Assembly: GCA_024643795.1 (NCBI GenBank)
Contig: JAHEMF010000001.1
Coordinates: forward strand, 62,001-126,000
DNA: 64,000 nt
Direction of reading: 5' to 3'
Source of the DNA: Bacteroidota bacterium
Lineage (GTDB): Bacteria > Bacteroidota > Bacteroidia > AKYH767-A > OLB10
Shown here: positions 1 through 64,000 of the stretch, piece by piece
Layout of the letters: each line of letters begins with the position of its first letter
How positions within the stretch are numbered: the first letter of the stretch is position 1
Made by a program: the position numbers and the translations under genes
Notes under the pieces: generated by a model
What the model was told of the DNA's origin: nothing
The model's input: the letters and a program-made list of their open reading frames with translations, nothing else
Database searches by the model: none

Positions 1-412
1 ATCTCTAAGTGATATTGATATATTGCAAATCCAAAATGCGATTGTATTAGGTACTGGCGGCGCATCAAGATCCGTTCAATTTGTATTGAACCAGTTAGGG
101 TTGGATGTTAAAATAATCAGCAGACAACCTGTGTCTCAAAATAATACTAAAGGTTATGCAGATCTGGAAGTTAATTTTCCTGATAATACAATAGTTGTGA
201 ATTGCACCCCTGTTGGAATGTATCCAAATAATTCAATAGTATCATTCCCTTATGACTTGATTAACGATACTCATATATTTTATGACCTGACCTACAACCC
301 TGAAAAGACCAAATTTCTCAAGGAGGCGGAACTAAGAGGTGCGAGAATCATTAATGGTGAGTTGATGTTGAAAGAACAAGCAAAAGAGTCGTGGAAATTC
401 TGGGGACTTTAA
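1..412 (+). CDS. aroE: Shikimate dehydrogenase, C-terminal part (5' end outside window)
   Basis: AroE reduces 3-dehydroshikimate to shikimate with NADPH in the chorismate pathway. The frame is already open at the left edge (frame of base 2), so about 136 C-terminal residues are visible and the N-terminal substrate-binding half is missing; the TTG at 23 is internal, not the start. The visible part is the nucleotide-binding half: glycine-rich VLGTGGASRS, then NCTPVGMYP, then YDLTYNPEKT and the closing NGELMLKEQA segment, all in the family order. A 13-base gap leads to the next gene on the same strand, so the two may be co-transcribed. The family call is secure; the full length cannot be judged. 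Confidence 0.93.
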   Translation, partial: SLSDIDILQIQNAIVLGTGGASRSVQFVLNQLGLDVKIISRQPVSQNNTKGYADLEVNFPDNTIVVNCTPVGMYPNNSIVSFPYDLINDTHIFYDLTYNPEKTKFLKEAELRGARIINGELMLKEQAKESWKFWGL

Positions 413-425
413 TTATTATCGGCAC

Positions 426-1847
426 ATGAATGGCAGCGAGGAATCTAAATCAAATATGTTTAGGATAAGTTCAGCCTTCGCTATTCTTTTTTTATTACTC
501 CTTCCCCTCTTTTTTATCAATATTGATGAATTTTATGATTGGGGAGATGATTTTGCTCATTACCTGTTACAGGCGAAATATTTTACTGGACAATTAAATG
601 AACTTCCCGTTTATTGCATTGAATCATATAGCCCTTTATTTAAGGGAACTATGTTCTCAATCATGCTTTCACCAATTTATTTGTTTGGAGGCAACGACAT
701 CATTTTGGCAAAATATCTTGTATGTACATTCAGTTTTATCACCGGCATATTCATATTCAAGTTCTGTGCATTTTACTTTGATAAATGGTCTAGTCTGCTA
801 TGTGCACTTGTAGTATCTTATAACTTCATCCTTGTTGCTCTTAAAAACCAGATCTTACCAGACTCGTTTTTTGTAGGAATTTTATTTCTGGGTTTGGTAG
901 TTTATTATTTAAAATTCAGGTACAAATTTATCACACTGGCACTAATTTCATTAGCTCTGATTCTGATCAAACCTGCAGGACTTGTCTTCACGATTGCCAT
1001 TATTTTTGATAGCATATTCAAGGTTTTTAAGAAGTCAACTAATACAAGTCAATTACTCAGATTCATTGTCACATTCAGCTTAGGTTTGCTCATTCTAGTT
1101 GTGACTTTTGGGCCATATCCTACAATTTCATCCATTTCCTGGTATTATGATAAGTTAACAGTACTTATAGATTACCAGAGTATTTCCAATAAGATTCGAT
1201 TGTACTGGTATGCTTTTTTAACATTTTATGATTCTGACATCCCATTTTACCTGAATAAATTAATAAAAGGATCAGCTGCTCTTTTAATTTTCACTGGCAT
1301 TATAGTCAGCTTCAAAAGAAATCCATTAACCTTTTGGATAGTAATAATGTATTTGATTGTACTTTTGATGTACCCATATGATAAGGATCCGGTGCGTTTG
1401 TTTTCAATCCTGTATCCATTCACTGTTATCCTTCTTCTTCATGGGATATGGTATTATAGTTACCATTTGTTTCGGATCAGAGCCAGAATATTTACTATCC
1501 CATTTTTCTTGATTTTAATAATGGCAAATATCCCCAACTTACTAATCAGTGCTAAAGGATTGAGAAACACAACAGGACCGTTTGATGCAGATGCAAACCA
1601 ATTGTTCAATTTTATAAATTCCCGAGCCGACGAAAATGACCGTATCATTTGTAACAAGCCATGGTTATTTGCATACAAAACCAAAGCTCTTTGCCGTCCT
1701 TTGGGGGTCAAAAGAGGTGCCCAGGATTGTGAATCAGACTATTATATTTTTAATCTGAATGAGTCACCTGCTGATATTCAAGGCCAGGAAGTATTCCGAA
1801 ATAACAGCTTTTGTGTCAAAGACTTGAGAATTGCCAAAACTTACTAA
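426..1847 (+). CDS. GT-C fold membrane glycosyltransferase-like protein
   Basis: A 473-residue polytopic membrane protein with about ten hydrophobic segments. After the first helix comes an acidic extracytoplasmic loop (NIDEFYDWGDDFAHYLLQAK), which resembles the catalytic Asp/Glu loop of GT39/GT83-type transferases that use polyprenyl-phosphate sugars. The last ~90 residues are soluble and should face the periplasm; they contain the pair of Cys residues C-R-P-L and Q-D-C-E. The likely role is adding a sugar or mannose-like residue to a protein or envelope glycan, but donor and acceptor are unknown. It starts at an ATG 13 bases after aroE. The GT-C assignment is from topology and the acidic loop only. 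Confidence 0.6.
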   Translation: MNGSEESKSNMFRISSAFAILFLLLLPLFFINIDEFYDWGDDFAHYLLQAKYFTGQLNELPVYCIESYSPLFKGTMFSIMLSPIYLFGGNDIILAKYLVCTFSFITGIFIFKFCAFYFDKWSSLLCALVVSYNFILVALKNQILPDSFFVGILFLGLVVYYLKFRYKFITLALISLALILIKPAGLVFTIAIIFDSIFKVFKKSTNTSQLLRFIVTFSLGLLILVVTFGPYPTISSISWYYDKLTVLIDYQSISNKIRLYWYAFLTFYDSDIPFYLNKLIKGSAALLIFTGIIVSFKRNPLTFWIVIMYLIVLLMYPYDKDPVRLFSILYPFTVILLLHGIWYYSYHLFRIRARIFTIPFFLILIMANIPNLLISAKGLRNTTGPFDADANQLFNFINSRADENDRIICNKPWLFAYKTKALCRPLGVKRGAQDCESDYYIFNLNESPADIQGQEVFRNNSFCVKDLRIAKTY

Positions 1848-1906
1848 AATTCAGTATGTTAATAAAATTGGTATTCTCTAGCGGCTCATTAAAGACTGTA
1901 AAAGGT

Positions 1907-1914
1907 TAAATTTG
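1907..1914 (+). promoter_or_regulatory. Bacteroidota -7 promoter element for the DUF6580 gene
   Basis: TAAATTTG followed by CAG exactly matches the TAnnTTTG consensus and lies 22 bases before the ATG. I see no clear -33 TTTG at the usual 19-21 base spacing. Confidence 0.55.
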
Positions 1915-1936
1915 CAGTAATACAATCAAACTACTC

Positions 1937-2488
1937 ATGATCAACGACCTACAAATAACAACAAGATTGAAAGTTATACTCGGACTAATCATTCTCGCAT
2001 TACTCAGCAGAGTATTGCCTCATGAACCTAATTTTGTCCCATTGGCTGCAATTGCACTGTTTGCCGGTACTTATATCCAGAATAGACAATGGGCTGTACT
2101 TTTACCAATTTCACTACTACTAATCAGTGATCTTTTCCTAGAGATATTCTCTGGTAATGGCTTTCATAGTACCATGGTATTCGTTTATTGCTCACTCGGA
2201 TTAATTGCTTCAATTGGTTTTTGGTTAAGAGACAGAGTAAAGGGTCAAACAATAGTGATAGCCTCACTGACTGGATCTTTGTTATTTTACATTATCACCA
2301 ATCTGGGTGTTTGGCTTGTAGACGGTATGTACCCTATGAGTTCAAGTGGACTATTTGAATGTTATGTTGCAGCCATTCCCTTTTTCAGAGGCACTTTAAT
2401 GGGAGACCTCTTTTACAACCTTCTATTATTTGGTGCATTTGCAGCAATAAGATGGCGTTTTCCTGCCATGATTGGTGCTAAGAGGTAA
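1937..2488 (+). CDS. DUF6580 family integral membrane protein
   Basis: A 183-residue protein with about five membrane helices. It shows the hallmark PNFVPLAAIALFAG segment after a LLSRVLPHEP loop near residues 20-45, and the closing FFRGTLMGDLFYNLLLFG segment. The family has no established function; its fold suggests a substrate-binding membrane component like those of ECF transporters, but no ATPase or partner gene lies nearby. It has its own -7 element 22 bases upstream and stands alone between the glycosyltransferase and a small secreted protein. The family call is good; the role is unknown. Confidence 0.75.
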   Translation: MINDLQITTRLKVILGLIILALLSRVLPHEPNFVPLAAIALFAGTYIQNRQWAVLLPISLLLISDLFLEIFSGNGFHSTMVFVYCSLGLIASIGFWLRDRVKGQTIVIASLTGSLLFYIITNLGVWLVDGMYPMSSSGLFECYVAAIPFFRGTLMGDLFYNLLLFGAFAAIRWRFPAMIGAKR

Positions 2489-2600
2489 TAATCTGGACTC
2501 TCTTTTCGTTTTGGTACCAGTTAAGGTTAATGTGTCAAGAATTGACATTTGGCCACAGATTAACTATATTTAAAGTGGTATAGTGTAATATTTACAAACT

Positions 2601-2945
2601 TTGAGAAAGCAACTCTCATTAGCCGGTATCTTTATGATACTATTTCCCTTATCAGTGTTGTCACAAAAGCAACAATCCGTTGATTATTTTCATGATGATG
2701 CCGGGAATACATACCATCAGCTTTATCTGGATTTCCATGCTGATGAGATACTTGATATTCATTATCAATACAACGATACTGATAAAGAAATTGAAGGCGA
2801 GTTGTCAGTAGATGGTTACTCAATAATTATCAAAAACTACCTTGGCACAAGTTCGGTTTATGTAAAGCTTAAGACTTCAGATGGAGATATCAAGGAAGTG
2901 ACCAGGTCCAAATGTCATATTGATCCTGTAATGTTAGTGCTTTAA
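2601..2945 (+). CDS. Small secreted protein of unknown function
   Basis: A 114-residue protein opening with a clear signal peptide (RKQLSLAGIFMILFPLSVLSQ), leaving about 92 mature residues that are acidic and beta-rich, with one Cys (SKCHIDP) near the end. The only usable start is a TTG; no ATG occurs before the signal peptide. No family was recognised. It converges on the coiled-coil protein gene with a 16-base gap. The signal peptide and intact frame argue for a real gene. Confidence 0.55.
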   Translation: MRKQLSLAGIFMILFPLSVLSQKQQSVDYFHDDAGNTYHQLYLDFHADEILDIHYQYNDTDKEIEGELSVDGYSIIIKNYLGTSSVYVKLKTSDGDIKEVTRSKCHIDPVMLVL

Positions 2946-2961
2946 GAAAAGTAGAAGATTA

Positions 2962-4857
2962 TTATCCACCCTCAACTATTTTCTTAAGTCTTTTCAATTC
3001 TGAATCGAAGCTTGATTGAGACATACTGGAATTATTCTTAAAGTAATAAACCCCACCCCAATTGTACACAACCTTTAAGAAAACATCTTTATCAGATGAT
3101 TTAATAATAACGGTTTTATAGATGGTTCGGCTGGCCTCCTTAATTGTTTCCTCTGAAATTCCTTCAGGGTAATCTTTATCTTCAGTTACAGGTATGTTTG
3201 TCTCTGTAGGGGAAGGATTATTTTCTTTTGTGGCAGCATTGGCTTTGGCGAATGCGTCTTTTTGAGCTTGGATATCAGCAAGTCGTTTTTCTTCTGCTTC
3301 TTTTCTTAATCTTTCTTTCTCGGCTTCCATTGCAAGCAATCTTGCAGCCTCATCTGCCTTTGCAGTGCTATCTGCAACAAATTTGGCTCTTAACTCTGCT
3401 GCCAGCTTTAGTCTTTGTTCTTCAGCTTTTCTGGCTCTCTCCTCTTCTTCTAACTTTTTACGTTCCAGCTCTGCTTGTATTGCAGCTTGTCTTTCTGCTT
3501 CACGAACAGCAGCGATACTGTCAGCTGCAGCTTTTTGTCTTTTTTCTGCCTCTATAGTGGCCAATCGTTCTGCCTCTATTCTGGCTAACCGTTCAGCTTC
3601 TTGCACTGCTGCCAAACTATCAGCAGCAGCTTTTTGCCTTTTTTCTTCTTCAATACGAGCCAACCTCGCTGCTTCCTGAACTGCTGCAATGCTATCTGCA
3701 ACTGCTTTTTGTCTTTTCTCAGCTTCAACTCTTGCTAATCTATCTGCTTCAATTTTTGCAAGACGGTCAGCTTCCTGTGCTGCTGAAATACTATCAGCGA
3801 TTGCTCTTTGTCTTTTCTCAGCTTCAATTTTTGCTAATCTGGAAAGCTCTTCAGCAGCTGCAATACTGTCTGCAATAGCTTTCTGACGTTTTTGCTCCTC
3901 AAGTCGGGCTTGTTTTTCAGCCTCTATCATAGCAAGACGTTCGGCTTCCTGTGCTGCGGCGATACTATCGGCTACAGCCTTTTGCCTCTTTTCTTCTTCA
4001 ACACGTGCTATACGGGCTGCTTCAGCGGCGGCAGCAAGACTGTCAGCTTCTGCTTTGGCTCTGGCTTCAGCCTGTACCCTGGCTTCTGCCTCAGCAACCT
4101 TACGGGCCTCTTCCTCTGCAATAAGCCTCAAACGTTCATTTTCACGTGCCTGTGCAATTGAGTCTTCTCTCGCTTTAGCAAGTGCGAGTAATCTGGCTTC
4201 TTCTGCAACTTTGATAGAATCTTGTCTGGCCTTTTCTCGCACAGCAGCAAGTGCAGCTTCTGCTTTGGCTGCCGCTATCGCTAGTTCTTGTTTTTCCTGT
4301 TCAAGCTTGACTGCCATTTGTTGTTTAACCTCTTCAAGCTCAGCTTTACGGGCCTCAGTATAATTTGTATCATAATTGAAGTCCTCATATCGCTCATCAT
4401 AACCAATCATTGCTACAGGCTTAGAGGCTTCAGCAGGTTGTTCTTCACCTTCAGGCTTAGGAAATAAGTCAACTTTGAATTTATATGAAAACATTACATC
4501 CTGCAGGCGTTCAGGAACCATGGTATTTAATTCAATTGATTTTGAAATACTACCATTTTTAGAAAAAACCAAAACATAATTACTTTGGAGATCCAGGTTT
4601 ACAATGAATTTACCACTTGCATTAGTAAAAAGCTGATCTGCCATTTCATTGCCTTTCATGACCTTTATTTCAGCGCCTGCCAATCCTTTACCTGATTGTA
4701 ACACTGAACCGTAAACTTCCAGAAAACCATTAGCCTGGCCTGAAACATCCAAAGTGCATAAAAATAAGGTGATGATCAAGGCAGCTAGACTTTTTAAAAG
4801 TCTACACCTTAAAAAATGATATAATGTATTCAGAAACAATAGTTTAATGTAATTCAA
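2962..4857 (-). CDS. Secreted TolA-like coiled-coil repeat protein with N-terminal regulatory-like domain
   Basis: A 631-residue protein. Residues 1-41 are a signal sequence ending VSGQ. Residues ~44-130 look like a carboxypeptidase regulatory-like Ig domain (LEVYGSVLQSGKGLAGAEIKV). Residues ~165-545 are an almost uninterrupted charged, Ala-rich coiled coil built from variants of EKRQKAxADSIAAxQEAxRLA, with six close copies and several decayed ones. Residues ~565-631 form a small globular tail (YKTVIIKSSDKDVFLKVVY). It starts at TTG, and the four bases TTGA overlap the stop of the HMG-CoA lyase gene, implying translational coupling. The shape suggests a periplasmic spacer between envelope layers; function is not known. 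Confidence 0.75.
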   Translation of the reverse strand: MNYIKLLFLNTLYHFLRCRLLKSLAALIITLFLCTLDVSGQANGFLEVYGSVLQSGKGLAGAEIKVMKGNEMADQLFTNASGKFIVNLDLQSNYVLVFSKNGSISKSIELNTMVPERLQDVMFSYKFKVDLFPKPEGEEQPAEASKPVAMIGYDERYEDFNYDTNYTEARKAELEEVKQQMAVKLEQEKQELAIAAAKAEAALAAVREKARQDSIKVAEEARLLALAKAREDSIAQARENERLRLIAEEEARKVAEAEARVQAEARAKAEADSLAAAAEAARIARVEEEKRQKAVADSIAAAQEAERLAMIEAEKQARLEEQKRQKAIADSIAAAEELSRLAKIEAEKRQRAIADSISAAQEADRLAKIEADRLARVEAEKRQKAVADSIAAVQEAARLARIEEEKRQKAAADSLAAVQEAERLARIEAERLATIEAEKRQKAAADSIAAVREAERQAAIQAELERKKLEEEERARKAEEQRLKLAAELRAKFVADSTAKADEAARLLAMEAEKERLRKEAEEKRLADIQAQKDAFAKANAATKENNPSPTETNIPVTEDKDYPEGISEETIKEASRTIYKTVIIKSSDKDVFLKVVYNWGGVYYFKNNSSMSQSSFDSELKRLKKIVEGG

Positions 4858-5717
4858 TTAAATATATTATTAGCCGCTGTTAAGGCTTCTTCAAATTCTG
4901 GTTTACGGATCCCGTGTTCAACGCTTTTTTCTGTCAAATATTGGACCAACAATTCTGTGGCTAGGTTTCCAACCAATTCATCTTCTGCCATTGGGCAACC
5001 ACCATAACCTTTCAACGCTGAGTCAAACCTTCTGCAACCTGCATTGAAAGCAGCATTTACCTTTTTTTCCCAGGTTTCAGGAGAGCAATGTAAATGGACC
5101 CCAATCATCACATCCTTCAACTCGTTTATGAGCATTGATGTTACACCAAAAATATCCTCAGGGCTTGCAATACCAACTGTATCTGCCAAAGCAATCCTTT
5201 TTATTCCCAGTTTTGCTATCTCATGAGCCCAACCGGTAACTATGTCAGCATTCCAAGGATCATTGTATGGGTTACCATAAGCCATTGATAAATAGATAAC
5301 CAACTCTTTATCAGACTGATGTGCAATTTCTACCATTTCTTTGACAAGTTCAAAAGATCCTGAAATCGTTTTATTTGTATTACGAAGCTGAAATGTTTCA
5401 GAAACTGAAAATGGATATCCAAGAAGGTCTATTTGAGAGAATTTGACTGCATTCTCACAACCACGTTTATTGGCAATAATAGCCAAAAGTTGACTTTGGG
5501 TATTGCTCAGGTCAAGTGATTCCAGAACTTCCTGTGTATCTTTTAATTGCGGAATAGCTTTGGGAGAAACAAAGCTGCCAAAATCGATCACATCAAATCC
5601 AACCTTGAGAAGTTTGTTAATGTACTTAGCCTTTAAGGCTGTAGGAATGAAGTCAGCAAGCCCCTGCATGGCATCTCTTGGACACTCAGTAACATATACT
5701 CTTTCAGCACTTTGCAT
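4854..5717 (-). CDS. mvaB: Hydroxymethylglutaryl-CoA lyase
   Basis: Cleaves HMG-CoA to acetyl-CoA and acetoacetate, the last step of leucine breakdown and ketone-body formation. It is a 287-residue TIM-barrel lyase of the family's usual length. Visible active-site elements are the Arg-Asp pair in ECPRDAMQG (residues 14-15), the metal-binding GVHLHCSP histidines (208 and 210), and the catalytic Cys in GYGGCPMAEDEL (241). It starts at ATG 18 bases downstream of the DUF4920 terminator, whose U-tract overlaps a near-consensus -7 box (TTTATTTG, 5734-5741), so it probably has its own promoter. The coiled-coil gene downstream overlaps its stop. It is not clustered with other leucine-degradation genes here. 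Confidence 0.95.
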   Translation of the reverse strand: MQSAERVYVTECPRDAMQGLADFIPTALKAKYINKLLKVGFDVIDFGSFVSPKAIPQLKDTQEVLESLDLSNTQSQLLAIIANKRGCENAVKFSQIDLLGYPFSVSETFQLRNTNKTISGSFELVKEMVEIAHQSDKELVIYLSMAYGNPYNDPWNADIVTGWAHEIAKLGIKRIALADTVGIASPEDIFGVTSMLINELKDVMIGVHLHCSPETWEKKVNAAFNAGCRRFDSALKGYGGCPMAEDELVGNLATELLVQYLTEKSVEHGIRKPEFEEALTAANNIFN

Positions 5718-5735
5718 TAACTTAATTAAACTTCA

Positions 5736-5766
5736 AATAAAAGACCCGCTGCAATCACAACGGGCC
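5736..5766 (-). terminator. Rho-independent terminator of the DUF4920 gene
   Basis: On the minus strand GGCCCGTT and AGCGGGTC form an 8-pair stem (two wobble pairs) with an 8-base loop, followed by TTTTATTT. It lies 20-odd bases past the DUF4920 stop and just before the HMG-CoA lyase start. Confidence 0.75.
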
Positions 5767-5787
5767 TAAACACCTGATAAGTGATAT

Positions 5788-6243
5788 TTATTTAATAATT
5801 ACTCCAGCTGCTTCAAAAGCAAGCTCAGTTTTAGGTTCATTGATCTTGTCTATCTCTTCTTCACTTGCCCCTGAATCTTCGGCATAGTGTCTTAATTCTT
5901 CAACAGAAGTGGTTTCTATCACTGCTTTTCCTTCAATGATAGCAGTTTTTCCTGCAATATCTTTAGGTACAAAGAAGGCATAGTCTTTAAAAGTTACCCG
6001 CATACTTTCACCTCCTGGCAACTCCATCATCATCCAGCATCCTTTTACCTGGCAAACCTTTGCAATCTTTCCTTCAACTTTAGCATTCAATTCTGAATTG
6101 TCCTGCATTTTTCTCATCAACTCATCTGTATTGATGGCACCATCTGCACTAATACGTTCGCCATATTGAGAATCCTGTGCATTGGATATTCCACAGCACA
6201 GTGTTGCTAAAATTGTAAAAACCAGGATAAAGGACTTTTTCAT
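5788..6243 (-). CDS. DUF4920 domain-containing secreted protein
   Basis: A 151-residue protein from the ATG chosen here. An upstream in-frame start seven codons earlier was rejected because it would put the -7 element inside the gene. A signal peptide (KKSFILVFTILATLCCGISNAQ) is followed by the DUF4920 domain, with the typical KVEGKIAKVCQVKGCWMMME core carrying two Cys (VCQVKGC) and a Met-rich strand, then VTFKDYAFFVPKD. The Cys/Met cluster hints at metal or redox chemistry, but the family's function is not established. It is monocistronic: a TATCTTTG promoter lies ~20 bases upstream and a strong terminator lies downstream. Confidence 0.85.
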   Translation of the reverse strand: MKKSFILVFTILATLCCGISNAQDSQYGERISADGAINTDELMRKMQDNSELNAKVEGKIAKVCQVKGCWMMMELPGGESMRVTFKDYAFFVPKDIAGKTAIIEGKAVIETTSVEELRHYAEDSGASEEEIDKINEPKTELAFEAAGVIIK

Positions 6244-6261
6244 AATTCTATTAATTTGCTG

Positions 6262-6269
6262 CAAAGATA
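6262..6269 (-). promoter_or_regulatory. -7 promoter element for the DUF4920 gene
   Basis: TATCTTTGCAG on the minus strand matches TAnnTTTG exactly and ends 18 bases before the ATG at 6243. The same string occurs upstream of ffh. Confidence 0.65.
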
Positions 6270-6291
6270 AGGATTTCCTGCTTGGACATAT

Positions 6292-7329
6292 TCAGGCGGA
6301 TTGTGCAATTTTCTTATTTATCTGCTTGATCAATCCAGGACCCTCATAAATGAAACCGGTATATATTTGAACCAGATCTGCCCCTGCTTCTAGCTTGTCT
6401 AAGGCATCCTGACCAGAGCAAATTCCACCAGAAGCAATGATTGCTAGTTTATTTCCAGCACGCTGCCGTATCAATCTTACTACTTCGGTTGACCGCGAGC
6501 TCAATGGCTTTCCTGATAATCCTCCCTGACCTATCGATTCAACAAATTCCGGGTTCGTTTTTAATCCCGTCCGGGAGATAGTTGTATTAGACGCTATAAT
6601 CCCGTGTATCCGTTCTTCTACAGCTATATCAACAATCGCATTGAGCTGATCATTTGACATATCAGGTGCCAATTTTACAAAAAGTGGCTTCGGCGTCTGA
6701 TAATGTTCGTTTTCAGCTACCATGGCTTTGAATAGTGTTCTTATTGGTTCAATTTGTTGTAAATCTCTCAACCCAGGAGTATTGGGCGATGAAATATTGA
6801 TCACAAAATAATCTACCAGGTCGAATAAGGTCTTGAAACATTTCAAGTAATCATTTACTGCCAGTTCATTTGGAGTGGACTTATTTTTACCAATGTTACC
6901 TCCTATGATAATATCAGAAGGCCGGTTCTTAAGTTTTTCTCTCATTGCCTCCACTCCGTTATTATTAAAGCCCATTCGATTGATCAGTGCCTGGTCTTGT
7001 TTTAATCTGAATAATCTGGGTTTTTCATTTCCCGGTTGACCAAGGGGTGTTACTGTACCAACTTCTATAAAGCCGAATCCAAGACCGGCCAAACCTTTAT
7101 ATGCGATTGCATCCTTATCAAGTCCTGCTGCAAGACCTACCGGATTTTTAAATTCAATTCCACACACTGTTTTTGAGATCCCTTGCGGTTGATTGAATAT
7201 AAAATGCTTCCAGATCCACATTTTAGGTGGGATACTTCCTGCCAACCGTAAAAAAAACATAGATACATGATGCGCCGTTTCAGGAGGTAATAAAAATAAA
7301 ATCGGGCGTAAGATGTATTTGTATAGCAT
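6292..7329 (-). CDS. pyrD: Dihydroorotate dehydrogenase (quinone), class 2
   Basis: Oxidises dihydroorotate to orotate, passing electrons from FMN to menaquinone/ubiquinone at the inner membrane (pyrimidine synthesis). It is 345 residues from the ATG chosen; a GTG six codons upstream is less likely. The N-terminal amphipathic helices (YKYILRPILFLLPPETAHH) mark the membrane-bound class 2. Further marks are KNPVGLAAGLDKD, GFGFIEVGTVTPLGQPGN, the substrate loop NISSPNTPGLRDLQ with the class 2 catalytic Ser region, and IIASGGI and VQIYTGFIYEGP at the FMN phosphate site. It diverges from smpB across a 117-base gap. Confidence 0.97.
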   Translation of the reverse strand: MLYKYILRPILFLLPPETAHHVSMFFLRLAGSIPPKMWIWKHFIFNQPQGISKTVCGIEFKNPVGLAAGLDKDAIAYKGLAGLGFGFIEVGTVTPLGQPGNEKPRLFRLKQDQALINRMGFNNNGVEAMREKLKNRPSDIIIGGNIGKNKSTPNELAVNDYLKCFKTLFDLVDYFVINISSPNTPGLRDLQQIEPIRTLFKAMVAENEHYQTPKPLFVKLAPDMSNDQLNAIVDIAVEERIHGIIASNTTISRTGLKTNPEFVESIGQGGLSGKPLSSRSTEVVRLIRQRAGNKLAIIASGGICSGQDALDKLEAGADLVQIYTGFIYEGPGLIKQINKKIAQSA

Positions 7330-7446
7330 TGAGGAACAAAATTCCACATTTTATTCAGTATTAAAAAAATCTTTTACCAGTTTTGGATAAAAAATACATC
7401 TGACTTAAAAGAGCCCTTTTTTACTTAATTTGCCAACACTTTTAGA

Positions 7447-7905
7447 ATGGCTCCCAAGATCAATATTACCAACCGTAAAGCGTCATTTGAATACGATATT
7501 GAGACTCGTATTGAAGCTGGTATTGTGCTTACAGGTACCGAGATCAAATCTGTCCGTCGGTCTCAGGCCAGCCTGGAAGATTCCTATTGCACTTTTATGA
7601 ATAATGAATTGTATGTAAAAGCATTGCATATTGCAGAATATAGTGAAGGTTCATACAATAATCACCTTTCAAAAAGAGATAGAAAACTTTTGTTACATAA
7701 AGTTGAGTTAAGGAAATTGCATAACCGGGTCAAAGAAAAGGGCTTTACAATCATTCCAACCAGGCTTTACATAAATGATAAAGGGTATGCTAAACTTGAA
7801 ATAGGGTTAGCCAGAGGAAAGAAGCTGCACGATAAAAGGCAGGATATAAAAAAGCGCGAGGCCGACAGAGAGATACAGGCTTTGAGGAATAAAAGTCACC
7901 ATTAA
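7447..7905 (+). CDS. smpB: SsrA-binding protein SmpB
   Basis: Binds tmRNA and delivers it to stalled ribosomes for trans-translation. It is 152 residues, typical in length. Features: INITNRKASFEYDIE at the N-terminus, then the OB-fold GIVLTGTEIKSVRRSQASLEDSY and GLARGKKLHDKR, and a basic C-terminal tail (KKREADREIQALRNKSHH) that occupies the decoding channel. A near-consensus -7 box (TTAATTTG, 7425-7432) precedes it. The flavoprotein gene follows three bases after its stop, so the two form a transcription unit. The tmRNA gene itself is not in this window. Confidence 0.97.
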   Translation: MAPKINITNRKASFEYDIETRIEAGIVLTGTEIKSVRRSQASLEDSYCTFMNNELYVKALHIAEYSEGSYNNHLSKRDRKLLLHKVELRKLHNRVKEKGFTIIPTRLYINDKGYAKLEIGLARGKKLHDKRQDIKKREADREIQALRNKSHH

Positions 7906-7908
7906 ATA

Positions 7909-9159
7909 ATGACAGGAACAGAGGAGTTTAAAGTAATAATTTGTGGAGCTGGGCCTGCAGGATCAACAGCATCTATGTTCCTTAGTAAGGCAGGCATCGA
8001 TCATTTACTGATCGATAAAAGTGTATTTCCCCGTGATAAGATCTGCGGTGATGCACTCAGTGGTAAGGTGCTTCCTATACTAAAAAAAATAGATCCTCAA
8101 ATTACAAAGGAGTTAGAAGCTGATCAACAAAATTTCATTGGGAGTTACGGAATAAGGTTTGCTGCCCCTAATGGAAAATTTATTGATATACCATTCAACA
8201 GTAAACTCGACTTCAAAGACCCTGCTCCCGGATACATTTCGAAAAGGATAAATTTCGACAACTACCTTTACACCAAGACCAAAAGTTCATATTGTGAATC
8301 TCGTCAGGGACATGCTTTAACAGGAATTGAAAGATTTGGCGACAAACTTAAATTGACAATTAAATCTGATAATTCAACTTATCAAATAACCACCAGTTGC
8401 TTAATAGCTGCTGATGGTGACCGTAGCATTGCATCAAAAACTTTGGCAGGTTACAAAATGTCACCTGCCCATTATTGTGCAGGTATTCGTGCTTATTATG
8501 AAGGTGTAACCGACATGCACCCGAATAACTTCATTGAACTACATTTCTTAGATGAGATGTTGCCCGGTTATCTATGGATATTTCCTTTGCCAAATGGCCA
8601 GGCCAATGTAGGAGCCGGCATGCTTTCTAAACGTATAAGTAAACAAAAGGTGAATCTTAAAAGGAGGTTTCTGGAGGCAATTGAAAATAATCCAACAATC
8701 AACTACCGTTTTAAAAATGCAAAGCTGGTGGATGACATTCGAGGTTGGGGCTTGCCTTTGGGTTCAAGAAGACTCAAAATTTCCGGCAACAATTATATAC
8801 TTACAGGAGACGCAGCTTCAATGATTGACCCTTTTACAGGTGAAGGAATAAGTAATGCAATGTATTGTGGGATGGTTGCAGCGGAATGTGTTGCTGAATC
8901 CATAGAAAAGAATGATTTCAGCGAGATGGCTCTTGCTAACTACGACAAAAGAGTGTATAACCGTTTGGGAGATGAACTTAAACTGAGTAAAACCATGCAA
9001 GATCTAAGTTCATTTCCATGGCTTTTTAATTTCGTTGTAAGCAAAGCCAGGACTAATGAAACATTGAAGAACACTATTTCATGCATGTTTGATGATCTGG
9101 AATTACGATCAAGATTACGGGATCCGGCATTTTACTTTAAATTACTATTTAATCTCTGA
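7909..9159 (+). CDS. Geranylgeranyl-reductase-family FAD-dependent oxidoreductase
   Basis: A 416-residue flavoprotein. The N-terminal dinucleotide-binding motif GAGPAGSTASMFL (residues ~12-24) is followed by VFPRDKICGDALSG, the family's isoprenoid-reductase signature with a conserved Cys. Later come the second FAD motif LTGDAASMIDPFTGEGISNAM (near 303-323) and a hydrophobic C-terminus. Members reduce double bonds in isoprenoid chains of lipids or quinones or act as related halogenase/hydroxylase-like enzymes; the substrate here is unknown. It sits directly downstream of smpB, and its last 15 bases overlap the convergent methyltransferase gene. Confidence 0.85.
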   Translation: MTGTEEFKVIICGAGPAGSTASMFLSKAGIDHLLIDKSVFPRDKICGDALSGKVLPILKKIDPQITKELEADQQNFIGSYGIRFAAPNGKFIDIPFNSKLDFKDPAPGYISKRINFDNYLYTKTKSSYCESRQGHALTGIERFGDKLKLTIKSDNSTYQITTSCLIAADGDRSIASKTLAGYKMSPAHYCAGIRAYYEGVTDMHPNNFIELHFLDEMLPGYLWIFPLPNGQANVGAGMLSKRISKQKVNLKRRFLEAIENNPTINYRFKNAKLVDDIRGWGLPLGSRRLKISGNNYILTGDAASMIDPFTGEGISNAMYCGMVAAECVAESIEKNDFSEMALANYDKRVYNRLGDELKLSKTMQDLSSFPWLFNFVVSKARTNETLKNTISCMFDDLELRSRLRDPAFYFKLLFNL

Positions 9160-10320
9160 TTTAGCAGATCCACTATACATTCTGTATTCAAGTAGTCTTG
9201 CCTCAAGCGGGCCATTATAAAAGATCTGACGAGATGAAGTTCGTAATCCAATATGTTTGGCTGCCTCCAGATTGGCTGTAAAGATGAACGCAGTAGTGTC
9301 AGGACATTTTTGTTTAAAGAAATTACCGATGCCTTTATAAAACTCATTTATTCGTTCGTCAGTTTCCATTCGTTCTCCATATGGAGGATTTAAAATTATC
9401 ACCGAACCTGGTTCAGGATTGGATAATTGCCTAAAATCTGCTACATCGAATTCAATTAAATGTTCTACACCGGCATTTTGTGCATTTGATCTAGCGGCTT
9501 CAATTGCTTCTGGGTCTCTGTCAGTTGCTTCGATCCTTAAGTTATCTACGATCCTGATTTTTGATTTTATTTCAGACCGTATCTTTTCAAATCCTTCATC
9601 ATCGTATCCGATAAGATGCATAAAGGCAAAATTTGGCCGGTTGAGGTTTGGTGGTTCATGTGTAGCAATCAATGCTGCTTCTATTGCCAGAGTTCCACTC
9701 CCACACATAGGAAGGATCAATGGCTTTGAGGGCTCCCACCCTGTACTTAATACAATTGCTGCAGCCAATGATTCGATAAGAGGAGCTCTGAATGGGTGAA
9801 TACGATAACCATGTTTTGCAATTGTATTTCCTGATGTATCCAGGTAAATCTCCGCCACTTCATTCTTCCAATGAACATTAATTACTACAAAGGATTTATC
9901 AGGTCCGCTATCTGGTCGTTGATTAAATTTCATTTTAAACCTGTCGGCTATAGCATCCTTAACCTTTTGATTTAAGAACATTGTGTTCTTTATTGCAGGA
10001 TTATCTGTTACAGAAACAACTGAAAAGTATTTGGAAACAGAAAAATACTCTTCCCATGGTATTTCCTTAATACCTTCATACAAACTTTGAAGATCAACAG
10101 CAGGTAAAGAACGCAAGAGCAATAATACTTTGCTCGCCGTTCGGAGTATCAGATTTAGCTTAATTGCATCCTGAAGGTCACCTTGCAACCTGACATTACT
10201 AAAACCATCAATTCTTGCCTGGTACCCAAAGTTCATCAATTCATGCATCAGGCTTTCCTTAAGTCCCGGCAGGCATGTTATTATTATATCAGATTTAACC
10301 TCCTTAGCCTTATTCTCCAT
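9145..10320 (-). CDS. THUMP-domain class I rRNA guanine-N2 methyltransferase (RlmL-like)
   Basis: Probably methylates N2 of a guanine in 23S rRNA using S-adenosylmethionine. It is 391 residues from the ATG chosen here; a TTG ten codons upstream is possible. The N-terminal ferredoxin-like plus THUMP region covers ~10-155. The Rossmann methyltransferase domain then shows HPFRAPLIESLAAAIV, LPMCGSGTLAIEAALIA (SAM motif I) and the catalytic ILNPPYGERM (motif IV, NPPY). This is the size of the RlmL half of E. coli RlmKL, without the RlmK domain. The 3' end overlaps the flavoprotein gene by 15 bases; nhaD diverges upstream. The exact target base is inferred. Confidence 0.88.
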   Translation of the reverse strand: MENKAKEVKSDIIITCLPGLKESLMHELMNFGYQARIDGFSNVRLQGDLQDAIKLNLILRTASKVLLLLRSLPAVDLQSLYEGIKEIPWEEYFSVSKYFSVVSVTDNPAIKNTMFLNQKVKDAIADRFKMKFNQRPDSGPDKSFVVINVHWKNEVAEIYLDTSGNTIAKHGYRIHPFRAPLIESLAAAIVLSTGWEPSKPLILPMCGSGTLAIEAALIATHEPPNLNRPNFAFMHLIGYDDEGFEKIRSEIKSKIRIVDNLRIEATDRDPEAIEAARSNAQNAGVEHLIEFDVADFRQLSNPEPGSVIILNPPYGERMETDERINEFYKGIGNFFKQKCPDTTAFIFTANLEAAKHIGLRTSSRQIFYNGPLEARLLEYRMYSGSAKSEIK

Positions 10321-10385
10321 ATTTTCAACAATTACACAATTATAACTCAATAATTAAGAGCAGGGAATGATTTTATCATTTTCGT

Positions 10386-10393
10386 TACTTTTG
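10386..10393 (+). promoter_or_regulatory. -7 promoter element for nhaD
   Basis: TACTTTTG matches TAnnTTTG exactly in the divergent region, 48 bases before the nhaD ATG. No clear -33 partner is visible. Confidence 0.45.
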
Positions 10394-10440
10394 GCCGCAG
10401 AACAACCCTCAGGAATAACATAAATACCCTAATTTTTTCC

Positions 10441-11715
10441 ATGGAAGCAATCATACTCATTGTGTTTGTGCTCGGTTATCTTGCAATAGCACTTGAACAC
10501 CCTATAAAGATAAATAAAGCTGCTTCCGCACTTTTAACCGGAGTGCTTTGTTGGACAATATATATACTTTTTTCCCATGATCCCGAACATGTGAATCACC
10601 AACTTGTGGAACATCTTGGGGAAGTATCAGAGATCTTATTTTTCCTCATGGGAGCAATGACCATTGTAGAGTTAATAGATAGCCACGATGGATTTGAAGT
10701 GATTACCAGCCGAATAAAGACCACTGATAAGCGAAAATTAATATGGATCGTCAGTATCCTAACCTTTTTCCTGTCAGCAATCCTTGATAACTTAACTACT
10801 TCTATAGTTATGGTATCGCTTTTACGAAAGATATTCAGCAACAAGCAGGAGAGAATGATAGTTCTGGGAATGGTTGTTATCGCTGCTAATGCAGGAGGAG
10901 CCTGGTCTCCAATCGGTGATGTTACCACAACTATGCTTTGGATCGGTAATCAGGTAACTACAATGAATATTATCATTAAGCTTATCCTTCCCAGTTTGGT
11001 ATGTATGCTGGTGCCCTTAATTATGATCTCTATGCGACTGAAAGGCAATGAAGAAAACATCAGAACTACTAATCCTAATTCCGGCACCACCACGTTTGAA
11101 AGAAATTTTGTATTGCTTGCAGGTATATCCTGTCTGGTATTCGTACCTATATTTAAAACTATAACACACCTCCCACCCTATATGGGGATTTTATTCGGAC
11201 TTGGCTTTTTATGGATCGCCACTGAGCTTATTCATAGTGGCAAAGATGAAGCCGAAAAAGGTATATACTCAGTTTCTCATGCTTTAAAAAAGATCGATGT
11301 ACCGAGTATCCTATTTTTCCTTGGAATTCTTGTGGCTGTATCTGCACTTCAAAGCACTGGACTGCTAAGAGGACTTGCCAATACACTGGATGAAACCATT
11401 GGTAATATGAATGTTATCGTGATTGTACTCGGGCTGCTATCTTCAATTATCGACAATGTTCCATTGGTAGCTGCTGCAATGGGGATGTACGATCTAAGTG
11501 TTTATCCTACGGATCACGCTTTTTGGGAGTTTCTCGCATATTGCTGTGGTACAGGAGGCAGCGCACTTATAATTGGTTCAGCAGCAGGGGTTGCTGTAAT
11601 GGGAATGGAAAGAATAGAGTTTATCTGGTATCTTAAAAAGATCAGCTTATATGCTATCATAGGCTATTTGGCTGGTGCAGGAGTTTATATACTCATGGAG
11701 CCACTATTTGTCTGA
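10441..11715 (+). CDS. nhaD: Na+/H+ antiporter, NhaD type
   Basis: Exchanges cytoplasmic Na+ (or Li+) for external H+ in the inner membrane, giving salt and alkali tolerance. It is a 424-residue protein with about a dozen helices, including FFLSAILDNLTTSIVMVSLLR and ANAGGAWSPIGDVTTTMLWIG, the ion-translocating NhaD/ArsB-type helix-loop segments with buried Asp-Asn. A second inverted-repeat half contains LGLLSSIIDNVPLVAAAMGMY. The start is the ATG with TTTTTCC just upstream. It converges on the OmpA-family gene across a shared terminator. Presence of NhaD fits a saline habitat but does not prove it. Confidence 0.93.
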   Translation: MEAIILIVFVLGYLAIALEHPIKINKAASALLTGVLCWTIYILFSHDPEHVNHQLVEHLGEVSEILFFLMGAMTIVELIDSHDGFEVITSRIKTTDKRKLIWIVSILTFFLSAILDNLTTSIVMVSLLRKIFSNKQERMIVLGMVVIAANAGGAWSPIGDVTTTMLWIGNQVTTMNIIIKLILPSLVCMLVPLIMISMRLKGNEENIRTTNPNSGTTTFERNFVLLAGISCLVFVPIFKTITHLPPYMGILFGLGFLWIATELIHSGKDEAEKGIYSVSHALKKIDVPSILFFLGILVAVSALQSTGLLRGLANTLDETIGNMNVIVIVLGLLSSIIDNVPLVAAAMGMYDLSVYPTDHAFWEFLAYCCGTGGSALIIGSAAGVAVMGMERIEFIWYLKKISLYAIIGYLAGAGVYILMEPLFV

Positions 11716-11852
11716 CATTTATTCGATTTGTAATATTTTTGTCAGAAGTCAGTTATTAGCCCTTTTTAATACACATCCTTACTAAATTTGAATTGAACAG
11801 GAATAATGCTACCAGCATTTTACATACCTGTATCATGGTGTTTAGTTTGGAT

Positions 11853-11888
11853 AAATCCCGGTTCCATCACCGGGATTTTCCCTTTTTT
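11853..11888. terminator. Bidirectional terminator between nhaD and the PorE-like gene
   Basis: A 9-pair perfect stem, AAATCCCGG (11853-11861) with CCGGGATTT (11870-11878), has an 8-base loop. T-rich sequence follows on the plus strand, and A-T pairs at the base serve the minus strand. Confidence 0.85.
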
Positions 11889-13821
11889 ACATGGATGTGA
11901 TGGTAAATTCTGTCCGCCTGTTAAGCGCCCGACCTTCCTCAGTAGTATTATCAGCAACAGGTTTTGAATCGCCGTATCCAATATATTTGATCCTGTCAGG
12001 TGTTATACCATTTTTAACCAGATAATCATATACAGACCTGGCTCTATTTTCTGAAAGCAATTGGTTACTCCTCTTATCACCTGTAGAATCAGTGTGACCA
12101 CCTATTTCAATTTTTGCTGTAGGGTTTGAGTTCAAAAAGCTAAGTAACTTATTTAATTCCGGGGTAGATTCAGTTTTGAGATCAAACAAGTTGGTATCAA
12201 AAAAGATATTTTTCAATACCACTTTACCTCCTACTTCGGCTTTCTTAAGTTTAACATTTAATACATAGGCGTCTTTAATATCTGAAGGGTTATCACAAGT
12301 AAAGTGATCTGAATAAAAAAGATATCCTTCTTTACTTACGTTCAATGAATAATTGTTTCCTGCTGTTAAACAGGCCACAAAATCTCCGTGATATTTATCA
12401 GTTGCAGAATTAATGATGGTCTTTCCTGAAGATAATTCAATGATCTCATAGTTTGCAAAGAGTGGCTGACCGCTCTCTGCATCTGTAACCACACCTTTTA
12501 CATAGCTAACTTGTAACGGTTTGGCATTCTCCGGTAAGCTGAACATATAGAGGTCTAATCCTCCTTTACCTCCGCTTCTATCAGAGGCAATATAAGCTAC
12601 ATCCCCCCTAGGGCCAACAAGCATACCTCTGTCGTCCTGAAAAGTGTTGACAGGGTAACCAAGGTTTATGGGATCACCCCATGTACCGTCAGTGCGTTTT
12701 CGGCTAAAGTAAATGTCAAGTTTACCCATACCAATATGCCCGTCAGAACTAAAATAGAGTGTTTGATTATCTGGGTGTATATAAACAAACTCTTCTTCCC
12801 CATCTGTATTTATATTACTCCCCAGTTTCGCAGGGTCGCTCCATTTACCTTCATCACTGATTGTAGTTACATAAATATCCTGTTCTTTTATTCCATCACC
12901 TGTAATTTTACCTCTGATAAAATACAATGTTCTTCCGTCAGAGGAAAAAGAAGGTTGAGATTCCCATGCGCCTGTGTTTACCGGATACCCAAGGTTGAGT
13001 GGTTTAGACCAGACACCATCTCTTAGTCTGGAATAATAAAGATCACAAGATCCTTTACCATCAGACCTTTCACAAGCAGCAAAAAACAACAACTTTCCAT
13101 CTGGGGAAAAATTGGGTACACCTTCATTTCCGTTAGTATTGAGTTCAGAGCCACCATTCAGTGCTTTACCCCATCCTTCAACTTGTCGTCGGCTGATATA
13201 AAAATCTTCATGAAATCTTCTTGGGTTGGAAACATCAGGCCTGTTGCGGGTAAAGATGAATGTACTGTCATCAATAGTTATAGAAGGGAAATATTCATCA
13301 AATTCAGTATTGATAGCATCGCCCAGATTTACCGGATCGAATGGCACAGGATGTTTCATGAATTCCAATGCAAAATCACAATCCGCGATCCTCTTATTTG
13401 CCTTTGAAGAAAGTGTTGAATTTATACCTTGAAATCCAAGAAATGCCGTATAATTTTGTTTTGCATCTGCATATCTTCCCAACCCCAACTCTATATTCGC
13501 AAGCGTATAAAAACTTGTCGGGTAAAATGAAGGGTTTATAGCAATAGCTTTATGATATTGTTCTACAGCACCTTCCAGGTCATTTTTATCAATGCAAATA
13601 TTTGCTTTCAATATATAGGCTTCAATAAAATCAGGATCCTTGCCAATGGCTTTATCTAGCTCCTTCAGGGCTTCATCATTCCGATAACTATCATAATAGA
13701 TGGTAGCCTGTTCATAGTTCTTGATTGCGGATTTATTATTTACTGAATAGCGACCATTTTGTGCCAGTGCAGAAATCGAAATGAAAAGCATGGTCATAGT
13801 TAATAGCCAGTATTGCTTCAT
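11887..13821 (-). CDS. PorE-like OmpA-family protein (TPR, PD40 propeller, regulatory domain, OmpA_C)
   Basis: A 644-residue exported protein. In order: signal peptide (KQYWLLTMTMLFISISALAQ); TPR-like helices ~25-135 (EALKELDKAIGKDPDFIEAYILKA); WD40-like PD40 blades ~150-430 (repeated SFSSDGRTLYFIRG-type strands); carboxypeptidase regulatory-like domain ~440-525; OmpA_C peptidoglycan-binding domain to the end, with EIGGHTDSTGDKRSNQLLSENRA and NRRTEF. This is the module order described for the T9SS accessory protein PorE, which links the secreton to peptidoglycan. Paralogues with the same order and other roles are common in the phylum, so PorE itself is only a possibility. ATG chosen 16 bases past queE; last gene of the ffh operon. 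Confidence 0.82.
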   Translation of the reverse strand: MKQYWLLTMTMLFISISALAQNGRYSVNNKSAIKNYEQATIYYDSYRNDEALKELDKAIGKDPDFIEAYILKANICIDKNDLEGAVEQYHKAIAINPSFYPTSFYTLANIELGLGRYADAKQNYTAFLGFQGINSTLSSKANKRIADCDFALEFMKHPVPFDPVNLGDAINTEFDEYFPSITIDDSTFIFTRNRPDVSNPRRFHEDFYISRRQVEGWGKALNGGSELNTNGNEGVPNFSPDGKLLFFAACERSDGKGSCDLYYSRLRDGVWSKPLNLGYPVNTGAWESQPSFSSDGRTLYFIRGKITGDGIKEQDIYVTTISDEGKWSDPAKLGSNINTDGEEEFVYIHPDNQTLYFSSDGHIGMGKLDIYFSRKRTDGTWGDPINLGYPVNTFQDDRGMLVGPRGDVAYIASDRSGGKGGLDLYMFSLPENAKPLQVSYVKGVVTDAESGQPLFANYEIIELSSGKTIINSATDKYHGDFVACLTAGNNYSLNVSKEGYLFYSDHFTCDNPSDIKDAYVLNVKLKKAEVGGKVVLKNIFFDTNLFDLKTESTPELNKLLSFLNSNPTAKIEIGGHTDSTGDKRSNQLLSENRARSVYDYLVKNGITPDRIKYIGYGDSKPVADNTTEEGRALNRRTEFTITSM

Positions 13822-13837
13822 ATATACATAGATTTTT

Positions 13838-14461
13838 TCATGGAATACCAATTATCTTATGAGTCTGCAAAGAGATTCTCCACTCAGGGTGCATCAGGAT
13901 AAATTCAGTTATCATTGGGATCATCTTTTCCCTTTTTTCAAATTCAGGTTGTAGAAACAGCTTACAATTTTCATTTACCCGGTTTTTAAAGCTCAAAGCC
14001 CATGCCAGATCGGATGGATGATTAATTATAACTTTCAATTCATCAGCAGCCACAAGGGTTTCGTTGAGTGGTTCCTTAAATTTCTTCGGCGAAACTGTAA
14101 TCCAATCCAGTACTCCACTTAGATGTCGTGTACCTGATGTTTCAATATGAACCTTAAACTTATTCTCCTTCAATAATTCTGTTAGGTAACTTAAATCATA
14201 TATGGCAGGCTCACCACCAGTAATAACTGCAGTTTTTGATTCAAACTTCAAGGCTCTGTTTAATATTTCATCTGCAGCAACTATCGGATACTTATCAGCA
14301 TCCCAGGAATCCTTCACATCGCACCAAACGCACCCCACATCACAACCTGCCAACCTGATGAAGTATGCTGCTGTACCAGTATGAAATCCTTCACCTTGCA
14401 GTGTGTAAAAATCCTCCATTAATGGATAAGAGTTTGGTGTATGATCTCCTGAACCGATCAT
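13838..14461 (-). CDS. queE: 7-carboxy-7-deazaguanine synthase
   Basis: Radical-SAM enzyme that contracts the ring of carboxytetrahydropterin to 7-carboxy-7-deazaguanine in queuosine/preQ0 synthesis. It has 207 residues. The start is placed at the ATG giving MIGSGDHTPN because the longer frame would overlap folD by 59 bases. Motifs: FYTLQGEGFHTG (family opener), the [4Fe-4S]-binding CDVGCVWCD (Cys-x3-Cys-x2-Cys), and VITGGEPAIYDL for SAM contacts. It sits 22 bases after folD and 16 before the OmpA-family gene, within the operon. No other queuosine genes are nearby. Confidence 0.92.
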   Translation of the reverse strand: MIGSGDHTPNSYPLMEDFYTLQGEGFHTGTAAYFIRLAGCDVGCVWCDVKDSWDADKYPIVAADEILNRALKFESKTAVITGGEPAIYDLSYLTELLKENKFKVHIETSGTRHLSGVLDWITVSPKKFKEPLNETLVAADELKVIINHPSDLAWALSFKNRVNENCKLFLQPEFEKREKMIPMITEFILMHPEWRISLQTHKIIGIP

Positions 14462-14483
14462 AAATATTTTATCACTTTGGGGA

Positions 14484-15377
14484 TCATCTAGAATAAAATT
14501 CTCCCAATGCGGCAGAAAGTGTATTGGAAAGCAGTCCAGCAATAGTCATTGGACCTACACCACCTGGCACTGGAGTGATATAACTACATTTTGGTGCTAC
14601 TTCTTGAAAATCTACATCCCCTGAAAGTCTGAATCCTGACTTTTTGGAAGCATCAGCAACCCGCGAAATACCCACATCAATCACCACAGCCCCTTCTTTT
14701 ACCATTTCGCTAGTAAGAAATCCCGGCTTACCTAACGCCGTTATAATGATGTCGGCATCTTTTGTTTGTGCTGGTATGTCTATTGACTTGCTGTGGCAGA
14801 TGGTGACCGTACAATTTCCCGGATCAGAATTTCTTGCCAGCAGGATGCTTACCGGCATTCCTACAATATTTGACCTACCGATTACCACACATTTCTTTCC
14901 TGTTGTAGTTATTTTGTAATACTCAAGAAGAAGCAGTATACCTTTAGGTGTTGCCGGTATGAAAGATGGTATGTTCTGAACCATGCGACCTGTGTTGATC
15001 GGGTTAAAACCATCTACATCTTTTGATGGCTCTATGGCATTTGTAATATTTGTAAACGAGATATGTGCAGGTAACGGACTTTGAACTATAAGACCATCTA
15101 TTTCACTATCTGAATTGATTTCTCTGATCTTATCAATCAGCTCCTTTTCACTAACAGTGTTATCAAATCTTATGAGAGTTGAACTAAATCCAACTCGCTC
15201 GCATGTTTTTATTTTGCTGCCAACATACGTCTCTGATGCACCATCATTACCAACCAAAATAATTGACAAGTGTGGTGCCCTTCCTTTTTGTTTGGTAACC
15301 AGCACGGAATTAGCAGCTATGTTATCCAAGATCTTTGCGGAAGCAATTCTTCCATCAAGTAAATTCATTGCTGTCAT
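14484..15377 (-). CDS. folD: Bifunctional methylenetetrahydrofolate dehydrogenase / methenyltetrahydrofolate cyclohydrolase
   Basis: Interconverts 5,10-methylene-, methenyl- and 10-formyl-tetrahydrofolate, supplying formyl groups for purines and fMet-tRNA. It is 297 residues, usual length. The catalytic YVGSKIKTCE places Tyr51 and Lys55. Other signatures are IVQSPLP, KDVDGFNPINTG, the NADP-binding GRSNIVGMPVSILLA, and the closing TPVPGGVGPMTIAGLL. The ATG overlaps the ffh stop in an ATGA junction, so translation is coupled to ffh. Confidence 0.97.
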   Translation of the reverse strand: MTAMNLLDGRIASAKILDNIAANSVLVTKQKGRAPHLSIILVGNDGASETYVGSKIKTCERVGFSSTLIRFDNTVSEKELIDKIREINSDSEIDGLIVQSPLPAHISFTNITNAIEPSKDVDGFNPINTGRMVQNIPSFIPATPKGILLLLEYYKITTTGKKCVVIGRSNIVGMPVSILLARNSDPGNCTVTICHSKSIDIPAQTKDADIIITALGKPGFLTSEMVKEGAVVIDVGISRVADASKKSGFRLSGDVDFQEVAPKCSYITPVPGGVGPMTIAGLLSNTLSAALGEFYSR

Positions 15378-16708
15378 CTTCTCATTGGCATACCCGGCAT
15401 CATTTTTCCGGCCTTGCCACCTTTGCTGGTAAATGCTTTCATCATTTTCCGCATATCTTCAAACTGTTTGATGAGCTTGTTAACTTCCTGAATATCAGTA
15501 CCAGACCCGGTTGCAATCCTTTTTTTACGACTGCCATTCAAAACAGATGGATCAGTTCTTTCCAAAGGTGTCATTGATTTTATAATAGCTTCAATTCCAT
15601 TAAATGAATCATTATCAATGTCAAGGTTTTTCACTGCCTTACCTATTCCAGGTATCATCCCCAGCAGGTCTTTAACATTACCCATTTTCTTTATCTGCTG
15701 AAGTTGTTGTAGAAAATCATTAAAATCGAATTTATTCTTTGATATTTTCTTTTGTAGTTCTGCTGCCTCTTTTGCATCGAACTGTTCCTGTGCTTTTTCA
15801 ACTAGCGAAACAATATCTCCCATTCCTAGGATACGGTCGGCCATACGTTCAGGATAGAACACATCCAGAGCTTCCATCTTTTCGCCAGTTCCAATAAATT
15901 TGATTGGTTTATTGACCACAGACTTGATAGAAAGGGCAGCTCCACCTCTTGTATCGCCGTCAAGCTTTGTAAGTACAACACCATCAAAATCGATCCTGTC
16001 ATTGAAAGCCTTTGCCGTATTCACTGCATCCTGACCTGTCATTGCATCAACAACGAACAAGGTTTCTGATGGTTGGATAGAATTCTTGATCTTTTCAATC
16101 TCATCCATCATTAGTTCATCAACAGCAAGCCTACCGGCAGTATCAACGATCACAACATCATTACCATTCTTTTTTGCTTCTGCAATTCCATTTTTTGCAA
16201 TAGATACAGGATCAGTAACTCCTGGTTCAGCATACACAGGAATTCCGATTTGCTCACCAAGGACCTTTAATTGATCAACAGCAGCAGGTCTATATACGTC
16301 ACAAGCAACTAAAAGAGGCGATCTTGATTTCTTAGTTTTGAGATACCTGGCAAGTTTACCTGATAGTGTTGTTTTACCAGACCCTTGTAGTCCTGACATG
16401 AGTATAATCGCAGGAGTACCTTTAAGATTTATATCAGTCATTGCCCCTCCCATAAGGTCTGTAAGCTCCTTATGAACAACCTTCACCATCAATTGACCCG
16501 GCGAAACTGACAACAATACATCCTGTCCTAATGCTTTTTCTTTTACTGTATCAGTAAAAGACTTGGCCACTTTATAATTAACATCCGCTTCTAAAAGAGC
16601 TTTTCTAACCTCTTTCAAGGTCTCAGCTACATTGATCTCAGATATCTTCCCCTGACCTTTAAGGACTTTGAAAGCCCTGTCCAGCTTATCGCTTAAATTT
16701 TCAAACAT
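15374..16708 (-). CDS. ffh: Signal recognition particle protein Ffh
   Basis: GTPase that binds signal sequences and 4.5S RNA to target inner-membrane proteins. It is 444 residues: N helical domain to ~90, then G domain with SGLQGSGKTTLSGKLA (P-loop, 105-120), VACDVYRPAAVDQL, VDTAGRLAVDELMM, and TKLDGDTRGGAALS, then a methionine-rich M domain (~300-444) ending GKMMPGMPMRR. It is the first gene of a four-gene leftward operon with folD, queE and the PorE-like gene. A perfect TATCTTTG promoter lies 25 bases before its ATG. Confidence 0.98.
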   Translation of the reverse strand: MFENLSDKLDRAFKVLKGQGKISEINVAETLKEVRKALLEADVNYKVAKSFTDTVKEKALGQDVLLSVSPGQLMVKVVHKELTDLMGGAMTDINLKGTPAIILMSGLQGSGKTTLSGKLARYLKTKKSRSPLLVACDVYRPAAVDQLKVLGEQIGIPVYAEPGVTDPVSIAKNGIAEAKKNGNDVVIVDTAGRLAVDELMMDEIEKIKNSIQPSETLFVVDAMTGQDAVNTAKAFNDRIDFDGVVLTKLDGDTRGGAALSIKSVVNKPIKFIGTGEKMEALDVFYPERMADRILGMGDIVSLVEKAQEQFDAKEAAELQKKISKNKFDFNDFLQQLQQIKKMGNVKDLLGMIPGIGKAVKNLDIDNDSFNGIEAIIKSMTPLERTDPSVLNGSRKKRIATGSGTDIQEVNKLIKQFEDMRKMMKAFTSKGGKAGKMMPGMPMRR

Positions 16709-16732
16709 ATTCTTAAATAACTATAATTCCTG

Positions 16733-16740
16733 CAAAGATA
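16733..16740 (-). promoter_or_regulatory. -7 promoter element of the ffh-folD-queE operon
   Basis: TATCTTTGCAGG on the minus strand matches TAnnTTTG exactly. It ends 24 bases before the ffh ATG. Confidence 0.65.
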
Positions 16741-16792
16741 TAACTTACACTAGGATTTGAACTAAAGTGGTGAGTATCAACAACTATCAATC

Positions 16793-17242
16793 CTATTCGT
16801 TGTCAAGTAATTCAATCTGATCTTCTTCTATGTACTCACCTGTATCCAATACATCTTTCTCAGAAAGGTCTTCTTTAGTAACATTTGCCTTCCAGTCCCC
16901 TTCTACCTTTATCAACATCAGTGTCTCCCTGCCATCCTTGGGATCACTCTCAAATACAACGTATGCAGTATCATTAACAATTTTTTCTGAAATGATCCTA
17001 ATGTCATTTGTTTGGTTTTCAGATTTAACTGAGTTGTCCATATGGCTAAGGGATTCAAGTAGGTCTATGATCTTAGCCGTTTGAGGTGTGGATAGCTCGC
17101 GGGCTTCATCATAGTTATCCATTTCAACTGCGATTAAAAATGACTTGGCCACCTCTTTAGGGTCATTTGACATGCAAGCACTGAGTTGAAATAACGAAAC
17201 AAAAACCGCAAACAGAAGAAGAAAATTATGGAGTTTACTCAT
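16793..17242 (-). CDS. DUF4878-like (NTF2-like fold) lipoprotein
   Basis: A 149-residue protein with a lipoprotein signal (FVSLFQLSAC, lipidated Cys23). Then comes the DUF4878-type opening SNDPKEVAKSFLIAVEMDNYDEARELSTPQT and a beta-sheet core ending VEGDWKANVTKED. The C-terminal tail is very acidic (DTGEYIEEDQIELLDNE). It resembles small lipoproteins with a cone-shaped NTF2-like fold of unknown function. It is the last gene of the arginase-argS-hydrolase operon, 10 bases after its neighbour. Confidence 0.68.
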   Translation of the reverse strand: MSKLHNFLLLFAVFVSLFQLSACMSNDPKEVAKSFLIAVEMDNYDEARELSTPQTAKIIDLLESLSHMDNSVKSENQTNDIRIISEKIVNDTAYVVFESDPKDGRETLMLIKVEGDWKANVTKEDLSEKDVLDTGEYIEEDQIELLDNE

Positions 17243-17252
17243 GATAACAATA

Positions 17253-17885
17253 TTATTTTATTAATGATTTATCAATTAATTCAGCACAACCAATAATATT
17301 TCCAATAGAAACATACACGAGGTCATTCCAGTCAGTGGCCTTGATGAATTCTGGTGAAGCCACTGCATTATTCAAACAATCAGCAATAAGTTCAGTACAG
17401 TATAATTGGTTGGTAGTTTTCAGATCAAATTTATCATCAAACATAACGCTTGTAACTTCTAGTGAATCAAACATCCCATCCAGCATTTTTATTACACTTT
17501 CATCAAGATCATATCGGTAAAAATCATAAGATATTGCTGCTTTTTTGCTAATAAATGACTGAACAGGCTCCACAATAATATCTGAGTGGAGATTTGCTTT
17601 ATGACCCTCTATATGGATTACAAAGCACTCATCATCTTTCACCCAAACAAATCCGGCATGCGAATATTTCTTATCTGTTGCTGAGAGACGTGAAAACATT
17701 GAACTTATTAATCCTTTACCCTGCCTAACTGCAATATCACCTGTACGCAAATCTGCATACCCGGATCTTATTACCAAACTATTTTGCAACTCAACAGATT
17801 CAGTTTCAATTGCCGATAGTGGCCAAACAAGTCCCAAAAATAAGGTTGTAAAAAATAATTGAATAAAAATGGAATATCTTTTCAT
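17253..17885 (-). CDS. YiiX/YebB-like permuted papain-fold (NlpC/P60-type) cysteine hydrolase
   Basis: A 210-residue exported protein; ATG chosen because it overlaps the argS stop by one base (TAATG). The signal peptide is followed by LRTGDIAVRQGKG, then YSHAGFVWVKDDE with the candidate catalytic His, and TTNQLYCTELIADCL with the candidate catalytic Cys. This His-before-Cys order is the circular permutation of the NlpC/P60 fold. YiiX-type enzymes act on amide or lipid-linked amide bonds in the envelope; the substrate here is unknown. It sits between argS and a small lipoprotein in one operon. Confidence 0.82.
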   Translation of the reverse strand: MKRYSIFIQLFFTTLFLGLVWPLSAIETESVELQNSLVIRSGYADLRTGDIAVRQGKGLISSMFSRLSATDKKYSHAGFVWVKDDECFVIHIEGHKANLHSDIIVEPVQSFISKKAAISYDFYRYDLDESVIKMLDGMFDSLEVTSVMFDDKFDLKTTNQLYCTELIADCLNNAVASPEFIKATDWNDLVYVSIGNIIGCAELIDKSLIK

Positions 17886-19690
17886 TACATGCGTTCCGGA
17901 ACACCAATACCCAATAACAACATTGCCTCTTTGATTATCCACTTTACAGTATCTGATAATTTCAACCTGAACATTGAAGTTTCCGGATCTGTTTCTTCAA
18001 GTATTGAACAATCATGATAAAATTGATTATACAATTTTGTAAGTTCAAAAATATAATTAGCAATGATAGCAGGACTGAATTTTTCTGCACTTTCTGCAAT
18101 GATCTCAGGATATTTCACAATCGATTTAATCAATACTCGTTCTTTTTCTGCTACTGAAGTGTAACCTGAAAGGCTAAAAGACTGATAGTTTTTTAGTGCT
18201 TCCATAGATTCACCTTTTGCTAAAACTGAACAAATGCGAGCATGGGTATATTGTATGAAAGGCCCGGTATTCCCATTAAAGTCAATTGATTCTGCTGGGT
18301 TAAAAAGCATCCTTTTTTCAGGATCAACTTTTAAGATAAAATACTTGAGAGCACCCATCCCAAGAGTATGATACAAATTCTTTGCTTCTTCCGAATCAAA
18401 ATCATTTATTTTACCCAGTTCACGACTGATCTTTTCGGCTTCAGATTCCATTTCATCTATCAGATCATCGGCATCAACCACAGTTCCTTCTCTTGATTTC
18501 ATTTTACCTTGAGGAAGGTCTACCATATTATAAGAAAGGTGGAACAGATTCTTGTACCAGGTGTACCCTAGTTTCTTTAGTATTAGAAACAATACCTTAA
18601 AGTGATAGTCTTGTTCATTTCCGACAACATAGATCAATTTTTCAAAATTAAAATCTTCAAAGCGCTTTACTGCTGTTCCAATGTCCTGAGTAATATAAAC
18701 TGCCGTTCCATCAGCTCTTAAAAGCAACTTATGATCCAATCCTTCATCAGACAGATCGACCCATACTGACCCGTCTTCTTTCTTAAAGAATATCCCTTTA
18801 TCAACGCCTTGCATCACAATATCCTTGCCTAATAAATAGGTTTCTGATTCATAGTATATCTTATCAAAATCAACTCCTAATCTTTTGTAGGTTACTTCAA
18901 ACCCATCATAAACCCACCCATTCATCATACTCCACAGTTCAATAACTTCTCTGTCACCTGCTTCCCACTTGCGCAACATTTCCTGTGCCTCTTTCATCAG
19001 CAAAGAATTCTGGTCAGCTTCTTCTTTAGTCATCCCACCTGAAATCAACTCCTCAACTTCCTTTTTCAGCATTTTGTCAAATTGCACGTAATACTTCCCT
19101 ACCAAATGATCTCCTTTTAGACCCGACGATTCAGGCGTCTCATTTAGTCCAGATTTTTGCCAGGCCAACATTGATTTACAGATATGAATACCTCTATCAT
19201 TAACAATGTTCACCTTAAGTACCCTCGTATTATTTGCCTTTAAAATTTGTGCAACAGAAAAACCTAGCAAGTTATTCCTGATATGTCCCAGATGAAGCGG
19301 TTTATTTGTGTTAGGTGATGAATATTCAACTAAAACCGGGTGCTGTGAATTTGTTGAATGTGTATTATAGTCGGGGATAAATTGAGACCCCATATTAACA
19401 AGTTGATCTATCCAATGCTGGTTCGAAATAACCAGATTTAAAAATCCTTTTACCACATTATAACCGGTAACAAGCCCACCATTAGATACAAAAAAATCTC
19501 CGATATTATTTGCAATGGTTTCAGGAGGTAATCCGGTAACTGAGGTCAATGGAAAAACTACCAATGTAATATCACCGTCAAACTCTTTTCTGGTTGCAGT
19601 AAAATTAATTTTACTCTCATCAACATTGGCTCCAAATATAGAGTTGAAATTAGTTACTAATGCGGATTTTAATTCCTTTTCAAAAAGCAT
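17885..19690 (-). CDS. argS: Arginyl-tRNA synthetase
   Basis: Charges tRNA-Arg with arginine. It is 601 residues, class Ia: N-terminal additional domain to ~110, the HIGH-type motif PLHLGHIRNN (133-136 = HLGH) after SSPNTNK, the KMSK-equivalent GKMKSREGTVV, and a C-terminal anticodon-binding helical bundle ending PERM. It starts nine bases after arginase, so two arginine-consuming enzymes share one transcript, and it overlaps the downstream hydrolase start by one base. No odd features in the catalytic core. Confidence 0.97.
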   Translation of the reverse strand: MLFEKELKSALVTNFNSIFGANVDESKINFTATRKEFDGDITLVVFPLTSVTGLPPETIANNIGDFFVSNGGLVTGYNVVKGFLNLVISNQHWIDQLVNMGSQFIPDYNTHSTNSQHPVLVEYSSPNTNKPLHLGHIRNNLLGFSVAQILKANNTRVLKVNIVNDRGIHICKSMLAWQKSGLNETPESSGLKGDHLVGKYYVQFDKMLKKEVEELISGGMTKEEADQNSLLMKEAQEMLRKWEAGDREVIELWSMMNGWVYDGFEVTYKRLGVDFDKIYYESETYLLGKDIVMQGVDKGIFFKKEDGSVWVDLSDEGLDHKLLLRADGTAVYITQDIGTAVKRFEDFNFEKLIYVVGNEQDYHFKVLFLILKKLGYTWYKNLFHLSYNMVDLPQGKMKSREGTVVDADDLIDEMESEAEKISRELGKINDFDSEEAKNLYHTLGMGALKYFILKVDPEKRMLFNPAESIDFNGNTGPFIQYTHARICSVLAKGESMEALKNYQSFSLSGYTSVAEKERVLIKSIVKYPEIIAESAEKFSPAIIANYIFELTKLYNQFYHDCSILEETDPETSMFRLKLSDTVKWIIKEAMLLLGIGVPERM

Positions 19691-19699
19691 ATTAAAAAA

Positions 19700-20647
19700 T
19701 TAATTAGTGATCTGACTTACTACACGTTGTAAAATCTCAAATGTATTTTCGGCCATCAGATTTTCACGATCAAGCGTAGGGTTTACCTCTGCTATTTCAA
19801 AGCAACAAACCTTACTGTTCTGAACCAGTCTGACACATAAACTTCCTGCTTCCTTTTCAGTGATACCATTTCGGACAGGAGTACCTGTTCCTTTCGATAT
19901 GGAAGAGTCCATGCTGTCTACATCGAATGAAACATATATCAAGTCGCAATGGCTAAGGTAAGCCAAAGAGTCTCTGGCTATTTTTTCTACTCCGTTGCGC
20001 TTTACTTCTGATGTAGAGAACATCTTTACTCTGTTTTTCTTCAGTAAATAGGTTTCTTCGGGTTCAACATCTCTAACACTGATACAAACCAGATTTCTGT
20101 ATTGCAGCTTTGGTTCAATTCCTCCCACGTTTTTCAACTTATTCCACAGCTCAACAGTCTCTTCATCGGGTTTATTCAGCTTCGAGCTGATGTTGTCTTC
20201 AGCCAAAGATGCAGCCAGCGGCATTCCGTGAACATTACCAGAAGGTGTTGTATATGGCGAATGCATATCGGCATGTGCATCTATCCATATCACTCCTAAG
20301 GTTTTATCAGGGTTAGCCATTCTTACACCTGCAATTGAACCACCAGCAGTACTATGATCACCAGCAAGAATTATGGGGAATTTATCTGCTTTCAATGTGT
20401 TCATAACCTCTGTGGAGATCCTTTCATACATTGTTAACACACCCTTCAACCTTTTGGCATATGATGTAGAGGTTCCGGTGAAGAGAAGGTGGTTCTCATT
20501 TGGCACCTCCACTTCTTCGTGCCTATTGAACAGGTTACTTCCATAGTCTAGTGCTGCTATCTTGATGGCATCAACACCTAACGATGCTCCTCTGGTACCT
20601 GCACCAATTTCAGACTTTACTTCTATGAACCGTACTTTTTTTTCCAT
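19700..20647 (-). CDS. rocF: Arginase
   Basis: Hydrolyses arginine to ornithine and urea with a dimanganese centre. It is 315 residues. Metal-binding motifs are in order: GDHSTAGG, IDAHADMHSPYTTPSGNVHGMPLA and SFDVDSMDSS, followed by GTGTPVRNGITEKE. The segment TTPSGNVHGMPLA is arginase-type rather than agmatinase- or formimidoylglutamase-type. Its ATG is about 85 bases from the divergent decarboxylase ATG, so the two could share regulation. It leads the operon with argS, the papain-like hydrolase and a lipoprotein. No urease genes are in the window. Confidence 0.92.
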   Translation of the reverse strand: MEKKVRFIEVKSEIGAGTRGASLGVDAIKIAALDYGSNLFNRHEEVEVPNENHLLFTGTSTSYAKRLKGVLTMYERISTEVMNTLKADKFPIILAGDHSTAGGSIAGVRMANPDKTLGVIWIDAHADMHSPYTTPSGNVHGMPLAASLAEDNISSKLNKPDEETVELWNKLKNVGGIEPKLQYRNLVCISVRDVEPEETYLLKKNRVKMFSTSEVKRNGVEKIARDSLAYLSHCDLIYVSFDVDSMDSSISKGTGTPVRNGITEKEAGSLCVRLVQNSKVCCFEIAEVNPTLDRENLMAENTFEILQRVVSQITN

Positions 20648-20701
20648 GTTAAATTAGTTGATATTGGTATAAATGAGGTATCCAACTCTCCTACATTGTA
20701 T

Positions 20702-20709
20702 TATATTTG
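20702..20709 (+). promoter_or_regulatory. -7 promoter element for the arginine decarboxylase gene
   Basis: TATATTTG matches TAnnTTTG exactly, 22 bases before the ATG at 20732. It supports that ATG over the upstream in-frame start at 20696, which precedes the box. Confidence 0.55.
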
Positions 20710-20731
20710 TCAATCCAACTCACTTACATCT

Positions 20732-22129
20732 ATGAAGAATCGATATGTCGACCTGATCACTCAAACATTTGAATTTCCACAAGAAGATTTTGAAGTGGTC
20801 GATAATAGCTTGGAATTCAATGGAATACCTTTAAAGGACATCATTGATCAATACGGAACGCCACTAAAAATCACCTATCTTCCGGCAATCAGCTCACAGA
20901 TACAGAAAGCTAAAAGGTACTTCAATGTAGCCATGGCTAAAGCAGACTACAAAGGTAGCTATACTTACTGTTACTGCACAAAAAGCTCTCATTTTTCATT
21001 TATCCTTGAAGAGGTCCTAAAAAACGATACTCATTTAGAGACCTCCTCGGCTTTTGATATTCCGATAATTCGAAAACTTGAAGAAGAAGGAAAGATCGAT
21101 AAAAGCACATTTATTCTTTGTAATGGTTATAAAAAGGAAAACTACACTGAACAGATAGTTGGACTTATCCGTGATGGCTTTACAAATGTGATCCCAATAT
21201 TGGATAACGTACAGGAACTTAATGCTTATGAAAAACTATCAAGTGAACAAAAGATCCAGATAGGTATTCGAATTGCATCTGAGGAAGAACCTAATTTTGA
21301 GTTCTATACATCCAGACTGGGAATCAGACCATCTGCCATTCTTGACTACTACAAAAGTCGTATTAAAGACAATCCGAATCTGGAGCTGAAAATGCTTCAC
21401 TTCTTCATTAACACCGGTATTCGCGATACGGCTTACTACTGGGCAGAATTGAATAAATGTATAAACTTGTACTGCGACCTTAAAAAGTACTGTCCCCAAT
21501 TAGATTCGCTTGACATTGGAGGCGGGTTTCCAATCAGAACAACACTCAGCTTTGACTTTGACTATCAATATATGGCTGATGAGATAATCAGACAGATCAA
21601 ATCTTCTTGTGATCAGAAAGATGTTGAAGAACCAAATATTTTTACTGAATTCGGTTCTTTCACAGTTGGTGAATCCGGAGCTATTCTGTTCAAAGTAATT
21701 GAGCAAAAACAACAGAATGATAAGGAATACTGGAATATGGTTGATTCATCATTCATAACCACATTACCTGATACATGGGGCATCAAACAACGATTTATCC
21801 TCTTGGCTGTAAATCATTGGGATAAGGAATATCAGCGTGTCAATCTGGGCGGACTAACTTGTGATAGTGAAGATTACTACACGATGGAAAGCATGAAAAA
21901 TAGGGTCTTTTTACCTATGGTAGAACCCGAAGATGAACCGTTGTATCTTGGATTCTTTCATACAGGAGCTTATCAGGAATCACTTGGAGGATATGGAGGT
22001 ATTCAACATTGTCTTATTCCGGCTCCTAAACATGTGTTGATTGACAGGAATGAAGATGGAGACTATGTGACGAGGCTATTTGCCAAGGAACAAAGTGCAA
22101 AATCAATGATGAAAATCCTGGGGTATTGA
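20732..22129 (+). CDS. speA: Fold-III PLP decarboxylase, probably arginine decarboxylase
   Basis: Likely converts arginine to agmatine for polyamine synthesis. It is 465 residues, the size of the short arginine decarboxylase seen in Bacteroidota. The alanine-racemase-type barrel contains YTYCYCTKSSHFSFILEE, with the PLP-binding Lys. It also has LDIGGGFPI and the FTEFGSFTVGESGA phosphate-binding region. The C-terminal part is a beta domain ending GGYGGIQHCLIPAPKHV. Divergence from arginase fits competing fates for arginine. The substrate could be another basic amino acid; specificity was not derived from the sequence. It is convergent with the next gene at a 4-base gap. Confidence 0.85.
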   Translation: MKNRYVDLITQTFEFPQEDFEVVDNSLEFNGIPLKDIIDQYGTPLKITYLPAISSQIQKAKRYFNVAMAKADYKGSYTYCYCTKSSHFSFILEEVLKNDTHLETSSAFDIPIIRKLEEEGKIDKSTFILCNGYKKENYTEQIVGLIRDGFTNVIPILDNVQELNAYEKLSSEQKIQIGIRIASEEEPNFEFYTSRLGIRPSAILDYYKSRIKDNPNLELKMLHFFINTGIRDTAYYWAELNKCINLYCDLKKYCPQLDSLDIGGGFPIRTTLSFDFDYQYMADEIIRQIKSSCDQKDVEEPNIFTEFGSFTVGESGAILFKVIEQKQQNDKEYWNMVDSSFITTLPDTWGIKQRFILLAVNHWDKEYQRVNLGGLTCDSEDYYTMESMKNRVFLPMVEPEDEPLYLGFFHTGAYQESLGGYGGIQHCLIPAPKHVLIDRNEDGDYVTRLFAKEQSAKSMMKILGY

Positions 22130-22133
22130 AATA

Positions 22134-23252
22134 CTACCTGGCAATCATCAACCTTTTTTGAATATTACCATTTGCCAATTCCAGGTTTACAAGGTAATAT
22201 CCATTTGGCAGATCCCTTATCATCTCATCCAAAGAAATGTAGGTGGTTCCTTTAATTAAATGAACCTGCAAACTTTCAGTAACCCGCTTTCCAAGAGTTG
22301 AATAAATTGTTAGGGTACCTTGCTGCTCGGAAGGCGAGTTTAGAGTAAAATGAAGTGTGTAATTTGCCGGTATCGGATACAACTGAGATTCAACCTTTAT
22401 TGAATACTCTTCCACAGCAGTGGTATTGTTCCTCAAGCTATCAAGGTAAATAATACCTGAAGGTATCTCATTTCCAAAATTCGCTGTAGTATTGATCTGA
22501 AGAATCGGTAGCTTTTTAAGTGTTCCCAACCACTTATATTCTCTTGCTACCGGGGTGTTAAAACCAAAACCAAAACCTGTAGCATCGATATAAATAGAAT
22601 CTCTGCCTGTGATGGTAGACTTGACCCTAACAGCATCAAATGTACCATATGGCGTGGTTATAGATCCCCATCCATCTACACTATTCACCCTCTTTTGTTC
22701 ATGACTGTAATATCCAAAGCCCGGTAATCCGATCGCATAACTTGAGTTGGAGGAATCTAAATCTCCGTAAGTCAAAGGCAGGTTATATATGCGGTCTCTG
22801 TCATCAAATGGAACCGCGGTGGGTAATCCATTGATCTCAGCTCCATACCCTGCCTGTTCAAAAACTGAAGATGTTTTGTAGTAGAATCCTACTGCATTGT
22901 CAATGGTTATTTGTGGTACAGGAGGAGCAAGCAGGTTAATCTTCGCCAGATTAGCCCGGTTTGGGTTGAATGGAAGATTAGCAAAAACCACGCTATAAAC
23001 TATGCCTGTTGACGTAACTGATACAAATGTATCAACATCCTGAGTTACCCACTGTAGGTTTGAATAGTCCCAATTTGATGATGGCCCTGTAGTTGTATAA
23101 TCAAGACCTGGTAAAATTGACCCGTTTGAGACTCTGACTGTGTCCCCTGTAGAGGGTAGATCATTCTGATTGATCACTATTTGTCCCATACCAGCGTTTA
23201 TAGAAAGGCAGATGATCCATGAAATAATACCGGCAACTTTATAGTTATACAT
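22134..23252 (-). CDS. T9SS-secreted protein of unknown function
   Basis: A 372-residue protein with signal peptide (IISWIICLSINAGMGQ), a beta-rich body of ~260 residues with no recognised domain, and a C-terminal type A sorting domain: ESQLYPIPANYTLHFTLN, then LTIYSTLGKRV and LPNGYYLVNLELANGNIQKRLMIAR. Such a tail directs outer-membrane export by the type IX secretion system, with cleavage and surface attachment or release. The body begins IVINQNDLPSTGDTVRVSNG, a start seen in many uncharacterised Bacteroidota secreted proteins. It has its own -7 element (23272-23279). Confidence 0.8.
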   Translation of the reverse strand: MYNYKVAGIISWIICLSINAGMGQIVINQNDLPSTGDTVRVSNGSILPGLDYTTTGPSSNWDYSNLQWVTQDVDTFVSVTSTGIVYSVVFANLPFNPNRANLAKINLLAPPVPQITIDNAVGFYYKTSSVFEQAGYGAEINGLPTAVPFDDRDRIYNLPLTYGDLDSSNSSYAIGLPGFGYYSHEQKRVNSVDGWGSITTPYGTFDAVRVKSTITGRDSIYIDATGFGFGFNTPVAREYKWLGTLKKLPILQINTTANFGNEIPSGIIYLDSLRNNTTAVEEYSIKVESQLYPIPANYTLHFTLNSPSEQQGTLTIYSTLGKRVTESLQVHLIKGTTYISLDEMIRDLPNGYYLVNLELANGNIQKRLMIAR

Positions 23253-23271
23253 GATAAGCTTTGGTTTTATA

Positions 23272-23279
23272 CAAATCTA
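23272..23279 (-). promoter_or_regulatory. -7 promoter element for the T9SS cargo gene
   Basis: TAGATTTG on the minus strand matches TAnnTTTG exactly and ends 20 bases upstream of the ATG. Confidence 0.5.
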
Positions 23280-23340
23280 GCTTATAAGTAGCTGGGTAGC
23301 AAATGTTCTAAAAATATCTTAAGCATTGAATACCAATTAC

Positions 23341-23348
23341 TATTTTTG
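23341..23348 (+). promoter_or_regulatory. -7 promoter element for the regulatory-domain / TonB receptor pair
   Basis: TATTTTTG matches TAnnTTTG exactly and ends 11 bases before the ATG at 23360, implying a leader of only a few bases. Confidence 0.5.
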
Positions 23349-23359
23349 AGGCTTAGCCA

Positions 23360-24010
23360 ATGTTACTGAAACACACCCCATTAATCCCACTTGTGATAGG
23401 CATTTCCATGCTACTGTCGGTTCATACCTATGCTCAGCGTAATTACACTGGATTAGTCCAGTTTTCAGGAATGGTGGTATCAAGCGACAGTTTGAGACCC
23501 TTGCCTTTTGTCAGTATAATTATCAAAGGCACATACAGAGGTACCATTAGCGACTATAACGGATTTTTTTCATTTGTATCTCAGGCTGGTGACACTTTGG
23601 AGTTCAGTGCAATTGGATATCGGAAAGGAACATATGTAGTACCTGATACATTATTCACTGATAGGTATTCAGTAATCAAAATCCTTACAAGGGATACAAT
23701 TCTTTTACAAGAGACTGTAATTTATCCATGGCCCACAAAAGCACAATTCAAACAAGAATTTTTACAGCTCAGGGTACCTGATGATGACTACTCAAGAGCA
23801 AAGAGAAATCTGTCACTTGCAGAGTTAAGGGAAAGAATGCAGACTTTACCTCTGGATGGCTCTGGGAATTACAAAGCTTCCATGATCGAGAAACAAGAGA
23901 ATTTATATATGGCGGGTCAGTATCGCTCAATTAGTTTATTAAATCCAATCGCATGGGCTAAATTCATCGAGGCTTGGCAGCGAGGCGACTACAAAAAGAA
24001 GGACGACTGA
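23360..24010 (+). CDS. Secreted carboxypeptidase-regulatory-like domain protein
   Basis: A 216-residue protein: signal peptide to about residue 26 (TYAQ), then a CarboxypepD_reg-like Ig domain (FSGMVVSSDSLRPLPFVSIIIKGT, SDYNGFFSFVSQAGD) to ~115. A C-terminal ~95-residue segment rich in Arg/Lys follows (YSRAKRNLSLAELRERMQTL, ending RGDYKKKDD). This short form with a basic tail is a recurring Bacteroidota family without known function. It is separated from a TonB-dependent receptor by a few bases on the same strand, so the two probably act together at the outer membrane. Confidence 0.75.
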   Translation: MLLKHTPLIPLVIGISMLLSVHTYAQRNYTGLVQFSGMVVSSDSLRPLPFVSIIIKGTYRGTISDYNGFFSFVSQAGDTLEFSAIGYRKGTYVVPDTLFTDRYSVIKILTRDTILLQETVIYPWPTKAQFKQEFLQLRVPDDDYSRAKRNLSLAELRERMQTLPLDGSGNYKASMIEKQENLYMAGQYRSISLLNPIAWAKFIEAWQRGDYKKKDD

Positions 24011-24017
24011 ATTTTTG

Positions 24018-26585
24018 ATGACTAAAAAAAATCTGTACCCTCACACTTTATTAAATATCGATTTGCGTGTTGCAATAACTTTTCTGTTTGCCGTCCTCAC
24101 CAGCACTCTGGCATTTGCTCAGGACAAAGCAATTGTAAAAGGGAATGTAGTAGATGAAGCTGGCAAGAAACTATTTGGGGTAAACGTATCAGTTTTAGGA
24201 TTTCCGGGTGGCAGTTCGACAGATGATAACGGAAGTTACCAGATCGAAGTGCCATCAGGTAAGGATATAGAACTCGCCTTTTCGTTTATTGGTATGCAGC
24301 TAAAAAGGATCCCTGCAAGACTCGAACCCAATGAAAGTTTATCACTTGACATTATAATGCAAAAAAGCAGTACTCCCCTGCCGGCAGTAGAAGTGAAAGA
24401 CCGACAAAGAACTCCGGTAACTTTCATTAAACTGGATCCAAAGTCAGTTGAACAGATTCCGAATGCCAGTGGTAATTTCGAAGCCATCCTTAAAACATTT
24501 CCGGGCGTAGTTTCTAACAATGAATTGTCATCACAATATTCAGTCAGAGGTGGAAATTATGATGAAAACCTGGTTTATGTTAATGATGTTGAGATCTACA
24601 GACCATATCTCATAAGATCAGGCCAACAGGAAGGGTTAAGTTTTATTAATCCCGATATGGTTGAATCTGTATTATTTTCTGCCGGTGGATTTGATGCTGC
24701 TTATGGTGACAAAATGTCTTCGGTACTTGATATAACCTACCGAAGGCCTGAAAAATTTGGAGGATCAGTATACCTTGGATTACAGGGTGCAGGGTTTCAC
24801 CTGGAAGGATTATCCAAAAATGAAAGATTCAGCTATCTTACTGGTGTCAGATATAAGACCAACCAGTATATTCTAAGATCACTTGAGACAAAAGGTGAAT
24901 ACAAACCGAATTTTGCAGATGCTCAGGCTCTGTTGAATTACAAACTAACAAAAAGAACTGAAATTTCTTTACTTGGCAATTACTCTTTCAATCAATATCA
25001 GGTTGTACCGGAAAATCGTGAAACAGAATTTGGTACGGTCAATGAAGCATTGAGACTCACAATATACTTTGATGGCCAGGAAGTAGATAAGTATAATACT
25101 TTAACCGGTGCAGTCACTTTATCACATAACGTGACCGATAGTTTTAATATCAAATTCATTGCTTCCGCATATCGTTCAGATGAAAATGAATCTTTTGACA
25201 TTTTAGGACAATACTTTATTGATGAGTTAGAGAATGACCTTTCATCAGATAATTTTGGTGATGTTGCTTTTAACAGAGGTATCGGTACCTTTTTGGATCA
25301 CGCAAGAAATGAATTAGACATCAATGTTTATAGTTTCGAACACAAAGGCTCTTTACAAAGCCAAGTTGTTGACTGGAAGTGGGGTGCCAGATATCAACAT
25401 GAGAAGATCAATGACCTTATAAGTGAATGGAACTATATTGACTCTGCAGAATACTCACTCCCCCACCCCCCTGATAACATTGGCGGTGCCGGAGACCCAA
25501 ATCAGTTGATTGAGTTGCAGGAAGTCATCAAAACCAGATCCAAACTTTCCTCAAATCGGATGTCAGGGTTTATACAGGGAAGTCTGTTGCTTGGGAAAAG
25601 TGAATTATTCAGCGTTACAGGTGGCTTACGGGCTAACTATTGGGATCTTAACGATGAATTGGTTATCAGTCCACGAGCAAGTATTGCATTCTTTCCTGAT
25701 TGGGAGAAAAGATGGAATTTCCGTTTTGCCACAGGGATATACTTTCAACCACCATTCTACAGAGAGTTAAGGGATTTTCAAGGTAATGTGCATACAGATG
25801 TAAAAGCTCAGAAATCAATTCATTTTATTCTGGGTGCAGATCATACTTTCCTGGCATGGGGCCGTGAATTCAAATTTGTAACTGAAGGATACTATAAGAA
25901 GCTTGAAAATCTTGTTCCATATAAGATCGATAACCTTCGTATAAGGTATTTTGGCGAAAATAATTCGGATGGATATGCCACCGGTGTTGACTTCAGGATC
26001 AATGGAGATTTTGTACCGGGTGTTCAATCCTGGGCGAGTTTATCATTTTTAAAAACTGAGGAAGACATCCGCAACGACGATTACTACAAGTATTACAATT
26101 CGGACGGAGATCTTATTGTACCTGGATACACATTCAATGACATCCCAACTGATAGTTCGCTAGTGTCACCAGGAAATATCGCTCGTCCTACTGATCAACG
26201 GCTTACATTTAGCTTATTCTTTCAAGACTACTTACCCAAGTTTCCTACTTTCAAAATGAACCTTACATTGGTATATGGAACCGGTCTTCCATTTGGTCCG
26301 CCAGGCGAGGACAGATACAAAGATTTACTGAGATTCCCGTCATATCGCAGGGTTGATATAGGATTCCAAAAGATCATCATTGATGAGGATAACCCTAAAG
26401 ACCACCGATTAAAATTTGCCAACAAATTGAAATCGCTTTGGATCGGATTGGAGATCTTTAACCTTTTACAGGTTAACAACACTGTTTCTTATTTATGGGT
26501 GACAGATGTAACTAACAGAACCTATGCAGTTCCCAATTATCTTTCAGCTAGAACACTCAATCTAAGACTACAGGCCAGGTTCTGA
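24018..26585 (+). CDS. TonB-dependent outer-membrane receptor
   Basis: An 855-residue receptor from the ATG (a TTG directly before it is ignored). Signal peptide to ~35; N-terminal regulatory-like domain ~38-120 (VKGNVVDEAGKKLFGVNVSV); plug domain ~130-240 with QYSVRGGNYDENLVYVNDVEIY and AGGFDAAYGDKMSSVLDI; then a 22-strand-type barrel ending in NLRLQARF with a terminal Phe. It imports an unknown ligand using TonB/ExbBD energy. There is no SusD partner, so glycan uptake by the SusCD mode is not indicated. It is paired with the preceding small regulatory-domain protein and convergent with the YhhN gene at a 3-base gap. Confidence 0.92.
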   Translation: MTKKNLYPHTLLNIDLRVAITFLFAVLTSTLAFAQDKAIVKGNVVDEAGKKLFGVNVSVLGFPGGSSTDDNGSYQIEVPSGKDIELAFSFIGMQLKRIPARLEPNESLSLDIIMQKSSTPLPAVEVKDRQRTPVTFIKLDPKSVEQIPNASGNFEAILKTFPGVVSNNELSSQYSVRGGNYDENLVYVNDVEIYRPYLIRSGQQEGLSFINPDMVESVLFSAGGFDAAYGDKMSSVLDITYRRPEKFGGSVYLGLQGAGFHLEGLSKNERFSYLTGVRYKTNQYILRSLETKGEYKPNFADAQALLNYKLTKRTEISLLGNYSFNQYQVVPENRETEFGTVNEALRLTIYFDGQEVDKYNTLTGAVTLSHNVTDSFNIKFIASAYRSDENESFDILGQYFIDELENDLSSDNFGDVAFNRGIGTFLDHARNELDINVYSFEHKGSLQSQVVDWKWGARYQHEKINDLISEWNYIDSAEYSLPHPPDNIGGAGDPNQLIELQEVIKTRSKLSSNRMSGFIQGSLLLGKSELFSVTGGLRANYWDLNDELVISPRASIAFFPDWEKRWNFRFATGIYFQPPFYRELRDFQGNVHTDVKAQKSIHFILGADHTFLAWGREFKFVTEGYYKKLENLVPYKIDNLRIRYFGENNSDGYATGVDFRINGDFVPGVQSWASLSFLKTEEDIRNDDYYKYYNSDGDLIVPGYTFNDIPTDSSLVSPGNIARPTDQRLTFSLFFQDYLPKFPTFKMNLTLVYGTGLPFGPPGEDRYKDLLRFPSYRRVDIGFQKIIIDEDNPKDHRLKFANKLKSLWIGLEIFNLLQVNNTVSYLWVTDVTNRTYAVPNYLSARTLNLRLQARF

Positions 26586-26588
26586 TCA

Positions 26589-27299
26589 TCAAGCGATCTG
26601 TGGATTTACATTAGTAATCATTTTCATTCCAGCGGACACAATAAGATATTGTGCAATCATATAGGTAGCTAAGATGTACATCCCGGCATAAGGCATTTCC
26701 GTCACAAAGCGCTCTATTGCAATTATAGAATCAGACACAATAAAAGATATTACTCCTATAAGCATTGTAATATATATCTTAAAACTTCTTTTATACGGCA
26801 TGAAAGCAGCCATTATTCCTAATGCACAAAGAGTTAGGCAGTAAAACAATATTGCAACTTTTAAATTTCCAAAAGCAAAATTGTTGATCACATAAAATTC
26901 AACTCCATATACCAGTACTATTGTAGCAATTGCAATTTGAAGCCAATGCAAATTCCAGGGTCTATTCTGCAAAAGGACCAATAAGAAATACAAGCAATAT
27001 AGAATTAAAGCACCAAGAAAAAAGAACAAACCAGTCAAAAAATAATTTTCAGAAACTTGTTCAAACATCAGAAAAACATCACCTGCTCCGCTAAATAATA
27101 AAGCTCCTAAAAGTAAGTTACGCTTAGTGTTATGTTTAATTGAGTAGGTATATATTGAATAAAACACCAATAATGATAATACAATTAATGGTTTGCTTAA
27201 ATAATAAGTAGTCTGCAATTCGAAGAATTCTGATGCTAAAACAATTGCACATACGAGCAGATACACAAAAAAAAATCTCCGGGGTCCACTGTTATCCAA
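26589..27299 (-). CDS. YhhN/TMEM86 family membrane protein (lysoplasmalogenase-like)
   Basis: A 236-residue protein with about eight membrane helices. Family motifs: LLFSGAGDVFLMFE (acidic residue in helix), FIVSDSIIAIERF, and ATYMIAQYLIVSAG near the end. Characterised members hydrolyse the vinyl-ether bond of lysoplasmalogens, but many bacterial members are unproven and the true substrate may differ. It probably starts at TTG; no ATG precedes the first helix, and a GTG 11 codons in is the alternative. It stands alone, transcribed toward the TonB receptor. Confidence 0.82.
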   Translation of the reverse strand: MDNSGPRRFFFVYLLVCAIVLASEFFELQTTYYLSKPLIVLSLLVFYSIYTYSIKHNTKRNLLLGALLFSGAGDVFLMFEQVSENYFLTGLFFFLGALILYCLYFLLVLLQNRPWNLHWLQIAIATIVLVYGVEFYVINNFAFGNLKVAILFYCLTLCALGIMAAFMPYKRSFKIYITMLIGVISFIVSDSIIAIERFVTEMPYAGMYILATYMIAQYLIVSAGMKMITNVNPQIA

Positions 27300-27575
27300 A
27301 TCTTTGTTTATTTAAAGTTGTGGTCAATTGATCTTCAAATTTATAATTATACATCAAATTTGAAATCATTATAAATACTAAGAACCTCAATATGTAATTT
27401 TAATAAAAGTTTGATAATCAAACATATATCAATTTACTCTTTGTTAATATTGTATATTTTGATCAAAGTTTTACCTCTTCCTGTAGCAATTACACCCATT
27501 TCTATAGCAGATTAGCCAAAAACCGAGCAGGATACGAAGGATACACCGGTATTTTCAACTTAATCGAGGAAGAAA

Positions 27576-29486
27576 ATGCTGCTAAGGATCTCAAATTATA
27601 CAATTGCTCTAGTACTGGTATTTACATCAGTCTGTCAAGCTTTTGAACCTACGGTTTCAGAATCAGTAGAAATTAACAGATGGTTGTTAAATCAACAAAT
27701 TACTTCTGACCTGAAATTCGAGTTAATAACTTCCGATAAAACACCTGATGGCACATTTCACAAGAGATACAACGTGTATTCTAAAGGTATACTTATCGAG
27801 AATCTACAAATCATTACACATAGAACTTTGGATAATCATTTTTTCATCACTGGTAATGAAAAATTATTTTTAATTGTAGATCAATTTCTTAAAGAGAATT
27901 TTTCAGAATTAATATCTGATAAAATACAAGATCATGATGATATTGTTGTGTTGGTTGATCAGGATGCTGAAAATGTTTTTAGTCTTAGGTTTGTGATAAA
28001 GCAAAAGGTCTCGAACTCAACTACTGGTGATGTCATTTATAAAGACATAAACTCAAGATCAGAAATAACCAGAGAATCTCTCATCAGAGAAGGAAACCAG
28101 ACTGGAATTGCTTCAACAAAATACAACGGTTTACAAAACATCAATACAAATTTACAGTCAGGCCAATATGAATTAAAAAGCCATACAATCAACAGTAAAG
28201 TCCTTAGCCTGAATAATCAAACTAGCTATACAACACCTACACCTTTTTACGATAATGATAATATATGGGATGATACACTAAACCATCATTATGCTACTGA
28301 TGCTCTGTACTCTTCACAAAAATACCATGAATTTCTGCAGCTTGAATTCAACAGGAATTCCATTGACAACAATGGAACACTGCTTTCCAATTATATAAAC
28401 TATGGGGCAGGTCTAGAAAATGCTTTCTGGAACGGACAAGCAGTTGTTTATGGCAGCGGTGGTGTCAACAGAACTGCTATGACCACACTTGATATTGCTG
28501 GACACGAATTTACTCATGGGCTGATACAACATACTGCAAATCTCAAATATAAAAATGAGTCAGGCGCACTAAATGAAGCAATCTGCGATATGATGGGGGT
28601 TGCTCTAGAATCATTTACAAGGCAATCTTTCAATTGGCTTATTGCTGAAGAATCCGGTGCCCCATTAAGATCTCTTGAAGATCCATCATTATTGGGACAA
28701 CCTATGTTTTATCGTGGTCAAAATTGGTATTATGGCGTTAATGACCATGGTGGAGTTCATATTAATAGTGGTGTTATAAACTATTGGTTTTATCTGATGG
28801 TTAATGGTGGAACAGGGATTAATGAAATTGGACAATCTTATTCGATCAATGGAATAGGGATAAACTCAACTGTGCAAATTGTATATAACACTTTAGTAGG
28901 ATATCTTCTACCTACAAGTGATTTTAAAGAATTCAGAAAATTGGTTCTATTAAATACAGCGAAAGAATATGGATATTGTTCTGATGAATTCAACACAACC
29001 TACCAAGCCTTTAAAGTAGTTGGAATTTCAAATACAATGCGTACCCAAGATGCATCTCTTAGGAATTTAACTTCAAAATCTATTGACACTCAGTTATCAA
29101 TAAATGATCTGAACAAAGTTGAAAACATAAATTTATATGATGTTCCGATTTGGGATGACTCCAGTAATCTGACCATGAGCAATAAAGTGTGTGTAAACCT
29201 CAATAACAATCAGTACAAAATTGGTAAGGATCATGAGTTTAAAAATGAGTTAATACAGTACAATGATGATGATCACAGTGTTTATATTAACATTCCTCAA
29301 TTTCCCACAAAACATCCTTTAACACTATGCTTGATCGATATCACCGGCAAAATGATCGAAATGGGTAATACTAAAAATGACAGCGAATACTTCTTCGAAT
29401 CAACCGGATTTTCCACAGGAATTTATATTCTTAGAATTTCAAATTCTGAATTCGTAAAATCACAAAAGATCTATATCTCCAAATAA
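27576..29486 (+). CDS. Secreted M4 family (thermolysin-like) metalloprotease with T9SS tail
   Basis: A 636-residue zinc protease. Signal peptide to ~22; propeptide ~25-215 with a FTP-like fold; catalytic domain ~220-490. It has the zinc ligands HEFTH (310-314) and Glu334 in GALNEAICD, and the transition-state His395 in DHGGVHINSG. The tail from ~575 is a type A sorting domain (LTLCLIDITGKMIEM, FSTGIYILRISNSEFVKSQKIYIS). It should be exported across the outer membrane by T9SS and degrade proteins outside the cell. The 276-base upstream region has no gene; the in-frame stop at 27561 rules out an earlier start. Ends eight bases from the dihaem gene. Confidence 0.93.
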   Translation: MLLRISNYTIALVLVFTSVCQAFEPTVSESVEINRWLLNQQITSDLKFELITSDKTPDGTFHKRYNVYSKGILIENLQIITHRTLDNHFFITGNEKLFLIVDQFLKENFSELISDKIQDHDDIVVLVDQDAENVFSLRFVIKQKVSNSTTGDVIYKDINSRSEITRESLIREGNQTGIASTKYNGLQNINTNLQSGQYELKSHTINSKVLSLNNQTSYTTPTPFYDNDNIWDDTLNHHYATDALYSSQKYHEFLQLEFNRNSIDNNGTLLSNYINYGAGLENAFWNGQAVVYGSGGVNRTAMTTLDIAGHEFTHGLIQHTANLKYKNESGALNEAICDMMGVALESFTRQSFNWLIAEESGAPLRSLEDPSLLGQPMFYRGQNWYYGVNDHGGVHINSGVINYWFYLMVNGGTGINEIGQSYSINGIGINSTVQIVYNTLVGYLLPTSDFKEFRKLVLLNTAKEYGYCSDEFNTTYQAFKVVGISNTMRTQDASLRNLTSKSIDTQLSINDLNKVENINLYDVPIWDDSSNLTMSNKVCVNLNNNQYKIGKDHEFKNELIQYNDDDHSVYINIPQFPTKHPLTLCLIDITGKMIEMGNTKNDSEYFFESTGFSTGIYILRISNSEFVKSQKIYISK

Positions 29487-29494
29487 GCTGTAAT

Positions 29495-30547
29495 TTATTG
29501 CTCTGCAAACCTGCTATCGTTCAAAAATTCATAGTCGGTTAACGTGGATAAAAATGCCAATAGATCTAACTTTTCCTGCTGACTTATGGGAATTCCATTA
29601 TTCAAAATCGGGTCTAGAGTGGCAGATGGCAACACTCCTGAATTGTAATGATCTATTACATCCGCCAATGTTTTGACACTACCATTGTGCATATAAGGGA
29701 ATGATACGGTAACATTTCTGAGAGATGGAACTTTAAATTTACCCTCATCATTTGGGTCAAGAGTGATCAATGCTCTTCCAATATCGTTGAAGATTGAATC
29801 TATACCATTATTCCTAAATGAAAGGTCTGTAAATAGTGGTTCTTTATGGCAGGTCTCACATTTTTGCCTGAACACCTGCAGACCATTCAATTCCGCACTT
29901 GTGAAGTTACCCCCACTTTCGCCCCGTATATATTTGTCATATTTTGAATTCGATGACACCATCAGGGCCATGAACTGAGCCATAGCTTTTAGCATATATT
30001 GTGAAGTGATCGAATCAGAACCATAAGCCTCTTTGAACAAATCAGGATACTCTGAATGAATTGACAGCTTATTCACAACATTAGCAACCGTTTCATCCAT
30101 TTCAACAGGGTTTTGAATTGGATTAAGAGGCTGAAATTCAAGATGTGTTACCCCACCATCCCAGAAGAAGTTAGTATGCCATGCCATATTAAAGATCACC
30201 GGTGAATTACGGGTCCCTAACAATCCATTTATTCCGTGGCTCACACTGTGGTCTATGTGGCTGAATGCTCCAGATTGCTGATGACACGAACCGCAAGAAA
30301 TAGTATTGTCCTTTGATAAAATAGGATCGTAAAATAGTTTCCTTCCTAATTCAAAGCGCGACCTGGAGACCTCATTTTGTGGAAAGTCATACACTGCGTT
30401 GGGAAACCCATCAGGAACTTTAAATTCTACATATGGATTATTAGATGATTCATCCCAATCAACATCTGAACAAGATGATAGCAGAAATGCCATGATAATA
30501 AATATCATGGCACCTTCCGTTCTATATTTCAGAATTCTGAAACTCAT
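29495..30547 (-). CDS. Dihaem cytochrome c peroxidase/MauG-family lipoprotein, MbnH-like by context
   Basis: A 350-residue periplasmic lipoprotein (lipobox FLLSSC, Cys26). Two c-type haem motifs, CGSCH (85-89) and CETCH (230-234), sit in the usual two-domain CCP arrangement. Conserved segments are GRKLFYDPILSKDNTISCGSCH, GTRNSPVIFN, and VPSLRNVTVSFPYMHNGS. The family includes true peroxidases and MauG/MbnH enzymes that oxidise a protein tryptophan through a bis-Fe(IV) state. The gene follows an MbnP-type gene by 23 bases, which favours the MbnH-like role. I could not assign the second haem axial ligand, so plain peroxidase remains possible. Confidence 0.88.
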   Translation of the reverse strand: MSFRILKYRTEGAMIFIIMAFLLSSCSDVDWDESSNNPYVEFKVPDGFPNAVYDFPQNEVSRSRFELGRKLFYDPILSKDNTISCGSCHQQSGAFSHIDHSVSHGINGLLGTRNSPVIFNMAWHTNFFWDGGVTHLEFQPLNPIQNPVEMDETVANVVNKLSIHSEYPDLFKEAYGSDSITSQYMLKAMAQFMALMVSSNSKYDKYIRGESGGNFTSAELNGLQVFRQKCETCHKEPLFTDLSFRNNGIDSIFNDIGRALITLDPNDEGKFKVPSLRNVTVSFPYMHNGSVKTLADVIDHYNSGVLPSATLDPILNNGIPISQQEKLDLLAFLSTLTDYEFLNDSRFAEQ

Positions 30548-30570
30548 ACAGCTATTAATTTCTTTTAATG

Positions 30571-31362
30571 TTAGTCATCATGGATGTGATCAAACTGCCA
30601 CATATCCTGATAATTTGTAGCTATTGCGTTTGCCATTGGACCCGGCATTGCTATTGAATAACTTGGAGCCATTGATGCAATACTTACCATCATCGGATTC
30701 TTAAAGAACTCTTCAAGATCAACAACCAAATGCACTTCCGGATTTTTATTTTTCTGTGCATTTAAAGTAAATGTACCAAAGTCCATAGTAATCTCTCTGA
30801 GTGTATTGTTAGGATCTACAAAACCACCTATGTGAAACTGGAATGCTCCATTTCCTGTAATAACAGGCGAGTTACCTTCTAGCTTCAGATTTATATAACC
30901 TGTATTCCATGTCCAGAACATTCCATTGGCTGGATCCAGATCACCTGGTTGTGACCCTTGTGAATAAAGTGAAGTATCTACACCAATCATAAATCTCATG
31001 CCTTTATATGTCCCTTCAGGTATATTCTTAACATTGATCAGATTGCTTGTTGCATCTGCCAGATCTACCAGATAATATGAATCAGGAAGGGAAATGTCAT
31101 TGTTATTCATATCGACCAATTTGATATTAGTAAGATAGAATTTGAATGTAGATACCGTGAATTGTTCACCTGCTTCATTGGTATAGGTTTGGTTATTGAG
31201 TGACAAGGTTTGTTGGCCGAATATCATTCCTATATCCAACGTCATTTGTGGATTTTCTGTGGCAACAGGAGTTGTAGGGTCATCGTTTTTGTCGTCCTTA
31301 CAAGAAGTGAACATTAAGGATGTTGCTCCCAATATGACTGCCCAGGTTAATATTTTTTTCAT
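30571..31362 (-). CDS. MbnP-family copper-binding lipoprotein candidate
   Basis: A 263-residue lipoprotein (MFTSC, Cys21) from the ATG giving MKKILTWAV; the longer frame adds 41 residues without a signal and is rejected. The MbnP-type core shows FTVSTFKFYLTNIKLVD, YYLVDLADA, IPEGTYKGMRFMIGVD, then NGMFWTWNTGYINLKLEG (Trp150, Trp152), FQFHIGGF, and a His-rich end (QFDHIHDD). In methanotrophs MbnP binds Cu(I) after its partner MbnH turns a Trp into kynurenine. A near-consensus -7 box (TATACTTG) lies at 31392-31399. It heads a two-gene operon with the dihaem gene. Copper binding and Trp oxidation here are inference. Confidence 0.82.
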   Translation of the reverse strand: MKKILTWAVILGATSLMFTSCKDDKNDDPTTPVATENPQMTLDIGMIFGQQTLSLNNQTYTNEAGEQFTVSTFKFYLTNIKLVDMNNNDISLPDSYYLVDLADATSNLINVKNIPEGTYKGMRFMIGVDTSLYSQGSQPGDLDPANGMFWTWNTGYINLKLEGNSPVITGNGAFQFHIGGFVDPNNTLREITMDFGTFTLNAQKNKNPEVHLVVDLEEFFKNPMMVSIASMAPSYSIAMPGPMANAIATNYQDMWQFDHIHDD

Positions 31363-31518
31363 AGTGATCAATGTTTTAGTTTTCTCTGAAGCAAGTATAG
31401 TGATAAATGGATATTGCAGTTTATGACCTATGTCACAATCCTGTAAATACATTAAACAAACCGCAGTTCGAAAAGTTAGTATCATAAAGTACTAACATTC
31501 TGATAATTAGTTAAAAGC

Positions 31519-32028
31519 TTATGAAAACAGGGCTTTGAGTTCAGTTGCTTCAGCGGGTTTCATTTTTCCTGCTAAAATTAAGCTCAGTTGTCTACGTCTC
31601 AAAGCACCGTCGAATCTTTGTTTTTCCTCATCAGATTCTGGAATTATTCCGGGAACATTTATCGGATTTCCCATTTGGTCCACAGCAACAAATGTGTAAA
31701 TTGCTTCATTACACTTACGTTTTTCACCAGTTGTATTATTCTCGACCCAAACATCAATAAACACTTCCATAGAAGAAGTAAAGGCTCTTGAAACTTTGGC
31801 CTGCAGGGTTACGATCTCTCCTAACCTGATAGGTTGATTAAATGAGACATTGTTCACTGAGGCTGTTACCACTACTCTGCTGCAATGCCTGTGAGCAGCC
31901 ACGGCGGCACAAATATCCATCCAATGGAGTAGTCTGCCTCCCATAAGGTTTCCCAGCACATTGGTATCGTTTGGGAGCACAATTTCTGTATTAATGGCTA
32001 CAGAATCACCCGGTTTCTTGGTTTTCAT
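31519..32028 (-). CDS. Hotdog-fold acyl-CoA thioesterase
   Basis: Hydrolyses acyl-CoA to free acid and CoA in the cytoplasm. It is 169 residues, one hotdog domain: VLPNDTNVLGNLMGGRLLHWMDICAAVAAHRH contains the Asn-x-x-Gly-G helix entry and catalytic Asp typical of YciA/BACH-type enzymes. VASVNNV-like and VSFNQPIRLGEIVTLQAKV strands follow. The C-terminal ~35 residues form a charged helix. Chain-length preference is unknown. Its -7 box ends only four bases before the ATG, so the mRNA may be leaderless. It diverges from the PNGase-F-like gene. Confidence 0.88.
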   Translation of the reverse strand: MKTKKPGDSVAINTEIVLPNDTNVLGNLMGGRLLHWMDICAAVAAHRHCSRVVVTASVNNVSFNQPIRLGEIVTLQAKVSRAFTSSMEVFIDVWVENNTTGEKRKCNEAIYTFVAVDQMGNPINVPGIIPESDEEKQRFDGALRRRQLSLILAGKMKPAEATELKALFS

Positions 32029-32032
32029 GCCC

Positions 32033-32040
32033 CAAATATA
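32033..32040 (-). promoter_or_regulatory. -7 promoter element abutting the thioesterase start
   Basis: TATATTTG on the minus strand, then GGGC, then ATG. It is an exact TAnnTTTG match. Start of transcription would fall at or next to the A of ATG. Confidence 0.5.
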
Positions 32041-32107
32041 CTACTGTTACCTCCTATTAGCCTCCTTTTTCTTAATTTCAGCAACTCAAAAGTCAACCAA
32101 TCTAACC

Positions 32108-34342
32108 ATGCAGAAATTATACACCCGATTCTCCATTTTAGCAGTGGCATTATTGTGCCTCCTCAGTAACTATTCAAAGGCCGCAGAAGGCGATACTACA
32201 AAGATCCGTGTACACGATGCAGTGCATATGGACTGGTACGGGCAATATCTCCAATGGGGTGTTTTTCCACAACCCGGAACTACCTTCAGAAGAATAAATC
32301 TTGACCTAACCATAGGATGTCCTCCAACAGGTTGCTCTGATTGGGATTATACCGTATTGGTTGAAGCAAGGCATAAGACCGGTCAGTTTGATTCAACCCT
32401 TACTCCTGCTCCGTTATATACTGTAAACGGAAACTCTCCTGATTCTATCTTTTCAAATCTGAACCAGGCGTACATTACATTCTATGATACTCTGAACATG
32501 ATCACCGACTCTTCTGTGGCTGGTCAGTTTTGGATCATGACTCACAATAACCCAAACGATCCGTTTGCAGTAAGTGACTCTGATTATGTTTATCCCGGCA
32601 ATTATTACAATTACTATTTTGATAATAGTGGAAATGTGATTGATTCCATTCTGGTTGGATATGATCAAACCTGGATCAACAGTGTAAATATGGTATATGT
32701 TGTATTTGAGATCGTTGAATTGCAAGAAATAGCCAGAGTAATAACACCTTACGGAGGATATTACGGACTTACATGGAAAAATACCTGGCATTTTGATATA
32801 ACTGATCTTGCACCACTGTTACAAGATAGTGTTGAAATTCGCGCATTTTATAGCGGATGGTCGGATGGATTTGCCATCACTTTGGATTTTGAGTTCATTG
32901 AAGGAACTCCACCAAGGACTCCCCTACAGATCAGGAATGTATACAAAGGAAGTTTTCCGTTTGGAAATGCAGCCAATCCTATTGAAAATTACCTGATACC
33001 TAAAAGTTTTGACATAGATTCCAGTGAGGTAATGTCAATGTTGAGAGTAATTCCGTCAGGACATGGCGCAGGTACTCAAAATTGCGCTGAATTTTGTGCA
33101 AAGAATTATAAGGTAAAGGTTGATGGAATTCAACAGTTTCAACAATTGGTATGGCGAACAGATTGCGGAATGAACCCGCTGATGCATCAGGCAGGCACAT
33201 GGATCTATGACAGAGCCAACTGGTGCCCTGGAGAAAAGGTCATAATCCGCGAACATGAACTAACTCCAGTGATTACACCGGGAACTACTGTAAGCTTGGA
33301 TCTGGACTTTGATACATACACTAATTCAAGTACCAATGGGGCAAGTTATATTCTTTCAACACAGTTGATCACTTATTCTGCACCTAACAAATTACTTGAC
33401 GCCAGTATAGAAGAGATCATCGCACCAAACTATGATATGAATTACTCCAGATTCAATCCTATCTGTAATAACCCTAAAGTGGTGATAAGAAATACTGGTT
33501 CTACCATATTGAATTCACTGGTGATCACTTATGGAATCAAAGGCGCTCCTCAATCAACATATACCTGGAATGGCAACCTGGCGTTCAATCAATATGAGGA
33601 AGTGCAGCTCGGTGGAATCAACTGGAGTAGTAGCACTAACACACCCGATGAATTTGAAGTTGTAATAAGTGATCCAAATGGCAATACAGATCAATATGCA
33701 TTTAATGACACTCTAAGATCTTACCTGAACTTCCCTCCCGAATTTCCATCAAGTTTTGTTTTGTTGGTTAAAACTAATAATGCCTATTGGGAGACTTCCT
33801 ACAACATCAAAGACGACATGGGAAATATCATTTTAATAAATCCGCCTCTAAGCGCCAACACATTCTATTATGATACCTTGAGCCTTACTCCCGGTTGTTA
33901 TGAATTCAATCTTAATGATTCGGGAAAGGACGGACTAAGTTTCTTTGCAAATAATGATGGAACTGGCTATGCAAGATTTCTAAAAGCATCAACCACCGGT
34001 GCTTTGAAATATTTAGAGGCTGATTTTGGAACTAGCCTATCTTTTAAATTTACTGTAGGTTACTTACTCAGTGAACCAGCTATTGAACTTGAACCGGCAT
34101 TGTTAGTATATCCAAATCCGGCTAGCGAATCATTCACTCTCGATCTCAACTTACCACAGAACGAAAATATTACGATCACCATAACTGATATGAGTGGTAA
34201 ACTTTTATTAAAAGAAGATTTCAAAAATGTAGGGCAAATTGTGAAGAAATTTACTTTGAACGATTCGCCAGCAGGACTCTACCTTGTAAGAGTGACCGGA
34301 GACTCCTTTAATCTGGTCAGAAAGCTGATGTGGAACAACTAA
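32108..34342 (+). CDS. Secreted PNGase-F-like N-glycanase-related protein with T9SS tail
   Basis: A 744-residue protein from the ATG giving MQKLYTRFS; the open frame extends 49 codons further but into the divergent thioesterase gene. Signal peptide to ~24, then a two-domain region resembling peptide-N-glycosidase F: HMDWYGQYLQWGVFPQPGTTFRRINLDLTIGCPPTGCSDWDY near the start, and CSDWDYT with paired Cys. An extra ~200-residue beta domain and a type A sorting domain follow (YPNPASESFTLDL, SPAGLYLVRVTG). PNGase F removes N-linked glycans from glycoproteins; whether the catalytic residues are kept was not established. It ends at a strong terminator. Confidence 0.75.
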   Translation: MQKLYTRFSILAVALLCLLSNYSKAAEGDTTKIRVHDAVHMDWYGQYLQWGVFPQPGTTFRRINLDLTIGCPPTGCSDWDYTVLVEARHKTGQFDSTLTPAPLYTVNGNSPDSIFSNLNQAYITFYDTLNMITDSSVAGQFWIMTHNNPNDPFAVSDSDYVYPGNYYNYYFDNSGNVIDSILVGYDQTWINSVNMVYVVFEIVELQEIARVITPYGGYYGLTWKNTWHFDITDLAPLLQDSVEIRAFYSGWSDGFAITLDFEFIEGTPPRTPLQIRNVYKGSFPFGNAANPIENYLIPKSFDIDSSEVMSMLRVIPSGHGAGTQNCAEFCAKNYKVKVDGIQQFQQLVWRTDCGMNPLMHQAGTWIYDRANWCPGEKVIIREHELTPVITPGTTVSLDLDFDTYTNSSTNGASYILSTQLITYSAPNKLLDASIEEIIAPNYDMNYSRFNPICNNPKVVIRNTGSTILNSLVITYGIKGAPQSTYTWNGNLAFNQYEEVQLGGINWSSSTNTPDEFEVVISDPNGNTDQYAFNDTLRSYLNFPPEFPSSFVLLVKTNNAYWETSYNIKDDMGNIILINPPLSANTFYYDTLSLTPGCYEFNLNDSGKDGLSFFANNDGTGYARFLKASTTGALKYLEADFGTSLSFKFTVGYLLSEPAIELEPALLVYPNPASESFTLDLNLPQNENITITITDMSGKLLLKEDFKNVGQIVKKFTLNDSPAGLYLVRVTGDSFNLVRKLMWNN

Positions 34343-34347
34343 ATAAC

Positions 34348-34370
34348 GGGGCTTTCGAGCCCCTTTTTTT
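34348..34370 (+). terminator. Rho-independent terminator of the PNGase-F-like gene
   Basis: GGGGCT (34348-34353), TTCG tetraloop, AGCCCC (34358-34363), then seven T. The T-run ends exactly where the next gene's ATG begins at 34371. Confidence 0.93.
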
Positions 34371-34958
34371 ATGCGGATTCTGATCATTGACAATAAAGAT
34401 TCGTTCACATACAATCTGGCCCATTATGTGGAAGAGTACACTTCTCAATTTCCGGATGTGATACGTCATAATGATTTTGATGTATCAATGTTAAAGTTAT
34501 ATGGTAAGGTTATCTTTTCTCCCGGACCAGGGGTTCCTGGTGAGTACCCGATAATGAATCATGTGCTAGATAGAATTCAGGATGATGTACCGGTACTTGG
34601 TGTTTGTTTGGGCATGCAGGCACTTGCTGAATATTATGGCGGGCAACTTATCAATCTTGGAAAAGTATCTCATGGTAAGTCGAAACCGGTTTATATTTTG
34701 AACAGCGAAGATCCAATTTTAAAAAACATCCCTTCACCTTTTATGGCCGGTCGATATCATTCATGGGTGGTTGACCATATAAATTTACCTGAAAAGCTTA
34801 AAGCGAGTGCTATTGATGCGGATAACAACCTCATGGCAATAAGACACATTAAAAAACCTCAGTATGGAATACAATTTCATCCTGAATCTATAATGACTCC
34901 CGCAGGGAAAGAAATTATCAAAAACTGGCTTAATATAAAACTTCAGACACATAGCTAA
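34371..34958 (+). CDS. pabA: Glutamine amidotransferase subunit of aminodeoxychorismate/anthranilate synthase
   Basis: Class I glutaminase that supplies ammonia to a chorismate-binding partner (PabB or TrpE) for folate or tryptophan. It is 195 residues. Motifs: ILIIDNKDSFTYNLAHYVE (opener), IFSPGPGVPGEYP (oxyanion region), GVCLGMQALAEYYGG with nucleophile Cys, and GIQFHPESI with catalytic His-x-Glu. No chorismate enzyme is adjacent, so PabA versus TrpG cannot be decided; PabA is favoured only because it stands outside a trp cluster. Its ATG directly follows the U-tract of the previous gene's terminator. The last 29 bases overlap the convergent DUF456 gene. Confidence 0.9.
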   Translation: MRILIIDNKDSFTYNLAHYVEEYTSQFPDVIRHNDFDVSMLKLYGKVIFSPGPGVPGEYPIMNHVLDRIQDDVPVLGVCLGMQALAEYYGGQLINLGKVSHGKSKPVYILNSEDPILKNIPSPFMAGRYHSWVVDHINLPEKLKASAIDADNNLMAIRHIKKPQYGIQFHPESIMTPAGKEIIKNWLNIKLQTHS

Positions 34959-35424
34959 TGGTTGTCCTGAAGAAAATAGCCGTCATCCAAACACTCACAA
35001 AAATTTTCAAGCCTATAGTCAGTAATGTCCCAACAGCTCCGCCCAAACCTGATCGAATGGCACCATTAATATCCTTACCTGCAACAACATCGCCAACTAT
35101 TGAACCAATTATAAGTCCTGCTATCATTCCTACAGGTGAGAAAAACATTCCAATCAGCATTGCACAGATTCCAAAAACAATTCCAAGTTTTGTGGCACCA
35201 TATTTTTTGGCAAATAGAACCGGAATAAAATAATCAAGTATTGTTACCAAAATAGTTACAATCAACCAAAATATAATAAATGCTGAAGAAATTGAATCAT
35301 CGATCTTCAACAAACACAACATCGCCAGAAAATTAAATGGCGGACCGGGTAATCCGGGAATTATACATCCAACTATTCCAATAAACGAAAGGATCGCGCC
35401 TAATATGATCAAGAATATATCCAT
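34930..35424 (-). CDS. DUF456 family membrane protein
   Basis: A 164-residue protein with about four or five hydrophobic helices separated by glycine-rich turns: GIVGCIIPGLPGPPFNFLAML near the start, YGATKLGIVFG, then PVGMIAGLIIGSIVGDVVAGKD and RSGLGGAVGTLL. This is the DUF456 pattern with glycine-zipper-like repeats. Function is unknown. It overlaps the pabA 3' end by 29 bases tail to tail and diverges from the YdjM-like gene. Confidence 0.85.
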   Translation of the reverse strand: MDIFLIILGAILSFIGIVGCIIPGLPGPPFNFLAMLCLLKIDDSISSAFIIFWLIVTILVTILDYFIPVLFAKKYGATKLGIVFGICAMLIGMFFSPVGMIAGLIIGSIVGDVVAGKDINGAIRSGLGGAVGTLLTIGLKIFVSVWMTAIFFRTTISYVSEVLY

Positions 35425-35466
35425 GAATCAATAATAAGTATTCCAATTTAAATATTAGTTTTAACA

Positions 35467-36015
35467 ATGGCTTCAATATTCGCCCATGGTTTTCTTGCCT
35501 TTAGCCTAGGAAATTCGCTGGAAAAAGAAATGATTACCAGCAAAGTCTTGTGGACCGGGATTTTCTTATCTATAATTCCAGATATGGATGTGATCGCCTT
35601 TGCATTTGGCATTCCTTACGAATCAATTTGGGGGCATCGAGGGGTAAGTCATTCCATACTATTTGCTTTGATCACCAGCACTTTGATCTCAATGTATTTC
35701 ATCAAGTCACTAAAGCATTCCGGATCATCGTCAGGAATATTTATCTTTTTATTCCTTTCAATGGTGTCACATGGCTTTCTTGACGCAATGACAACTGGAG
35801 GATTAGGCGTTGGTTTTTTTATTCCATTTGATACTGATCGCTACTTCTTTAATTACAGACCCATTTTGGTATCTCCAATAGGGATAGATTCATTTCTGAG
35901 TTCATGGGGGCTGGCAGTCATACTCAGCGAAATAAAAACTGTTGGACTTGTTTGTGTGTTGTTACTATTATCAGCATTTGTCAGGAAACGCTTCATTACT
36001 AAACAAAATCAATGA
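35467..36015 (+). CDS. YdjM-type membrane-bound metal-dependent hydrolase-like protein
   Basis: A 182-residue protein with about four helices and the YdjM/DUF457 metal-site pattern. It opens FAHGFLAFSLG, followed by IIPDMDVIAFAFG (Asp-x-Asp), WGHRGVSHSILFAL (His-Arg-Gly-x-x-His-Ser) and VSHGFLDAMTTGG (Ser-His-x-x-x-Asp). Members of this family are linked to phospholipid or stress responses in some bacteria; the substrate is unknown. Its stop overlaps the next ATG (ATGA), so it is coupled to two thioredoxin-fold genes. Confidence 0.86.
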   Translation: MASIFAHGFLAFSLGNSLEKEMITSKVLWTGIFLSIIPDMDVIAFAFGIPYESIWGHRGVSHSILFALITSTLISMYFIKSLKHSGSSSGIFIFLFLSMVSHGFLDAMTTGGLGVGFFIPFDTDRYFFNYRPILVSPIGIDSFLSSWGLAVILSEIKTVGLVCVLLLLSAFVRKRFITKQNQ

Positions 36016-36518
36016 AATACAGCTTCTGGGCTATTAAATCTATATGTTTTGTAATAATATTATTAACAAAACCCTCTATGACTTTAGCTCAAGAAGCGGA
36101 GGTGTTGAAATGGAATGGTTTTGAACCATATCTAAACTACCAGAATGATACCACTTATGTGATAAACTTTTGGGCCACATGGTGCAAACCTTGTGTTAAA
36201 GAATTACCTGCATTGGACTCCTTAAACGCTACTTTTGCTTCCAATCCCGTAAGAGTTATACTTGTGTCAATGGATTTCAAAAGTCAATTGAATAGTCACC
36301 TTAATCCTTTCATAATCGAAAAAGATATTCAATCAAATGTTTTGCTGCTTGATGAAATTGATTACGACAAATGGATCAATAAAGTTGACTCAACATGGAA
36401 AGGTGCAATACCTGCGACGCTCATATATAATTACCAAAAACGATTCCGAAAATTTTATGTTAAAGAATTTACCTTCGCAGAAATTGAAAAAATAATAAAT
36501 AATATAATAAAACAATAA
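36012..36518 (+). CDS. TlpA-like thioredoxin-fold protein
   Basis: A 168-residue exported thioredoxin-fold protein: signal peptide to ~27, then the redox motif NFWATWCKPCVKELPALD (Trp-Cys-Lys-Pro-Cys), IPATLIYNYQK with the cis-Pro, and an amphipathic C-terminal helix. It likely reduces or exchanges disulfides in the periplasm, for example in cytochrome c maturation. It overlaps the membrane protein gene upstream by four bases and is followed two bases later by a second redoxin. It lacks the extra N-terminal domain of the longer TlpA proteins. Confidence 0.88.
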   Translation: MKYSFWAIKSICFVIILLTKPSMTLAQEAEVLKWNGFEPYLNYQNDTTYVINFWATWCKPCVKELPALDSLNATFASNPVRVILVSMDFKSQLNSHLNPFIIEKDIQSNVLLLDEIDYDKWINKVDSTWKGAIPATLIYNYQKRFRKFYVKEFTFAEIEKIINNIIKQ

Positions 36519-36520
36519 CC

Positions 36521-37135
36521 ATGAGAAAGATACTTCTAAATTCAATACTAATCGTAACTCTAGTTTTATTGACAGCTAGCTTAACAATTGCCGACGGCAT
36601 AACAATTGGTCAGTCTGCACCTGAATTCAAACTAAAAAATGTAAATGAAGAGATGGTATCTCTAAGTGATTATAATGATAAGAAAGGAGTGATTGTTATT
36701 TTCACCTGCAACCATTGCCCATTTAGTAAAAAATATGAATCAAGGATAAAGATGTTAAATGATAAAATGCAATCCAAGGGATTTCCTGTAGTGGCCATTA
36801 ACCCAAATGATGTATCCCAAGTGCCGGAAGACTCATTTACCGAGATGCAAAAGCGTGCATATGAGCAATCATATACCTTCCCTTATCTGTATGATGAGTC
36901 TCAGGATATCGCAAAGGCTTATGGCGCTGCAAGAACTCCGCATGTTTTTATACTTGTAAATAATGAAAGCAAGTTTACCGTGGAATACATTGGTGCGATC
37001 GACAATAACGTTGAAGATTCAGAAGCTGTAACAGCAAAGTATGTTGAAGATGCTATTGAAGCTATTATCATAGGAGAAAAGCCTAAGAAAAATGAAACAA
37101 AAGCGATTGGGTGTACTATAAAGTGGAAAAAGTAA
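36521..37135 (+). CDS. Periplasmic AhpC/TSA-like thioredoxin family protein
   Basis: A 204-residue exported redoxin: signal peptide to ~24, then IGQSAPEFKLKNVNEEMVSL, the active-site FTCNHCPFSKKYESR (Cys-x-x-Cys), VVAINPNDVSQVPEDSF, ARTPHVFIL with the cis-Pro, and DNNVEDSEAV. The NHCP-F/Y pattern is that of a widespread redoxin group often annotated as thioredoxin family or alkyl hydroperoxide reductase-like. It probably reduces peroxides or disulfides in the periplasm with the preceding TlpA-like protein. The C-terminus has a third Cys (KAIGCTIKW) that could act in resolution. Confidence 0.88.
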   Translation: MRKILLNSILIVTLVLLTASLTIADGITIGQSAPEFKLKNVNEEMVSLSDYNDKKGVIVIFTCNHCPFSKKYESRIKMLNDKMQSKGFPVVAINPNDVSQVPEDSFTEMQKRAYEQSYTFPYLYDESQDIAKAYGAARTPHVFILVNNESKFTVEYIGAIDNNVEDSEAVTAKYVEDAIEAIIIGEKPKKNETKAIGCTIKWKK

Positions 37136-37141
37136 AAACCT

Positions 37142-38386
37142 TTACTCTTCCATATTAATAGAGTGGCCCATCTTATCCCTTTTTGTTTTCAGGTACAAAC
37201 GGTTGTGTTCATTTGACTTGATCTGTAAAGGAATATTCTCAACTATTTCCAAACCATAGCCTATCAACCCTGCTCTCTTTGTTGGATTATTTGTCATAAG
37301 TTTCATCTTGGTAACACCAAGATCTCTCAGTATCTGTGCACCTACCCCATAATCTCTCTCATCCATTTCAAATCCAAGTTCAAGGTTGGCTTCTACAGTA
37401 TCCCTCCCCATCTCTTGCAATTTATATGCTTTAAGTTTGTTTAGTAAGCCTATTCCCCTTCCTTCCTGGTTCATATAAACAATTACACCTTTGCCTTCCT
37501 CTTCTATCATCTCCATTGCCTTTTGTAACTGAGGCCCACAATCACACCTACAGGAGCCGAATATATCGCCGGTGAGGCACGAAGAGTGAACTCTTACAAG
37601 AACAGGTTCCTTTTTATCCCACTCCCCTTTTACTAGTGCTAAATGCTCCTGACCATTCGTTAATTGCTTATATGCAATAAGGTCAAAATCGCCGTGCGTA
37701 GTAGGCAACTTAATGTTCACTTCTTTTTCAATCAAACTTTCTGTTTTAAGGCGGTAAGAGATCAGATCTTCAATAGAAATGATTTTCAGATTAAATCTCT
37801 CAGCTATCTTCATCAGATCTGGCAGCCGCGCCATTGATCCATCTTCATTCATTATCTCAACTAAAACACCGGCATGTTCAAAACCTGCTAACCTTGAAAG
37901 GTCAACCGCCGCTTCAGTATGCCCAGCTCTTCTCAACACTCCTCCTTTTCTACTTCTTAATGGAAAAATATGTCCTGGACGCCCCAGATCCTCAGGTTTA
38001 GTGTCTTTATTGATCAAAGCATTAATAGTCTTTGACCGATCTGAGGCTGATATACCTGTTGTGCATCCATGTCCTAAAAGGTCTACCGAGATGGTAAATG
38101 GTGTTTCATGACTGCTTGTATTATTCTGAACCATCATTTCGAGCTTCAGCTCCTCACAACGTTCAGTGGTTATTGAAACACATATCAGTCCTCTTCCATG
38201 AGTTGCCATGAAGTTCACAACTTCTGGAGTTGCATTCCTTGCAGCAGTTATGAAGTCGCCTTCGTTTTCACGATCAGCGTCATCAACTACTATAATCACT
38301 TTACCAGCCTTAATATCTTCTAGTGCCTCTTCAATTTTATTAAGTACTAAAGGGCTACTATCTATAGGATTACCGAACGTTGTCAT
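37142..38386 (-). CDS. ribBA: Bifunctional 3,4-dihydroxy-2-butanone-4-phosphate synthase / GTP cyclohydrolase II
   Basis: Catalyses both opening steps of riboflavin synthesis. It is 414 residues. The N-terminal DHBP synthase half (~1-205) shows [38 protein letters not shown] and the closing domain. The C-terminal GTP cyclohydrolase II half carries [25 protein letters not shown] (zinc Cys residues), [15 protein letters not shown] and [10 protein letters not shown]. The ATG at 38386 is preferred over a TTG three codons upstream because TAATTTTG ends only six bases before that ATG. I see no FMN riboswitch upstream. It converges on the redoxin gene with a 6-base gap. Confidence 0.96.
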
Positions 38387-38392
38387 ATGCTG

Positions 38393-38400
38393 CAAAATTA
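38393..38400 (-). promoter_or_regulatory. -7 promoter element abutting ribBA
   Basis: TAATTTTGCAG on the minus strand, an exact TAnnTTTG match, is followed after six bases by ATG, so the transcript may lack a leader. Confidence 0.55.
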
Positions 38401-38649
38401 GGGATTAATGACCTTTAGTGTTATAAAGCGGTAAATTATTGGCGAAAAGAGAATGTTAGTTACGATTTCTTACAGAGTGTTTTACTTTACATTATTTCAT
38501 AATATACTGATATTAAGTATATTAATTAAAATAACCACACAAAAAATTACATACAGAACTATCTTTCTTACAAATGAGATTAATTGAACTTTTTGAATCA
38601 ATTGAAACCTAAAAACGACGTTAAATTGTATTCAGAAAAAGTTCTTTTA
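38401..38649. other. AT-rich gene-free stretch upstream of the hairpin array
   Basis: No open frame, RNA gene or clear promoter was found apart from the ribBA -7 box at its left edge. The sequence is AT-rich with short inverted repeats such as ATACTGATATTAAGTAT near 38503-38519. It may hold the promoter of the putative structured RNA to its right, but no exact TAnnTTTG is present on the plus strand. Confidence 0.4.
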
Positions 38650-38663
38650 ACAATCATAAAAAT

Positions 38664-38681
38664 CCAGCCCCGTAAGGCTGG
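38664..38681. repeat. CCGTAA hairpin, copy 1
   Basis: CCAGCC (38664-38669), loop CCGTAA, GGCTGG (38676-38681). This is the divergent copy: pairs 1 and 3 are C-G and A-T where the others have G-C and G-C, so pairing is kept. Confidence 0.85.
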
Positions 38682-38733
38682 TTCTCATAGCAGGGTTTGT
38701 TTGGGTTGACTATGGATGAGAACGGATGCAAAA

Positions 38734-38753
38734 GGCGGCCCCGTAAGGCCGCC
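38734..38753. repeat. CCGTAA hairpin, copy 2
   Basis: GGCGGCC, loop CCGTAA, GGCCGCC. The stem is extended beyond a 3-base AAA bulge by GATGCA (38725-38730) pairing with TGCATC (38754-38759). Confidence 0.9.
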
Positions 38754-38830
38754 TGCATCTGTGTAACCCTTTGAGAAATTTAACCGTAGAATGTCATGAT
38801 TTGGTTTTTGGTTAGTTTTTAGGTTGATTG

Positions 38831-38870
38831 TCAGAGGTGGGCGGCCCCGTAAGGCCGCGCCGCCATCTGA
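38831..38870. repeat. CCGTAA hairpin, copy 3 with long stem
   Basis: The core GCGGCC-CCGTAA-GGCCGC (38841-38858) is extended by GGTGG pairing with CCGCC (one wobble pair) and TCAGA with TCTGA, with single-base bulges at 38859 and 38865. About 16 pairs in all. Confidence 0.9.
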
Positions 38871-38891
38871 TCACTAAAGACGGAGAATCTA

Positions 38892-38919
38892 GGCGGCCCC
38901 GTAAGGCCGCCATTTTTTT
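38892..38919 (+). terminator. CCGTAA hairpin, copy 4, with T-run (terminator-like)
   Basis: GGCGGCC (38892-38898), loop CCGTAA, GGCCGCC (38905-38911), one A, then seven T on the plus strand. There is no upstream plus-strand gene for it to serve. On the minus strand no U-run follows the stem, so it is a poor terminator for the glycosyltransferase operon that stops at 38923. Confidence 0.65.
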
Positions 38920-38922
38920 ATT

Positions 38923-40086
38923 TTAAAGTGATTCAAAGATTTTCAACAACTCACCTCCTATTTTCCTAACGGAAAATTTATCATCAACAAATTTTCTACC
39001 ATTCTCCCCAAGCTCATCAGCAAATACATGATTGCCTAATAAATTAAGGATATGGGCAGCCAATTCCTGTGGATTATCTCCAACTAATATTTCACGACCC
39101 GACCGGGCTCCAAGTGGTATAAAGCTCATAGTTGTAGTTACACATGGGACTCTCATAGACATGGCTTCCAGTATTTTGTTCTGCAAGCCGGTACCCATTC
39201 TCATTGGTGCGATAAATATTTTGGAACATGCATAAACTGTTCTAATGTCATCTACCCATCCTGTAATTGTTACATTACCCCCATCCAAAGCTCTGACACT
39301 GGAAGATGGATTTGCTCCGGCAATTATCAATTGGATATCAGGAAACTTCGCCCAGACCAATGGCATAATTTCGTTTACTAAAAATTCAGCAGCATCAACA
39401 TTAGGTAAATAATTCATGTTACCAACAAAACATATACCTTTTTTATCAATAACATTAGATGATTGAAAGTAATCTGAATCAACAGCATTCGGCAGAATTA
39501 AAATGTGCCCTATATCATTATTGTCAAAGCTTGATCTATCCTGTTCACTTATGATCAAACTCACATCAAATTGCTTGATCATTTTTTTCTCGAATTCACG
39601 TACCAGATTAAGCTCTCTTTTGAATAAGGGTTTGAGTAAGATCGAAGACTTTTGAAGACGCTGAAGTGTACCTACTGCAAATGCGTCCTGAAAGTCGATC
39701 ACTTTTTTACCATTATATTCTCTTGAATAAAGTGCTGTCCTAATCAACTGACAATAAACAATATCAGGACGAATATCATTTATTTGACTTTGCATTTTCC
39801 TCTCAATTGCTTTTGAATAGAAGTATCCTACCTGCAAAGGCAATGATCTGAATAATGAAGTTATCAGATTCAATCCTATCTGAAATTTTGATAGTTTAAA
39901 TACATTTACAGATTTACAATGTTGTTGCAACAACTCCATTCCCTGAACAGACACATCGCTATCAGAAAGAGCGATCACGTGAAGTTCATGAACCTGAGAC
40001 AACATCTTGATATGCTGCATCGCTCTAAGCTTATCACCTTTTTCCAACGGGTATGGAAATCTGCTTAGAAGAAAAACTATTCTCAT
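38923..40086 (-). CDS. Glycosyltransferase family 4 (GT-B fold)
   Basis: A 387-residue cytoplasmic GT-B enzyme of the sugar-transferase type tied to exopolysaccharide operons. The N-terminal acceptor domain opens IVFLLSRFPYPLEKGDKLRA. The C-terminal nucleotide-sugar domain shows GNMNYLPNVDAAEFLV, VTITGWVDDIRTVYACSKIFIAPMRMGTGLQNKILEAMSM, and the Glu of the family's E-x7-E region. Sugar and acceptor are unknown. Its ATG overlaps the stop of the upstream glycosyltransferase by four bases. It is the last gene of the LptF/G-GT4-GT4 operon, so it likely builds an envelope glycan. Confidence 0.88.
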   Translation of the reverse strand: MRIVFLLSRFPYPLEKGDKLRAMQHIKMLSQVHELHVIALSDSDVSVQGMELLQQHCKSVNVFKLSKFQIGLNLITSLFRSLPLQVGYFYSKAIERKMQSQINDIRPDIVYCQLIRTALYSREYNGKKVIDFQDAFAVGTLQRLQKSSILLKPLFKRELNLVREFEKKMIKQFDVSLIISEQDRSSFDNNDIGHILILPNAVDSDYFQSSNVIDKKGICFVGNMNYLPNVDAAEFLVNEIMPLVWAKFPDIQLIIAGANPSSSVRALDGGNVTITGWVDDIRTVYACSKIFIAPMRMGTGLQNKILEAMSMRVPCVTTTMSFIPLGARSGREILVGDNPQELAAHILNLLGNHVFADELGENGRKFVDDKFSVRKIGGELLKIFESL

Positions 40087-41282
40087 TGAATCATATTTTT
40101 ATAGAATTCAATTATAGAGTCTCCAATCTTTAGTGGATCAAAGTCTTGCTTAGCAAGTTTTAATGCGCCTTCTTGTATCAATTTTAAAAAATCATGGTCA
40201 TGGCAAAAATTCAGGATAGCTGAAGCAAATTCTTCAGGAGTATCAGCAATTACAATGTTCTTGTTTTTGATATAATTGATACCTTCAGCTCCAATAGTTG
40301 TTGATATTACCGCCTTTCCGGCACAAAGTGCTTCAACTATTTTGACTCTCATTCCACCACCAGACAATAATGGAACAAGCATTACACTTTTGTTACTTAT
40401 GTAATCAGAAGCATTTGCGACCTTTTCTTCAACTACTATTCTTTCGTCTTTTATTTTGAAAAACCTATCAGGCATTTTATTTCCGGCCAAATAAATTTTC
40501 ATATTAATTTCAGAACCTTTTAATAATGGAATCACTTTTACCATCAACCAGTCCAATGCCTCAATATTAGGAAGCCAATCCATGCTTCCCAAATGATAAA
40601 AATTTATTGTTTCAGTTTTTCTTGTCCTATCAATACTGTCCAATGCAGTAAGTCCAATGGGGGCAACAATAATAGGCTTTCGGTAACCTAATTGTTCAAA
40701 AGCAACTTTATCCTGTATAGAAATGGGGATCAAAGCATCCACTTCCTTGATAGCCTGCATCTCATATCTTTTAAGTCGTTTAGCAAGAAATTTGAGATAT
40801 AACTTCCTAATTGGATTGCCTTCCTGCAATGCAAGCCGTTCCCATATCTTATATTCAACATTATGTGCACGTAACACCACCTTTGCTTTTGAATGGTTGC
40901 GTATTGTTTTCACATACGGACACATATAAAGGCTCTCAATTTGGATAACATCAAACTGATGATCTGTTAATACACTTATTAAAAGTTTATGCATTTCAGC
41001 ACAATCGAACCTTTGAATATTGTATGACCCAGATTGAAATAAATTTGAGAATGCCTCCGAATATTTAATTTCAGTATCCACAAAAACTGATTCAAGTGAA
41101 TATGATTCTTTGTACCACTCGGGGATTTCGCTTATAGCTATGTGATGTTTTGCAGTATTCAATGCCAAAACCTTAACCTTGGCACCACATCCAGCCAGTG
41201 AATGAGTAAGACTATGCATGGCCATTGCTCCTCCATCTCTGGGAGGAAAAGGAACCCTTAAACATAGTTGTAGAATTTTCAC
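40083..41282 (-). CDS. Glycosyltransferase family 4 (GT-B fold)
   Basis: A 399-residue GT-B enzyme related in layout to its downstream neighbour. The N-terminus LQLCLRVPFPPRDGGAMAMHSL is followed by an acceptor domain with LRAHNVEYKIWERLA. The donor domain has FYHLGSMDWLPNIEALDWLM and VPLLSGGGMRVKIVEALCAGKAVIST. It transfers a sugar from a nucleotide donor, details unknown. Four-base overlaps on both sides (with the LptF/G-like gene and the second transferase) imply tight co-expression. The shared DWLPNIEALDW/NYLPNVDAAEF motif suggests the two genes arose by duplication. Confidence 0.88.
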   Translation of the reverse strand: MKILQLCLRVPFPPRDGGAMAMHSLTHSLAGCGAKVKVLALNTAKHHIAISEIPEWYKESYSLESVFVDTEIKYSEAFSNLFQSGSYNIQRFDCAEMHKLLISVLTDHQFDVIQIESLYMCPYVKTIRNHSKAKVVLRAHNVEYKIWERLALQEGNPIRKLYLKFLAKRLKRYEMQAIKEVDALIPISIQDKVAFEQLGYRKPIIVAPIGLTALDSIDRTRKTETINFYHLGSMDWLPNIEALDWLMVKVIPLLKGSEINMKIYLAGNKMPDRFFKIKDERIVVEEKVANASDYISNKSVMLVPLLSGGGMRVKIVEALCAGKAVISTTIGAEGINYIKNKNIVIADTPEEFASAILNFCHDHDFLKLIQEGALKLAKQDFDPLKIGDSIIEFYKNMIQ

Positions 41283-42697
41283 TTTTTTGATTTTTTAATA
41301 AATCTGGTGAAGAATGACTTATAAGAATCCATATCAAACAAAGCGGAGTCGTGGGTAGCCTTATAAACAAGAAAAACACCAATAGGTAACAATAAAACCG
41401 GTGCAATCCACATACCTACTTTTGCTTCTATCACTCCCTCTCTGGCAAACTTTTCACCCATTATGGAAGTAATATGAAAGATCAGGAAGAAAACAACAGA
41501 AACTACCACAGGCATCCCTATACCACCCTTTCTTATTATAGCACCCAATGGAGCGCCAATTAAAAAAAGAATAAAGCACGCTATAGAAAGCGTGTATTTC
41601 CTATGCCATTCAATTGAAAACCTTGAAATCAATCGCTCACGGGAATCAAGCTCATCACTTGCACTCAACAAATAGGACTTAATGTTCCTAGCTGAACTTA
41701 AAGCATTTTCATAAAGGCCGGGGTGATCATTTACCAATAAAGCATAATTATTTTCGGTGAAAGAAGTGTCAATCTTTATCGAACTTGTAAAAAGACTATC
41801 TCTGAAACCGATATAATAAGTTTTAAGAGTATTGTTTATCTCAGATTTCCTGTAAGCAAGTTGAACATCAAAAGTATCCAGTGCGGATCTCAACTGATTA
41901 ATGTTCATCATCTGATAATTATCTTTAAACAGGTCTTCATTTGTGCGGTTGAGTTTAAAAGTGGAGAGGTCAAACCTGATACGGTAACTTTTGAATTTAG
42001 TACGAAGCAAGGGTTCATTGTTTGCTTTAACTCCAACTGCAGATTGTTCCTCATAGCTGTTACCCTCGTACAGATTAATAATAAGAAATTTCTCATCTTC
42101 TGACATTGCCATCTTGCCAGACTTTGCCATAACAACCTTTACATTTCCTCTGTTTGCTGAATGATCATATATGATCACATTCTGTAAAGTTTGATTATCT
42201 GATTCTTTTTTCCCGATCTTAATAGAGTAACCATCGATCCCATTATAAAATATCCCTTCTCTTATGTACAGCGCTGGTTTTTGTTGACGGACATCGTATA
42301 AAAGTGATCCCATCTTTAAGTTTGTGTAAGGTAGCAACACGTTAGAAAAGTAAAATGCCAGAACGCTTATCAATACTGCAACTACCAATAAAGGAGCAAG
42401 TATACGCTGCAAGGAGATTCCTGCTGATTTTGCAGCCACCAATTCATAATTTTCAGCCAAATTACCAAGTGTCATGATAGAGGATACCAGGATTGCAAGT
42501 GGCAAGGCCAGTGGCACCAATGTGGCAGATGCATAAAACAGTAATTCGGATACTACATACCATTCCAGGCCTTTGCCAACCAGGTCATCGATATACTTCC
42601 AAAGAAATTGCATCAGCAAAATAAAAAGCACAACAAAAAATGTAGCCGCAAAAGGACCAATGAATGATGTCAGAACTAATTTGTAAAGCTTCTTCAA
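41279..42697 (-). CDS. LptF/LptG (YjgP/YjgQ) family permease
   Basis: A 472-residue inner-membrane protein. N-terminal helices (SFIGPFAATFFVVLFILLMQFLWKYIDDLVGKGL) precede a periplasmic beta-jellyroll domain (~110-340), and three C-terminal helices include GGIGMPVVVSVVFFLIFHIT. LptF/G form the lipopolysaccharide extraction channel with LptB, handing LPS to the Lpt bridge. It starts at TTG (no ATG precedes the first helix) in a ~63-base divergent region. It leads the operon with two glycosyltransferases, consistent with LPS or surface-glycan assembly. Confidence 0.9.
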   Translation of the reverse strand: MKKLYKLVLTSFIGPFAATFFVVLFILLMQFLWKYIDDLVGKGLEWYVVSELLFYASATLVPLALPLAILVSSIMTLGNLAENYELVAAKSAGISLQRILAPLLVVAVLISVLAFYFSNVLLPYTNLKMGSLLYDVRQQKPALYIREGIFYNGIDGYSIKIGKKESDNQTLQNVIIYDHSANRGNVKVVMAKSGKMAMSEDEKFLIINLYEGNSYEEQSAVGVKANNEPLLRTKFKSYRIRFDLSTFKLNRTNEDLFKDNYQMMNINQLRSALDTFDVQLAYRKSEINNTLKTYYIGFRDSLFTSSIKIDTSFTENNYALLVNDHPGLYENALSSARNIKSYLLSASDELDSRERLISRFSIEWHRKYTLSIACFILFLIGAPLGAIIRKGGIGMPVVVSVVFFLIFHITSIMGEKFAREGVIEAKVGMWIAPVLLLPIGVFLVYKATHDSALFDMDSYKSFFTRFIKKSKK

Positions 42698-42760
42698 GTT
42701 AATTACCCTTGTACTTCGAAACGAAGGTTGTTCTGAATTATTTGCAAATTGTAAAAGAAG

Positions 42761-43393
42761 ATGAGCCCGAAAGATACAAAATTGACCTTTAGCCCATCAG
42801 AATTAGACTTTCTGGGTAACAAAAAAGTGATCGATCTAAAATCCTCTATCCTGGATCGAATTGAGCTTAGGTTAGGACAAATCCGGCTCAATCTTCTTCA
42901 AAACTCTCAAAACTGGGCTATCTCATCTTCACTACTTGAAAATAGAGGTAAAATTACCCGTGGAGAGAATCATTTAGGATATCCATGGCGAATACTGGAT
43001 TTCCCAAGTAATTTTTCAGGCCTTGATTCCTTTTCATTGCGACATTTATTCTGGTGGGGAAACCATTGTTCAGTCACCTTACATATAGCAAACCAGCGTT
43101 CTACAAAATTCATAAATGATGATTTCCAAAAGCTACTCGAAATAATAGCAAAACCTCAGAACAATTTCTTGATAGGGTCTACCAGGAATATGTGGTCTAA
43201 TAAAATTACCGACCACATAGATATTGCCAGTATAAATAATCCGACAAAATATATTAATGACTTTTATACCAACAACAAATTTATCAGGATCACTCGTATT
43301 CTTGACCTTGACCGAATTAATGAACTGGAAAGTTTCTGTATTGAAACAGCCGAATTATTGTTTAACCCCAACTACAGTATCAAGCACCGATGA
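42761..43393 (+). CDS. Conserved-looking cytoplasmic protein of unknown function
   Basis: A 210-residue soluble protein with no signal peptide or membrane segment. Notable parts are an N-terminal KVIDLKSSILDRIELRLGQIRLNLL helix. A central Trp/Gly/Asn-rich block follows: ENHLGYPWRILDFPSNFSG, LRHLFWWGNHCSVTLHIAN. A C-terminal RILDLDRINELESFCIETAELLF ends the protein. No family was recognised. The block of aromatic residues with His-Cys (WGNHCSV) could be a functional site. An AAAAGAAG run precedes the ATG. The 3' end overlaps the convergent START-like gene by 14 bases. Confidence 0.65.
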   Translation: MSPKDTKLTFSPSELDFLGNKKVIDLKSSILDRIELRLGQIRLNLLQNSQNWAISSSLLENRGKITRGENHLGYPWRILDFPSNFSGLDSFSLRHLFWWGNHCSVTLHIANQRSTKFINDDFQKLLEIIAKPQNNFLIGSTRNMWSNKITDHIDIASINNPTKYINDFYTNNKFIRITRILDLDRINELESFCIETAELLFNPNYSIKHR

Positions 43394-43769
43394 TCTGCTT
43401 GAGATTATGAATTTGCGTGTCCCATAGTCTGGCTACTTCATCCTTGTCACCCGGTTCAGAAAAATCAGTTATCATAAGGGCAACATCCGAGGTTAAGTCA
43501 TCTGTCAGAATTTCAAATTCAAAATAACCCTCTTCACCTTCATCCAACCATTTAAACCGAACAAGTTGATTATCTCTCTTGTGAGCTACTTTGGCATGAC
43601 TTTCAGATCCTGCCCAATTAAATGTATAAACTCCCTCTTTAAATGTTACATCATCGGCAAACCATTCCGAAAGCCCGGAAGGAGTACTTAAATAGTTAAA
43701 TAATATTTTGGGAGAACAGTGTAGTTCAAATTCTATTTGGATCTTTTCCTTCTTGGTCATTCCTATCAT
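43380..43769 (-). CDS. START-like (SRPBCC superfamily) domain protein
   Basis: A 129-residue single-domain protein with the AHSA1/START-like pattern: IQIEFELHCSPKILFNYLSTPSGLSEWFADDVTF at the start, then VRFKWLDEGEEGYFEFEI and a long C-terminal helix (EVARLWDTQIHNLKQIIG). Such helix-grip folds bind hydrophobic ligands or chaperones. The partner is unknown. ATG at 43769 is used; a second ATG three codons later is also possible. It is the tail-to-tail neighbour of the unknown 210-residue gene. Confidence 0.8.
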   Translation of the reverse strand: MIGMTKKEKIQIEFELHCSPKILFNYLSTPSGLSEWFADDVTFKEGVYTFNWAGSESHAKVAHKRDNQLVRFKWLDEGEEGYFEFEILTDDLTSDVALMITDFSEPGDKDEVARLWDTQIHNLKQIIGA

Positions 43770-43917
43770 AAAAAGTTATTAATTAAAAATCAAATGGCAA
43801 TTTAATAAAATTCAAGTGGACAATATATAAATATTTATTCAAAACAAACCTATTCAAAGTACTGCTATCACTGCCTAATTTAGCAGAAAAGTGGTAAATT
43901 AGAGTTTTAAATTTAAA

Positions 43918-45543
43918 ATGACCAGAAAACTCATATTCATCTTAATTTCAGCGTTTCTATTCAACTCAAAAGGTAACGGGCAGCCATTTCAAAAAATGTG
44001 GGACGTATCGTTTGGAGGCAGTCTGGATGATGTGGTAGAATCCTACTTCAGCAATTTTGATGGAGGGTTTATAATGGGAGGCAGCACTTTAAGTGGGATT
44101 TCAGGTGACAAATCAGAGGCAAACTGGGATCCTACCATGCAAACACAGGATTTTTGGATAATTCGCACTGATTCTTCAGGTAACAAGATCTGGGATCACC
44201 GATTTGGTGGTACAAATGCCGACCTTCTAGTTGAAATAATTTCGACGAGTGATGGCAATATCTTGGCTGGTGGTGAATCATATTCAGGGGTCGGAGGTAA
44301 CAAATCCCAGCCCAATTGGGATCCTGCGCAAGGATCACAGGATTACTGGATCATAAAATTTGATCAACAGGGAAATAAAATATGGGACAAAAGATTTGGA
44401 GGAACAGCATTTGATATTTTCGGTGGTGTTAGAGAAACTTCTGATGGTGGGTTTTTAGTAGGCGGCTCATCTATTTCTGGTATTGGAGGTGATAAAACCG
44501 TCAGCAATTGGGGAAGCTGGGATTTCTGGGTAGTTAAGACCGATTCCAATGGAAACAAATTATGGGATAACCGATATGGTGGTTTGCAGGATGAGTTCCT
44601 GACATCTGTTGTAGCTACTACTGACGGCGGTGGCTTGTTTGGAGGCTACTCTAAATCAGTGGCCGGTGGTGATCATTCACAAGGCAATGTAGGCTCTTTC
44701 GATTATTGGGTGATACGGGTCAACTCAAATGGAACTAAGCTCTGGGACAAGAATTTTGGAGGCAATTTCAATGATTGGTTATTTTGTATGTCCAATTACA
44801 GTGATGGAGGGTTTATTCTCGGTGGCCAGTCATTCTCCGGAGTAAGTGGTGACAAATCCGAACCTAACCATGACCCTACACCGGCAGGTTCCGATATGTG
44901 GGTGATTCGTATCGATGCCAATGGCAATAAGATCTGGGACCGAACAATTGGCGGTAATGAAGTTGAAGACATTGGTTATATAATTGAAACTGATGATAAA
45001 GGTTTAATGATCAATGGTGAATCTTATTCCAATACGGGTGGTGATAAAACAGAAGATAATCTGGGAATAGAACAAACCTGGGTTGTCAAGACCGATAGCA
45101 GCGGAGTAATTCAATGGGATAAGACCATTTTCACAACAGGTCATGATGAAAAAGGCGGAGCATTCCCAATAAATGACTTGTGTTTCCTAGTGGTCAATTA
45201 CACTGATTCTGACACAGGCGGATACAAGACTCAGATGTCCAAAGGGTTTGGTGATTTCTGGATGGTTAAGATGTGCGATATAACGGTAGGTTTAGATGAA
45301 ACTACCCAAAACAACCTTAATATATTCCCCAATCCTGCAGAAGAGTATTTAATTTTACAGTTTGAGAATCAGAATGTACCGTACAGGTTCCGTATCACAA
45401 ATATTCAGGGCCAGTTGATAAAAAAGCAAGAGGAACAAGTATCTGATCGAATCAACATTTCAGACCTCAAAGAAGGTTACTACTTCATAACTATTGAAAG
45501 CAAGAATTTTTATTTCACAAAGCCATTTGTGAAACTCAAATGA
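43918..45543 (+). CDS. Repeat-rich secreted protein with T9SS type A tail
   Basis: A 541-residue secreted protein. After the signal peptide (to ~22) come about six or seven ~60-66-residue repeats of the form DGGFIxGGSSxSGxGGDKSExN, DxWIIRTDSxGNKIWDxRFGG. These should fold as a beta-propeller-like array of SBBP-type blades. The C-terminus is a type A sorting domain (LNIFPNPAEEYLILQFENQ, RITNIQGQLIKK, LKEGYYFITIE). A near-consensus -7 box (TAATTTAG) is at 43876-43883. Surface or extracellular; ligand unknown. Its stop abuts the deoxynucleoside kinase stop with no gap. Confidence 0.85.
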   Translation: MTRKLIFILISAFLFNSKGNGQPFQKMWDVSFGGSLDDVVESYFSNFDGGFIMGGSTLSGISGDKSEANWDPTMQTQDFWIIRTDSSGNKIWDHRFGGTNADLLVEIISTSDGNILAGGESYSGVGGNKSQPNWDPAQGSQDYWIIKFDQQGNKIWDKRFGGTAFDIFGGVRETSDGGFLVGGSSISGIGGDKTVSNWGSWDFWVVKTDSNGNKLWDNRYGGLQDEFLTSVVATTDGGGLFGGYSKSVAGGDHSQGNVGSFDYWVIRVNSNGTKLWDKNFGGNFNDWLFCMSNYSDGGFILGGQSFSGVSGDKSEPNHDPTPAGSDMWVIRIDANGNKIWDRTIGGNEVEDIGYIIETDDKGLMINGESYSNTGGDKTEDNLGIEQTWVVKTDSSGVIQWDKTIFTTGHDEKGGAFPINDLCFLVVNYTDSDTGGYKTQMSKGFGDFWMVKMCDITVGLDETTQNNLNIFPNPAEEYLILQFENQNVPYRFRITNIQGQLIKKQEEQVSDRINISDLKEGYYFITIESKNFYFTKPFVKLK

Positions 45544-46158
45544 TCAGAACAAACCATTCATTTCTGCATTAACTCGGTTTACTATCATTCCAAGATGTTC
45601 AGGATTTTCAGCAAAATTAAGTTCATCTATATCAACCACCAGCATTTTACCTTGTTCATAGGTTGAAATCCATGCTTCATATCTTTCATTTAACCTTTTT
45701 AAATAATCGATCCTGATGGTATTTTCATAAGGTCTTCCTCTTTTCTGTATCTGATTAACCAATGAAGGAACTGAACCTCTGAGATAGATCAAAAGATCTG
45801 GAGGTTTAATAAATTCCTCCATCAACTTGAACAGGTCAATATAATTACGATAATCTCTGGTGGTCATCAACCCCATTGCATGCAAGTTAGGTGCAAAAAT
45901 GTGAGCATCTTCATAGATAGTCCTATCCTGTATGATCTTCTTATCAGATCTCATAATCTCAGCTACTTGTGCAAACCTGTTTTTCAGAAAGTAGATCTGC
46001 AAATTGAACGACCAACGTTGCATATCTTCGTAAAAGTCATTGAGATACGGATTATCATCAACATCTTCGTAATGTGGCTCCCATTTAAAATTTTTGGCAA
46101 GGAGAGTTGTTAAAGTTGTTTTGCCGGAGCCAATATTTCCTGCTACCGCTACATGCAT
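45544..46158 (-). CDS. Deoxynucleoside kinase (dAdo/dCyd/dGuo type)
   Basis: Phosphorylates deoxynucleosides for nucleotide salvage. It is 204 residues from the ATG giving MHVAVAGNIGSGK; the longer frame adds 20 residues before the P-loop and is less likely. Motifs: P-loop GNIGSGKTT (7-15), YLNDFYEDMQRWSFNLQIYFL, QDRTIYEDAHIFA (catalytic Glu-Asp-Arg region), and the lid YLRGSVPSLVNQIQKRGRPYE. Substrate base preference cannot be told from motifs alone. It is downstream of the GH3-type gene pair but separated by ~70 bases. Confidence 0.9.
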   Translation of the reverse strand: MHVAVAGNIGSGKTTLTTLLAKNFKWEPHYEDVDDNPYLNDFYEDMQRWSFNLQIYFLKNRFAQVAEIMRSDKKIIQDRTIYEDAHIFAPNLHAMGLMTTRDYRNYIDLFKLMEEFIKPPDLLIYLRGSVPSLVNQIQKRGRPYENTIRIDYLKRLNERYEAWISTYEQGKMLVVDIDELNFAENPEHLGMIVNRVNAEMNGLF

Positions 46159-46227
46159 ATTTTTAAGATCGGTTAGTTTTAGTTGGGTGTATGAAAAATA
46201 CTGCCGACCAAAATACAAATTATTACC

Positions 46228-47022
46228 TTACTCATAGCTATAAACCAATATAGAGCTGCCTGACCGAATGACCAATCTTCCTTCCTCAACTCTTATTCCA
46301 TCAGCATCCACCTTTTCAGGCAACACCATTTGCTCCACTATACCATCTGATATACCTATCCTTTGAACCTTTTTTCCATTGAATACCAGAATTTTATTGC
46401 CTGAGACCTGAAATGAGGTAAGTTCCTCAATCCGAACTGTTTTGAAATAGGTACCGTACTGATCAAAAACAAGAAGCCCTAATCCAGGCACATGCATTAC
46501 AACCCAATTACCGGAATCTGTCAATCCATCAGGATCTGAAGGAAGATCATCCACTCTATCGATCAGAGTGCTTTCTGCAATAACATTCAGCTGCTCGTTT
46601 AATTTGATGAGTTTACGCTGCGCAGGGTCATAAAGCCAGTACCCCTGGCGGGGAGATATACAGATCAGTTGCGACATTGGATATCCTAGCGACTGCAATG
46701 AAAAGCTAATATTTTCCGAAAATCCGGCATCCAAAATTGAAACATCACCGTATGCGGGAAAGAACAATAGAATTTTTAAAGGATCACGAGTATCAATATA
46801 ACCAAGTTCTCCCCTATTATAAATACTGAATTCCTGTTCCAATTTTCCGGCAGCAGAATATCTGACCAAATTTCCGGATGAGTAAGTATAGATTCTCCCA
46901 AGGGGATCGGTAGTAAAACTGGTATCAGTTTCCTCAATCGTAGCTAACAAAGTATACTTTTGAGCAAAAGAAGGAATTGCACAAATGCTTAAAAGGATCA
47001 TATAAATAATTGACTTTATCAT
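46228..47022 (-). CDS. Secreted beta-propeller-like protein of unknown function
   Basis: A 264-residue exported protein: signal peptide (IIYMILLSICAIPSFAQ), then short beta-strand repeats such as GRIYTYSSGNLVRYSAAGKLEQEF, GDVSILDAGF, GYWLYDPAQRKLIKLNEQL and LLVFDQYGTYFKTVRIEEL, consistent with a six- or seven-bladed propeller. No family name is certain. It overlaps the GH3-type gene by four bases, so the two are co-translated. A secreted protein coupled to a cytoplasmic acyl-activating enzyme is unexpected, and their link is unexplained. Confidence 0.72.
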   Translation of the reverse strand: MIKSIIYMILLSICAIPSFAQKYTLLATIEETDTSFTTDPLGRIYTYSSGNLVRYSAAGKLEQEFSIYNRGELGYIDTRDPLKILLFFPAYGDVSILDAGFSENISFSLQSLGYPMSQLICISPRQGYWLYDPAQRKLIKLNEQLNVIAESTLIDRVDDLPSDPDGLTDSGNWVVMHVPGLGLLVFDQYGTYFKTVRIEELTSFQVSGNKILVFNGKKVQRIGISDGIVEQMVLPEKVDADGIRVEEGRLVIRSGSSILVYSYE

Positions 47023-48542
47023 ACAGACAATTCAGAAATTACATCGTTAAGTTCTTCTGCAATAGCTCTGTTATTAGAAAGCCGGGGCACCTTGTGTTGT
47101 CCTCCAAGCTTATCTTTCTTTTTGAGCCAAGAGTAGAAAGTCCCTTCAGGTACCATTATTATTTGAGGACTTGACAAAGCCATATCTCTGTATCTTTTTG
47201 CTTCATAATCAGAGTTCAGTTCTTTCAACTTATTATCAAGAATATTGCCAAATTCTTCAATATTTGCAGGTTGTTTTTGAAATTCAATAAACCATTCATG
47301 AGCACCATTGCTGGAATCACCAAAATACACAGGGCAAGCTGAGAACTCTTCTATAATGGAATCTGTTAGTTTACACGCTTCAGCTATAGCTCTTTCTGCA
47401 TTATCAACAATAAGTTCTTCGCCAAAAGCATTTATAAATGATGCTGTTCTTCCAGTGATCCTGAATCTATATGGGTTTGTTGATGTAAACTTGATAGTAT
47501 CTCCTATCATATATCTCCATAAACCGCCATTGGTAGTTATTACCATAGCGTAGTTAACTCCATTCACAACTTGATCTAAACCAATTGCATTTGGATACTC
47601 ATTTCCAATTTCATCAAAAGGAATAAATTCATAATATATTCCATAATCAAGCATGAGTAATAATTCCTCAGAATCAGGTTTATCTTGTATGCCAAAAAAT
47701 CCTTCACTTGCATTATAAGTTTCATAATAACGCATATTAGGATCAGGTATCAATTTTTTGAATTGTTCACGATAAGGAGCGAAATTTACTGCTCCATGTG
47801 CAAATAGCTCAAGATTTGGCCAAACCTTTGTAATATCTTTCTCTCCTGTTATCTCCAATACTTTCCTCAGCAAAACTAGTGTCCATGAAGGCACACCTGA
47901 CAAATTAGTAACATCTTCCTGGCTGGTGATAAGTGCCATTCTTTCAATCTTTTGTTCCCACTTATCCATCAGAGCTATAGAAAGTTCGGGAGTTCTGAAC
48001 AGCTGGATCCAATAAGGAAGGTTTTGAATTAGAATTGCTGAAAGGTCGCCATAAAACGACTCATTCGACATGGAATTGATCTGATGACTTCCACCCAGAG
48101 AAAGTAACTTACCATTAAACAAGCCGGTGTTTGGATGGTTATTGCAGTATATGGATAACATGTCCTTACCACCTTTGAAATGACACTCTTCGAGTGATTC
48201 ATTAGTAACCGGAATGAATTTACTTTTCGCGGATGTGGTACCTGATGACTTTGCGAACCATTTCACCTCTGTATTCCACAACAGTCGTTGTTCACCCTGC
48301 CTGAGCCTCATTATATAGGGCTTCAATGATTCATAATCCTGAACCGGTACCCTATTTCTAAAATCCTCTTTAGTACGAATTGTGGCATAATCGTATTTCC
48401 TACCCCACTCAGTAAACCTTCCTGCATTGATAAGTTTATTGAACCATTCTTCCTGCACCTCATGGGGGTACTTTAAGAATAATTCAATCTGGTGGATCCG
48501 CTTTTTCATGATCCAATACAGAATAGAATTTATAAGTGGCAT
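47019..48542 (-). CDS. GH3 auxin-responsive promoter family acyl-adenylating protein
   Basis: A 507-residue member of the GH3 branch of the ANL superfamily, which activates a carboxylic acid as acyl-AMP and joins it to an amine, as plant GH3 does for jasmonate or auxin. Motifs: WFAKSSGTTSAKSKFIPV (ATP-binding P-loop), FEGFFGIQD-like NASEGFFGIQDKP, GLWRYMIGDTIKFTS and the C-terminal RITGRTASFINAFGEEL. Bacterial members are common in Bacteroidota and mostly uncharacterised; the substrate is unknown and unlikely to be auxin by default. Leads a two-gene operon with the secreted propeller-like protein. Confidence 0.9.
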   Translation of the reverse strand: MPLINSILYWIMKKRIHQIELFLKYPHEVQEEWFNKLINAGRFTEWGRKYDYATIRTKEDFRNRVPVQDYESLKPYIMRLRQGEQRLLWNTEVKWFAKSSGTTSAKSKFIPVTNESLEECHFKGGKDMLSIYCNNHPNTGLFNGKLLSLGGSHQINSMSNESFYGDLSAILIQNLPYWIQLFRTPELSIALMDKWEQKIERMALITSQEDVTNLSGVPSWTLVLLRKVLEITGEKDITKVWPNLELFAHGAVNFAPYREQFKKLIPDPNMRYYETYNASEGFFGIQDKPDSEELLLMLDYGIYYEFIPFDEIGNEYPNAIGLDQVVNGVNYAMVITTNGGLWRYMIGDTIKFTSTNPYRFRITGRTASFINAFGEELIVDNAERAIAEACKLTDSIIEEFSACPVYFGDSSNGAHEWFIEFQKQPANIEEFGNILDNKLKELNSDYEAKRYRDMALSSPQIIMVPEGTFYSWLKKKDKLGGQHKVPRLSNNRAIAEELNDVISELSV

Positions 48543-48590
48543 CTACAGATCAATTAACCCTGAAATATAAGCAAACCAAAAATTACTTGA

Positions 48591-50282
48591 TCAGGTCGAC
48601 AGATGTTTCTTTTTAGATTGCTGAAAAAACGCTGTAATTTCATTAACTCCCAGACAATTCAATGTATCTGAGGCAGTCAAATACCCTTTACGGCCAATAC
48701 ATACGCCATAATACATATTAGCAAGGCCATCTACTGAATGAGCATCCGGGTTTACAGAGATCATAACACCTCTGGAAATAGCATAATGAATCCATCGCCA
48801 GTCTAAGTCAAGTCTGTAGGGGTGAGCATTTAACTCAATAACAACACCGTTTTCAGCACATGCATCAATTATCCTTTTGTGGTCAAGTGGATATCCTTCA
48901 CGTGCCAATAGCAACCTGCCGGTTGGATGGCCTAAAATAGTTGTATAAGGGTTTTCCACAGCTTTCAGGATCCGTTCAGTTGCTTTTTCAATATTCATTT
49001 TTAATCCGGAATGGACAGAAGCTACAATGAAGTCAAAGCTCTCCAAAACATCATTGTCATAATCAAGTGAACCATCATGAAGTATGTCAGATTCAATTCC
49101 TTTAAATATTTTAAATGTATCATATCTGCTATTAAGCTCATCGATCTCCTTATGTTGTTCAATTATTCGTTCCGTGTTCATTCCATTAGCGTAGAATGCG
49201 CTTTTGCTATGATCACAGATTCCGAAGTACTGAAGCCCCATTTCCATGCATTTCAAAGCCATCTCTTCCAGTGAATTTATTCCATCGCTGTAGGTAGAAT
49301 GATTATGCAGGGTACCTTTTATATCATCAATTTTTATTAGCGGCTTTATGTTGTTTTTATATGCTTGTTCAATCTCACCTGCACCCTCTCTCAATTCTGG
49401 CTCAATAAACTGCATACCCAATTCCTGATAAAGATTTTTTTCACTGAACCCTGTTTTTTCAATTGAATCAACTTTTAGAATATGTTGAATCTGACTGATG
49501 TGAGCTTCAGAACCTGTGAGTATAAATCTCAAAAAATCAAATGTATCGTTTTCGCATATATGAAACTTGATATGTAACCCATCATCATGTTTACAGGTCA
49601 ATACATTCTGATATTCCAACTCCCAATTTTGATACACATTGCCTCCAAGCAATTGTTTTATAGAATCAGCTTTTTGGTTAATAACAATATCAAGAGCTTC
49701 CAGAACTTCACATTTTCTTCTGTAGGGTCCACAAAATTCAAGTTTCAGATCTTTAAACTGACCATTTTGAAAAAGTCCTGCTATTTCATTTGCAACACTA
49801 TCTGCGTAAGCATAATGATGAAACCTTTCATTTGCAATGGTGAACTCCAGAGCTGCCTTGATCTGTTCCTGTGTTTTAATCCCAAATCCTTTCAAAGAAA
49901 TAAGTCTGTTCTCATTACAGGCATAAAGAAGTTCTCCAGGAGATTCAACTTCTAGTTCTTTCCAGAGCCTTCCTGTTTTTTTAGGTCCAATACCTTTTAT
50001 CTGCATGATCTCAATAACACCGGGAGGTGTATTCTCTAAATAGTTATCAATCTCAGGCAAAACTCCGGATGAAACTATAGTATTTATCTTATCTACTATA
50101 GTTTTACCTATTCCTGGCAAGGAAGCCATTTCTTTCGCATCTAATTCTGCTACAGATCCCGAATATCTTTCAATTTGAAATGATGCATTATTATAAGACT
50201 TTATCCGGAACTGATTTTCACCATGCAACTCCATCAAACGAGCCAGTTGCTTTAATACCCCGGCAATTTCTTTGTTACTCAT
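48591..50282 (-). CDS. polX: PolX-type protein: HhH/Pol-beta-like region with degenerate active site plus PHP phosphoesterase
   Basis: A 563-residue protein with bacterial PolX layout: HhH/8-kDa domain (SLPGIGKTIVDKI, IKGIGPKKTGRLW, LKGFGIKTQEQ), Pol-beta palm, and C-terminal PHP domain. PHP metal ligands look intact: LHNHSTYSDG (His326, His328), GICDHSKSA, GIESDIL, ASVHSG, LGHPTGRLL, NPDAHS. In the palm, the expected Asp-x-Asp is reduced: GPYRRKCEVLEALDIVI keeps one Asp (198) and has Ala196 at the other. The third Asp (usually VDLR) reads IKFH, with Lys239. So nucleotide transfer is probably lost, while exonuclease or AP-endonuclease action via PHP may remain. Ends 48 bases from the GH3-type gene. 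Confidence 0.88.
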   Translation of the reverse strand: MSNKEIAGVLKQLARLMELHGENQFRIKSYNNASFQIERYSGSVAELDAKEMASLPGIGKTIVDKINTIVSSGVLPEIDNYLENTPPGVIEIMQIKGIGPKKTGRLWKELEVESPGELLYACNENRLISLKGFGIKTQEQIKAALEFTIANERFHHYAYADSVANEIAGLFQNGQFKDLKLEFCGPYRRKCEVLEALDIVINQKADSIKQLLGGNVYQNWELEYQNVLTCKHDDGLHIKFHICENDTFDFLRFILTGSEAHISQIQHILKVDSIEKTGFSEKNLYQELGMQFIEPELREGAGEIEQAYKNNIKPLIKIDDIKGTLHNHSTYSDGINSLEEMALKCMEMGLQYFGICDHSKSAFYANGMNTERIIEQHKEIDELNSRYDTFKIFKGIESDILHDGSLDYDNDVLESFDFIVASVHSGLKMNIEKATERILKAVENPYTTILGHPTGRLLLAREGYPLDHKRIIDACAENGVVIELNAHPYRLDLDWRWIHYAISRGVMISVNPDAHSVDGLANMYYGVCIGRKGYLTASDTLNCLGVNEITAFFQQSKKKHLST

Positions 50283-50311
50283 GTACTAAAAATTAAATTA
50301 AATGCATGCGA

Positions 50312-52087
50312 TCATGGTAAGGGGATTCCAGGTGGCAACAGAATCTGAATGCCTTCCATTTCAATAATTCTTTTTATTTGAGTATACGCCGGATACAAAT
50401 CACCATACCTGATCGACTCTATTTTGGAATTAACCTCTGTGCCCAATCCTTCCATTAATCTGATGAAGGGGTCTTTCTGCGTTGGCAATTCCACAACTCT
50501 GTAGTTACTTAATCCTGCAAGTTTCGCAGCAACATCAATTGATCTCAACAACCCTCCCTCGCTGTCGACAAGTTTATTGGACATCGCTTGTGTTCCAACA
50601 TAAACCCTGCCACCTCCCAATGAATCGACCATATCCAAAGACATCTTGCGGGCTGTACTCACCCGGGAAATAAAACTGTGATATGTAGTATCAACCATTT
50701 CACCCATCCAATCTTTCTCATCATCCGTTAGAGGCCTAGACATATTTGGGAAATCAGCATAAGGGTTAGTTTTGTAACCGTCGAAATTTATTCCCAACTT
50801 ATCATTCAGAAATTTCTGTGCATTGAATATCAATCCGATCACGCCAATTGAACCGGTTATAGAACTTTTATTTACTAATACTGTGTCCGCTGCACAACTG
50901 ATATAATAGCCACCTGAAGCTGCCACATCACCCATGGAAACAACCACCGGTTTTTTTTCACCCGCAATTTGCACTGCCCTTAGAATCGTTTCTGATCCGA
51001 TCGGACTCCCCCCGGGGGAGTTGACTCGTAAAACTATCGCTTTCACCCTTTCATCCTCCCCTGCTTTATAAACGGTTTCAGCAAATTCAGGCGCATTTAA
51101 GACATCATCACCATTACCACCATCTAAGATTGTTCCACTTGCATATAGTATTGCTATCTTATCTAATGAAAGTGTTTCTGCACCTGGCCATTTAGCTATT
51201 GCTGAATATTTCCTGATCGGAATGTATTTAGGTTTATCATTTGCAGTTAAATTCAGTTTTTCATACAAGTGATCATCAAATTCATCTCTGAATCCAACAT
51301 TTGTTATAAGCTTGGCTCTTTTAAGTTCCGTTGCTCTTTTCATCACATGCTTATTTGAAAGAGTCACTAAAGTATCAACACTAACGTTTCGCGTACGTGA
51401 TATGTCATTCAGTATATTCTGCCACACAGCATCTACATATTGTTTTACCTGTAGTTTATTTTCAGGGCTCATTTGGTACAATGCCCATGTTTCTGCAGCA
51501 CTTTTGTATTTTCCTTTACGGATAACCTGTGGTTCAATACCCAGTTTATCCAATGCACCTCTTAGGAAGGCTGATTGAGCACTTAGGCCTGCCATCCACA
51601 CAAACCCTTCAGGATGCATCCAAATCTCATCTGCAACTGATACGAGGTAATAAGCTTTCTGACTATAAAAATCGGCGTAAGCCACTACAAATTTTCCGGA
51701 ACCTTTAAAATCCTCAAGTGCATCTCTTATCTCTTCTACGGTAGCAGTACCTGCTTGAATATCGGGCACTTCCAAAAATATGCCGGCGATCTTTTCATCA
51801 GTTGCAGCATAATTGATAGCCCTTAGTATATCATTTAAACCAGGCTGTATTGAGGATTTAAAAGTAGACAGGTCTATCGCATCAAACGGGTTGTTATTTT
51901 CACGATCGTTAACTGGTCCATTGAATTTAATATGAAGAACAGAGTTATACACAACATTTGCTTTATCTTCCTGACTAATGGAGTTGACCAAGATGGATAC
52001 AAGCATGCCAAAGAAAAATGTGAGTACAATTGCACCGATGATAAAACCTATCATGGATGCAAAGATGAATTTGAAGAATTGTTTCAT
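50312..52087 (-). CDS. sppA: Signal peptide peptidase SppA, long (67K) type
   Basis: A membrane-anchored serine protease that degrades cleaved signal peptides. It is 591 residues from the ATG giving MKQFFKFI; the longer frame would add 14 residues ahead of the anchor. It has an N-terminal transmembrane helix (FIIGAIVLTFFFGMLVSILV) and two tandem ClpP-like domains. The catalytic Lys is in VIRKGKYKSAAETW of the first half and the nucleophile Ser in KSSITGSIGVIG of the second, the split dyad of the E. coli-type enzyme. RVNSPGGSPIGSE and VAASGGYYISC support the fold. It diverges from folK. Confidence 0.95.
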   Translation of the reverse strand: MKQFFKFIFASMIGFIIGAIVLTFFFGMLVSILVNSISQEDKANVVYNSVLHIKFNGPVNDRENNNPFDAIDLSTFKSSIQPGLNDILRAINYAATDEKIAGIFLEVPDIQAGTATVEEIRDALEDFKGSGKFVVAYADFYSQKAYYLVSVADEIWMHPEGFVWMAGLSAQSAFLRGALDKLGIEPQVIRKGKYKSAAETWALYQMSPENKLQVKQYVDAVWQNILNDISRTRNVSVDTLVTLSNKHVMKRATELKRAKLITNVGFRDEFDDHLYEKLNLTANDKPKYIPIRKYSAIAKWPGAETLSLDKIAILYASGTILDGGNGDDVLNAPEFAETVYKAGEDERVKAIVLRVNSPGGSPIGSETILRAVQIAGEKKPVVVSMGDVAASGGYYISCAADTVLVNKSSITGSIGVIGLIFNAQKFLNDKLGINFDGYKTNPYADFPNMSRPLTDDEKDWMGEMVDTTYHSFISRVSTARKMSLDMVDSLGGGRVYVGTQAMSNKLVDSEGGLLRSIDVAAKLAGLSNYRVVELPTQKDPFIRLMEGLGTEVNSKIESIRYGDLYPAYTQIKRIIEMEGIQILLPPGIPLP

Positions 52088-52153
52088 AATGCGAAGTTTT
52101 TGAAAGGCCACTAAATTAACTAATCTCATGTTGCCTTATCTTTAACCACATTT

Positions 52154-52642
52154 ATGACCCACCAAACAGCAATTATAGCAGGCTCAAATTTGGGCGACTC
52201 ATTGACAACCATCAAAGGTGCTCTACAATCAATAGCCGGACTTGCTTTTACTGACTATAGGTTTTCTTCCATTTATAAAACAGCACCTTGGGGAAACACT
52301 GATCAACCGGCATTTTATAATCAGATAATAATTGGTAAGTCACTTTTACCATCAATTCAACTTATGGACCTGTGTCTTGATATTGAACAACAACATGGCA
52401 GGATCAGAGGAAAAGACAAATACGGCCCCAGGGTACTTGATCTTGATATTCTCTTTTATGAAAACCTGGTTTTAAATAATCCAAAACTAACAATTCCTCA
52501 TAATCAATTGAATAACAGAAGGTTTGTTCTTGAACCTTTGGTTGAACTGGCACCTGATTGGATCCATCCAATAACAAAAGAATCTGCAATGAAACTACTT
52601 GAAAATTGCACTGATAGCCTTTCCGTTGACAGAATTGAATAA
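52154..52642 (+). CDS. folK: 2-amino-4-hydroxy-6-hydroxymethyldihydropteridine diphosphokinase
   Basis: Transfers pyrophosphate from ATP to 6-hydroxymethyl-dihydropterin in folate synthesis. It is 162 residues. Motifs: AGSNLGDSLTTIKGAL (opener), IYKTAPWGNTDQPAFYNQ, the metal/ATP loop GPRVLDLDILFYEN, and IPHNQLNNRRFVLEPLVELAP. It has its own divergent upstream region with sppA and a weak hairpin downstream; no other folate-synthesis gene adjoins it, but pabA and folD occur elsewhere in the window. Confidence 0.96.
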   Translation: MTHQTAIIAGSNLGDSLTTIKGALQSIAGLAFTDYRFSSIYKTAPWGNTDQPAFYNQIIIGKSLLPSIQLMDLCLDIEQQHGRIRGKDKYGPRVLDLDILFYENLVLNNPKLTIPHNQLNNRRFVLEPLVELAPDWIHPITKESAMKLLENCTDSLSVDRIE

Positions 52643-52986
52643 ACTCCTCAGAGTATATTACTATTAGTAATTAACAATTAACTGTTAACTTTTTATACAT
52701 CAACCCTTTCTGAAAGTTCTCAAGCTCTTGATTTGAACTTGACAAAATTGGATCACAATCAATGAAATCCAGTAAAATCAAGGGTTGTACATAAAAGTAG
52801 TATGAACTGCTTCATAAAAACAACCGGAATTTAACCTCCAGAATCTGGAAAACAACATGTGCGAGTGTGCACATAAGTATGTGAATAACAATTTATTAAA
52901 TAGTTGACAGCTTTTTTTAAATTGAAAAAACAAATGATTATACTTGCACCCTGAGACAGTTGTACAGATACTTAAAAAAACCAACC
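52643..52986. other. 344-base intergenic region between folK and the OmpA/TSP3 gene
   Basis: No gene was found. It holds a weak terminator-like hairpin after folK (TTAACA 52671-52676, loop ATTAAC, TGTTAA 52683-52688, then CTTTTT). An inverted repeat ATGTGC-GAGTGT-GCACAT lies near 52856-52873. A near-consensus -7 box (TATACTTG, 52939-52946, followed by CACC) lies 41 bases before the OmpA ATG. The long leader may carry regulation of that abundant porin-like protein. Confidence 0.45.
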
Positions 52987-54501
52987 ATGAAACGAAAATT
53001 ATTACTGTTTACTTCTTGCTTTTTAATAGCATTCGGGAGCATTTACGCCCAGGAGGCAGAATCAGGCCAAAAATATGGTCTGCCTTCTCCTAAAGATTAC
53101 GACAGATTGTCGATAGGTTTGAGCTTTGGCCAAACCGTATTTTTCTCAGATATCAGAAATGATGAGAAATCACAGAGCGCATTCAAGGGAATGGATTTCG
53201 CTCCAAATTTTGGTTTAAATCTTACTTACAATGTATCTCACTCAGTTGGGATCCGTTTAGGTGGATCATATGCTCAACTAAAGGCTGGTCCAAGTGCGGT
53301 TGGGTTTAATACCAAATACCTTGGTTTAACGTCAAAAAACCAAACTATCAAGCCGGTGGTAACATATGAAGGATCTTTGTATGATATCACTTTAGAAACT
53401 GTTTACACTTTTGGTAATATATCTCACCTCAAGCGTAACAAGAAATTTCACTTTTATGTATCTGCCGGTGCAGGTATCATGAATCATACCGGTGGAGAAC
53501 TCACTACAGATGAAGCATATACCTGGATCAACAATGATTCTATCCCGGGTGATACTGCAACTTTAGCCAGTGGCTCAACAATTGCCAAAGACATTAAGAG
53601 TGATGATCCGATATTTGTTCTTCCAATGGGAGTTGGATTTAAATATCAATTAGGTAAAGTAGATCTGGGTTTGTCATTTGACTACCGTCTTACTTTCAAT
53701 GATGGAGTTGATGGTATCATTAAATATGAGACCAACTACGACCAATATGCATTCATTCGTATCAATGCTAACTACACTTTAGGTAATAAAAAGTCAATGG
53801 AATGGACCAACCCAATGGAGGTTGTTTATTCAGACATCGCAGATCTTAAAGAAAAAGTTGATTTGTTGAGCGGTGACAAAGACAAAGATGGTGTTGCCGA
53901 TATCTTTGATAAAGACAGTGCTACGCCGGAAGGAACTAAAGTATATGGTGATGGTACATCAATTGATACTGATGGTGACGGTGTTGCTGATAATCAGGAT
54001 GGTGACCCATACAGTATGAAGGGTGCTCAGGTTGATGCCAATGGTATAGAAATTGACACTGACGGTGATGGTGTTGCCGATGGTCGTGACCTTGAACCTA
54101 ATACTCCAAAAGGTCAACTTGTTAACTTCCAGGGTACTAGCATTGCATCAAAAGAAGACGGTGCAAAAGGTGGAGTATTCCTTCCATCTGTATACTTCGA
54201 CCTGAATTCATCTTCAGTTAAGAGTGCTCAGAAAGACAGACTTGTTACTGTAGCTCAAGCTATGAAAGCTAATACTGATATTAAGATCGTTGTAACAGGT
54301 CATACCGACAAAACAGGATCTGAAGAGTTCAATAGTAAACTTGGTCAGAAAAGAGCCGATGCTGTTAAAGATCACCTTGTAAGTGTTTATGGTATTGATG
54401 CTGCACGTATCTCTACTGAATCAAAAGGTAAGTCTGCTCCATTAGCTAATGATGCTAACAAAATGCTTAATCGCCGAGTTGACTTCAATATCGCAAAGTA
54501 A
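52987..54501 (+). CDS. OmpA-family outer-membrane protein with TSP3 repeats
   Basis: A 504-residue protein from the ATG giving MKRKLLLF (the frame's earlier TTG is ignored). Signal peptide to ~21; N-terminal beta-barrel-like domain ~35-265 (LGLSFDYRLTFNDG near its end). Three calcium-binding thrombospondin type 3-like acidic motifs follow (DKDKDGVADIFDKD, DTDGDGVADNQDGD, DTDGDGVADGRDLE), then the OmpA_C peptidoglycan-binding domain (VVTGHTDKTGSEEFNSKLGQ, NRRVDFNIAK). It anchors the outer membrane to the cell wall. It is a stand-alone gene with a long leader and strong terminator, the usual layout for a major outer-membrane protein. Confidence 0.9.
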   Translation: MKRKLLLFTSCFLIAFGSIYAQEAESGQKYGLPSPKDYDRLSIGLSFGQTVFFSDIRNDEKSQSAFKGMDFAPNFGLNLTYNVSHSVGIRLGGSYAQLKAGPSAVGFNTKYLGLTSKNQTIKPVVTYEGSLYDITLETVYTFGNISHLKRNKKFHFYVSAGAGIMNHTGGELTTDEAYTWINNDSIPGDTATLASGSTIAKDIKSDDPIFVLPMGVGFKYQLGKVDLGLSFDYRLTFNDGVDGIIKYETNYDQYAFIRINANYTLGNKKSMEWTNPMEVVYSDIADLKEKVDLLSGDKDKDGVADIFDKDSATPEGTKVYGDGTSIDTDGDGVADNQDGDPYSMKGAQVDANGIEIDTDGDGVADGRDLEPNTPKGQLVNFQGTSIASKEDGAKGGVFLPSVYFDLNSSSVKSAQKDRLVTVAQAMKANTDIKIVVTGHTDKTGSEEFNSKLGQKRADAVKDHLVSVYGIDAARISTESKGKSAPLANDANKMLNRRVDFNIAK

Positions 54502-54530
54502 GTATAAGTACAACTGAAAACGTCTCAAAA

Positions 54531-54560
54531 AGCCCGTCGAAAGACGGGCTTTTATTTTTT
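54531..54560. terminator. Bidirectional terminator between the OmpA/TSP3 and SpoU genes
   Basis: AGCCCGTC (54531-54538), GAAA tetraloop, GACGGGCT (54543-54550), preceded by AAAA and followed by TTTATTTTTT, so both strands get a U-run. The right side contains the SpoU stop codon. Confidence 0.92.
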
Positions 54561-55085
54561 ATAGGAATTGTAGAAATGCCAGATCACGATACCGGCACAT
54601 ACTGAAATGTTCAAAGAGTGTTTTGTACCACTTTGAGGGATTTCAATACATCCATCCAAAAAAGGAATCAGTTTCTCATCAACTCCCTTCACCTCATTTC
54701 CAAAGACGAGAGCATACTTAGTTGATTTTTCAGGAATGAAATCGTTTAATAAGATGGATCTTTCACATTGCTCAACTGCCAGTAATTTATAGCCATTACT
54801 TTTTAATTCCGATAATGCTTCTTTTGTACTATCAAAATGTTTCCACGAAACAGATTCTGTTGCACCCAGGGCTGTTTTCAGCACTTCCCTGTCGGGTGGA
54901 CTGGCTGTTATGCCACAGAGTAAGATTTGATCGATTAGGAATGAATCTGATGATCTGAAAATTGACCCTACATTCATTCCACTCCTCACATTATCCAAAA
55001 CAATGATTACCGGGATTTTTTCTATTCCCTGATATTCATCCTTTGCAGGCCTTTGCAACTCATCATTTTTAAGAAATTTCATCAT
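54552..55085 (-). CDS. SpoU/TrmH-family RNA 2'-O-methyltransferase
   Basis: A 177-residue SPOUT (trefoil-knot) methyltransferase that adds a 2'-O-methyl group to tRNA or rRNA using SAM. Three SpoU motifs are visible: VLDNVRSGMNVGSIFRSSDSF (motif 1, Asn/Arg), YALVFGNEVKGV (motif 2), and CIEIPQSGTKHSLNISVCAGI (motif 3). It lacks any long N-terminal RNA-binding extension, like short TrmL/TrmH-type members; the modified nucleotide is unknown. Its -7 element is at 55096-55103. Two Met codons open it; the first is used. Confidence 0.92.
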   Translation of the reverse strand: MMKFLKNDELQRPAKDEYQGIEKIPVIIVLDNVRSGMNVGSIFRSSDSFLIDQILLCGITASPPDREVLKTALGATESVSWKHFDSTKEALSELKSNGYKLLAVEQCERSILLNDFIPEKSTKYALVFGNEVKGVDEKLIPFLDGCIEIPQSGTKHSLNISVCAGIVIWHFYNSYKK

Positions 55086-55095
55086 TGGATATGGT

Positions 55096-55103
55096 CAAAA
55101 GTA
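55096..55103 (-). promoter_or_regulatory. -7 promoter element for the SpoU methyltransferase gene
   Basis: TACTTTTG on the minus strand matches TAnnTTTG exactly and ends 10 bases before the ATG. Confidence 0.5.
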
Positions 55104-55165
55104 TTGTAATTATAAATCTATTCTGAAATTTTGGCCTAAATTAGCATTGATAATTAAACTGCCAG

Positions 55166-57871
55166 TTGTCACGAAATAATACACCATCCAAATCGAAAAA
55201 ATCAAGTGAAACACCCTTGATGCAACAATACAATGCAATCAAGGCTAAGCATCCTGAAGCATTGTTGCTTTTCAGGGTGGGAGATTTTTATGAAACCTTT
55301 AATGATGATGCGATTAAGGCATCCAGGATACTGGGGATTGTGCTGACAAAACGGTCAAACGGAGCCGCATCTTCTATTGAACTTGCGGGTTTCCCCTATC
55401 ATTCCTTGGAAACATATCTGCCTAAGCTGATAAGAGCCGGTGAGCGGGTTGCCATTTGTGAACAATTAGAAGATCCAAAGACTACCAAAACGATTGTAAA
55501 GCGAGGCGTAACAGAATTGATCACTCCAGGAGTAGCAATGGATGAAAAGATCCTGATCAATAAAGAAAACAACTTTTTAGCCGCTATTACAGTAAGTAAT
55601 GATGTTATAGGTGTTGCTCTTGTAGATATTTCTACAGGGGAGTTTTTGTGTGCTGAAGGCACCGCTGATTACATTGAAAGGTTATTTTCAAGTTTAAATC
55701 CGAAAGAACTCATTTACTGCAGAAAAGACAACAATCTTATTCCAATAATCACTGAGGGTAAATATTATACTTTCAAAACCGATGACTGGGTTTTTGAAAA
55801 GGAACAGGCAAGAGAACAACTGTTACGGCATTTTAAAACTAGTTCCTTAAAGGGATTTGGGATTGAAGATCATGACCTTGCCGTATCAGCAGCCGGTGCA
55901 ATCATCCACTATCTAAAACAGAATTATCAGGAATATCTTGACCATATCAGAACGATAAACCGCATTGACGAAAATAATTTTGTTTGGCTTGATAAATTCA
56001 CTGTTCGAAATCTTGAAATAACGCATACACTTCATGATAACGGAACCTCACTTGTTGATGTCATTGACCAAACTGTCACACCAATGGGGGGGCGTTTGCT
56101 AAGAAAATGGAGCGTGATGCCTTTATTAGATATCAAAGAGATAAATAAGCGACATGCGATCACTGCTTTATTTCTTGAAAATTCAGACTTGCGTGATCAT
56201 ATCAAAAATACGTTGGCTCAGGTTGGTGACCTTGAAAGGTTGATATCAAGAGTAGCGTTAAGAAAAAGTACACCCAGAGAATTATCTCAGTTATGCAGTT
56301 CCATGAAAGTAATTAAGCCTTTAAAAGAAAGGTTGGTACAATCAGCAAACATTGAACTTTCTTCTATCGCATCATTAATAGATAACTGCGAAGGACTCGC
56401 AACTGAACTTGAACGGTCATTAAACCCTGACCCACCGGCTGTTGTATCTAAAGGAAATGTGATTGCGGCAGGATATTCAACTGAGCTGGATGAGTTGCGT
56501 GCTATATCAGGAAGTGGAAAACAATTTTTAGTTGATATTCAACAGAGGGAGATTGAAAAAACAGGCATAACCTCACTCAAAATCGGGTTCAATAATGTTT
56601 TTGGATACTATATTGAAGTTACCAATGCTCATAAATCTAAGGTGCCTTCAGATTGGATCCGAAAACAAACACTTGTAAATGCAGAACGATATATTACAGG
56701 AGAGCTGAAGGAATATGAAGAAAAGATCCTGGGTGCTGAAGAAAAAATATCTGAACTTGAACTACAACTATTTGCTCAAGTGGTTGAACATGTAGCAGGA
56801 TTTATTCCAAATATTTTGAAAACTGCTGCTGTGCTGGCAAATCTTGATTGCTTAACATCATTTGCACAAACAGCCTTTGAAAGGAATTATGTGAAACCTG
56901 AGATGAATGATTCACTGGTGATCGACATAAAAGACGGTCGTCATCCGGTACTTGAAGCGCAACTACCACCAGGAGAAGCTTATATTCCAAATGATGTATA
57001 TCTTGATAATGAGCAGCAGCAGATCATTATCATCACAGGTCCAAATATGTCCGGTAAATCGGCCTTATTAAGGCAAACTGCATTAATTGTATTAATGGCT
57101 CAAATAGGGTCATTTGTTCCGGCTTCAGCTGCCAACATTGGGTTGGTTGATAAAATATTCACCAGAGTTGGAGCATCAGATAATATTTCTTCAGGTGAAT
57201 CAACATTCATGGTTGAGATGAATGAAACCGCTAGCATTTTGAATAATTTATCAGCGAGAAGTTTGGTTGTGCTTGATGAGATAGGCAGAGGTACAGCAAC
57301 GTATGATGGTATTTCTATTGCCTGGTCAATTGCGGAGTACCTGCATGATCAAAAACTGAATAAACCAAGAACATTATTTGCAACACATTATCACGAACTG
57401 AATGAGTTGGCCGGTGATCACCCCGGGATAAAGAACTACCATGTATCTGTCAAAGAAACAGGCACCAACATTTTATTTCTTCGTAAACTGGTTCCCGGCG
57501 GCAGCGAACATAGTTTTGGTATACATGTAGCCAAATTAGCCGGTATGCCATTACAGGTGACGCTGAGAGCTGAAGATATCCTTCAAATACTGGAAAAGGC
57601 ACATTCCGGAGCAGGTTTGCATGGGGATAATAATTATTCAGAGATAGCTGAAAAAGAGGATCCTGATGGATTTCAGCTTAGTTTCTTTCAGCTCGATGAT
57701 CCATTGCTGGAACAGATAAGGGACGAGATACTGGAAACAGACATCAACTCACTAACTCCTGTGGAGGCATTGATGAAACTGAATAGCATTAAGCAAGTGC
57801 TTGTAAATAAGTCTGTTAAAAAAGGGCAAAAAATAGCGTCTGAGGACCTTTTAAATGCTAAAAATGGTTAA
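55166..57871 (+). CDS. mutS: DNA mismatch repair protein MutS
   Basis: Recognises base mismatches and small loops and starts repair with MutL. It is 901 residues: mismatch-binding domain I with FRVGDFYETF (Phe41-x-Glu43 intercalating motif), connector, lever and clamp domains, ATPase with Walker A TGPNMSGKSALLR (from residue 624), VLDEIGRGTATYDG (Walker B region) and ATHYHELNEL. The frame starts at TTG; an ATG 18 codons in (LMQQYNAIKAKHPE) would also keep the whole mismatch domain. A -7-like TAAATTAG lies just upstream. The stop overlaps the promoter of tRNA-Gly. Confidence 0.97.
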   Translation: MSRNNTPSKSKKSSETPLMQQYNAIKAKHPEALLLFRVGDFYETFNDDAIKASRILGIVLTKRSNGAASSIELAGFPYHSLETYLPKLIRAGERVAICEQLEDPKTTKTIVKRGVTELITPGVAMDEKILINKENNFLAAITVSNDVIGVALVDISTGEFLCAEGTADYIERLFSSLNPKELIYCRKDNNLIPIITEGKYYTFKTDDWVFEKEQAREQLLRHFKTSSLKGFGIEDHDLAVSAAGAIIHYLKQNYQEYLDHIRTINRIDENNFVWLDKFTVRNLEITHTLHDNGTSLVDVIDQTVTPMGGRLLRKWSVMPLLDIKEINKRHAITALFLENSDLRDHIKNTLAQVGDLERLISRVALRKSTPRELSQLCSSMKVIKPLKERLVQSANIELSSIASLIDNCEGLATELERSLNPDPPAVVSKGNVIAAGYSTELDELRAISGSGKQFLVDIQQREIEKTGITSLKIGFNNVFGYYIEVTNAHKSKVPSDWIRKQTLVNAERYITGELKEYEEKILGAEEKISELELQLFAQVVEHVAGFIPNILKTAAVLANLDCLTSFAQTAFERNYVKPEMNDSLVIDIKDGRHPVLEAQLPPGEAYIPNDVYLDNEQQQIIIITGPNMSGKSALLRQTALIVLMAQIGSFVPASAANIGLVDKIFTRVGASDNISSGESTFMVEMNETASILNNLSARSLVVLDEIGRGTATYDGISIAWSIAEYLHDQKLNKPRTLFATHYHELNELAGDHPGIKNYHVSVKETGTNILFLRKLVPGGSEHSFGIHVAKLAGMPLQVTLRAEDILQILEKAHSGAGLHGDNNYSEIAEKEDPDGFQLSFFQLDDPLLEQIRDEILETDINSLTPVEALMKLNSIKQVLVNKSVKKGQKIASEDLLNAKNG

Positions 57872-57876
57872 ATTTG
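57869..57876 (+). promoter_or_regulatory. -7 promoter element for tRNA-Gly
   Basis: TAAATTTGCA matches TAnnTTTG exactly, 17 bases before the tRNA 5' end. Its first bases are the mutS stop codon. Confidence 0.6.
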
Positions 57877-57892
57877 CAATCCTTAAAAACAA

Positions 57893-57965
<73 letters not shown>

Positions 57966-57975
57966 CTAAAAAAGG

Positions 57976-58003
57976 AGCCCTTTCAGTTCAGAGAGGGCTT
58001 TTT
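57976..58003 (+). terminator. Terminator after tRNA-Gly
   Basis: AGCCCTTTC and GAGAGGGCT form a 9-pair stem (one wobble) around AGTTCA, followed by TTTTATTT. Confidence 0.88.
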
Positions 58004-58061
58004 ATTTGACAATATTGGTTGCATTATTTTGAATAATGACGAAATTCGCAACCCCTTCCCT

Positions 58062-58207
58062 ACCTGGGTGGTGGTCCCGATAAATATCGGGATGGTAGAC
58101 ACGCAGGTATGACGTGGAAAATGAAAATCACCTTACCTGGGTGGTGGTCCCGATAAATATCGGGATGGTAGACACGCAGGTATGACGTGGAAAATGAAAA
58201 TCACCTT
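58062..58207 (+). repeat. Two identical 73-base tandem copies of a tRNA-Leu 5' half with an inserted palindrome
   Basis: Unit 1 is 58062-58134 and unit 2 is 58135-58207; read by eye, the units are identical. Each opens with ACCTGGGTGGTGG, the first 13 bases of the intact tRNA-Leu that follows at 58208. Then the tRNA's AAT is replaced by the 18-base perfect palindrome TCCCGATAAATATCGGGA (58075-58092 and 58148-58165), and TGGTAGACACGCAGG continues the tRNA. After the 5' strand of the anticodon stem the unit departs (TATGACGTGG and onward) with no 3' half. These cannot fold as tRNAs; they are tRNA-derived repeats in the leader of the real gene. Confidence 0.9.
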
Positions 58208-58292
58208 ACCTGGGTGGTGGAATTGGTAGACACGCAGGACTTAAAATCCTGTGGCCGTTGAGGCCGTACGGGTTCGACCCCCGTCCCGGGTA
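58208..58292 (+). tRNA. tRNA-Leu (anticodon TAA)
   Basis: Class II tRNA: acceptor ACCTGGG with CCCGGGT (one T-G pair), D-arm with GGAATTGGTAGAC, anticodon stem CAGGA with TCCTG and loop CTTAAAA reading TAA, long variable arm GGCCGTTGAGGCC, T-arm ACGGG-TTCGACC-CCCGT, discriminator A. CCA is not encoded. Its 5' half is repeated twice, in altered form, directly upstream. Confidence 0.94.
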
Positions 58293-58315
58293 CATTTTTA
58301 ACATGTTTTTCAATC

Positions 58316-58471
58316 ATGTTTCATGTTTATATCATCGAGTCGTTAAAGAGTCATCAATACTATATAGGACAGACAAAGGACCTGACCAGAAGGTTGAAGC
58401 TTCACAACACCGGAAAGGTGAAATCCACTCTCCCTTTTTTACCATGGATATTGGTTTATTATAAATCCTAG
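58316..58471 (+). pseudogene. Truncated GIY-YIG endonuclease gene
   Basis: An ATG-started frame of 51 codons reads MFHVYIIESLKSHQYYIGQT, then KDLTRRLKLHNTGKVKSTLP and a short end VYYKS before TAG. This is the N-terminal half of the small GIY-YIG (UvrC N-terminal-like) nuclease family, which is usually ~80-95 residues. Y-I-I, Y-Y-I-G and the Arg of TRRLKLHN are present; the catalytic Glu that follows later is lost. After the stop the same frame reads ASLIDALQR, resembling the normal continuation, so a nonsense change likely broke it. An AACATG/CATGTT inverted repeat spans the start. It lies 24 bases after tRNA-Leu. Confidence 0.7.
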
Positions 58472-58527
58472 GCGTCACTAATCGATGCTTTGCAACGTGT
58501 GTACATGTTTTAATTATCTTATATAAT

Positions 58528-58535
58528 TAACTTTG
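58528..58535 (+). promoter_or_regulatory. -7 promoter element for the propeller T9SS gene
   Basis: TAACTTTG matches TAnnTTTG exactly, ending 30 bases before the ATG at 58566. Confidence 0.5.
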
Positions 58536-58565
58536 ATCTCTCTTACCGTTATCAATGAACCGAAA

Positions 58566-59810
58566 ATGAAATCACATTCTCTATTATTATTTTTATTCAT
58601 ATTTGTTTTTTCTACTGTTTCATCTGCGCAGACGTGGACAGTATTCAATACTGGAAACTCAGGTATACCAGATAATTCAGTATACGATCTGGCTGTTGAC
58701 ACTTCAAATATCTTATGGGTGGCAACTGCCGGTGGTCTGGCAAAATTTGATGGGAACAACTGGTTAGTTTACAATTCCATCAACTCCCCTATATCTCCAT
58801 CTTCAAATGATGATATATATGCAGTTTATGTTGATTGGGAACAAAACGTTTGGGTTGGCACCGATGGTGGTTATCTATATAAATTCGATCAGGACTCTAC
58901 TTGGATTGATTTTAGTGCCGTAGGATTTGGTGATATTTTTTCAATCACACAGGATTACGATGGTAAAATTTGGGTCGGGCATTATTACGGTTTACAATCA
59001 CTTGATGATACTACTTGGACTGACTATACAGCTCAGCTCCCTGATGACTTCGTATCCTGTGTAGAGGTAGATACTGAAAATCACATTTGGGCTGGCACAA
59101 AACAGGGAGTGGCAGTATTTGACAACAATTCTACGTGGATATCCTACACTCCTTCCAATTCACCTATTTCACCAAATAATCCATGGATTGAGTCCATAAA
59201 ACGAGGATTCAACGATGATATCTGGATTGGAAGTCGTGATGGGATTTTTAAGTTCGATAAGGATACAACTTGGGTTAAATACAACTCAACTAATTCTCCA
59301 CTATGGGACGATACAGTAAATGATATAGACATCGATTCAGATAGCATAGTTTGGATTGCAAATGATGCAGCATCTATGGGGCAGTTCACATCCGGAACAT
59401 GGACTAATATTTTCTTTCCTTCAAGCATCTCTTTTTCAAGATCTATTATAATAGACTTAAATGGTTATAAATGGATCGGCGCTCAGAATGGTCTTGCACG
59501 TTATAATCCTACAGGAAGCGGACCAATTTATCTGGAAGCTTATATCCCCAAAAGTACAATTGGTCTGAATGTTTACCCTAATCCTACATCTTCGATAATA
59601 AATATTGCATACACTCTACATGAAAAAGGCAATGTGAAGCTCACACTATACCAAATGAATGGAGTATGTATTTATTCAGAAGCAATTGGCAATCGTAAAC
59701 CAGGAAAATATATTGACATTATAGAGTTAGATGGATTATCAGCTGGAAACTATTTTATTATCTTATCACAAAACAACAATAGTTCAATAAAGCAAGTGAT
59801 TGTGGATTAG
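58566..59810 (+). CDS. Two-component-regulator-propeller repeat protein with T9SS type A tail
   Basis: A 414-residue secreted protein from the ATG giving MKSHSLLL; an earlier in-frame start would overlap the promoter. Signal peptide to ~21 (VSSAQ). About seven propeller repeats of the Reg_prop kind follow: ILWVATAGGLAKFDGNNW, VWVGTDGGYLYKFD, IWVGHYYGLQSLDD, IWAGTKQGVAVFD, IWIGSRDGIFKFD, KWIGAQNGLARYN. The C-terminus is a sorting domain (LNVYPNPTSSIINIAYTLHE, LSAGNYFIILSQ). It is a surface or secreted propeller, not a kinase: no histidine kinase region is present. Confidence 0.87.
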   Translation: MKSHSLLLFLFIFVFSTVSSAQTWTVFNTGNSGIPDNSVYDLAVDTSNILWVATAGGLAKFDGNNWLVYNSINSPISPSSNDDIYAVYVDWEQNVWVGTDGGYLYKFDQDSTWIDFSAVGFGDIFSITQDYDGKIWVGHYYGLQSLDDTTWTDYTAQLPDDFVSCVEVDTENHIWAGTKQGVAVFDNNSTWISYTPSNSPISPNNPWIESIKRGFNDDIWIGSRDGIFKFDKDTTWVKYNSTNSPLWDDTVNDIDIDSDSIVWIANDAASMGQFTSGTWTNIFFPSSISFSRSIIIDLNGYKWIGAQNGLARYNPTGSGPIYLEAYIPKSTIGLNVYPNPTSSIINIAYTLHEKGNVKLTLYQMNGVCIYSEAIGNRKPGKYIDIIELDGLSAGNYFIILSQNNNSSIKQVIVD

Positions 59811-59993
59811 TGTATTTAATATATAGCACTTTATTAAGTGTATATTATGAAATTGTAGCACAACCTGTCGGGGTCTACTTTTGACCAGAGTACTTTTTAC
59901 ATACTTTCGTAAATAAATAGCAAGTATTTACAAATGTCGTTTATATTAACTCATATTAATTGGATTTATTAATTTACATAAAATTAAAAGTCT

Positions 59994-60428
59994 TTGATAC
60001 ATTCAGTAACTCATTGTACATTCAGTGATCAGGTTAATACAGAAATCATTTTCAAGATCCGTCACGAAGTTTTTGTTGATGAACAAAAGGTTTCTCGGGA
60101 AGAAGAGTTTGATGAGTTTGAACTTACCAGTATTCATTATCTCGGCTACTGTGATGAAATGCCGGCAGGGACTGCCCGATGGAGAATCACAAAGGATGGC
60201 ATCAAGCTGGAACGGTTTGCTGTGCTGAAAAAATATCGTTTGAAAGGTTTAGCTCAGGCTATCCTTACAAAAGTTTTGGAGCATGTAAAACCTCTGGGCC
60301 TCCCAGTATATCTAAATGCGCAGATTTCAGCAATTGAGTTCTACAGAAAAAATGGATTTGAATCGACAGGTCCTTTATTCATGGAAGCCGGTATTGAGCA
60401 TTACAAAATGACCTTAACGCAGGTTTGA
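59994..60428 (+). CDS. GNAT family N-acetyltransferase
   Basis: A 144-residue acetyl-CoA-dependent acyltransferase. FKIRHEVFVDEQKVSREEEFDEFE is the opening typical of the YjcF/ElaA-like GNAT group. Acetyl-CoA binding is at LERFAVLKKYRLKGLAQAILTKV (Arg-x-x-Gly-x-Ala variant), and YLNAQISAIEFYRKNGFESTG gives the C-terminal fold. The start is TTG; there is no ATG before the conserved region. A TACTTTTG box at 59876-59883 could be its promoter with a ~100-base leader. Substrate unknown. Confidence 0.86.
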   Translation: MIHSVTHCTFSDQVNTEIIFKIRHEVFVDEQKVSREEEFDEFELTSIHYLGYCDEMPAGTARWRITKDGIKLERFAVLKKYRLKGLAQAILTKVLEHVKPLGLPVYLNAQISAIEFYRKNGFESTGPLFMEAGIEHYKMTLTQV

Positions 60429-60553
60429 TTTTGGCATACTGTTTGAATATGAATATGTTAGATGGCTGATAAATTCGTTGATAAGAAAGTTAACCAGCTA
60501 ATATCCAGCCAGTAAGATATATTTATATTCACATTCAATAAAATTTGGAAAGC

Positions 60554-61111
60554 ATGAAACTACTAAGATCATTAGCCATTTTATCACTCATTCCGGCATT
60601 TCTGCTAACAAGCTGTGGTGAAAAAGGCAATACAGGAGATCCTGGACCACAAGGACCTCCCGGCAATGCAAATGTTATAACCATCAACTTCACAATAAAT
60701 CCGAACCAGTGGGCAGCGAGCTTACCTCCCCCTGCCGCACCGGGAGATGAAGGATATTTCCTTTACTACATTCTCGGTAATGTAAGTGAAATCACACAAC
60801 AGATCATTGATTACGGAGCAGTGATTGCTTATTACAATGACAATGGTTATTATCTGCCATTACCATATACAAAATACTACAAAACTACGAGCCCATCTAT
60901 ATACCTGTGGGAAGAAACTTTGTCTTCGATCATCAGTACCGCTACTTGCCAGATTGATCTCAAGAGTAGTGACTTTTATATTCCTGAAGCGGCTTCACAG
61001 CAGATACGAGTAAAACTGGTGATAATTGATGGTCTTGTCCGGCAGCAAAACCCTGACCTTGATTGGAACAATTATAACCTTGTTAAAGAAAAACTGGGAC
61101 TTGAAGATTGA
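60554..61111 (+). CDS. Lipoprotein with short collagen-like segment
   Basis: A 185-residue lipoprotein (lipobox FLLTSC, Cys21). Directly after the lipidated Cys come six Gly-x-y triplets (GEKGNTGDPGPQGPPGNA), then a ~140-residue globular domain with Tyr/Trp-rich strands (GYFLYYILGNVSEITQQIIDYGAVIAYY is its core). The layout (Cys, short collagen-like neck, C-terminal domain) recurs in Bacteroidota lipoproteins of unknown function. Six triplets are too few for a stable triple helix by themselves. The ATG at 60554 is preferred to TTG three codons upstream. Ends at a strong bidirectional terminator. Confidence 0.75.
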   Translation: MKLLRSLAILSLIPAFLLTSCGEKGNTGDPGPQGPPGNANVITINFTINPNQWAASLPPPAAPGDEGYFLYYILGNVSEITQQIIDYGAVIAYYNDNGYYLPLPYTKYYKTTSPSIYLWEETLSSIISTATCQIDLKSSDFYIPEAASQQIRVKLVIIDGLVRQQNPDLDWNNYNLVKEKLGLED

Positions 61112-61130
61112 ACAATATATCATCTATAAT

Positions 61131-61166
61131 AAAAGGGTATCTGGACAGATACCCTTTTATTATTTT
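61131..61166. terminator. Bidirectional terminator between the collagen-like and membrane-anchored genes
   Basis: AAAAGGGTATCTG (61131-61143) pairs perfectly with CAGATACCCTTTT (61146-61158). A T-rich stretch follows on the plus strand, and the AAAA/TTTT base of the stem serves the minus strand. Confidence 0.9.
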
Positions 61167-61179
61167 TATGTGTCGATCC

Positions 61180-62079
61180 TTATTTTAATACCACTTTCTT
61201 TTCCTTTGTGATAGTACCGTTTGTAACTTTCAGGGCATACTCCCCTCTTGAAATTGAACTGCTGTTCAAGACAAATTCATTATTTCCCACCTGCGCTTCA
61301 AACTGATCACTGGCCAACTCCGTGTTGTTCATGTCATATAAAGTTACAGTGAATGTATCAGTTGACTTAGTTTCTACTAAGATCCTGAAAGAACCGTATC
61401 CATTTGGAAAAACATCAATGGATGTTACTTCAGATAAACTTTTCGCACATATCACTTTCACTTCATCGGAATATTCATACTTCGATTTACCGGTCTTTTT
61501 TCTCAACCTGTAAAAGGCCACATCATTCGCAGGAATTATCTCTTCTACTCTGTAAACATTCTTCCCATCCTCTTTAACTGGTTGAGGAGCGCGGGTAAAC
61601 ACTTCATAGGTCTCATTATCATATGACTTTTCGATCTCGAACTGATGATTTGCCTTACCTAATGTTACCCAGTTAAAAACAACATTGCCATCATAACAAC
61701 TTGCATCAAAACTCTCGATCTCGTCTGAAAGGTTATTCTTGAAAACTACTGCTTTCTCCGTTTTCTTAACTGATGCCATATCCTCTGATAACGCTTCTTT
61801 TTCAACCTGTAAATCACTTTCTTTGGTTTCAATACGTGATTGCTCAATTTTTTGTGATACATCAACTGCATCAGAATTTAATTCATCATATCCATCTGAT
61901 TCAATACTTGCTGTGATCTTTTCATCCGCAATTGGATAGGCTTCCGGTCCGTTTCTGAAAGGCTCTGTGACCATTAAATATGCAGCAACAGAAAGCGCAC
62001 CTATAGCTAAAGCAGCTGTAATGTTCATTACAGTGATGTGATTAGGTAAATTGAAACGGTTCTTGTCTTTTGATTCCAT
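61180..62079 (-). CDS. Membrane-anchored protein with Fn3-like domain and sorting-domain-like tail
   Basis: A 299-residue protein with a short charged N-terminus, one transmembrane helix (~residues 17-37, MNITAALAIGALSVAAYLMV), an acidic linker to ~110, a beta domain ~120-215 (CYDGNVVFNWVTLGKANHQFEIEKSYDNE, like Fn3 domains beside sorting tails), and a tail ~220-299 like type A sorting domains (VFPNGYGSFRILVE, VTLYDMNNTELAS, GEYALKVTNGTITKEKKVVLK). It has no cleavable signal peptide, so whether the tail is used for T9SS export is unclear. It may be an inner-membrane protein that borrowed the fold. Confidence 0.7.
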   Translation of the reverse strand: MESKDKNRFNLPNHITVMNITAALAIGALSVAAYLMVTEPFRNGPEAYPIADEKITASIESDGYDELNSDAVDVSQKIEQSRIETKESDLQVEKEALSEDMASVKKTEKAVVFKNNLSDEIESFDASCYDGNVVFNWVTLGKANHQFEIEKSYDNETYEVFTRAPQPVKEDGKNVYRVEEIIPANDVAFYRLRKKTGKSKYEYSDEVKVICAKSLSEVTSIDVFPNGYGSFRILVETKSTDTFTVTLYDMNNTELASDQFEAQVGNNEFVLNSSSISRGEYALKVTNGTITKEKKVVLK

Positions 62080-62209
62080 ATTTTCGGGAATTATTTTACA
62101 ATAAAAGGCAGTTTTACGCTCTCATCCAAATTTTGTTACAAACTTTATTGTGGTGATATCATTTTCTAAAAAGGCCCTAATATATTAATTATCATATAGT
62201 TACGAATAA

Positions 62210-63538
62210 TTGATTCTAAATTCATCATATAAAGACATATTTAAGGTATCCGTACCGGTGATGTTAGGAGCCCTTTCATCCACTATTCTAAACCTTACCG
62301 ATACTGCATTTATGGCCAGAGTGGGTGAAACTGAACTGGCATCCATGGCCATAGCCAGCATATTTCACTTCGTGTTATTCATGCCTGGCTTTGCATTATC
62401 AACCGGAACACAGATAATAATTGCCAGGAGAGCAGGTGAAAATAACCGCTCAGAGATTAATAGACTTGTTGATCATGGATTTATCATTCTTCTTGTCTCT
62501 GCCATAGCTTGTTCTTTGATCAGCCTTTTCGTGCCACAACCATTATTCAGTTACATCCTCAGGTCGGAAGCTGTAGCAAATGCCGGTACAGACTATGTTC
62601 AGATCCGATCACTCGGGTTGTTGACAGGTATAACTGGCCTCGCATTTCGATCATTTTTTGTAGGTATTGGAAGAACTAATGTGTTGACCATTGCTGCTAT
62701 TGGAATGACAATCCTTAATATCCTGCTAGATTATGTGTTGATATTCGGAGAATTGGGTATCCCGGCAATGGGAATAAAAGGAGCAGCTTGGGCTACAGTA
62801 ATAGCAGAATCGCTAGGATCGCTTATAATTGCCATATACCCTTTCATAACCAAACGCTTCAACAATTATTCATTACTAAAATTTAAATCTTTCAGTATCG
62901 ACATTTTTCGATCAATCATTAAAATATCAGCTCCATTGATATTACAACACATATTATCTATGGGGGCATGGTTTATTTTCTTTGTCATGATAGAAAAAAT
63001 GGGTGAAAGGGCATTAGCGATCAGCAATGTGGTAAGAGCAGTTTATATGGTTTTCATGACCCCTATTTGGGGATTTGCCTCTGCAACCAATAGCATGGTT
63101 AGTAATATGATGGGGCAAAAAAAGTTCACTGAGATCTTTGTACTTGTGCGAAGGATCCTTGTATTGTCGGTTTCAGCAACAGCAGTCATTATTGGAATTG
63201 ATATTCTGGGAGGTGATTTAATGTTGAAACTGGTATCAGATAATGCAATTTTGATCAAAGAATCATTAAGCATTTATCGGATTGTGGTAATTGCTATGTT
63301 CATATTCAGTATCAGTATTATCTTGTTGAATTCTGTATCAGGAACAGGTAATACAAAAGCAGCTATGATCATAGAATTCATTAACATAAGTTTCTATCTT
63401 GGATTCGTTTATTTTTGTGCATTAAATCAATATTCACTGGAAACAATTTGGTTAACTGAGATCATGTATTGGGTATTGATGGGCATTTTTTCATTATTGT
63501 ATTTCAAGATCTATGATTGGAAAAAAATAATTTTATAA
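62210..63538 (+). CDS. MATE family efflux transporter
   Basis: A 442-residue inner-membrane exporter with twelve helices, driven by Na+ or H+, for cationic drugs or metabolites. Signatures: LNLTDTAFMARVGETELASMAIAS (first helix pair), LSTGTQIIIARRAGENN, and IGRTNVLTIAAIGMTILNILLDYVLIFGELGIPAMGIKGAAWATVIAE, repeated in pseudo-symmetry in the second half. The start is TTG at 62210, since the next ATG would cut the first helix. The small lipoprotein gene follows five bases after its stop. Confidence 0.92.
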   Translation: MILNSSYKDIFKVSVPVMLGALSSTILNLTDTAFMARVGETELASMAIASIFHFVLFMPGFALSTGTQIIIARRAGENNRSEINRLVDHGFIILLVSAIACSLISLFVPQPLFSYILRSEAVANAGTDYVQIRSLGLLTGITGLAFRSFFVGIGRTNVLTIAAIGMTILNILLDYVLIFGELGIPAMGIKGAAWATVIAESLGSLIIAIYPFITKRFNNYSLLKFKSFSIDIFRSIIKISAPLILQHILSMGAWFIFFVMIEKMGERALAISNVVRAVYMVFMTPIWGFASATNSMVSNMMGQKKFTEIFVLVRRILVLSVSATAVIIGIDILGGDLMLKLVSDNAILIKESLSIYRIVVIAMFIFSISIILLNSVSGTGNTKAAMIIEFINISFYLGFVYFCALNQYSLETIWLTEIMYWVLMGIFSLLYFKIYDWKKIIL

Positions 63539-63543
63539 AAGTC

Positions 63544-63864
63544 ATGAGGATAATTGCCGCATTAGTTACAATTGCGATATTTTATAGCTGTGATTCAACT
63601 CGTGAATCAACCAAACAGGATAAATCCTATGAGGGGCTGGTTCCAGCAATGATCTTAGATTACAGCGAATTGGATGGATGTGAATATATACTGACCCTGA
63701 ATGATGGTCAAAAATTACAACCAATCGAGTTACCTGATGAGTTTGCATCAGACAGCATGAGAGTACTGATCAGTTATAAGTTTCTTGATCAACCTGGCAT
63801 CTGTATGACAGGAAGAATTATTCAATTAAATGCTATTGTTGCAGACCCGGCATATTCTAAATAA
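63544..63864 (+). CDS. Small lipoprotein of unknown function
   Basis: A 106-residue protein from the ATG giving MRIIAALVT; an earlier in-frame start overlaps the MATE gene and has no signal. The lipobox AIFYSC puts the lipidated Cys at 16. The mature part has two further Cys (LDGCEYIL, PGICMTGR) and resembles a short beta-barrel-like DUF without a recognised name. It sits between the MATE gene and fmt with gaps of five and zero bases, so it is likely co-transcribed with both. Confidence 0.68.
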   Translation: MRIIAALVTIAIFYSCDSTRESTKQDKSYEGLVPAMILDYSELDGCEYILTLNDGQKLQPIELPDEFASDSMRVLISYKFLDQPGICMTGRIIQLNAIVADPAYSK

Positions 63865-64000
63865 ATGAAGGTAATATTTCTGGGCACACCCGAATTTTCA
63901 GTTCCATCACTCAATGCAGTGTTGGAAAGCGGCAATGAAGTTGTAGCTGTGATAACCGCTCCGGATAAGCCCGCTGGCAGAGGATTGGAATTAAAAATGT
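63865..64000 (+). CDS. fmt: Methionyl-tRNA formyltransferase, N-terminal part (3' end outside window)
   Basis: Formylates the initiator Met-tRNA with 10-formyl-tetrahydrofolate. Only 45 codons are visible: [20 protein letters not shown], followed by [19 protein letters not shown], the family's opener with the SLL loop equivalent and the [10 protein letters not shown] motif. It begins right after the stop of the small lipoprotein gene with no gap. The frame is open to the right edge. FolD, in the same window, makes its one-carbon donor. Confidence 0.95.

Follow-up and report, generated by a model that had tools for sequence, protein, structure and literature searches.

The closest described systems are the untranslated RNAs CsrB/CsrC and RsmX/Y/Z, which carry many short hairpins presenting one motif in loops of typically six bases, and several of which, otherwise little alike, occur in one genome. 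CsrB of E. coli has 22 GGA motifs and binds ~18 CsrA subunits (PMC7652899). Hairpins in pairs or in tandem, whose six-base loops are recognised by a protein, also occur in ANTAR-target RNAs and in ANTAR decoy sRNAs such as EutX/Rli55 (mechanism in PMC3369931). In ANTAR hexaloops, position 1 is A and position 4 is G. Repeat arrays in untranslated RNA are also known from ToxI of type III toxin-antitoxin systems and from CRISPR, and boxA leaders have been reported for some CRISPR arrays; short GC-rich intergenic palindromes are typical of REP/RAYT elements. The Bacteroidota are major environmental and gut bacteria whose RNA-based regulation is poorly understood. RRM proteins, e.g. RbpB, are known RNA-binding regulators in Bacteroides (PMC11697453), and candidate structured RNAs of the phylum (GUCCY-hairpin, Flavo-1, Bacteroidales-1 and others) have been listed by Weinberg et al. 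2010 (PMC2864571).

The locus described here lies in a 64,000-nucleotide stretch of Bacteroidota DNA, the whole of which is called the window below. Four hairpins with the apex CCGTAA, every one of them on the plus strand, span positions 38664-38911. Hairpin 1 (38664-38681) closes the loop with the stem CCAGCC/GGCTGG and scores 29.3 bits with our covariance model. Hairpin 2 (38725-38759, 28.2 bits) has the inner stem GGCGGCC/GGCCGCC (38734-38753, loop included) within an outer stem GATGCA/TGCATC. Hairpin 3 (38832-38869, 25.9 bits) has the inner stem GCGGCC/GGCCGC (38841-38858, loop included) within an outer stem CAGAGGTG../CCATCTG, and is preceded by the linker GGTTAGTTTTTAGGTTGATTGTCAG, which is repeated in the family of arrays to which the window belongs. 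Hairpin 4 (38892-38911, 28.2 bits) is followed by seven T residues at 38913-38919. The resulting element (38892-38919) meets the criterion for an intrinsic terminator, a GC-rich stem followed by a U-tract, and is the last hairpin and the predicted terminator of the RNA; hairpins 2 and 3 are without a T-tract on the plus strand. Exact matches to CCCCGTAAGG are found only at these four sites within the window, and tolerating one mismatch raises their number to 6, against an expectation of 1.0.

The array is not covered by any listed ORF of at least 80 aa. The array diverges from ribBA (37142-38395, minus strand; DHBP synthase and GTP cyclohydrolase II) and converges with a glycosyltransferase group 1 gene (38923-40086, minus strand) that is not conserved across the family. 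An earlier note, made from the sequence alone, had claimed four CCGTAA-loop hairpins, a first copy that differs by pairing-preserving changes on both sides of the stem, extra inverted repeats extending copies 2 and 3, seven T residues after copy 4 and the absence of a gene. All these claims held, and the array phenomenon proved larger than had been noted; only the start given for the element, 38650, should be shifted slightly upstream, so that the boxA-like motif at 38641-38651 is taken in.

We determined how often the hairpin occurs in the genome from which the window was taken (2.88 Mb). The sequence GGCCCCGTAAGGCC occurs 3 times genome-wide, each time inside the array. A search with R1, a covariance model of the 20-base hairpin built from 72 hairpins, returned 5 strong copies, i.e. 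the four of the array and a solitary one, the remainder being near noise. Dispersed palindromic repeats, which the earlier note had kept as an alternative, are thus rejected, and REP-like elements are ruled out by the same search. The solitary hairpin (contig C89, 161056-161075; positions 1501-1520 of L177) consists of AAAGGCGCC and GGCGCCTTT enclosing CCGTAA, is followed by a T-run and sits between two minus-strand genes, one of them J-domain-like. Solitary CCGTAA copies in other genomes are mostly terminators; the C89 hairpin could be a one-hairpin relative of the array RNA, which we put forward only tentatively.

The constancy of the loop and the variability of the stems were assessed over related loci. 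In 49 arrays there are 185 strong hairpins when any loop of 4-8 bases is admitted; 170 of them have a six-base loop, which reads CCGTAA in 162, with CTGTAA as the chief variant. Since the arrays had been located by CCGTAA, this count shows that almost no other hairpins are interspersed. The stem covariation score was 0.856, compared with 0.220 for shuffled and at most 0.155 for slid alignments, and all 7 stem pairs vary on both sides. The rows behind that score had been chosen for pairing; an unbiased pairing test is provided by pairs 4-6, which lie outside the search pattern. Among 53 hairpins, these pairs were present in 98, 87 and 85%, respectively, versus 48, 57 and 46% after shuffling. 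It is therefore very likely that selection acts on the RNA structure of the array, as the earlier note had inferred, with the stem sequence free to change while pairing is kept. C-G closes the loop in 171 of 175 hairpins; A-U, U-A and G-C each occur as a single exception. An alternative register, in which the apex would close as a GTAA tetraloop of the GNRA type, is not excluded but is unneeded, since the exceptions closed by A-U, U-A or G-C fit a six-base loop only.

Folding of region 38600-38925 was far better than that of shuffled sequences for the plus strand (z = -5.96) and for the minus strand (z = -6.32); because both strands fold well, folding energy cannot choose between them. The choice rests on two other statistics. 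A terminator-like hairpin with a T-tract follows 26 of 51 arrays; in the mirror orientation only 3 of 51 have one. A T-run stands directly after the last hairpin in 16 of 51 arrays versus after 5 of 190 inner hairpins (p = 2e-8); inner hairpins served as the reference in the latter count because the linkers are A-rich. Among in-stem mismatches, G-T outnumbers A-C by 30 to 14 (p = 1e-4 against base composition, which predicts the reverse), as would be expected if G-U pairs are tolerated in an RNA of the CCGUAA sense. Related sequences are not independent, so the p-values for the strand are guides only. An RNA of the minus strand, whose loop would be UUACGG and for which a UACG tetraloop is conceivable, is ruled out by the wobble and terminator statistics. 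The suggestion of the earlier note that a plus-strand RNA ends at copy 4 is supported by the wobble bias and by 3' terminators found in the CCGTAA sense only. We conclude that the array very likely encodes a structured noncoding RNA of the plus strand, its transcription being inferred in the absence of expression data.

The same data bear on two rival explanations. The first is a cluster of terminators or a protector of 3' ends, i.e. ordinary strong hairpins between convergent units. In its favour, hairpin 4 and its T7 make a good terminator, several lineages have the array 3' of a same-strand gene and solitary copies elsewhere are mostly terminators. Against it, inner hairpins hardly ever carry a T-run (5 of 190), neither termination nor protection needs one fixed loop throughout a phylum, and in the family of the window no same-strand gene precedes the array; we regard this explanation as very unlikely. 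The second is a DNA-level element, whose extruded hairpins would serve a DNA-binding or nicking protein, as in REP/RAYT, integron attC, an HUH origin or a centromere-like site. There is one main locus per genome, which would suit such an element, and HUH replication origins also combine a conserved apex with variable stems. However, the terminators and wobble pairs are specific to one strand, the hairpins are not dispersed and the locus is syntenic with ribBA. Neither the 50,697 phage nor the 72,556 plasmid records searched for a phage or plasmid origin gave a match, and 18 pattern matches in IMG/VR included none with a hairpin array. A DNA-level element can hardly be upheld on this evidence.

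Distribution was studied at several taxonomic depths. The sequence GCCCCGTAAGGC is present in 38 of 61 relatives, mostly as 2-4 copies that share a strand and lie within a few hundred bases of each other, and its reversed control is nearly absent from the same 61 genomes. R1 matches were obtained in 34 of the 42 genomes of the order. At the level of the class the distribution is patchy: 35 of 149 genomes have any R1 match, and fewer have a real array. One genome of another Bacteroidota class (G193) carries arrays at two loci, L035 and L036. Three close copies of CCCGTAAG were looked for in 84,980 species genomes; the resulting list of carriers is incomplete, i.e. a lower bound, and includes at least Adhaeribacter aerolatus (L047), A. 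aquaticus (L085) and Chitinophagaceae bacterium IBVUCB1 (L053). Pattern matches in Streptomyces, Bifidobacterium, Clostridia and others were dismissed as chance or tandem repeats, their stem pairing being not above that of shuffled sequences. In the Anaerolineae MAG JAFGLD01 (L056, L080, L087 and L155), a 22-base satellite with TTTCCCGTAAGGAA units is present on several contigs; it may be an unrelated tandem repeat or CRISPR-like.

Individual arrays comprise 2-12 hairpins on one strand, with a freely variable spacing of ~20 to 106 bases. Some genomes have more than one array with unrelated linkers (G018, contigs C12 and C34; G028, contigs C11 and C12; G038, at 2.319 and 2.422 Mb). Linkers are mostly A-rich outside the family of the window; many units within that family combine a GU-rich linker with GTCAG/CTGAC as the outer stem. 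The loop is the sole part common to all arrays. In G002 (contig C22; L026, 1498-1726), a 63-base unit with two hairpins is duplicated fourfold in tandem, which shows the way in which arrays expand. In RE-9nov16-37 (G033; L011/L101), the whole RNA gene is duplicated in tandem: one array follows another, and both have a terminator and a GGTTAGG-type leader of their own.

In the family of the window the array diverges from ribBA, and adjacency to ribBA is preserved there and in part of a second family. Most members, the window included, have a convergent gene downstream, which differs between members; elsewhere in the family the downstream genes are, as we take them to be, fumarylacetoacetate-hydrolase-like, and in one genus rlmE-like, the next gene in that genus being on the same strand as the array. 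At the window, the alternative that the array is the 3' UTR of an operon fails on the orientation of both neighbours, ribBA being divergent and the glycosyltransferase gene convergent. In other lineages the array may closely follow a same-strand gene (L030, L034, L047 and L085), and for those arrays a 3'-UTR origin remains possible.

A boxA-like motif, GTTCTTTTAAC, is located just upstream of the array (38641-38651, plus strand; score 9 of 11). The boxA of the 16S rRNA leader in the same genome is CGTTCTTTGAAG; the copy at the array is weaker and without the leading C. In 11 of the 17 arrays of the family, that of the window not being one of these 11, CGYTCT precedes the first hairpin; it occurs downstream in 2 and on the other strand in none of the 17. 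No enrichment of the boxA-like motif was detected over the whole array set; it is a feature of this family only, and boxA as a phylum-wide feature is unsupported. BoxA shields untranslated RNA from Rho termination, as is established for rRNA; since it does so, a boxA-like leader is consistent with a noncoding RNA. In the family of the window the gene order is that of a free-standing RNA gene.

How does this RNA compare with the known systems? Many similar hairpins in a predicted untranslated, terminator-ended RNA, whose transcription is inferred, is what defines the CsrB/RsmZ layout, and the array fits it. It differs in that its loops are CCGUAA without GGA (ANGGA), that none of the 42 genomes of the order has a match to CsrA (PF02599), control genomes being positive, and that it belongs to the phylum Bacteroidota. 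The array is thus CsrB-like in layout and not a member, both the loop and the protein test having failed. From ANTAR hexaloops it departs at two positions, the loop C1 C2 G3 U4 A5 A6 having C1 and U4. Unlike the repeats of ToxI and CRISPR, those of the array are non-identical, with the loop alone constant, and no toxin or cas gene follows it, its neighbours being ribBA and unrelated genes (judged from the neighbourhood only). REP/RAYT palindromes differ in being dispersed; the stems of the array hairpins differ from one another and the terminators are strand-specific. As to the Weinberg et al. motifs, no Rfam 15 family reaches its gathering threshold at the array: two tRNAs are the only such families in the window, and the best sub-threshold scores within the array are ~20 bits against cut-offs of 51-75. 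GUCCY-hairpin has no Rfam accession listed, and its name-giving sequence is unlike CCGUAA or UUACGG (a comparison by name only). No mention of CCCGUAAG or of such an array was found in the open literature searched, including the candidate list of PMC2864571; subscription papers and supplementary alignments were outside the scope of the search. The earlier note had held that hundreds of dispersed copies or a lack of covariation would refute it and had proposed an Rfam search: the motif is not dispersed, covariation is supported and the Rfam search gave no match.

A partner was sought among known RNA-binding regulators and among neighbouring genes. Like CsrA, Hfq is missing from all 42 genomes searched. 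ANTAR domains above the cut-off were detected in 0 of 42 genomes, with five partial sub-threshold matches; 14 control genomes were also silent, and the sensitivity of this search is therefore unshown. RRM proteins are absent from the genome of the window and from most of its array-bearing family. From their absence in the genomes searched, RRM, Hfq, CsrA and ANTAR are rejected or unlikely as partners. No gene family recurring beside the arrays was found; the largest shared neighbour cluster was an artefact, as it contains reverse-strand array ORFs.

We propose the following mechanism. Plus-strand transcription would start at a promoter, inferred and not located, between ribBA and hairpin 1, enter through the rRNA-like boxA motif and end at hairpin 4 with its U-tract. 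The four rigid stems would act as holders, each displaying a CCGUAA hexaloop, and recognition would concern the loop together with the C-G pair that usually closes it. Being multivalent, such an RNA would hold one trans-acting partner in many copies; this partner would most likely be an RNA-binding protein, titrated as CsrA is by CsrB. One RNA with several identical loops, and one genome with several such RNAs, are in keeping with this. The main argument for binding of the loop in trans, and for copy number as a factor that matters, is that arrays with unrelated linkers share the loop only. Multivalent binding in trans is inferred, and we consider it likely; that the CCGUAA loops of the RNA serve to titrate or hold a so far unidentified RNA-binding protein is a further inference, to which we assign a probability of about 0.55. 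Several findings count against it: no partner gene was found near the arrays, the distribution within the class is patchy, the boxA-like motif is limited to a family and there is no evidence for a transcript. A CsrB-like decoy is further countered by the fact that mRNAs with the same strong hairpin were not seen in the genome of the window, where only one solitary, terminator-like copy exists; any mRNA targets would thus have to be weaker sites.

The partner may conceivably be an RNA rather than a protein. In a base-pairing small RNA, the loops would be seeds whose pairing site, UUACGG(G), would lie in mRNAs or in some stable RNA. An invariant single-stranded loop on stable stems is a usual layout for a seed, and several loops could reach several mRNAs. 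On the other hand, a six-base seed kept over many families implies a universal target, and 16S rRNA is rejected as such, no UUACGG being present in the 16S rRNA genes of 12 relatives (several genes partial). Moreover, the order lacks Hfq, and the C-G closing pair seen in 171 of 175 hairpins would not be required by pairing alone. Base pairing is possible, if not favoured. Alternatively, the loops might gather many copies of one protein into a ribonucleoprotein, a scaffold or storage particle, without inhibiting it. The evidence for titration serves this explanation equally, and so does the lack of competing mRNA hairpins in the genome of the window, but there is no sign of a dedicated protein gene nearby, and hairpin number and spacing vary freely, unlike in an ordered scaffold. 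We consider a scaffold unlikely.

Titration of a protein remains our preferred reading. Should a protein indeed be the partner, this would make it a new regulator with sequence-specific hairpin binding and the array a second, independent case of CsrB-type titration. A bolder reading, in which Bacteroidota without CsrA and Hfq possess an undescribed system of post-transcriptional control, made up of one or more RNAs with many CCGUAA hexaloops and a dedicated protein that binds this loop, has in our view slightly less than an even chance of being correct. The loop, shown 2-12 times as the only constant part, offers direct bait for the partner and points to the six bases that matter.

Two further observations were made in the course of this work. 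The window encodes, at 31961-34342 on the plus strand, a secreted protein with a PNGase F C-terminal domain (PF09113) and a type IX secretion tail (PF18962), and a neighbouring protein carries a Por secretion tail. In two related species of one genus (G005 and G013; L219, 1500-1522, and L222, 124-146), the start codon of queA is overlapped by a weak CCGTAA hairpin that comes directly after a TATATTTG box; this could be a regulated mRNA, or it could be due to chance.
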